From a virus, in the IMG/VR virus record IMGVR_UViG_3300030838_000043, positions 1 through 26,211 of that record: 26,211 bases of DNA. One strand, given 5' to 3'. Below are positions 1-26,211 of the stretch, piece by piece. The notes below the pieces were generated by a model. It was given only the letters and a program-made list of their open reading frames with translations. It searched no databases and was not told where the DNA came from. A program made the translations under genes and the position numbers. Within the stretch, counting starts at the first letter, position 1. Every line of letters starts with the position of its first letter.

Positions 1-2
1 GC

Positions 3-398
3 ATGGACTGCGCTGCAGCTCGTCTTGGCATCAAGGACAAGCGCCTCGAAAACCAGATCTACGAGACGGCGGGCTGCAAGCCTTTGAGCGACACCGAAAT
101 CTTCGTCCTGGAAAGCGAAACCAAAACAGAACACCTGCCCAACTACATCTGCGCCATGTACGGCGGTGTGTTCGTGCGACTGCCCGAAGCAGGGAAGCTG
201 GATAACGTCGACCTGTACCAGCGCTCGCTGAATGCCTCGGCACAGCGCGGCGCCCTGGATCAGATGGTGGCGACTGCGCTGGAAGACGGCGAGATCGATG
301 CCGCAGAAGCCAAGAAGATCCGCGCTCTGCATGCCAAGTACATGTCGGCCAGCCTTGAGGCTGTAGCTGCGGTGATCGAGCTGCACAAGGCGGGGTAA
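3..398 (+). CDS. YmfL/CII-like phage regulatory protein (5' partial)
   Basis: Resembles the YmfL family of putative phage regulators, which sit in the early rightward operon at the position of lambda cII. The visible part shows a helix-turn-helix-like start (ARLGIKDKRLENQIYE), then a GGVFVRLPE segment, then a helical tail with DGEIDAAEAKKIRAL; this order and spacing match the family as I know it. Family members usually carry roughly 15-25 more residues at the N-terminus, so the first ATG in the window is probably internal and the true start lies upstream. The likely role is DNA binding in the lysis-lysogeny circuit; which operators it binds cannot be read here. It is followed by about 90 bases without a gene and then a 32-aa ORF. 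Confidence 0.72.
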   Translation: MDCAAARLGIKDKRLENQIYETAGCKPLSDTEIFVLESETKTEHLPNYICAMYGGVFVRLPEAGKLDNVDLYQRSLNASAQRGALDQMVATALEDGEIDAAEAKKIRALHAKYMSASLEAVAAVIELHKAG

Positions 399-491
399 GC
401 AATCGCAACACATCGGCGGGGGCCGAAGAGCAACACAGGCGTAGCCGGCACTTAAGCGACTCGCACCAGGAAGACCATCAGGGGAAAGGAA

Positions 492-590
492 ATGGACAGC
501 TACACAACAGGGTGTATGGGGGCATTGAACGCTGAGGGCAGAAGCCCTGCCGGCGGGATTGGTCGCGTCTGCGGAAAAGTAATCGACTGA
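492..590 (+). CDS. Small hypothetical protein (32 aa)
   Basis: A 32-codon ORF starts at an ATG preceded by AGGGG with a 7-base spacer, a good ribosome binding site. The product is glycine-rich with two cysteines (Cys8, Cys27) and a run like RSPAGGIGRVCG. No domain is recognised. It fills most of an otherwise empty stretch between the YmfL-like gene and rha. Support is the ribosome binding site, the strand and its fit in the gap; it could still be a chance ORF in leader RNA. Confidence 0.42.
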   Translation: MDSYTTGCMGALNAEGRSPAGGIGRVCGKVID

Positions 591-606
591 ATCGCAGGCA
601 CAAAAA

Positions 607-627
607 AGCCGACGGAGAAGGTCGGCT
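607..627 (-). terminator. Hairpin with minus-strand U-tract
   Basis: A perfect 7-bp stem, AGCCGAC/GTCGGCT with a 7-base loop, is flanked on its left by six A residues (602-607). Read on the minus strand this is a stem followed by U's, the form of a factor-independent terminator. On the plus strand no U-tract follows. It would stop antisense transcription coming from the rha side, although no minus-strand gene is seen nearby; it could instead be an mRNA structure ahead of rha. Confidence 0.5.
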
Positions 628-656
628 GATTCGCAAAACTAGAGAGGCATGATTAT

Positions 657-1460
657 ATGCAAACCCAATCACATAGCAATACCCCGACCAATGTCGCGAC
701 ACGTTTTGTTAATTCTGAAAACGTGTCGCGTACCACGATGTCCTCCCGCGAGATCGCCAATGTCACCGGCAAGCGTCACGCCAACGTGAAACGCGACATT
801 GCGGCGATGCTGAAGGAGCTGAAATTAGATGTACTCAGTTTTGAGCACATCTATCTGGACGGTCAAAACCGCGAGCAAGTCGAGTACATGCTCGACCGCG
901 AACACACTGACTGCCTACTCACCGGCTACAGCGCTCCGATGCGCATGAAGGTGATTCGCCGCTGGCGCGAGCTTGAACAGCAACAGGGTGCTCGCGAACA
1001 GGTCTTGCTCAATGGCACGAAGGTCGTCGGTGAACTGGCAATCATGGAGTGCTTCACGCGCCTCCTGAAGCCTGCACCATCCAGCCAAATGCTGATGCTC
1101 ACGAAGATCGCCCAGAACAACGGGCTTGATCCGAAGTTTCTCCCCGGCTACGCCGTCGATGCCGCACCAGACGCCACCGGTGGCAGCTCCATGCCAACCA
1201 AGGCCATCACCGCCTTGATCAAAGATCACGGCATCGCAAGCACGGCGGCAGTCTTCAATCGCGCGCTCGCCGCCCACGGCTACCTCAAGACCCAGCAGCG
1301 CAAGAACTCCAAACAGGTGATGGTCGACTTCTGGTCCGTGACTGAAAAGGGCCTCAAGTACGGCAAGAACCTCACCAGCCCCCATTGCCCCCGCGAGACG
1401 CAACCTCACTGGTACGTCGATCGTTTCCTCGAACTGGCCGCACTGGTCGGGAAGGCCTGA
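657..1460 (+). CDS. rha: Rha-family phage regulatory protein
   Basis: 267-aa protein with an N-terminal Rha domain at about residues 28-110 (TMSSREIANVTGKRHANVKRDI, then a DREHTDCLLTGYSAPMRMKVIRRWRELE block). A basic C-terminal region of about 130 residues may be a second DNA-binding module. Rha proteins are phage regulators; in phage P22-like and phi-80-like settings they affect growth in host-factor mutants, but the molecular target is not settled. Start at 657 was chosen because AGAGAGG lies 9 bases upstream; a later ATG at 738, just before the Rha domain, has no ribosome binding site. The first 25 residues, outside the core domain, are encoded by a 36-bp inverted repeat (695-730). The next gene begins 1 base after the stop, so they are probably cotranscribed. 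Confidence 0.85.
   Translation: MQTQSHSNTPTNVATRFVNSENVSRTTMSSREIANVTGKRHANVKRDIAAMLKELKLDVLSFEHIYLDGQNREQVEYMLDREHTDCLLTGYSAPMRMKVIRRWRELEQQQGAREQVLLNGTKVVGELAIMECFTRLLKPAPSSQMLMLTKIAQNNGLDPKFLPGYAVDAAPDATGGSSMPTKAITALIKDHGIASTAAVFNRALAAHGYLKTQQRKNSKQVMVDFWSVTEKGLKYGKNLTSPHCPRETQPHWYVDRFLELAALVGKA
695..730. repeat. 36-bp dyad inside rha 5' end
   Basis: Perfect 13-base arms, CGCGACACGTTTT and AAAACGTGTCGCG, are separated by 10 bases. The outer end forms the self-palindrome TGTCGCGACA at 692-701. The element lies in codons 13-25 of rha, ahead of the Rha domain. A near copy of identical total length occurs at 7309-7344. It may be an operator or a conserved recombination patch; the sequence alone does not decide. 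Confidence 0.85.
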
Positions 1461-1461
1461 T

Positions 1462-2049
1462 ATGCAATACACCGTCACGATCAACCAGGTGAAGGCGCTT
1501 GAGTGGGGGCTGAATTCTCAGCAGGCCCTGCTGTTTGCCTTCGTCTATGGCTGCCCGAGCTGGACCAAGCCAATCAAGACTGATGACGGGATCTTCTTCG
1601 CGCTGAGCAAGGCCAAGATCATTGAGGAGCTGCCGCTGCTCACTGATAAGCCAGACACCGCTTACCGCATGCTGAAGGCCCTGGAAGAGGCTGGTTTGAT
1701 TGAGCTGCGCCCTGAATCATTCCGACTCACCGAAAAAGGCTGTGAGTGGAACCCAAACCGTATGGGCCACGTCACCGCTTATCAACCGCCAGTCCTTCCG
1801 CCTCGGTGCAGGACGAAAAAGAAGCCAATACCTTCTGCTCTGCGCGCGCAGGTATTCGCCCGCGACGGTCACGCCTGTCTACGTTGCGGCTGCTCGGTGC
1901 TGATGCGTTTGAGGGCTGACCACGTCATTCCGGAGAGCCAGGGCGGGGAAGCCTCTTTGGGCAACCTTCAAACTCTGTGCATGTCGTGCAATAGCTGGAA
2001 AGGCGTGCAGGCGATTGATTTTCGCGCCTTCGCAGGAGGTGCGGCATGA
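1462..2049 (+). CDS. Winged-helix protein fused to HNH endonuclease
   Basis: 195 aa. The N-terminal ~100 residues look like a winged-helix module seen in Pseudomonas phage replication-region proteins (QALLFAFVYGCPSW near residues 20-33, then RMLKALEEAGLIEL and a TEKG wing). Residues about 133-182 form an HNH nuclease: zinc pairs Cys139/Cys142 and Cys173/Cys176, the AspHis motif at 153-154, and Asn168 in GNLQTLC. The HNH part should cut DNA with a metal ion; its target is unknown. The start has GGGAAGG upstream, and the stop overlaps the next ATG by four bases (ATGA), so translation is coupled to the replication gene. The fusion of the two modules is unusual, since the winged-helix protein normally lacks a nuclease. 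Confidence 0.8.
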   Translation: MQYTVTINQVKALEWGLNSQQALLFAFVYGCPSWTKPIKTDDGIFFALSKAKIIEELPLLTDKPDTAYRMLKALEEAGLIELRPESFRLTEKGCEWNPNRMGHVTAYQPPVLPPRCRTKKKPIPSALRAQVFARDGHACLRCGCSVLMRLRADHVIPESQGGEASLGNLQTLCMSCNSWKGVQAIDFRAFAGGAA

Positions 2050-2972
2050 GCATGGGCCTTATGGTCGCCGCGATGAAGCTTCGCGTCGGCAATCCTTTGC
2101 GCAAGCTGGTACTGATCAAGCTGGCCGACAACGCCAGCGATGTAGGCGAATGCTGGCCGTCCTATCAGCACATCGCCGACCAGTGCGAGATCAGCAAGCG
2201 CTCTGTCATGAACCACATCACTGCTTTGTGTGAGGCTGGGTTGTTGCGCAAGGAGATCCGAAAGGGTGGTCCGAAGGGCAACTCGTCGAACGTCTACTTC
2301 CTGACCCTTGATGGTGGTGCACCTCCTGCACCAGGGGTAGTGCATAAGATTCACCCGGGTAGTGCAGCAGGTTCACCCCCTAGTGCATCTGCTGCACCAG
2401 GGGGTAGTGCAGCAGATGCACCCAGAACCAGTCACTCTCTTGAACCAGTCATGGAACCGGTCAATGAACCAATTGCACCCCCGGCTTCCGCCGAGGTTGT
2501 GCCGACCCAGTCCCGCAACTTGGTGCTGGTGGTTGATCGCCCCGACGCTCCACGGGTTGAGATTCCCGCCGACATGCCGGGCCCCAAGGACCAGACCTGC
2601 AAAACCTTCAAGGTCTGGGCGAACTACGCCATGGCCTACCGCAAGCGCTACAGCACCTGGCCGGTGTGGAACGCCAAGGTCGGTGGCCAGCTCGGTCAAC
2701 TCGTCGACCGCCTCGGCGCCGATGTCGCCCACCACGTGGCCGCCCACTTCCTGAAAACCAGTGATGCCGCCGTCCTGCGCAAGTGCCACAGCCTCAACGA
2801 GCTGCTGGCCAACGCTGAGAGCTACCACACCCAATGGGTAACCGGTCAGCGCGTCAACGGAACAACCGCCCGCCAGATGGAGCGCACCGAAGCGAATCTG
2901 TCCGCAGCGGAGCAGGCTGCCCAAATGGTCCTGGCCAAGCGCCAGGCAGGAGAGCGCAATGAATACCTCTGA
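2046..2972 (+). CDS. O-like replication initiator with intragenic iterons
   Basis: 308 aa. Residues about 15-85 are a helix-turn-helix domain of the phage replication type (CWPSYQHIADQCEISKRSV, GLLRKEIRKGG, NSSNVYFL). A low-complexity Ala/Pro/Gly/Ser linker follows at about 88-150, and the C-terminal half (TCKTFKVWANYAMAYRKRY onward) is a conserved helical region of Pseudomonas phage replication proteins. By analogy with lambda O it should bind repeats at the origin and recruit a helicase loader. The linker is encoded by five ~21-bp repeats plus a second repeat set (separate entries), just as the lambda origin lies inside the O gene. GCAGGAGG gives a strong ribosome binding site. The 3' end overlaps the next gene by 14 bases. 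Confidence 0.8.
   Translation: MSMGLMVAAMKLRVGNPLRKLVLIKLADNASDVGECWPSYQHIADQCEISKRSVMNHITALCEAGLLRKEIRKGGPKGNSSNVYFLTLDGGAPPAPGVVHKIHPGSAAGSPPSASAAPGGSAADAPRTSHSLEPVMEPVNEPIAPPASAEVVPTQSRNLVLVVDRPDAPRVEIPADMPGPKDQTCKTFKVWANYAMAYRKRYSTWPVWNAKVGGQLGQLVDRLGADVAHHVAAHFLKTSDAAVLRKCHSLNELLANAESYHTQWVTGQRVNGTTARQMERTEANLSAAEQAAQMVLAKRQAGERNEYL
2313..2423 (+). repeat. Five iteron-like repeats (candidate replication origin)
   Basis: Five direct repeats of about 21 bases begin near 2313, 2336, 2358, 2379 and 2403. Each has the form GGTAGTGCA...TGCACCC, with steps of 23, 22, 21 and 24 bases, close to two helical turns. Most units contain the half-palindrome GTGCA..TGCAC. They lie in the linker-coding middle of the replication gene. 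The first and third copies are the most diverged. Direct observation: the repeats and their phasing. Inference: binding sites of the encoded initiator. No strongly AT-rich unwinding element is seen beside them. Confidence 0.7.
2425..2475 (+). repeat. GAACCRGTCA direct repeats beside the iterons
   Basis: GAACCAGTCA at 2425 and 2442, GAACCGGTCA at 2454 and the degenerate GAACCAATTG at 2466 form a second short array immediately downstream of the iterons. They encode a repeated Glu-Pro-Val/Ile motif in the protein. The stretch is less GC-rich than its surroundings. It may be an extra origin element or simply linker coding sequence that has expanded. Confidence 0.6.
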
Positions 2973-3756
2973 AATGAACGACCAGCAGGTTGCGGGCTTG
3001 GCGGCGGCGATCTGTGCCACGGCCGAGGCCATGGGCCAGGAGATGAACCCAGGCACTGCGGCAATGATGGCCGAGGATCTGTGCGCTTACTCGGTGTCTG
3101 TCGTCAAAGCCGCGCTGAAGGCCTGCCGCTTAGAGGTGAAGGGCAAGCTGGCGATGGCTGACATCCTGCAGCGTGTTCAGGCGGCCGACGGTCGCCCGGG
3201 CAAGGACGAGGCCTGGGCCATTGCGATGACCACCAATGACGAATTCGAAACCGTGGTGCTGACCGATGAAATCCAGCTGGCTCTTGCCGCCGCGAAACCT
3301 GTTCTCGACGCTGGCGACAAGGTCGGCGCCCGAATGGCGTTCATCAGCGCATACGAACGGTTCGTGGGGCAGGCCCGAGAAGGCGCGAAACCGGTCAATT
3401 GGCATGTGTCCGTGGGCTTCGACGCGAATCGCCGTATCCAGGCCGTCACCCGAGCAGTGCAGATGCAGCGCATTCCCCAGGAGCGCGGCCAGAAATACCT
3501 TGCCGACCTGAGTATCGAGCCGGTCACCGAGGACGGTCGCGCCCTTGCTGGACTGATCACCGGCGCAGTCACTCGCCCGGCGCCAAAATTGCGCGCAAAG
3601 CTCGCTGCCGTGAAGGAATCGATGCTCGAAATGCAGAAAGCATCGGCGGAGGAGAAAACAGAGCTGCGAATTCAGGCTGCCAACGATTTGGCTGATCGCC
3701 GGGCGCTGCTGATTCAGCAGGCCGAGGAGCTGCAATTGAAGAGGGTCGCGCAATGA
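2959..3756 (+). CDS. Putative replication accessory protein (helicase-loader position)
   Basis: 265 aa, no enzyme motif seen. Residues about 8-75 are helical, and the pattern (AMMAEDLCAYSVSVVKAAL, then MADILQRVQAADGRPGKDEAWA) is like the G39P-type helicase loader/inhibitor fold and like proteins found next to phage initiators. The middle (DEIQLALAAAKPVLDAGDKV) and the charged C-terminal coil (about 210-260) are conserved in Pseudomonas phages to my recollection. Its place directly after the O-like initiator is where lambda has P, so a role in bringing host DnaB to the origin is a reasonable inference. Ribosome binding site GGAGAG; the stop overlaps the next small ORF as ATGA. Confidence 0.6.
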   Translation: MNTSEMNDQQVAGLAAAICATAEAMGQEMNPGTAAMMAEDLCAYSVSVVKAALKACRLEVKGKLAMADILQRVQAADGRPGKDEAWAIAMTTNDEFETVVLTDEIQLALAAAKPVLDAGDKVGARMAFISAYERFVGQAREGAKPVNWHVSVGFDANRRIQAVTRAVQMQRIPQERGQKYLADLSIEPVTEDGRALAGLITGAVTRPAPKLRAKLAAVKESMLEMQKASAEEKTELRIQAANDLADRRALLIQQAEELQLKRVAQ

Positions 3757-3851
3757 TTCCTAAATCAGCAATGACACTGGCCTGCACTCTGGCCGGATTT
3801 TGTATCGGTGTGTTCTGCGTCCTGATCACCGTGGTGGTGAGCCATGGCTGA
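3753..3851 (+). CDS. 32-aa single-pass membrane peptide
   Basis: A 32-codon ORF overlaps the preceding stop (ATGA) and runs 8 bases into the DUF1367 gene. After a short polar start (MIPKSAM) comes an unbroken hydrophobic stretch of about 23 residues containing three or four small/Cys positions, ending with SHG. This is a plausible single transmembrane helix. Double overlap with its neighbours suggests translational coupling, which argues for a real gene. Function unknown. Confidence 0.55.
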   Translation: MIPKSAMTLACTLAGFCIGVFCVLITVVVSHG

Positions 3852-4431
3852 ACTCGCATTGATCCGCACCGCCCAAGGCTTGGTGCCTGCCACCGAGGCT
3901 GATCGCGAACTGGTTCAAAAATGGAAGGCTGGCCAGGTCATTCACGGCAAGTTCACCCGGATGCGCAACGGGAAGTTTCACGGCAAGTTCTTCTCGATGC
4001 TTGATCTGGCCTGGGATTACTGGGAGCCGGTCGGCGGCCTCATCCCGCGCCAGGAAATGCGCGGCATTCAGGGGCTGGCCAAGTTCTTCGAGGCGCAGAG
4101 CGGCAAACCGGGGCAGCTGTCTCACGCGGTCGCGGCTTACGTCGCTGGACTTGAGACTGCCCGCGCCGAACGCTTTCCAGCGGTAGATAAGAGCCGCGAA
4201 GCCTTCCGCGAATGGGTGACGATCGAGGCCGGACACTTTCATCTGGTGCACACGCCGGAAGGTATCCGCAAAGAGGCAAAGTCGATCAGTTGGGCAAATA
4301 TGGACGATACGGCCTTCGAGCCGCTTTACCGCGACGTGTTCAACGCCTGCTGGCGGTTGGTGCTGTCTGCGCACTTTGAAAGTGAGGCTGAGGCGCTATC
4401 TGCTGCTGATCAACTGGGGAGCTATGCATGA
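3844..4431 (+). CDS. DUF1367 family protein
   Basis: 195-aa protein matching the DUF1367 family of phage middle-gene proteins. Features seen are the N-terminal LIRTAQGLVPATEADRELVQKWK, the KFTRMRNGKFHGKFFSMLDLAWDYW segment characteristic of the family, and the GHFHLVHTPEG block near residues 130-140. The biochemical role is unknown. In lambdoid and Pseudomonas phages it lies in the nin-like block next to NinG, as here, so a link to recombination or replication is only contextual. Start at 3844 overlaps the membrane-peptide ORF; the stop overlaps ninG by four bases (ATGA). Confidence 0.85.
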   Translation: MAELALIRTAQGLVPATEADRELVQKWKAGQVIHGKFTRMRNGKFHGKFFSMLDLAWDYWEPVGGLIPRQEMRGIQGLAKFFEAQSGKPGQLSHAVAAYVAGLETARAERFPAVDKSREAFREWVTIEAGHFHLVHTPEGIRKEAKSISWANMDDTAFEPLYRDVFNACWRLVLSAHFESEAEALSAADQLGSYA

Positions 4432-5009
4432 GAGTCGCCGCCAAGCAGCCGCGCCCGAAGAAGTGCAAGAACCCAGCATGCGGTATCAGTTTCCCGCCGC
4501 AGCGCCTCGGTCAGAAGGTATGTAGCCCTCAGTGCGGCCTTGCCATCAAGGACGTGAATCAGGAGAGGGCGCGCAAGTCGTTGGCTCAGATCGAGCGCAA
4601 AGAGATCAAGGTCCGCAAGGAGAAGCTCAAGAGCCGGGCGGATCACCTAAAGGACACACAGATCGCCTTTAACGCGTGGGTTCGCGCCCGGGATGCCGAT
4701 TTGCCGTGCATCAGCTGCGGCCGGCACCACCAGGGCAAATACGACGCAGGGCATTACCGCACTGTGGGCAGCAACCCTGCACTGCGCTTCGAGCCGCTGA
4801 ACTGCCATCGCCAGTGCTCGCCGTGCAACACCCAGCTGTCCGGGAACATAGTGAATTACCGCATCGCGCTGGTGAAGCGGATCGGCGTCGAGGCGGTCGA
4901 TTGGCTGGAAGGTCCGCATGAGCCGAAGAAGTACACCGTCGATGAACTGAAGGCGATGACCGCCGACTACCGAGCAAAAACAAGAGAGCTGAAGGGGAGA
5001 GCAGCGTGA
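4428..5009 (+). CDS. ninG: NinG (Rap-like) recombination protein
   Basis: 193 aa, the normal size for NinG. An N-terminal zinc-binding stretch (CKNPACG ... CSPQCGLA, residues about 13-37) precedes a Lys/Arg/Glu-rich helix (about 44-75). The HNH-like catalytic part follows, with PCISCGR, DAGHYRT, NCHRQCSPCN and the closing NYRIAL. In lambda the homologue Rap/NinG is a structure-specific nuclease that cuts recombination intermediates, including Holliday junctions, during Red recombination. No Red-like recombinase is seen in this window. Ribosome binding site GGGGAG; coupled on both sides by four-base overlaps. Confidence 0.9.
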   Translation: MRVAAKQPRPKKCKNPACGISFPPQRLGQKVCSPQCGLAIKDVNQERARKSLAQIERKEIKVRKEKLKSRADHLKDTQIAFNAWVRARDADLPCISCGRHHQGKYDAGHYRTVGSNPALRFEPLNCHRQCSPCNTQLSGNIVNYRIALVKRIGVEAVDWLEGPHEPKKYTVDELKAMTADYRAKTRELKGRAA

Positions 5010-5344
5010 GCAAAGACAGCGACCGAGTGACGATGGGAGGCCTATGGTTCCTCGCGAATGCCCTTCAGTGGATGAGGGAAATCGGCGAGGGAGGGGCGAC
5101 AGTGGACGTAGAGGATCTTATCCCGGTATCCACCAAATTGGCCTTGCCAGTCTTTACCTTCCTCCATGCATCCATGCTCCGAGCGGAAGATGGCCTGAAC
5201 AGCGCGCGGTTCGGAGCAAACGCTTTTGTAGTCCGAGCAAATCACAAACCAAAGTACGTAATACATGGGACAAGAATCGTGATGCTAAAGGGGCCGCAAG
5301 AATACCTCATGCAAACAGCCTTCGGTCAGGAGAGAGCGGCATGA
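5006..5344 (+). CDS. Hypothetical protein (112 aa)
   Basis: No family recognised. A GTG start overlapping the ninG stop (GTGA) is preceded by GGGGAGAG, and the gene ends in an ATGA overlap with the next gene, so it is translated within the same operon. The product has an amphipathic N-terminal half (LWFLANALQWMREIGEG) and a C-terminal half with alternating hydrophobic residues (NAFVVRANHKPKYVIHG). Its base composition is more AT-rich than ninG, hinting at a separate acquisition. Confidence 0.65.
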   Translation: MSKDSDRVTMGGLWFLANALQWMREIGEGGATVDVEDLIPVSTKLALPVFTFLHASMLRAEDGLNSARFGANAFVVRANHKPKYVIHGTRIVMLKGPQEYLMQTAFGQERAA

Positions 5345-5886
5345 CCTATCGCAACGTGGTATCCGCAGTTGTTCGGGCGCTCGCCGCCGAGACCATCAAC
5401 TCGGCCGGTGGATGTGATTTCGAACCGAAGGTGCAGTGCGCCAAACAGAAGGGGGAGATTGTCGGGAAGGAGGCTGCATTCCTGACTGACTGCTGGGTGT
5501 TCGGTCGGCTACATAAGGGGCTGGAGGCTTCCCAGTGGCGCGCGCTGGTGGCGAAGTTCTCCACGCATACCGACCGCAAGCACGCGGCCATTGCTGAGCT
5601 GACACGCGCGATCCGTTCGCCTGCGCCGGAGCGGTTCCGCCATTGCGCCGTCGTCACTTGGGCGTTGCCGAAGCTGGCAGGCGTGGAAGGGAAGCGCTCG
5701 ACCAATGTGCTGCCGGCAGGTTGGTACGAGATGGACAACTGGACGGATGAGCCGCATCCGATCAAGACCCAGGAACGTTGGCGCCGGGACATTCGCAAGA
5801 GCCTCGAGTCAACAGTTGACGAGGCTTTACAGGCCGCTCAAGAAATTCTCGATCACGAATGCTTAATTGGCACAGAAGCTGCTTGA
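5341..5886 (+). CDS. Hypothetical protein in antiterminator-Q position (181 aa)
   Basis: A longer frame opens at 5044, but the ATG at 5341 overlaps the preceding stop (ATGA) and has GGAGAGAG upstream, so 181 aa is the likely length. No domain is recognised with certainty. The product has Cys near residues 22, 30 and 48, a basic middle (STHTDRKHAA) and WALPKLAG and GWYEMDNWTDE segments. It is the last gene of the early block and lies just before a promoter-terminator pair, exactly where lambdoid phages place the late antiterminator Q. That role is inferred from position only. Its stop codon overlaps the -35 box of the following promoter. Confidence 0.7.
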   Translation: MTYRNVVSAVVRALAAETINSAGGCDFEPKVQCAKQKGEIVGKEAAFLTDCWVFGRLHKGLEASQWRALVAKFSTHTDRKHAAIAELTRAIRSPAPERFRHCAVVTWALPKLAGVEGKRSTNVLPAGWYEMDNWTDEPHPIKTQERWRRDIRKSLESTVDEALQAAQEILDHECLIGTEAA

Positions 5887-5912
5887 CACCAATTGATCCA
5901 ATGAGCCATTAT
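5883..5912 (+). promoter_or_regulatory. Sigma70-like promoter (candidate late promoter)
   Basis: TTGACA at 5883-5888 is a perfect -35 box. CATTAT at 5907-5912 matches four of six -10 positions, with an 18-base spacer. Transcription would start near 5919. The RNA could first fold a bulged stem (5924-5938 with 5946-5956) and then meet terminators from 5963. The layout, promoter-short leader-terminator directly after a Q-position gene, parallels lambda pR'. Confidence 0.6.
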
Positions 5913-5962
5913 CTAGTCATCCTGTCGTACTTGCGCATGTAGGTGATGCAAGCGACAAAAGA

Positions 5963-5988
5963 AACCCGGCCACTGCGTCGGGTTTTTT
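5963..5988. terminator. Factor-independent terminator (bidirectional)
   Basis: The stem AACCCG/CGGGTT (5963-5968 with 5979-5984) has a 10-base loop and is followed by T's to 5988. On the minus strand the same stem is followed by TCTTTT, so it can also end hicAB transcription. About 70 nt would separate the predicted start near 5919 from the end. Confidence 0.8.
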
Positions 5989-6001
5989 ATTGCCCAGAAT
6001 T

Positions 6002-6044
6002 CACCGCTCCCCAGCGGTGTTGGCCGCCACCTGACGGCCTTTTT
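6002..6044 (+). terminator. Second terminator with preceding hairpin
   Basis: A 7-bp hairpin CACCGCT/AGCGGTG (6002-6019, CCCC loop) is followed by the stem GGCCG/CGGCC (6022-6039) and five T's (6040-6044). Together with the terminator at 5963 this makes three hairpins in about 80 bases between convergent genes. Confidence 0.7.
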
Positions 6045-6046
6045 AT

Positions 6047-6472
6047 TCAGGCTGCCTCGACAGTCACCCGTATACGTTTGCCCAGGGCAGCCAAAGCTTT
6101 CTCGATCGCTTCCATCTTCGAGGTGTGCAGGAAGTCGACCAGGCGATCGCCCTGGGTCTGAGCCACGCCCAAGAGGCGGCACAGATCGGCTTTGCGCATA
6201 TCCCGCGCCATCATCTCGTTCCACAGAACGATCTTGGCCACGGTCACCGCAGGAAGCCGAACAACGTATTGATCTGGCTCTGGCTGAGACGCTGGCGGAA
6301 TTGCCCGGCGCTGATCGACGTAGATGGAAAGGGCGGTTTCGATACCATCCACAGACTCACGCAGCGCATCGGCGACATCGTCCCCGGCACTGTTGAACTC
6401 TGGAAGGTCCGGCGCAGTTACCGCAACCCCTGGGTTTTCGTCCTCGTGAATGATCACGGGATAGTCGTACAT
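6047..6472 (-). CDS. hicB: HicB-family antitoxin
   Basis: 141-aa antitoxin. The N-terminal HicB fold (MYDYPVIIHEDENPGVAVTAPDLPEFNSAGD, then ADALRESVDGIETALSIYV) mimics HicA's fold and blocks its active site. The C-terminal part (RDMRKADLCRLLGVAQTQGDRLVDFLH) is a helix-turn-helix DNA-binding domain, the longer HicB type, which represses its own promoter. A longer frame extends to 6529, but the ATG at 6472 has GAGGG seven bases upstream and fits the family start. It lies 49 bases downstream of hicA in the same transcript and runs opposite to all surrounding phage genes. Confidence 0.9.
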   Translation of the reverse strand: MYDYPVIIHEDENPGVAVTAPDLPEFNSAGDDVADALRESVDGIETALSIYVDQRRAIPPASQPEPDQYVVRLPAVTVAKIVLWNEMMARDMRKADLCRLLGVAQTQGDRLVDFLHTSKMEAIEKALAALGKRIRVTVEAA

Positions 6473-6521
6473 GGTGCAGCCCTCTGTTCTGGCGAGATGA
6501 CCTAAGCGAGTGAGCTGGGGC

Positions 6522-6704
6522 TCATTCAAGCCCCAGCTGTTTGATGATTCCTTTGCGGGTCGGCTCTTTCATTTCCTTAGCGCCGTGGTCCGCAAAGACC
6601 GTTTGCTTGCCGTTGTAGTAGATCTTGAAGTGGCTACCGCCTTTGCCTGCTTCGAAGATCACCCCTCGGGCCTTCAACCATCGTCTGAACTCGCTGTACT
6701 TCAT
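6522..6704 (-). CDS. hicA: HicA-family mRNA interferase toxin
   Basis: 60-aa toxin with the double-stranded-RNA-binding-like HicA fold. The catalytic His is in GGSHFKIYY, followed by the family pattern TVFADHGAKEMKEPTRKGIIKQLGL. HicA cleaves mRNA and tmRNA and stops growth until HicB is replaced. Two ATGs lie in tandem (6707 and 6704); GAGG is only 2 bases from the first but 5 from the second, so 6704 is preferred. Gene order is toxin first, then antitoxin, as usual for hicAB. In a prophage it may stabilise the element or limit other phages. Confidence 0.93.
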   Translation of the reverse strand: MKYSEFRRWLKARGVIFEAGKGGSHFKIYYNGKQTVFADHGAKEMKEPTRKGIIKQLGLE

Positions 6705-6734
6705 CACCTCGCCTCGTTGTTTGGATGAGTCCAG

Positions 6735-6773
6735 TATACAACGTTTTTGTGGTAATACAACAATTTTGTTGTA
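6735..6773 (-). promoter_or_regulatory. hicAB promoter/operator region
   Basis: A palindrome with 8-base arms TACAACAA/TTGTTGTA around a TT centre (6756-6773) lies upstream of hicA. A further ATACAAC half-site at 6736-6742 repeats the one at 6755-6761, 19 bases away. On the minus strand TATACT (complement of 6732-6737 and neighbours) is a good -10 box; a -35 box would fall inside the palindrome. This fits autorepression by HicB, whose long form binds palindromes over its promoter. Confidence 0.6.
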
Positions 6774-6898
6774 AGTGTTCTAGGCCAGAGCAATCGCTTG
6801 GGCTTTGTCGTTTCCGGGCCTGTGCATCCTCTATTCGCTTCGGCGGGGCGCTGCATGGGTGCCGGCTCTATTCCTTCGCCTAGATACCCGAGGCGCGT

Positions 6899-7306
6899 AT
6901 GAGATCACTACCTATGTCCGAGCCCGGCCCATTGACCGCCGCTGGCGGGATTGCGTTGTACAAACTGGGGGCCTTTGGCTTCGTTGCGGTGTTAGCTGCT
7001 GTGGTCGTTATGGCGATGACGCTGCCCAAGACCGTGCGCGAGTTCGTTGTCGCCATGATCAGCACCACGGTCTCCAGCATCTGCGGCGGCGCCTTCGTTG
7101 TGCGCTGGCTGGGGATTGGTGACTGGGCGAACGATGACGTGGGTCTGATCGCCATCGGTGGGCTGATCTTCGTGTGTGGCTTGCCGGCCTGGGTTCTGGT
7201 TCGCGCCTGGTTCAAGTGGGCCGAGAAGCGCCGGGATAAGGATCTGGGTGAGATCGCTGAGGACCTGGCTGAGATTCGCCGGAACCTAAATGGTGCGAAT
7301 CAGTAA
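6899..7306 (+). CDS. Putative phage holin
   Basis: 135 aa with three hydrophobic segments: about 24-42 (GAFGFVAVLAAVVVMAMTL), 50-68 (VVAMISTTVSSICGGAFVV) and 80-103 (VGLIAIGGLIFVCGLPAWVLV). A charged C-terminal tail (KRRDKDLGEIAEDLAEIRR) follows. This resembles Pseudomonas phage holin-like proteins and, as the first gene of the late block, is in the usual lysis position. A holin would form holes in the inner membrane that let the endolysin out; no endolysin gene is seen in the window. GAGG lies 5 bases before the ATG at 6899; an internal ATG at 6914 could give a shorter form, as in dual-start holins. Confidence 0.72.
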   Translation: MRSLPMSEPGPLTAAGGIALYKLGAFGFVAVLAAVVVMAMTLPKTVREFVVAMISTTVSSICGGAFVVRWLGIGDWANDDVGLIAIGGLIFVCGLPAWVLVRAWFKWAEKRRDKDLGEIAEDLAEIRRNLNGANQ

Positions 7307-7308
7307 CG

Positions 7309-7344
7309 CGCGACACATTTCGCGAAACAGCAAATTGTGTCGCG
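7309..7344. repeat. 36-bp imperfect dyad, near copy of the rha dyad
   Basis: CGCGACACATTT and AAATTGTGTCGCG are arms of an inverted repeat (one base unpaired) around an 11-base centre, and TGTCGCGACA occurs again at 7338-7347. Total length equals the 695-730 element. It begins right after the holin stop and ends a few bases before the ribosome binding site of the 62-aa gene, so it occupies the whole intergenic gap. Confidence 0.8.
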
Positions 7345-7358
7345 ACATTGGAGAGAGC

Positions 7359-7547
7359 ATGACCAACATCACACGCTTGCATCATGCATTGCCGCTGAGT
7401 CCCGCCATCAACAAGGCGGTCACAGAGTTGGATAGCGCCATCGCCAAAGCCATTGACGATGCCAAGGCGGCCGGACTGCCTCAGGGGTTGGTCGTTGCGC
7501 TTTTGCATGGTCAGGCCCATGGCGAGACCGCAAAGATGGTGGGGTAG
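7359..7547 (+). CDS. Hypothetical protein (62 aa)
   Basis: The frame is open from 7290, but GGAGAGAG just before the ATG at 7359 marks the likely start. The 62-residue product is helical and mildly acidic (ITRLHHALPLSPAINKAV, DSAIAKAIDDAKAAGLPQGLVVALLHGQ), without a signal peptide or membrane segment. Similar short proteins are, as I recall, frequent in Pseudomonas phages without a known role. It is preceded by the 7309-7344 dyad. Confidence 0.6.
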   Translation: MTNITRLHHALPLSPAINKAVTELDSAIAKAIDDAKAAGLPQGLVVALLHGQAHGETAKMVG

Positions 7548-7576
7548 GTGTGCCGCAAAGGAGTGCTGCACGCAGG

Positions 7577-7604
7577 TTGACGCTTCAGTGCCGTAAGATA
7601 TAGC
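7577..7604 (+). promoter_or_regulatory. Putative promoter of the membrane-protein gene
   Basis: TTGACG (five of six matches) at 7577-7582 and TATAGC (four of six) at 7599-7604 are separated by 16 bases. They lie about 35 bases before the ATG of the 137-aa membrane protein, giving that gene its own possible promoter within the late operon. Confidence 0.5.
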
Positions 7605-7639
7605 GAGGGCAATACTGCCTAACCTAATGGAAGACGGAT

Positions 7640-8053
7640 ATGGGAACGGATCAGCGAAGCGTCTTGGTGCATCAAAGCCACAGCGAAGAAATGGGGCAGT
7701 TTGATCGCTTCGTGTTGGGGGCGACACTGGCCGGCTGCGCTTACCTAGGGCAAACGATTCCTTACGGACATGTAGGAATGAACGTTTCGACGCTATTCCT
7801 TTGCTCGCTTTTTATCTTGGGCATGAGTTCATTTTTTGGATTCAAGCGAATCGAAGTTGTATTGCGGGCACGCAGGGCGAACAGCAATTTTCTTCATCTT
7901 CATGAGACGAATAGACTGTTTGAGGCAGGCTTGGCTAGGGAGGAGCTGGAGAGAGTAGCTGCCTGTACTGAAACCTACTATCGATTGAGAAACTGGACCT
8001 TGATGCTTGGCTTCGTTGCCTACGTTATGACGAAAGTACTAGCGACTTACTAA
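7640..8053 (+). CDS. Hypothetical membrane protein, candidate moron (137 aa)
   Basis: Three hydrophobic segments are visible: about 22-40 (DRFVLGATLAGCAYLGQTI), 47-68 (NVSTLFLCSLFILGMSSFFGF) and 118-135 (WTLMLGFVAYVMTKVLATY). A charged helical loop (about 72-112) with LHETNRLFEAGLAREELERV lies between the second and third. No family is recognised. The gene is more AT-rich than its neighbours and has a promoter-like sequence directly upstream; both are typical of moron genes expressed from the prophage. Phage-encoded inner-membrane proteins of this kind often alter host properties or block superinfection, but nothing here proves that. No terminator follows, so late transcripts would also read through. 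Confidence 0.68.
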   Translation: MGTDQRSVLVHQSHSEEMGQFDRFVLGATLAGCAYLGQTIPYGHVGMNVSTLFLCSLFILGMSSFFGFKRIEVVLRARRANSNFLHLHETNRLFEAGLAREELERVAACTETYYRLRNWTLMLGFVAYVMTKVLATY

Positions 8054-8096
8054 TGGCTGCAGGTGTTAATCGCCAAGCTCTTGCCGTGGAGAATTC

Positions 8097-8711
8097 ATGG
8101 AAAGGCCATTACCTCCGGCGGAGCTGCTTGAGCTTTCCGACTTCGGTATTCGACTTACTCCGGCATCTGAAGTTTGGGGGTGGCTCACCGCCGAGATCCT
8201 TGCTGAAACCGGCAGTATCCACAACGAAGATCACGCCCATCTGCTGGATGCTGATATCCGGATTATGTGGGCATCGTCGAGCTTCGAAAAGCAGGGTAGG
8301 ACAGTCCTGGGCCAAGCCGAGCAGGTAGCGTTCCGCGCTGGTGGTTGGCAGAAAGCCCGGATGGAGCAACAGATGCGTGATTGGTTCGGCGATGTGCCGG
8401 CCTTCATCATCACCCTGGCTGCCGACTACTGCGCTCAGTGCAGCGATGCCGACTTCTGCGCGCTCATCGAGCATGAGCTCTACCACATCGCCCAGGCTAC
8501 AGATAAGTACGGTGCCCCAGCATTCACCGAAGAAGGCATGCCCAAACTGAAACTGCGTGGACACGACGTTGAAGAGTTCGTTGGTGTGGTCCGCCGCTAC
8601 GGTGCAAGCCCTGACGTCCAGGCTCTGGTTGATGCTGCAAACAGTCCTGCTGAGGTGGGGAAATTGAACATTTCGAGGGCCTGCGGAACCTGTCTGCTCA
8701 AGTCGGCCTGA
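8097..8711 (+). CDS. Putative phage metallopeptidase
   Basis: 204 aa. The zinc-metalloprotease signature HELYH is at residues 126-130 in CALIEHELYHIAQ, preceded by the FIITLAADYCAQC segment and followed by the LKLRGHDVEEFVGVVRRYG block. This order fits the phage metallopeptidase family (PhageMetallopep) that I know from Pseudomonas and Acinetobacter phages. His126, Glu127 and His130 should hold zinc and catalyse peptide cleavage; the third ligand may be His158 in RGHD. Substrate unknown. It stands just before the terminase genes, so a role in head maturation is possible. GGAG precedes the ATG. Confidence 0.82.
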   Translation: MERPLPPAELLELSDFGIRLTPASEVWGWLTAEILAETGSIHNEDHAHLLDADIRIMWASSSFEKQGRTVLGQAEQVAFRAGGWQKARMEQQMRDWFGDVPAFIITLAADYCAQCSDADFCALIEHELYHIAQATDKYGAPAFTEEGMPKLKLRGHDVEEFVGVVRRYGASPDVQALVDAANSPAEVGKLNISRACGTCLLKSA

Positions 8712-8832
8712 CTTTGACAGCACTTTGACGGATGCCCACTTATGGCTGCACTCAGAGACGAGGTGAAAGCCTTTGTAGTACAGGCGCTCGCCTGCTTTGA
8801 CACGCCATCGCAAGTGGTGGCGTCTGTCAAAG
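8712..8832. repeat. CTTTGAC cluster at small terminase gene (candidate packaging site)
   Basis: Four copies of CTTTGAC occur within 121 bases: CTTTGACAG at 8712, CTTTGACGG at 8723, CTTTGACAC at 8795 and the inverted CTGTCAAAG at 8824. The first two form a tandem repeat of ACTTTGACRG spaced 11 bases apart (one helical turn) in the 30-base gap before the small terminase gene; the others lie inside it. I found only about three further copies in the remaining 26 kb. Small terminase subunits often recognise repeats in or near their own gene, hence the tentative pac/cos call. Confidence 0.45.
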
Positions 8833-9218
8833 AGAGATTTGGCCTTGATGTCACTCGCCAGCAGTGCGAAGCATACGACCCGACCAAGTACGTCGGACGC
8901 AACCTGCATGTGAAGTGGCAGACCCTGTTTCACGACACTCGCAAGCGCTTCCGTGAAGAGACGGCCGAGATCCCGATCGCCAACCGAGCATATCGACTCC
9001 GGGCCCTTGGTCGCATGGCCGAGAAAGCCGAGAACATGAAGAACATGGCGTTGACTGCCCAGTTGCTGGAGCAGGCCGCGAAGGAAGTCGGGGACGTCTA
9101 CGTCAACCGCCAAAAGAAAACCGATGATGAGGGTGAGCCTGTTGTGCCCACCTCTGTGCCGGTCCATGTGATTGATGCGAGGAAGCCGGATGCCGAGCCT
9201 GAATGTTCCGCAGGCTGA
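8742..9218 (+). CDS. terS: Small terminase subunit (DUF2280 family)
   Basis: 158 aa matching DUF2280, a terminase small-subunit-like family. The N-terminus (AALRDEVKAFVVQALACFDTPSQVVASVKERFGLDVTRQQCEAYDP) holds a helix-turn-helix likely to bind the packaging site. A central helical region for oligomerisation follows (RFREETAEIPIANRAYRLRALGRMAEKA), then an acidic, proline-rich tail. It would mark phage DNA and load the large subunit. The ATG at 8742 has only a weak ribosome binding site (ACGGA). Its 3' end overlaps the large-subunit gene by 29 bases. Confidence 0.87.
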   Translation: MAALRDEVKAFVVQALACFDTPSQVVASVKERFGLDVTRQQCEAYDPTKYVGRNLHVKWQTLFHDTRKRFREETAEIPIANRAYRLRALGRMAEKAENMKNMALTAQLLEQAAKEVGDVYVNRQKKTDDEGEPVVPTSVPVHVIDARKPDAEPECSAG

Positions 9219-10491
9219 CTTCCTCCAGCTCCCGCACAAGTTCCGTGGCTTCGTTGCCGGGTTTGGCTCGGGCAAGACCTGGGTCGGCTGCGCGGCGCTC
9301 TGCAAGCACGTTTGGGAATGGCCGGGCATCAACTCGGGTTACTTCGCTCCGACTTATCCGCAGATCCGCGACATCTTCTTTCCGACCATCGAGGAAGTGG
9401 CCTACGACTGGGGTCTGAAGGTCAAGACGAAGGAGAGCGACAAAGAGGTCGACTTCTACAGCGGCAAGCAGTATCGAAGCACAACGATCTGCCGCTCGAT
9501 GGAGAAGCCGCAGACCATCGTCGGCTTCAAGATCGGTCATGCGCTGGTGGACGAGCTCGATGTTCTGCCGTCCCTGAAGGCGCAACACGCCTGGCGCAAG
9601 ATCATTGCCCGGATGCGCTATAACGTGCACGGGCTGAAAAACGGCGTGGACGTAACTACGACCCCCGAGGGGTTCAAGTTCGTCTTCCAACAGTTCGTGA
9701 AGCAGTTGCGCGACAAGCCAGCGCTGAAGGAAATGTATGGGCTGGTGCAGGCCAGCACCTTCGACAATGAGCTGAACCTACCGGACGACTACATCCCATC
9801 GCTGATGGAGTCGTACCCCGAGCAACTGATCCGCGCTTACCTCAATGGCCAGTTCGTTAACCTGACGTCCGGGTCGATCTACCACGCGTACGACCGCAAG
9901 CTGAATCAGTGTTTCGACACTGTGCAGCCAGGCGAGCCCCTGTTCATCGGCATGGACTTCAACGTCGGCAAGATGGCGGCGATCACCCATGTCAAACGTG
10001 ACCTGGGTCTGCCGCGCGCAGTGGATGAGCTGATGGATGGCTATGACACGCCGGACATGATCCGCCGCATCAAAGAGCGATATTGGCGTCACAACGGCAA
10101 CGACTTCGAGAAGACCTGCGAAATCCGGATCTATCCGGACGCCTCGGGTGATTCGCGTAAGTCGGTAAATGCCAGTGTCACAGACCTCGCCATGCTCAAA
10201 CAGGCCGGCTTCGCAGTCATCGCGCCGGCGGCCAACCCGCCAGTGAAAGATCGTATCAACGCCATGAACGCCATGTTCTGCAACGCGCAGGGCGAACGGC
10301 GCTACCTGGTCAATCCGTTCACCTGCCCGACTTATGCAGATGGCCTTGAGCAGCAGATCTGGGCGCCCAACGGCGAGCCCGATAAGAGCCAAGGGAACGA
10401 CCACGCCAACGACGGCGGCGGTTACTTCATCCACCGCGAGTACCCGATCGTGAAACCGGTCACCTCAATGAAAATGGGAGTCGCCCGATGA
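9190..10491 (+). CDS. terL: Terminase large subunit
   Basis: 433 aa. Walker A GFGSGKT is at residues 24-30 and Walker B ALVDE at 118-122, with Glu122 as the probable catalytic carboxylate of the packaging ATPase. The RNase H-like nuclease domain starts near FIGMDFNVG (Asp256), with further acidic residues in IYPDASGDSRK and the closing GNDHANDGGGYF. The enzyme cuts concatemeric DNA and pumps it into the prohead through the portal. The frame is open to 9172, but GAGG lies 8 bases before the ATG at 9190, and the protein start then fits the family. The stop overlaps the portal gene by four bases (ATGA). Confidence 0.95.
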   Translation: MPSLNVPQADFLQLPHKFRGFVAGFGSGKTWVGCAALCKHVWEWPGINSGYFAPTYPQIRDIFFPTIEEVAYDWGLKVKTKESDKEVDFYSGKQYRSTTICRSMEKPQTIVGFKIGHALVDELDVLPSLKAQHAWRKIIARMRYNVHGLKNGVDVTTTPEGFKFVFQQFVKQLRDKPALKEMYGLVQASTFDNELNLPDDYIPSLMESYPEQLIRAYLNGQFVNLTSGSIYHAYDRKLNQCFDTVQPGEPLFIGMDFNVGKMAAITHVKRDLGLPRAVDELMDGYDTPDMIRRIKERYWRHNGNDFEKTCEIRIYPDASGDSRKSVNASVTDLAMLKQAGFAVIAPAANPPVKDRINAMNAMFCNAQGERRYLVNPFTCPTYADGLEQQIWAPNGEPDKSQGNDHANDGGGYFIHREYPIVKPVTSMKMGVAR

Positions 10492-11948
10492 CGGACGTCA
10501 CTTTTACCCGCTCCGAGTACAAGGCGGCACAGTACCGCTGGCGCTTGGTGCGCGACGTCTGCAAGGGCTCGGAGACCATCAAAGCTGCCGGTGACCGGTA
10601 TTTGCCTCGCCCGAATGCCGCCGATACCAGCCAAGACAACAAAGAACGCTACGAGGCCTACAAGCTGCGCGCCGTGTTCTACAACGCGACCGGGCGGACG
10701 AAAAACAGTCTGGTGGGTGCTGTGTTTCGCACCTGGCCCACGCTGACCATCCCCGGCGCCCTCGGCTACGTGTCGAAGGACATCGACGGCCAGGGCGTCA
10801 GCATCTACCAGCAATCACAGTCGGTTATCGGGCATGTGCTCGAGGTTGGCCGGCACGGGCTGCTGGTCGATTACGCAGCTGTTGAAGCTGGCACCGTGAG
10901 CAAGGCAGACGAACAAGCTGGTCGCGCCCGTGCGAGTGTCGCTAGTTATGTGGCCGAGTCGATTATCAATTGGAAGACTCGCCAAGTCGGCGGTCAGCAC
11001 CTCTTGAGCCTGGTAGTCCTGCGCGAAGAGGTGAATGTCGACACCGACGACGGCTTCGGCAGTGAAAAGGTTGTGCAGTATCGAGTGCTGCGCCTGGACG
11101 CGACTGGCGTGTACACGCAGGAAGTGTGGGAAGAGGGCTCCAGCAAGACGGAAATGATTGTTGCTCCCTTCACTCCACTGAATGGCCTCGGCCAGCCTTG
11201 GCGCGTGATCCCGTTCCAGTTCCTGGGTAGCGAGAACAACGATACGACAATTGATGACTCGCCTCTGTACGACATGGCCGAAGTGAACATCGGTCATTAC
11301 CACAACAGCGCGGATTACGAAGAGGCGGCCTACCTGGTGGGCCAGCCTCAGCCATGGATGGCCGGGCTCGACGAGCAGTGGCGCGACCACATGGAGAAAA
11401 GCGGCATTTTCCTTGGCTCCCGTGCGCCTTGGCTCCTTCCGGTTAGCGGTACATGCGGCGTTTGGCAGGCTCAGCCGAACACGCTCGCCAAAGAGGCCAT
11501 GGACAGCAAGAAAGAGGACATGGTGTCGCTCGGCGCCCGTCTAATCGAGCGAGGCAGCGCGGTGAAGACCGCGACCCAGGCCGACAACGACAGCGCCGCG
11601 GAGCACAGCGTTCTGTCTCTGATCGTCAGTAACGTGAGCGAGGCCTACAGCCAGTGTCTGGTCTGGATGGCCGAGTTCGTGAACGCCCCCGGCGAAACCC
11701 TCTACAAACTCAATCAGGACTTCAGTCAGATCACCCTGGACGCAACGATCCTGACCGCACTGTTCAACGCAGTGCAGGGCGGCAAGCTACCGGCGGGCGA
11801 CTTCTGGCAGTACCTGCGCGATCGCGGGGTTATCGATCCCGAGAAGACCGACGACCAGATTCGCGACGAGCTGGAAACAGAAAGCCCTGGACCTGCGCTG
11901 GACGACACCGAGGTAATCCCGAATGGCGGCAAACCAAGCAATCCTTGA
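10488..11948 (+). CDS. Portal protein (DUF4055 family)
   Basis: 486 aa of the DUF4055 family, which provides the portal in this group of siphoviruses. Visible marks are the N-terminal SEYKAAQYRWRLVRDVCKG, the FYNATGRTKNSLVGAVFR segment, the GRHGLLVDYA block and, in the C-terminal third, GARLIERGSAVKTATQADNDSAAEHSVL, typical of the crown/stem region. A Pro/Asp-rich tail ends the protein. The portal forms the twelve-fold ring through which DNA enters and on which the connector is built. It overlaps the minor head gene by 26 bases. Confidence 0.9.
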   Translation: MTDVTFTRSEYKAAQYRWRLVRDVCKGSETIKAAGDRYLPRPNAADTSQDNKERYEAYKLRAVFYNATGRTKNSLVGAVFRTWPTLTIPGALGYVSKDIDGQGVSIYQQSQSVIGHVLEVGRHGLLVDYAAVEAGTVSKADEQAGRARASVASYVAESIINWKTRQVGGQHLLSLVVLREEVNVDTDDGFGSEKVVQYRVLRLDATGVYTQEVWEEGSSKTEMIVAPFTPLNGLGQPWRVIPFQFLGSENNDTTIDDSPLYDMAEVNIGHYHNSADYEEAAYLVGQPQPWMAGLDEQWRDHMEKSGIFLGSRAPWLLPVSGTCGVWQAQPNTLAKEAMDSKKEDMVSLGARLIERGSAVKTATQADNDSAAEHSVLSLIVSNVSEAYSQCLVWMAEFVNAPGETLYKLNQDFSQITLDATILTALFNAVQGGKLPAGDFWQYLRDRGVIDPEKTDDQIRDELETESPGPALDDTEVIPNGGKPSNP

Positions 11949-13014
11949 TGCCACGATTCGCCACGCCGTTTTCCTCGAGCAGTTGAAGTCAGGGGAGGTC
12001 GCCAAGTTCGGGCCTTTCCTCAAGGAGATCGACCGCTCGATTCGTGAGCGGCTGACGCGGGCCGACCTGACGGATTACACCGTGGCCCGGCTGGAGCGAT
12101 TGCTGAGCGAAGTTGATAGCCTGCTGCTGGGAATCTTTGACCGGTATAGCGAGAAGCTGAACCTCGACCTGATCGACATCGCCAACTACGAGACCGAGTT
12201 TGAAGCGACCAGCCTGACCCGGGCGGCGCCGGTTGGCGTCTCGTTTGATGCGGCGGTACCAGGTGCTGCTGCAATCAGGACGGCAATCCTCGGAAACCCG
12301 CTCAGCGTGCGTGGCGCGGATGGCGGCAAGCTACTCAAGTCGTTCATTGATGGCTTTACCGCCACCGAGCGACAGCGCCTCACAGGCGCAATCCGGCAGG
12401 GCTTCTTCGAAGGCCAGACCAACTTCCAGATCATCAAGAATATTCGTGGGACCAAGGCGCTCCAGTACAACGACGGCATCCTGGCCACGACCAACCGCAA
12501 CGCCGGCGCCGTGGTACGAACGGCGGTCCAGCACGTCGCCACCCAAGCACGTATGGAGACGCTGAAAGAGAACTCCGATGTCGTGCAGGCGGTCGAGTGG
12601 GTCAGCACCCTGGACACGAAGACGACCAGCCAATGCCGGTCGCTCGACAAGCAGCGCTTCAAGCTCACCGAGGGACCGCGTCCGCCGATCCACATCAATT
12701 GCCGATCAACTGTGGTGGCTGTGACTCGTTTCAGCGGTCTGTTCGGCAAGGACGCCACTCGGGCATCCATCGGCGGCGCGGGTCCGCAGCAGGTGAGGGC
12801 AGACCTCAGCTACTACGACTGGCTCAAGCAGCAGCCGGCATCCTTTCAGGACAAGGCCATTGGCCCGGTCCGCGCCAAGCTGTTCCGTGAGGGCGGTCTG
12901 ACGATCGAGCGATTCTCCGAGCTGCAGCTTGATCGCAATTTTTCTCCGTTGACGCTTGTGCAGATGAAAGCGCTTGAACCTCTGGCATTTGAGCGGGCAG
13001 GATTGTCTTCCTAA
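11923..13014 (+). CDS. Minor head protein (SPP1 gp7-like head morphogenesis)
   Basis: 363 aa. The family core is seen in the C-terminal half: RTAVQHVATQARMETLKEN, then EWVSTLDTKTTSQCRSLDKQRF, then GPRPPIHINCRSTVVAV. The two Cys residues (near 239 and 260) and the HINCRS motif are diagnostic of the SPP1 gp7/Mu gpF type. A long helical N-terminal region (1-150) probably contacts the portal. Such proteins are carried in a few copies in the prohead and help DNA ejection or assembly. The ATG lies inside the portal gene, a usual overlap. Confidence 0.9.
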   Translation: MAANQAILDATIRHAVFLEQLKSGEVAKFGPFLKEIDRSIRERLTRADLTDYTVARLERLLSEVDSLLLGIFDRYSEKLNLDLIDIANYETEFEATSLTRAAPVGVSFDAAVPGAAAIRTAILGNPLSVRGADGGKLLKSFIDGFTATERQRLTGAIRQGFFEGQTNFQIIKNIRGTKALQYNDGILATTNRNAGAVVRTAVQHVATQARMETLKENSDVVQAVEWVSTLDTKTTSQCRSLDKQRFKLTEGPRPPIHINCRSTVVAVTRFSGLFGKDATRASIGGAGPQQVRADLSYYDWLKQQPASFQDKAIGPVRAKLFREGGLTIERFSELQLDRNFSPLTLVQMKALEPLAFERAGLSS

Positions 13015-13032
13015 ACATTTGGAAGGCAGACC

Positions 13033-13296
13033 TTGAAGACAATCCGAGAATTGTTTGCAGCGGCGGCGAGAGCCAGCTCAGCAAACAAGCCAACTAATGT
13101 GTATCTCGACAAGCTCAAAGCAGAGATGAAGAACAGTGACTTCTACAGAGAACTGGAGAAGTCACTGGATCACTGCCCTGGAGTCAGCGCACATATCGCA
13201 GCCTCGGAATCCCCAATGTCGAGAGCGCTGGAAGTAAACCGAATGGATGCCGACCTGCGCTGGGAGTTATGCCTCCAGGTCGATCTGGGCCTTTAA
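13033..13296 (+). CDS. Hypothetical protein with TTG start (87 aa)
   Basis: The frame starts with TTG, supported by GGAAGG six bases upstream; no ATG is placed sensibly. The product is helical and charged (TIRELFAAAARASSANKP, YLDKLKAEMKNSDFYRELEKSL). No family is recognised. The gene is more AT-rich than the minor head and scaffold genes on either side and is followed at once by a strong terminator, so it may be an inserted cassette. Confidence 0.58.
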   Translation: MKTIRELFAAAARASSANKPTNVYLDKLKAEMKNSDFYRELEKSLDHCPGVSAHIAASESPMSRALEVNRMDADLRWELCLQVDLGL

Positions 13297-13316
13297 TTTC
13301 TTCTCACCTTCATTCC

Positions 13317-13338
13317 ACCCGCTTCGGCGGGTTTTTTT
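13317..13338 (+). terminator. Factor-independent terminator inside head operon
   Basis: The stem ACCCGC/GCGGGT closes a TTCG tetraloop and is followed by seven T's (13332-13338). This is a textbook-strong terminator lying between the 87-aa gene and the scaffold gene, so downstream capsid genes need either read-through by antitermination or a further promoter. Confidence 0.88.
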
Positions 13339-13383
13339 ATGCCCGCAGGCAGGGCCTGCATCCTCGTCTCTGGGAGACAAACA

Positions 13384-14091
13384 ATGCTGAAATTCCAACT
13401 GGACAGCCTGGATGGTGTCGATGAATCCGTGCGCGCGCTTTACACCGAGAAGGATGGCAAGTTCGTACTCGGCATTGAAGGTCTGCCACAACCCGAAGAC
13501 GTATCCGGCCTGAAAGCCAAGGTCGATGAACTGCTCGGCGAGAAGAAGCTGGCCGAGAAGAAAGCCCGCGAGGCCGAAGAAGCTGCCCGCCTGGAGCGTG
13601 AAGAAACCGCTCGCAAGTCCGGCAACGTCGAAGAACTCGAAAAGTCCTGGTCAGAAAAATACAACCGCCGCGAAGCTGAGCTGAACGGCATGTTGGAGCA
13701 GGAGCGTGGAACGCTGAGTACTCAGATCCGGGATCTGACTGTCGGCCGTACCGCTACTGACATCGCGTCTGCGCTGGCAATTCCAGGCAGCGCCAAAGCC
13801 CTGTTGCCGCACATCGAACGCCGTTTGAGCGTCGAGCAGCGCGACGGGAAGCCTGTTGTGGTCGTGCTCGACCAGCAGGGCAAGCTCTCGGCGGCAACGC
13901 TGGATGAGCTCAAAGCAGAATTCGCAAATGACGTGGCCTTCGCGCCACTGATCGCGGGTAGCAAGGCATCTGGCGGCGGGGCCGGCGGTGCAGGAAATGG
14001 GGGCGGGGCCCCGAAAGGCAATCTCGGCGGTAACAAAGCAGAGCGTACGGCGGCGATCGCCTCTCGATTCTCTGATCTCCCTCTCAAGTAA
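13384..14091 (+). CDS. Scaffold protein
   Basis: 235 aa. A short ordered start (MLKFQLDSLDGVDESVRALYTEKDGKFVL) is followed by a long charged coiled coil (about 45-125, rich in Glu, Lys and Ala). A globular part (IPGSAKALLPHIERRL) comes next, then a Gly-rich linker (GGGAGGAGNGGG) and a basic end. This is the layout of phage scaffold proteins of the gp20 type, and the gene is directly upstream of the major capsid gene, where scaffolds are found. It would guide capsid assembly and be lost afterwards. The frame extends to 13339, but GGGAGA before the ATG at 13384 fixes the start. Confidence 0.85.
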   Translation: MLKFQLDSLDGVDESVRALYTEKDGKFVLGIEGLPQPEDVSGLKAKVDELLGEKKLAEKKAREAEEAARLEREETARKSGNVEELEKSWSEKYNRREAELNGMLEQERGTLSTQIRDLTVGRTATDIASALAIPGSAKALLPHIERRLSVEQRDGKPVVVVLDQQGKLSAATLDELKAEFANDVAFAPLIAGSKASGGGAGGAGNGGGAPKGNLGGNKAERTAAIASRFSDLPLK

Positions 14092-14102
14092 AGGAATAGA
14101 CC

Positions 14103-15071
14103 ATGTCCCTGTCCCAAATGCAGGTTTTCAACGAGTACGTCATGCCGGCGACTCTGGAAACCCTCGATCAAATGCTCGAAGCGTTCAACGCCGCGAGCAA
14201 TGGCGCTATCGTGCTGTCGCCCGATGGATTCACCGGCGACTTCCTGCAGCAGTCGTTCTTCCAGAACTTGGGCGCCGCTCAACGTCGCGTGAACCGTTAT
14301 GCCGCACAAGCCGCGGTGACTCCGGTCGACCTGACCGAACTGCAAAACACCACTGTAAAAGTTGCTGGCGGTTTCGGCCCGGTTCGTTACGAGCCGTCGC
14401 AAATGACTTGGCTGCAACGCCCAACCGTTCAGGGCATCGAAGTTGCCTCGAAGGCCTTCGCTGAGATCCTGCTGAAGGATCAACTGAACACCGCCATCGC
14501 AGCACTGGTTGCCGCGATTACTGCTCAGGCTGGTGCAACCAACGACGTGTCGGCCACCCTCGGCATCACCCAGTCGGCCCTGAACAACTCGCACGCCAAG
14601 TTCGGCGATGCCAGCCAGAGCCTGGTTGCTCAAGTGATGCAGGGCAGCACCTGGCACAAGCTGGTAGGTCAAGGCCTGGCCAACTCCAGCAACCTGTTCG
14701 AGGCCGGCAACGTGCGCGTGGTCGACATCCTCGGCAAGACCTCCATCGTGACGGATGCCCCTGCGCTGATGCAGACCGGCACCCCGAACAAGGAAATCAT
14801 CCTCAGCCTGGCAGCTGGTGCGGCGCTGGTTCACGACAGCCGAGACATCATCTCGAACGTTCAGACCACCAACGGCCTGACCCGCATCGAGACCACCATT
14901 CAGGTCGACTACTCCTTTGGCATGGGTTTGAAGGGTTACACCTGGGACGTGGCGAACGGCGGCAAGTCGCCTACCAGTGCGGCGCTGGCTACCGGCACCA
15001 ACTGGGACAAGACCGCCACCAGCATCAAGGACACCGCCGGTGTTGCCTTGATCGGTGACGCTGCCAAGTAA
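14103..15071 (+). CDS. Major capsid protein
   Basis: 322 aa with the composition of a major capsid protein: few Cys, many Ala/Thr/Asn, and no membrane segment. Motifs seen are FNEYVMPATLETLDQMLEAFNAASNG at the N-terminus, an arm with FTGDFLQQSFFQNLGAAQRRV, the long helix region EILLKDQLNTAIAALVAAI, and a C-terminal FGMGLKGYTWDVANGG as in P22/HK97-fold coats of this phage group. It follows the scaffold gene after 11 bases. Codon choice is strongly GC-ending, as in a highly expressed gene. The fold is inferred. Confidence 0.88.
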   Translation: MSLSQMQVFNEYVMPATLETLDQMLEAFNAASNGAIVLSPDGFTGDFLQQSFFQNLGAAQRRVNRYAAQAAVTPVDLTELQNTTVKVAGGFGPVRYEPSQMTWLQRPTVQGIEVASKAFAEILLKDQLNTAIAALVAAITAQAGATNDVSATLGITQSALNNSHAKFGDASQSLVAQVMQGSTWHKLVGQGLANSSNLFEAGNVRVVDILGKTSIVTDAPALMQTGTPNKEIILSLAAGAALVHDSRDIISNVQTTNGLTRIETTIQVDYSFGMGLKGYTWDVANGGKSPTSAALATGTNWDKTATSIKDTAGVALIGDAAK

Positions 15072-15086
15072 CCTTCTAATAACTGA

Positions 15087-15107
15087 GCCGGGGCCTTGCG
15101 CCCCGGC
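15087..15107 (+). other. Strong hairpin after capsid gene
   Basis: The 8-bp stem GCCGGGGC/GCCCCGGC with a 5-base loop lies in the gap after the capsid stop. No U-tract follows; instead GAGGAG, the ribosome binding site of the next gene, starts three bases later. It may protect the capsid mRNA 3' end or weaken downstream translation or transcription. Confidence 0.6.
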
Positions 15108-15124
15108 CCAGAGGAGTGAATGTG

Positions 15125-15364
15125 ATGACTGATAACAACATCTGGTATCTGCCGGGCCCGTTCCACCGCTATGAAGATGACGTGAAGGCCATCGCCAAGA
15201 AGGCCGGCCTGATCATCGTTGATGCCAACGTGACGGACAGCCGTGACGGTGAGGCAGAGAAAACGCCCAAGGCCAAGCTGAAGGCTGAGTTTCGCGAATC
15301 TGCTGCAAAGCCTGTTGCTGAACAGGCTGAAGCCGAGACTGGCGCCGCCAGCGAACAGAAATGA
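15125..15364 (+). CDS. Hypothetical head-region protein (79 aa)
   Basis: The ATG at 15125 is eight bases after GAGGAG; GTG codons at 15116 and 15122 lie too close to the ribosome binding site. The first 40 residues look folded (NNIWYLPGPFHRYEDDVKAIAKKAGLIIVDANV); the rest is an Ala/Glu/Lys-rich disordered tail. Proteins of this design follow the capsid gene in many Pseudomonas phages without known function. The stop overlaps the next ATG (ATGA). Confidence 0.75.
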   Translation: MTDNNIWYLPGPFHRYEDDVKAIAKKAGLIIVDANVTDSRDGEAEKTPKAKLKAEFRESAAKPVAEQAEAETGAASEQK

Positions 15365-15645
15365 CCCAGTCAACGGTGCTGGCAGCGGGCATCACTGCTG
15401 CAACCTCCACTGACATCGTCGTGGCGGCCGGGGTGACTGTCACCGTCGGCATCTTTTCGGCGGTCGCTGATTCGGTCCCGCTGGGCTTGGCCTTTGGTAT
15501 TGATCAGGTGACACCAGGTGCGAGCAACACCATCGGTTGCCTGGACGGACTCAAACGCCAAGTCATGCTGTCCGGCCCGGGGACATTCCGCGTGAAGCGA
15601 CCGGCCTATACCGGCACGGCTTTCGGTGTGTTTCTGGAGACCTAA
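15361..15645 (+). CDS. Hypothetical head-region protein (94 aa)
   Basis: A 94-residue protein rich in Val, Thr and Gly with alternating hydrophobic residues (TDIVVAAGVTVTVGIFSAV, LKRQVMLSGPGTFRVKRPAYTGTAFGVFLE), which suggests an all-beta fold. Its size, composition and place after the capsid gene fit a capsid decoration or stabilising protein, but this is inference. It starts in an ATGA overlap and ends one base before the next gene. Confidence 0.72.
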   Translation: MTQSTVLAAGITAATSTDIVVAAGVTVTVGIFSAVADSVPLGLAFGIDQVTPGASNTIGCLDGLKRQVMLSGPGTFRVKRPAYTGTAFGVFLET

Positions 15646-15646
15646 A

Positions 15647-17050
15647 ATGCTCATTCGATCGATCGTTCAATCCACGATTCAACCGGTTGTTCGGTCGGTT
15701 GTTGATCGGCTTCGCATCTCAGGGGCTGCTCCGGCACTGCCGGCGCCTACGACGGTCAACTTCACCTCGGCTCAGGTTTCCCCGGGCTTTAGCGGCTCGA
15801 TCAGCACAACCAAGAACGCGGCCCGCATATACGCTCGCGGCGCGCTGACACTTTGGTCGGGGTTCATTTCCGGTACCGAGGCAAAGCTTACTGCTCCGTC
15901 CGATTTTGGCGACAACGCTGGATCTATGGAAGTTGCCATCAACGGCGGTGCATTTTCCGCCGCGCCCAACGTCGCATCGGTCTACACCCTGTTCACCGGT
16001 TTACCGCACGCCACCAGGTTCGTCGAAGTGCGATGGGTGGCGGCTATGGCGAATGCCCCGTACATCGCATCGTCCGGCAACGTGCTCGCGGTCACTGGGC
16101 AACCTCCGGCGCTGCAGACCTTTGTCGGCAAGATTGAGCCCGGTGCTGATTCGGCCCTTGGCCTGTACAGCGGCGCGATCATCGCCAACGCGGCCAACTA
16201 CACGCCGCCGCTCGCGGCACCGAAGGGGCAGACCTACGGCTCCAGTATCAACTCGGTGAAGATCAAGGGCGCGTTCACCAAGCTTGCGGTCACGCTCAAC
16301 GGCACTCGCAGGGTAGGCGTCAGCAAGAACGGTGGCCCTGCCGCGTACTACTCGGCTACGGATGAAGGCTCATTCCCACCCCGCGCACTGGTTATCCCTT
16401 GCGATGGGTCGACGTCAACCTACAACATTTGGGATGACGGCAACTACAAGGACACCGGCGGCACCTTCTGCGTGTCGGCGGACTCCGCATTCCTGGACAT
16501 CGGCACTCGTCGGCGCCTGGATCAGTACGGCGACTCGATCACGTTCGGCTCGGGGCCTGGCGCCACGTCGTCGGACACCGAGACCATGCGCGTTGCGGCG
16601 GCCCTTGGCTTTGTCGGCAGTACCAACGGCATCAGCGGTCAGACCGTCGGTGGCGGCAAGACCATGCTCGACAACGTCCTGCCTCTGCGAACCGTAACGA
16701 GCAGCGACGTGGCGATCCTGGCACTGGGCGGGAATAACGCCTCCGACGGCATCGACTCTACCGAGCAAGCGGACTATGGGCTGTGCATTGATAAGCTGCT
16801 GGCCAAGGGATACGGAAAGGTCCTGTGTCGCGGCATTCTGCCAAACGCCTTGGCTCAATCGCTGGTCGACGCTGCGAATGTCATCCTGAAGTCGGTGATG
16901 GACGCCAAGGCGAATCCCAAGCTTGTGTGGATTGACCCGACCACCTGGACTGGCTTCACCACACAAGACGGAACCCACCCAGACGCCGCGGGCTACGTGA
17001 CCATCGCCGGTTACGCCATTCCTGCCTACACTACAGCGCTTGGTCTATGA
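15647..17050 (+). CDS. SGNH/GDSL hydrolase-domain structural protein
   Basis: 467 aa. The C-terminal part (about 288-467) has all four SGNH blocks in order: Ser297 in QYGDSITFG, Gly in STNGISGQTV (about 325-334), Asn363 in LALGGNNASDG, and Asp441/His444 in DGTHPDAAGY. This should be an active ester hydrolase, of the type that removes acetyl groups from sugars or cleaves lipids. The N-terminal ~285 residues are Thr/Ser/Gly-rich and look beta-structured (Ig-like or galactose-binding-like), as in structural appendages. An N-terminal helix (IVQSTIQPVVRSVVDRLRI) may anchor it. TGGAGA precedes the ATG at 15647. Its location in the head cluster, not with tail fibres, is unusual. Confidence 0.85.
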   Translation: MLIRSIVQSTIQPVVRSVVDRLRISGAAPALPAPTTVNFTSAQVSPGFSGSISTTKNAARIYARGALTLWSGFISGTEAKLTAPSDFGDNAGSMEVAINGGAFSAAPNVASVYTLFTGLPHATRFVEVRWVAAMANAPYIASSGNVLAVTGQPPALQTFVGKIEPGADSALGLYSGAIIANAANYTPPLAAPKGQTYGSSINSVKIKGAFTKLAVTLNGTRRVGVSKNGGPAAYYSATDEGSFPPRALVIPCDGSTSTYNIWDDGNYKDTGGTFCVSADSAFLDIGTRRRLDQYGDSITFGSGPGATSSDTETMRVAAALGFVGSTNGISGQTVGGGKTMLDNVLPLRTVTSSDVAILALGGNNASDGIDSTEQADYGLCIDKLLAKGYGKVLCRGILPNALAQSLVDAANVILKSVMDAKANPKLVWIDPTTWTGFTTQDGTHPDAAGYVTIAGYAIPAYTTALGL

Positions 17051-17066
17051 CCTTTGAGGCCGAATT

Positions 17067-17567
17067 ATGCTGATCATTGAAGACGGCACCGGGAAACCAG
17101 ATGCCGAAAGCTACGCGACTGCTGCAGACCTTGCCGTGTACGCCGTGAAGTTCGGCGTGACCATCCCGGCCGACGAGCCAACGCAAGAAGCACTGCTGCG
17201 CAGGGCTGCCTTGGCAATGGATGGAATGGTCTGGAAAGGGCGCAAGATGGACAGCGATCAGGCCTTGGCCTGGCCGCGTAAAGGCGTTGAGCTGGACTGC
17301 GAGATCAAGCCTGACAACTACCTTCCAGCACGCATCGAATACGGGCAGATGGCTTTGGCCGCTGAGATTCATGCCGACGACATCGACCCGCCAGAGAAGC
17401 GCAAAGGCGCGGTGACGTTGGAGCGTGTCGAAGGCGCGGTAACGCGCGAGTACGCCACCATCCCCAACAGCAGCGGAAAACTGCTGCCGGCGGCCCCGGA
17501 TCGACCGAGCGCCACGCAGTTCGCCGACTACCTCCAGAAGCGGGGACTGTTCGCCGTCCGCGCATAA
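17067..17567 (+). CDS. Head-tail connector (often named DnaT-like)
   Basis: 166 aa. The start MLIIEDGTGKPDAESYATAADLAVYAVKFG and the helical ALLRRAALAMDGM ... LAWPRKG segments match a family labelled DnaT-like ssDNA-binding in databases. The synteny (after capsid, before head closure and neck genes) and the fold pattern instead fit a gp6/gp15-type connector adaptor that docks on the portal. I prefer the connector role; no ssDNA-binding evidence is visible. GAGG lies shortly before the ATG. Confidence 0.75.
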   Translation: MLIIEDGTGKPDAESYATAADLAVYAVKFGVTIPADEPTQEALLRRAALAMDGMVWKGRKMDSDQALAWPRKGVELDCEIKPDNYLPARIEYGQMALAAEIHADDIDPPEKRKGAVTLERVEGAVTREYATIPNSSGKLLPAAPDRPSATQFADYLQKRGLFAVRA

Positions 17568-17582
17568 TTGAACGGAGCCACC

Positions 17583-17951
17583 ATGGCCTTCTACGACGAA
17601 ATGGCCGCGTTGGCTCTGGAGATGATCACAGAGTTCGGCCAGCCCGTGACCATCCGTGCCATTACGGTCGGCGAGTACGACCCGGATACTGGGACAGCGC
17701 CTCCCGACACCGTTACCGAGCAGACCGCCCAAGGCATTCTGCTCGACTATACCGGCCAAGAATTCCAGAACAACAGCCTCATCAAGCAGGGCGATAAGAA
17801 GCTCAAGATCGCCGCGAAGGCTTTGGCGTGGGCGCCAGATCTACTGAATAAGGTCATTGTCCAGGGTCGTACCTGGTCAATCGTCCCTCCGCTGAAAGAG
17901 ATCAACCCCGCGGGTACACCAATTCTGTACGAGTTGCAGGTGCGGTCATGA
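17583..17951 (+). CDS. Head closure / head-tail joining protein
   Basis: 122 aa. The frame can begin at a TTG (17568), but CGGAG six bases before the ATG at 17583 gives the better start. The all-beta pattern (PVTIRAITVGEYDPDTG, QGILLDYTGQEF, KKLKIAAKALAWAP, IVQGRTWSIVPPL) is that of small head-closure proteins such as SPP1 gp16 or lambda FII-like stoppers. These seal the filled head and receive the tail. The stop overlaps the next gene as ATGA. Confidence 0.72.
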   Translation: MAFYDEMAALALEMITEFGQPVTIRAITVGEYDPDTGTAPPDTVTEQTAQGILLDYTGQEFQNNSLIKQGDKKLKIAAKALAWAPDLLNKVIVQGRTWSIVPPLKEINPAGTPILYELQVRS

Positions 17952-18601
17952 GCAAATACTCGGGGCTCAATGGCAGCTTTGCGGAGAATATCCGCCAGTT
18001 TGCTGAGCAGGCACAGGTAGGGTTAGACGCCACGTTTCGAGAAATCGTTATCGAGATCGGCGGCAGCCTCATTCGTATGTCGCCGGTGGGTAACCCTGAA
18101 GTCTGGGCGGCAAACGTCGCTCACCGGGCCACCAATACCCGAGCGGCGGACGACTACGACTTCAAGGTGGCGTTACGGAACACGGTCATCAATCTGACCG
18201 ACAGTAACTTCACCAAGTCAGGAAAGCTCAAGGCTGGCGTGAAGTACGCGAAGCCACTGACCAAGACTGAGCGCGACCAAAATTTCAATGTGAACGGTTT
18301 GGTCGCCGGTAAGGATTACGTCGGTGGGCGGTTTCGCGGGAACTGGCAATTTTCTATTGGTTCACCGGTTGAAGGCGTTCTGGATCAGATCGATGCATCG
18401 GGCAGTGTCACGCTGGCCAAGCTGAAGCTCCAGGTCGAGCAACTGAGCATCGGAGAGACGGCCTATATCGTGAACAACCTGCCGTATGCGATCCCGCTTG
18501 AGTACGGACATTCGAAGCAGGCGCCTTCAGGAATGGTCCGGGTGACTCTGGCACGCTTTCAACAGATCGTTGCTGAAGCCATCAGGAACAACCAAGTATG
18601 A
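17948..18601 (+). CDS. Neck / tail-completion protein (HK97 gp10-like)
   Basis: 217 aa. It has an N-terminal helix (FAENIRQFAEQAQVGLDATFREIVIEIGGSLI) and then MSPVGNPEVW. The C-terminal NLPYAIPLEYGHSKQAPSGMVRVTLARFQ is the hallmark of HK97 gp10-like neck proteins (YAIxLEYGHSxQAPxGMVR). It joins head and tail or completes the tail top. It is coupled on both sides by four-base ATGA overlaps. Confidence 0.83.
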   Translation: MSKYSGLNGSFAENIRQFAEQAQVGLDATFREIVIEIGGSLIRMSPVGNPEVWAANVAHRATNTRAADDYDFKVALRNTVINLTDSNFTKSGKLKAGVKYAKPLTKTERDQNFNVNGLVAGKDYVGGRFRGNWQFSIGSPVEGVLDQIDASGSVTLAKLKLQVEQLSIGETAYIVNNLPYAIPLEYGHSKQAPSGMVRVTLARFQQIVAEAIRNNQV

Positions 18602-19014
18602 GCCACAACATCATCGCTTCGATCTACGAATCAAAGCTCATCGCCTGGGCGAAAGCATTGCCGGCTCCAATGAAGGTCGTCGTCGAAAACGAGGCCTATG
18701 ATCCCGTCGACGGCGTGACCTACCTGCAAGCTTTCACGCTGCCGGCCGACAGCGCAAGTAACACGCTCAGCGGCGACCATAAGCTGTACACCGGCGTGTT
18801 TCAGGTCAGCATCGTGACGCCATCGGGTAAGTTCCGCGGGGTGGCCGGCGCGCTAGTGGATCAGATCGCCGCGCTGTTTCCGCTGTACGAGCGGAACACG
18901 AAGGGCGCGCTAACCGTGGTGACAATGAGCCCGGTCGACCCAGGCCCTGGCGTTTCAGACGGCACCACTTTCACCGTCCCCGTGTCATTCCTCTACCGAG
19001 CCGACACCAACTAA
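18598..19014 (+). CDS. Tail terminator protein
   Basis: 138 aa resembling the phage tail-terminator family with DUF4128-type sequences (lambda gpU role). Marks are the N-terminal IIASIYESKLIAWAKAL, the LYTGVFQVSIVTPSGKF strand pair, the helix GVAGALVDQIAALFPL and the C-terminal FTVPVSFLYRAD. It caps the tail tube once it reaches the length of the tape measure. A weak terminator-like hairpin and the tail tube gene follow. Confidence 0.82.
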   Translation: MSHNIIASIYESKLIAWAKALPAPMKVVVENEAYDPVDGVTYLQAFTLPADSASNTLSGDHKLYTGVFQVSIVTPSGKFRGVAGALVDQIAALFPLYERNTKGALTVVTMSPVDPGPGVSDGTTFTVPVSFLYRADTN

Positions 19015-19036
19015 TCCGCCCATTGGGCAAACCCAG

Positions 19037-19058
19037 AACCCGCCATTGAGCGGGTTTT
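19037..19058 (+). terminator. Weak terminator/attenuator before tail tube gene
   Basis: The stem AACCCGC/GCGGGTT with a 6-base loop is followed by only a short T run (four T's from 19055, then GT). This is likely to give partial termination or protect the mRNA end, between the tail terminator and tail tube genes. Confidence 0.6.
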
Positions 19059-19084
19059 GTCATTTCTGCAAAGAGGAAACCCCC

Positions 19085-19732
19085 ATGGGCTACAAGTTGC
19101 CAAATGGCGCGACATTCGAACATGCCGCCACCTATGCTGCTGCGCTTCCGTTCTCCGCCATCTCCAACGCTTCCGAGGCCATCTGCACCGTGACCGGCGC
19201 CACCCTGGTCGTCGGCGACATCCTGCTGGTTACTTCCGGCTGGACCGCGCTGAACAACAAGGTCGTCCGCGTGAAGGCTGCTACCGCCACCGCGATCACC
19301 CTGGAAGCGATCGACACCACCAGTACCACGATCTACCCGGCCGGCTCCGGTATCGGCAGCCTGAAAAAGATTCTGACCTGGGTGCAGATCCCGCAGATCA
19401 CCGATGTGGCGTTCTCCGGCGGCGACCAGAATTACCAGGACGTCGTGTTCCTCGAAGATGCCCAAGGCCGCCAGCTGCCGACCGATAAGTCTGCCGCGAG
19501 CATGGTGCTGACCGTTGCCGATGACCCGACTCTGGCCTACGTGCCGATCGTGACCGCGGCTGACGTGGGGCAAACCGTGCAGGCTGCCCGCCTGAACCTG
19601 CCGGGTGTCGACAAGCTGTACTACGGCGCCTACACCTCGTTCTCGCTGCAACCGACGGTATCGCGCAGCAACATCCTGACGCGCACCGTCTCCCTGGCCT
19701 TGCAGGCCGCTCCTACTCGCTACCTGTCGTAA
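19085..19732 (+). CDS. Major tail tube protein
   Basis: 215 aa of the phage tail tube type (lambda gpV-like). The central TWVQIPQITDVAFSGGDQNYQDVVFLED and the closing YYGAYTSFSLQPTVSRSNILTRTVSLALQ are typical. An N-terminal Ig-like or loop region precedes them. The frame begins at 19046 inside the attenuator hairpin, but AGAGGA before the ATG at 19085 sets the start. GC-ending codons suggest high expression. It polymerises around the tape measure to form the tail tube. Confidence 0.87.
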   Translation: MGYKLPNGATFEHAATYAAALPFSAISNASEAICTVTGATLVVGDILLVTSGWTALNNKVVRVKAATATAITLEAIDTTSTTIYPAGSGIGSLKKILTWVQIPQITDVAFSGGDQNYQDVVFLEDAQGRQLPTDKSAASMVLTVADDPTLAYVPIVTAADVGQTVQAARLNLPGVDKLYYGAYTSFSLQPTVSRSNILTRTVSLALQAAPTRYLS

Positions 19733-19741
19733 GGGACAAAC

Positions 19742-20122
19742 ATGGCCAAGTTCACGCTTACCCAGAACCCCACTTTCAAAGCAGATGTCATGTTGCCTAC
19801 GGTCGGCGGCGAGCCAGTGAAGGTGGAGTTCGAGTTCAAGTATCGCGATCGAACGGAGCTTGCGGAGCTCTATGCAGAATGGGACGAGAAACACAAAGCG
19901 CTTGGGCTCAAAACTGAAGAAGTGGGACTGAAGCAATTCACTGCTCTTCTGATTGATCTCCAAGTTCAGCAGCTCAAAGCCATTGTGGCAGGCTGGGACG
20001 TCGATGAAGCGTTTACCGACGACAATCTTCGCGTCCTGGTGGGCTCTATCAGTGCCACGCCAAGTGCTGTCTTGGGGGCTTACTCTGATGCGTTTGCAAA
20101 AGCGCGCCTGGGAAACTCCTAA
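19742..20122 (+). CDS. Tail assembly chaperone, short form (G)
   Basis: 126 aa of the phage tail assembly chaperone type (lambda gpG role). Marks are LTQNPTFKADVMLPTVGGEPVKVEFEFKYRDRTELAELYAEW, then a helical EVGLKQFTALLIDL and FTDDNLRVLVGSISATPSAVLGAYSDAF. It binds the tape measure protein and the tail tube protein during assembly and is not in the virion. Near its end the heptamer GGGAAAC allows a -1 frameshift into the T part (separate entries), giving the long form. Confidence 0.86.
   Translation: MAKFTLTQNPTFKADVMLPTVGGEPVKVEFEFKYRDRTELAELYAEWDEKHKALGLKTEEVGLKQFTALLIDLQVQQLKAIVAGWDVDEAFTDDNLRVLVGSISATPSAVLGAYSDAFAKARLGNS
20110..20116 (+). other. Programmed -1 ribosomal frameshift site
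   Basis: GGGAAAC sits in the exact X-XXY-YYZ register of the chaperone frame: the codons read are GGA and AAC, which can re-pair as GGG and AAA. The zero-frame stop follows two codons later (20120). In the -1 frame no stop occurs before 20437. Lambda uses GGGAAAG at the same place in G/T. A small hairpin GCGT/ACGC (20123-20133) and CAGCT/AGCTG (20156-20169) lie downstream. Confidence 0.85.
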
Positions 20123-20439
20123 GCGTCGCACGCACTCTGTACGAGCCAGAGGCGTCAGCTGAAGAGCTGGCGGCCTTTGGCTTTTCTGTCGGGGATTTGC
20201 CTGAAGAGAACTGTGAGGTCTGGCCCGATATATGGCCTGCGTTCAAAGTTTTTGAGGCGATGACTACCCAGTGGCGTACAGGTGTTTGTGGCGCCACCGG
20301 CCTGGATTACACGTCAATTCGCCATGTCGCTGGCTTTCTCGGTCTCTCCCGGGTTCAGGTCGCTGACATCTTTCCGGATATCCGCGTCATGGAAGCTGAA
20401 GCCTTACGGGTGATGGCGGATCAGAGGGACAGTAAATGA
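20116..20439 (+). CDS. Tail assembly chaperone T extension (DUF1799), made by frameshift
   Basis: The -1 frame continues from the slip site with LLSVARTLYEPEASAEELAAFGF and then the DUF1799-like part (PEENCEVWPDIWPAFKVFEAM, TGVCGATGLDYTSIRHVAGFLGLSR). The fused G-T product would be about 232 aa (125 plus 107). No ATG or ribosome binding site exists for independent translation; only a TTG at 20197 could serve, and it would cut off conserved sequence. In lambda the T part of gpGT recruits the tail tube protein to the gpG-tape measure complex. The stop overlaps the tape measure ATG (ATGA). Confidence 0.85.
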   Translation, partial: LLSVARTLYEPEASAEELAAFGFSVGDLPEENCEVWPDIWPAFKVFEAMTTQWRTGVCGATGLDYTSIRHVAGFLGLSRVQVADIFPDIRVMEAEALRVMADQRDSK

Positions 20440-23400
20440 GCACCAACTTCGCTTCCCTTGGTATCGAGGTAAATTCGTCGTCGGCCGCAAAGGCTGCTGA
20501 TGACCTCGACAAGCTTGTCGATTCGGCAGTTGATGCCGAAAAGGCAATCGACGATCTCGGCAAGACCGGTTCAGAGCTTGCCAACACCGGCAAGAAGATA
20601 GTTCAGGCCGAGAAGGAAGTTGCTCAGGAGATCGACAAGTCCACTGACGCCACGCAGCGTCAGTCAGATGCAAGACGCAAATCAGGCGCAAGCGCTACCA
20701 GCGAAATCGCCATCATCAGTCAGCTCGACAAGGCGATGTCGGGAAACATCGGTAGCATTGAACGGCTGATCCAGGCTGAGGGATTGCTGGAGCGTGCTCG
20801 CAAGGGCGAACTGGTCACCATTGAGCAACAGGAGGCTTATCAGGAGCGGCTCGGCAAAGCTTACGACAAGATCGAAAAAGCCGAGGCCAAAGAAGTCGCG
20901 CAGAAACAGCGCCTGATTGACGCGGAAAACCGCCAGATTGAAGCGTTGAAGCGCACGGTCAACGGCATCGATCCAGTGACCGCGAAGCTGGGTAAGTTGG
21001 AGGCGCAGGAAAAAGCACTCGAAGCACTCAGGGCCAGCGGGGCGATTTCATCTGAGCGTTACGCGGAAGCCCTGGCCAAAATCGGCAAGGACCGGGCCGG
21101 GCTGACCGCGACCGAAACTGCATTCGACAAGCTGAAGCTCGGCACCCGCCAAGCTCAAGAAAACGTCATGCAGTTGACTAACGCGCTGTCATCCGGCGAT
21201 TTGGGCAGCGGGGCAAGAGCTATTGCCCAGCTTGGCGCCGGCGCTGGAGAGTCTGCCAAAAGCATGGCGGCTTTGCTTCTGCCGGCGGGCCTTCTAGCTG
21301 GAGTCATTGGTGGGCTTGGATACGCCTACTTCGATGCGATGAAGCAGGCTCGGGAATTCAACGCCGCAATCAACGGCGGTTCGAACGACGCCGGCCAGAG
21401 CATTGCCAACCTGAAAGCCATGAGCGAGTCGGCTGGCGTGCTGACCGGCAATCTTTCCGGCGCACGCGAGGCAGTTGTTGCGCTTTCATCCGGTGCGGTT
21501 ACCAGCGGCATCCAAATGCAAAACCTGGCTCAAGCTGCAGCTGCCATCGGAGAGGTGACAGGGAAGGGCGCGGGCGAAATCGCAAAGTCGCTGGCAAATG
21601 CTGGTGATACTGCCATCGAGGCGGCAGCCAAAATCAGCGACCAGTATGGCCTGCTGACCTACGAGCAGTACGAGGTCATCAAGGCGATTGATGACCAGGG
21701 CGATCATCAGCGCGCACTGGATGTGCTGAGTGAAAACCTGAATCAGTCCGCGCAGGAGCGGCTGAAGGCGTATCGTTCTTCCCTGTCTGACATTGAGCGC
21801 GATTGGGACAACATCAAGATCGCAATCACTGGCGCCTATGGAGCTATCAGGTCGGAAATCTTCCCTGACTTGGCCAAGCAGATCGAGATTACTCAGCGCG
21901 TGCTCGATACCCGCAAGGGAGGCGGTGTAGCTGGCGCGGTATCGAACGGCCTCAGCTCGCTCAACTCCTTCCTGGGGCTGGGCGACGGTGAGAACGACGA
22001 CTCGACCCCTGCACTAGAGGCCAAGCTCGCGGGACTGAAGGCGCGGCAGTCGGCAAGCCAAAACCTTGCTGCGACCACTGGCGAAACAACTCACGCAAAC
22101 AAGGAGCTGATTGCTGTCCAGAAAGAACTGAACAAGCAGATGGACGACTTGAATCCGCTCACCAAACGCCAGGAGGCCTACAAAAAGCTGAACGACCAGT
22201 TCAGGACTCTTTATCAGGAGTCTGAAAAGACCGGTCAAAAGGCGCCATTGCTGGACGGTGTCGATTTCGACGGGAAGAAGTTTTCTGGCGGCGCGTATGA
22301 CAAGTTGCGCAAAGCGATTGATGAAAACAAGAAGGACCCAAAAGCCGCTGCCGGAAGTGTCGATTTAACCGGTTTCAACGACTCGAAAAACGCCCTGAAC
22401 GGCATTGTCTCCGAGTACAAAAACGCCCAGAAGGAACTGGACGCAGCACAGAAAGCTGGACTGGTTTCCCAGGCGGACTACCTGCTGAAACGCGAAGCCA
22501 TGATCGGCAACGAGCGAGACGAGGTGACTGCAGCCTACGAGGCTGAGATCGCCGCGCTGGAGGCTGTGAAAGGGAAAGCCAGCACCTCGGCTGCACAGCG
22601 CATTCAACTGGATCAGAAAATCTCCGATGCCAGGGCCGCAATGGTCAAAGCACAGAAGGATTCGGATTCAGAATTGGAAGTACTCAGGCTGAAAGAGAAA
22701 GAGCGCCTGAGCAAGCAGACGCAGGCCGTAAGCACCTATACCAATGCCTTGAATCAGCAGGTTGTAACTCTGCGTGAGCAGGGCCAGCGAGCAGCGGCAG
22801 GGCTTGGCCAGGGAGATCGCCAGCGCGACCTGACAAACCAGCAAAACGGCATAGACGACCGTGTCAATCAGCAGAAGCTTGATCTCGCCAATCAGTACGG
22901 AGATGGCTCGCGCGGTATGAGCCTCGACGAGTACAACCAGAAGCTGAAGGCGCTCAAAGCCACGCAGCAGGATCTGCATAACACGGTCAAGGCGAACTAC
23001 GACGACATGACGGCGGCCCAGGGCGACTGGAGCGCTGGCGCATCGTCGGCATGGCAGAACTACCTGGATTCAGCAAAGAATGTGGCCGGACAGACCAAAA
23101 GTCTGTTCACCAATGCGTTCAGCTCCATGGAAGACGCCATTGTCAACTTCGCCATGACCGGGAAGCTGTCGTTTGCTGACTTCGCCAAGTCTGTTCTGTC
23201 GGATATGGCACGGATTGCAACTCGACAGGCCAGCTCGTCGGCGCTGAGCGGGATACTCGGGCTGGCCACAACCGCAGCGCAGACCTACTTCGGCGGCTCG
23301 TCGGCAGGCTCTACGCAGGCCGGCTACACCGGATCGGATTACTCGAACTGGGTGAATGCCCAAGCTAAAGGCGGGGCCTGGTCCGGCGGCGTGCAGATGT

Positions 23401-23711
23401 TCGCCAATGGCGGGGCCTTCACCAACAACATCGTCACCAAGCCAACAGCTTTTGGCATGGCCAACGGACAGATGGGCGTAATGGGCGAGAAGACGGAAGA
23501 AGCGATTGTTCCTCTTGCCCGAGACTCACAAGGCCGCCTTGGTGTTCGTGGTGGGAATGGCAACTCCAGCACGGTGAACGTCAGCGTGACGGTGGATGCT
23601 TCCGAGGGTGGCGGCTCTTCACCTGATCCGGCGCGCCTGGCTGAAGCCATCAAGGTCGTCTGCCGACAGGAAATCGCAACCGCGCGCCGTAACGGCGGGC
23701 AACTCACTTAA
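20436..23711 (+). CDS. Tail tape measure protein
   Basis: 1091 aa, the longest gene, of lambda gpH type. Residues 1-270 are charged coiled coil (e.g. KAADDLDKLVDSAVDAEKAIDDL). A hydrophobic segment at about 277-300 (MAALLLPAGLLAGVIGGLGY) may insert in the host membrane during DNA injection. About 300-480 is a TMP_2-like region (REFNAAINGGSNDAGQSI, SLANAGDTAIEAAAKISDQYG). More helices follow, then the lambda tape-measure C-terminal domain at about 862-940 (GDWSAGASSAWQNYLDSAK, FSSMEDAIVNFAMTGKLSFADFAKSVL). A Gly-rich end follows, including GVMGEKTEEAIVPLARD. It sets tail length, roughly 1.5 Å per residue in known phages. Confidence 0.95.
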   Translation: MSTNFASLGIEVNSSSAAKAADDLDKLVDSAVDAEKAIDDLGKTGSELANTGKKIVQAEKEVAQEIDKSTDATQRQSDARRKSGASATSEIAIISQLDKAMSGNIGSIERLIQAEGLLERARKGELVTIEQQEAYQERLGKAYDKIEKAEAKEVAQKQRLIDAENRQIEALKRTVNGIDPVTAKLGKLEAQEKALEALRASGAISSERYAEALAKIGKDRAGLTATETAFDKLKLGTRQAQENVMQLTNALSSGDLGSGARAIAQLGAGAGESAKSMAALLLPAGLLAGVIGGLGYAYFDAMKQAREFNAAINGGSNDAGQSIANLKAMSESAGVLTGNLSGAREAVVALSSGAVTSGIQMQNLAQAAAAIGEVTGKGAGEIAKSLANAGDTAIEAAAKISDQYGLLTYEQYEVIKAIDDQGDHQRALDVLSENLNQSAQERLKAYRSSLSDIERDWDNIKIAITGAYGAIRSEIFPDLAKQIEITQRVLDTRKGGGVAGAVSNGLSSLNSFLGLGDGENDDSTPALEAKLAGLKARQSASQNLAATTGETTHANKELIAVQKELNKQMDDLNPLTKRQEAYKKLNDQFRTLYQESEKTGQKAPLLDGVDFDGKKFSGGAYDKLRKAIDENKKDPKAAAGSVDLTGFNDSKNALNGIVSEYKNAQKELDAAQKAGLVSQADYLLKREAMIGNERDEVTAAYEAEIAALEAVKGKASTSAAQRIQLDQKISDARAAMVKAQKDSDSELEVLRLKEKERLSKQTQAVSTYTNALNQQVVTLREQGQRAAAGLGQGDRQRDLTNQQNGIDDRVNQQKLDLANQYGDGSRGMSLDEYNQKLKALKATQQDLHNTVKANYDDMTAAQGDWSAGASSAWQNYLDSAKNVAGQTKSLFTNAFSSMEDAIVNFAMTGKLSFADFAKSVLSDMARIATRQASSSALSGILGLATTAAQTYFGGSSAGSTQAGYTGSDYSNWVNAQAKGGAWSGGVQMFANGGAFTNNIVTKPTAFGMANGQMGVMGEKTEEAIVPLARDSQGRLGVRGGNGNSSTVNVSVTVDASEGGGSSPDPARLAEAIKVVCRQEIATARRNGGQLT

Positions 23712-23720
23712 GGAGGCAGC

Positions 23721-24050
23721 ATGCTGGCATTCACATGGCGGGCGACTTATGACGCCTCCAGGGTGATCACCCCGACGGTCAAGGTGATCAAGTTCGGCGA
23801 TGGGTACGAGCAGCGGCAGGGAACCGGGATCAACCGACAGCCGCGCAAGTACTCGCTGACGTTCAAGCGGATTACGTCAGAGATTGATGCCATTGACGCC
23901 TTCCTGATCGCCCGCGGCTCAATCGAAGCCTTCAACTACACCCACCCCGGTCACCCGATCGGGGTTTTTGTTTGCCGTGAGTGGACGCGTACCGATGTGG
24001 CACGCGGCATCGACAGTCTGTCAGCAACCTTTGAGGAGGTGTTCGAGTGA
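23721..24050 (+). CDS. Minor tail protein M homologue
   Basis: 109 aa of the lambda gpM family. Marks are FTWRATYDAS, VKFGDGYEQRQGTGINRQPRKYSLTFK (the family's central signature), IDAFLIARGSIEAFNYTHPG and the final ATFEEVFE. It joins the tail tip complex with L, K and I. TAAGGAGG gives a very strong ribosome binding site after the tape measure stop. The 3' end overlaps gene L by four bases. Confidence 0.92.
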   Translation: MLAFTWRATYDASRVITPTVKVIKFGDGYEQRQGTGINRQPRKYSLTFKRITSEIDAIDAFLIARGSIEAFNYTHPGHPIGVFVCREWTRTDVARGIDSLSATFEEVFE

Positions 24051-24739
24051 GTGCACTTCAAGGCCAACTCGCGCTTGCGAGTGGTATGTCAATCTGGGAA
24101 GGCTTCGACCTGATGCTGCCTGGTCAGACACTTCGCTTTCATGCTGGCGTGAACGAAACGCTTGGCTCAGTTGTTTGGCAAGGGAACGTCTATACGCCTT
24201 GGCCGCTCAACGGTACCGAGTTCGCTACGCCGAGCCAGGGATCGCCGGCCAGGCCAAAGCTGCAGGTCGGTAACTTCGGCGGCACCATTTCTGCGCTGTG
24301 TCGGCAGTATGAAGACCTGCTTGCAGTGAAACTCAAACGCCGCCGCACGCTGGTCAAGTACCTGGACGCGGTGAACTTCTCTGCCGGCAACCCAACTGCA
24401 AACCCAGCCGAAGAGTACCCGGTCGAAACCTGGATCATCACGCGCAAGGCCAATGAGACGCCGACCGCCGTCGAGTTCGAGCTTGGTTCACCGCTTGACC
24501 TGCAGGGCGTGAAGTTGCCACGGCGCCAGGTGGTGGCCGGCACTTGCCTGTGGGCTTACCGCTCGGGCGAGTGCGGATACGGCGGCAGCCCGGTGGCCGA
24601 CTATGCCGACAACCCAACCAGTGATCCCGCCAAGGACCAATGCAGTCGGACCATGAGGGGCTGCAAGAAACGCTTTGGCGCAAATGGCGAGCTTCCTTTC
24701 GGCGGCTTCCCGGGCATTGCCCTCGTACCTAGGTTGTGA
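24047..24739 (+). CDS. Minor tail protein L homologue (Fe-S cluster type)
   Basis: 230 aa of the lambda gpL family. A GTG start overlaps the preceding stop (GTGA) and has GAGGAGG upstream. The N-terminal beta domain (about 15-160) includes LPRRQV at its end. The C-terminal domain has the four conserved cysteines Cys167, Cys176, Cys199 and Cys206 (GTC, GEC, DQC, RGC), which in lambda gpL bind a [4Fe-4S] cluster. The family's closing GELPFGGFPGI is present. It forms part of the tail tip. Confidence 0.93.
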   Translation: MSALQGQLALASGMSIWEGFDLMLPGQTLRFHAGVNETLGSVVWQGNVYTPWPLNGTEFATPSQGSPARPKLQVGNFGGTISALCRQYEDLLAVKLKRRRTLVKYLDAVNFSAGNPTANPAEEYPVETWIITRKANETPTAVEFELGSPLDLQGVKLPRRQVVAGTCLWAYRSGECGYGGSPVADYADNPTSDPAKDQCSRTMRGCKKRFGANGELPFGGFPGIALVPRL

Positions 24740-24741
24740 CC

Positions 24742-25473
24742 ATGAGTGAAGTATTCAATAAGTGCCGGGCTGACGCCGAGGCGCATGCGCGTGCGGAATA
24801 TCCTCGCGAGTCGGTCGGCCTGGTCGTCAGCGCTCGCGGAAAGCCGTCGTATGTGCCGTGCCGAAACCAGTCGGAAGAGCCGGATCACTTCATCCTGCAT
24901 CCTGAGGACTACGTCGCCGCCGAAGACCTGGGCGACATCATTGCTGTCGTGCATTCCCACCCGGACGCCGGCCCCGAACCGAGCTTGCACGATATCGCCA
25001 GTCACGCGGTCGGCCGCATGGCTTGGTGGATTGTTGGCCTGCAGGATGGCGCTGCGACCTGGCATGAAATGCCGGCCGCCGGTGAAATGCCGCTGGAGGG
25101 TCGGACCTTCATCCATGGTGTCATCGACTGCTACACCCTTATCCGCGACTACTACCGCCAAGAGCGCGGTGTCACGCTTATGGATTTTCACCGCAAGGAT
25201 GATTGGTGGCACAGCGGCGAGAACCTGTACGTCGAGAACTTCACCAAGGCCGGGTTCGTTGAGGTCGACACACCAAGCAACGGCGACGTCATCTTGATGG
25301 CGATCGGCAGCCCGACACCTTGCCATGGCGCGATCTGGCTGGACGGTGACGTCCTGCTGCATCACCTTTACAGCCGGCTGAGCTGCCGTGAGGTGTACGG
25401 AGCGGCCTACCGCGAGCGCACGACTCACATCCTCAGGCACAAAGATGCTCAGCTTAAATCGCCCATCGAGTAG
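24742..25473 (+). CDS. Tail tip peptidase K homologue (JAMM + NlpC/P60)
   Basis: 243 aa. The N-terminal domain is a JAMM/MPN metallopeptidase: Glu23, His71, His73, Ser81 and Asp84 keep the exact H-x-H-x7-S-x2-D spacing. The C-terminal domain is NlpC/P60-like, with Cys130 in GVIDCYTLIRDYY and His195 in PCHGAIW. This is the lambda gpK architecture, needed for tail tip assembly and probably for local peptidoglycan digestion at entry. GTG at 24736 is possible, but the ATG at 24742 is better spaced from AGG. The last 25 bases overlap, tail to tail, with the minus-strand gene that follows. Confidence 0.93.
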   Translation: MSEVFNKCRADAEAHARAEYPRESVGLVVSARGKPSYVPCRNQSEEPDHFILHPEDYVAAEDLGDIIAVVHSHPDAGPEPSLHDIASHAVGRMAWWIVGLQDGAATWHEMPAAGEMPLEGRTFIHGVIDCYTLIRDYYRQERGVTLMDFHRKDDWWHSGENLYVENFTKAGFVEVDTPSNGDVILMAIGSPTPCHGAIWLDGDVLLHHLYSRLSCREVYGAAYRERTTHILRHKDAQLKSPIE

Positions 25474-26048
25474 ATGGAGAATCCGTTCGTAGTGAGGTGA
25501 TTAATCTGCACAGTTCCGCCGATGTAAACGCGGTCTTGGGCTTTCCTATTCTCCTGCAGAATCTGAGCTCGCATGATTTCCGGAGCGCAGTCTGGGAAAG
25601 ACCTTAAATTTATGCCGCTCTTGTCCATAAGGTCCGGCTTAAATCCGAGGCCGTAATCCAATTTTTCGGACGCGAAGTTCGACTCTGACCGGTAAGCAAA
25701 ACCATGGATGTTTCCAGTATCGTCGGAAAACCCGAAGTGATAGATCGTTGCTGTCTGCTGATGGAGGGCGGGGAATTGAGCATTCAGTTCTCGCCAGAGG
25801 GACTGAAGAGTCTCGGGAGTATGTTCATTGATCGCATCTACATCGAGGGAAACACCTTGATTATTCACAAGGCCGAGCCATCTGTTCAGCAGAAGCGCCG
25901 AGCCTGTGCCAGCAACAATCATTCTGATGTGAGGGAGGGCAATGGCTTTGCTACAAAACCCTGGGGCAGATCCATCGGGGTAATGTAGAAGTGTGTCGGT
26001 TGCGACGATGACTTCGTTTGCGTCCGTATAAAAGAGCAGCGACGACAT
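25449..26048 (-). CDS. HslV/proteasome-like Ntn hydrolase (moron)
   Basis: 199 aa. After removal of Met the chain begins Ser-Ser-Leu-Leu. Counted from that Ser1, Asp17 (IVATD) and Lys33 (GFCSK) fall at exactly the numbers of the HslV catalytic residues Thr1, Asp17 and Lys33, and a Gly-rich turn (IVAGTGSALLLNRW) follows as in HslV's AGFAGGTADAF. Bacillus CodW shows that HslV-type enzymes can use an N-terminal Ser. The rest (HFGFSDDTGNIHGFAYRSE, VYIGGTVQINHLTT) is beta-rich. Substrate unknown. AGGAGG four bases before the ATG fixes the start, which matters because the N-terminus is catalytic. The gene is more AT-rich than its neighbours, opposes the tail operon and separates gene K from the expected gene I. 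Confidence 0.72.
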   Translation of the reverse strand: MSSLLFYTDANEVIVATDTLLHYPDGSAPGFCSKAIALPHIRMIVAGTGSALLLNRWLGLVNNQGVSLDVDAINEHTPETLQSLWRELNAQFPALHQQTATIYHFGFSDDTGNIHGFAYRSESNFASEKLDYGLGFKPDLMDKSGINLRSFPDCAPEIMRAQILQENRKAQDRVYIGGTVQINHLTTNGFSIYSMGDLS

Positions 26049-26211
26049 TTGGCCTCCTGGCAAAGTTTGCTTAAGGACAGGAGGCTACTATCGGCAGAAG
26101 GCTGGGCGTTACTGGGGATTCGTACAGGCGGCACATCCTGCGCTACCAGCGATAGGCCCTGTATTTGTCCGCATCCGGCCTGTTAGAGTCGCCAAAACAC
26201 ATGGAGGCTCA
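26049..26211 (+). other. Intergenic region with ribosome binding site of next tail gene
   Basis: It holds the minus-strand AGGAGG of the Ntn-hydrolase gene at its left end. At its right end TGGAGGCTCA (26202-26211) is a ribosome binding site for a plus-strand gene starting just outside the window, presumably the lambda I homologue. Transcription for it may come from a local promoter in this gap, but I see no convincing -35/-10 pair. Confidence 0.5.

Follow-up and report, generated by a model that had tools for sequence, protein, structure and literature searches.

A predicted proteasome-like Ntn-hydrolase-fold protein encoded by a probable moron gene in an antisense cargo module of the phage tail operon

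We questioned what a reversed gene lying in the late tail operon of a phage encodes, and what benefit it might bring to its carrier. The gene is found in the window, by which we mean the whole stretch of DNA analysed (26,211 nucleotides; IMG/VR virus record IMGVR_UViG_3300030838_000043, positions 1 to 26,211). A first-pass annotation had read it as an HslV/CodW-like Ntn hydrolase with an N-terminal serine, inserted as a moron. The gene, its ribosome binding site and its convergent neighbour are located as follows:

25449–26048, minus strand: gene for the predicted proteasome-like Ntn-hydrolase-fold protein (hereafter the Ntn gene), 199 aa, with Ser2 (mature position 1), Asp18 (17), Lys34 (33) and Gly49
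26053–26058, minus strand: ribosome binding site AGGAGG, 4–5 nt before the ATG at 26048
24736–25473, plus strand: lambda-K-like minor tail protein gene, convergent neighbour given for context, outside the cargo module

The open reading frame is present as claimed, its translation begins M-S, and it has its own ribosome binding site (AGGAGG, 26058–26053 on the minus strand), which is kept in most Pseudomonas phage copies. The gene faces the lambda-K-like gene head-on and overlaps its 3' end by 25 nt. The annotation's description of it as reversed and AT-richer than its neighbours was also correct, with a GC content of 50.3% compared to 58–61% (gene K, 61.1%; whole window, 58.8%). In a near-identical contig (L001/L010), the gene order is tape measure, M, L, K, the reversed Ntn gene, a small accessory gene, I and J, and phage copies of the gene keep this reverse orientation in slots between K and I or between I and J. 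Pairwise dN/dS values of 0.08–0.22 among the phage copies indicate that the gene is real and under purifying selection.

Sequence and profile searches of Pfam, NCBIfam and the PDB with the Ntn protein returned no meaningful match, including no similarity to proteasome subunits or HslV. Remote proteasome-like subfamilies are known to elude profile searches. All 31 members of the Ntn family matched phrog_13702, whose PHROG label is "terminase large subunit"; we rejected this label because the protein is 199 aa long with a predicted proteasome-type fold and the phage encodes its large terminase elsewhere, at 9172–10491. We then turned to predicted structure, as the annotation had suggested. The AlphaFold model of the window protein (pLDDT 92.3, pTM 0.89) has a proteasome-beta fold, and a model of the distant relative L046, which is 41% identical, reached a pLDDT of 92.8. 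For each protein, the 50 best PDB matches in Foldseek were all 20S proteasome entries (E 4e-9 to 2e-7), with TM-scores of about 0.45–0.66, a clear but distant fold match, and the viral structure matches included phage proteins that carry the name of a proteasome or HslV subunit. Both models consist of strands S1-S2, a further strand pair, helices H1 and H2, four strands, one helix and two final strands. The H2 position is occupied in the window protein by helix 70–91, while a single helix stands at the position of the H3/H4 pair (155–167 in the window protein and 152–164 in the L046 model). The proposed Ntn-hydrolase fold thus came through this check, and the models make an alpha-beta-beta-alpha sandwich of the proteasome-beta type almost certain.

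The proposal also survived a second check, on conservation: the residues that the annotation had matched to catalytic positions were highly conserved in an alignment of 31 diverse members (A3). In mature numbering, Ser/Thr1 and Asp17 were found in 31/31 sequences and Lys33 in 29/31. The residue encoded at position 2, the predicted nucleophile, is Ser in 29 members and Thr in 2, and Thr takes the place of Ser in L030, L031 and L044. G49, which closes the "GTG" turn that had also been noted, is invariant (31/31), and the T of this turn is altered in L057 and L058. Lys33 is replaced in two deltaproteobacterial-type relatives:

L056, 8001–8648: Ntn relative with Gly in place of Lys33
L058, 2839–3477: Ntn relative with Arg in place of Lys33

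The loss of Lys33 in these two relatives and the turn change in L057 and L058 suggest that catalysis may not be universal in the family and that some distant members, such as the L056/L058 lineage, may be inactive. Removal of the initiator Met before a small second residue is an established rule. Since the relatives begin at the same M-S/T and the sequence 5' of this start is not conserved as protein, the Ntn protein lacks a propeptide; with no conserved N-terminal extension, ordinary Met removal would free Ser1. Taken together, structure prediction and residue conservation indicate that this is a proteasome-like Ntn-hydrolase-fold protein with Ser/Thr1, Asp17 and Lys33 and without a propeptide, consistent with the N-terminal serine nucleophile originally proposed.

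Relatives of the Ntn protein are widely distributed. Searches with the single protein as query found none in GenBank phages or in a genome scan, but the family alignment as query did find them in genomes, with 22 relatives in GTDB. These GTDB hosts comprise Pseudomonas prophages, Enterobacteriaceae, Woeseiaceae, Methylocystaceae, an Alcaligenaceae, a cyanobacterial MAG, a Chloroflexota MAG, deltaproteobacteria and two Actinomycetota. Relatives were also found at 32 loci in IMG/VR and in 141 plasmid records, which are mostly conjugative and mostly from Enterobacter, IncX7 and IncHI2A plasmids among them. The Pseudomonas phage copies cluster together in the tree (support 99/100), and its two plasmid copies adjoin that of phage L035. 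The neighbours of the plasmid and chromosomal copies are varied accessory genes with no consistent defence genes among them, and a search of a defence library with the Ntn protein gave no match (best E 0.02); weak matches to Tad6, ZorB and ThsA were at chance level and were dismissed. At plasmid or chromosomal loci (L051–L055, L007 and L009), the Ntn gene has three ORFs beside it (415, 599 and 705 aa), of which the 415-aa one is a tyrosine recombinase by Pfam. Such a three-ORF arrangement is that of tripartite-recombinase elements, and these copies may be cargo of recombinase-type elements.

Phage homologues of the proteasome, PPH and AAH, were described in 2021 in a survey with 22 subfamilies, among which AAH, found in phages, and GPH, which is gammaproteobacterial, are both uncharacterised proteasome-like proteins (PMC8665760). 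The Ntn family resembles PPH in being a phage-encoded single proteasome-type subunit with Ser/Thr1, Asp17 and Lys33, no propeptide and no known AAA+ partner. It differs in size and helices, with 199–225 aa, H1 and H2, and one second-layer helix, compared to about 140 residues and no H2 for PPH as described (PMC8665760). The Ntn family may be identical to one of these 22 subfamilies.

We next considered the region upstream of the Ntn gene. Upstream regions of the phage copies cannot be aligned with each other save for one block ~30–100 nt before the ATG, which in the window forms part of a two-block element followed by an inverted repeat:

26085–26127, minus strand: two-block promoter-like element, block 1 CTGTACGAATCCCCAGTAAC (26127–26108) and block 2 TAGTAG (26090–26085)
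26052–26085, minus strand: perfect 8-bp inverted repeat, GCCTCCTG / CAGGAGGC, in the leader up to the ribosome binding site

The consensus is TG(T/G)A(C/T)G(A/G)A(A/T)(T/C)(C/G)CCAGTAAC for block 1 and TAGTAGC for block 2. Two exact variants of block 1 were used to scan IMG/VR and returned at least 120 stretches in one case and 84 in the other. TAGTAG was left out of the search pattern; among 185 unique instances it lay at offset 36 in 122 and at offset 35 in 20. A distance of 17 bp, a promoter-like geometry, separates TAGTAG from the end of block 1 (AGTAAC); neither block is a good match to the sigma-70 consensus, and no good promoter was found there. Because the block spacing varies between 36 and 35, coding on the other strand is an unlikely cause of the element's conservation.

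A downstream ORF was present for 220 of the 232 element instances examined. Members of the Ntn family account for 22 of these 220 cargo ORFs, with 74–80 nt between element and ATG, and the remainder fall into dozens of unrelated clusters on more than 200 phage contigs or loci (L093–L290). Since cargo ORFs were chosen mechanically, some of the smaller clusters will represent wrong starts or chance ORFs. The cargo includes HSDR_N-, GNAT-, RDD- and membrane-protein-like proteins as well as proteins weakly like trypsin and aspartyl proteases. The latter likeness, to aspartyl and trypsin-like proteases, was seen for the cargo genes of L181 and L238, and suggests that peptidase-like morons may be common in this antisense module. 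A tail gene could be recognised within 8 kb of 199 instances, and in every one of these the element was antisense to the tail genes, most often in the K-I slot (91), followed by I-J (27) and M-L (15), with other slots partly covered. The cultured P. aeruginosa phages YMC11/02/R656 and PP9W2 carry the element before reversed genes of unknown function. It was absent from the scanned Ntn relatives beyond the Pseudomonas phage clade, and a limited search of the open-access literature found no description of it.

The element resembles a LexA box (CTGT-N8-CCAG), and we considered whether it belongs to the SOS regulon. The cores of the host lexA and recA boxes are AT-rich, and the degenerate element pattern has only 0–1 exact copies in each of six whole Pseudomonas genomes, so LexA/SOS control was rejected. 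The best element score in the host lexA, recA and hslV loci was 3.3, compared to 60 in the window. A putative role of the inverted repeat in the leader would be to mask the Ntn gene's ribosome binding site. A conserved hairpin of this kind is no more than a candidate, since the repeat is clear in the window and some relatives and absent in others, and folding of 104 leaders gave a mean z of only -0.6 against mononucleotide shuffles.

Swappable cargo behind one shared antisense element, with near-fixed block spacing and strict orientation, argues that the Ntn gene is a moron; the same slots carry dozens of other cargo ORFs, and its GC content is unlike that of its neighbours. The shared promoter-like module strengthens this part of the first-pass annotation beyond the evidence then given, and we regard it as very probable that the gene is a moron, carried in a standard cargo module that runs opposite to the late tail operon. 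It is probably expressed in the lysogen, from the prophage and independently of the late operon, in which case the two-block element would serve as its promoter during lysogeny. Methionine aminopeptidase would then expose Ser1, which together with Lys33 and Asp17 would cut, or transfer, an amide bond in one specific protein; that Ser1 is catalytic seems reasonably likely. The enzyme would act without an ATPase and not as an HslV-type double ring. The benefit would go to the lysogen, most likely by hindering rival phages, and this would account as well for the spread of the family on conjugative plasmids and other mobile elements.

The closest tested precedent is Tab of Pseudomonas phage JBD26, a minus-strand moron of the late operon that has its own promoter and blocks tail assembly of competing phages (PMC10884400). 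Tab and the Ntn gene are both minus-strand morons inside a late operon, with a promoter that is shown for Tab and putative for the Ntn gene. They differ in that Tab has 83 residues and no known domain, and its gene lies between terminase genes; the element was absent when JBD24, a relative of JBD26, was scanned. By this analogy an anti-phage role is a tentative suggestion that falls somewhat short of an even chance. The explanation as a whole, a lysogen-expressed moron encoding a predicted Ser1-dependent enzyme likely directed against rival phages, appears to us evenly balanced between right and wrong. Its most specific version, in which a single-subunit proteasome-type enzyme cuts or ligates one protein and serves as a prophage anti-phage effector in a swappable antisense promoter cassette, is doubtful.

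Several other functions could be served by such a protein. The first-pass annotation had favoured specific kinship with HslV/CodW, and a compartment protease of that type could borrow HslU from the host. The catalytic positions 1, 17 and 33 and the proteasome-beta-type fold class are indeed shared with HslV/CodW, and the host genomes examined carry hslV. The kinship itself was not supported, given an hhalign probability of 0.3% against HslV, no match to the Pfam Proteasome model in a profile search and one helix fewer than in HslV/CodW. Helices H3 and H4 provide the main contacts between beta-subunit rings (PMC8665760), and with only one helix at their position in both models, it is unlikely that the protein forms a double ring of the HslV kind and docks on HslU. 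In agreement with the annotation's view of a lone subunit, the genes adjacent to the Ntn gene include no HslU/ClpY or other ATPase gene and are instead tail or varied accessory genes. We therefore consider an HslU-borrowing protease highly improbable. It is also very improbable that the protein is catalytically dead, with the Ntn fold as a scaffold for binding a phage or host protein: the loss of Lys33 in L056 and L058 points this way, but the near-complete conservation of all three putative catalytic residues over a very diverse set does not, and an exchange of Ser for Thr is what is expected of an Ntn nucleophile.

The constant location of the phage copies raises the question of a role in virion assembly, such as cutting the tape measure protein or the tip proteins K, I and J. 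In the phage clade the gene is always found in the tail-tip region, and in L035 it adjoins a J-like protein. A tail-maturation peptidase is nevertheless very improbable, since the gene runs antisense to the tail operon and shares its upstream element with unrelated cargo, is missing from most phages that have these slots (22/220 cargo genes), and has relatives on plasmids without tail genes. A possible, if rather unlikely, reading is a lysogenic-conversion enzyme outside defence, which would process or inactivate a host protein of stress, surface or metabolism and raise host fitness while leaving other phages unaffected. The occurrence of relatives on conjugative plasmids and chromosomal islands without consistent defence neighbours is in keeping with this, as is the presence of the shared element before GNAT-, RDD- and membrane-protein-like genes. 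Nothing specific speaks against it, and it is the analogy with Tab and other morons that favours phage competition.

Phage proteasome-like proteins have already been catalogued, and we found none with a known role. The Ntn family is small and well conserved, needs no propeptide processing and has a defined genetic setting, which makes it easy to test. The antisense element provides a sequence handle to more than 200 cargo genes of dozens of families in Pseudomonas-type phages, and thereby a candidate list of genes that may be expressed in lysogens and possibly act against phages.

Two further features of the window were observed. Between the head and tail genes, positions 15626–17050 encode a 474-aa protein with a GDSI (SGNH-hydrolase-like) motif and no PHROG match. 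In the ORF at 1462–2049, the N-terminal part of a replication-protein family (phrog_11527) is fused to an HNH endonuclease domain; a full O-like gene comes after it, and the region 1462–2972 looks like a homing-endonuclease insertion.
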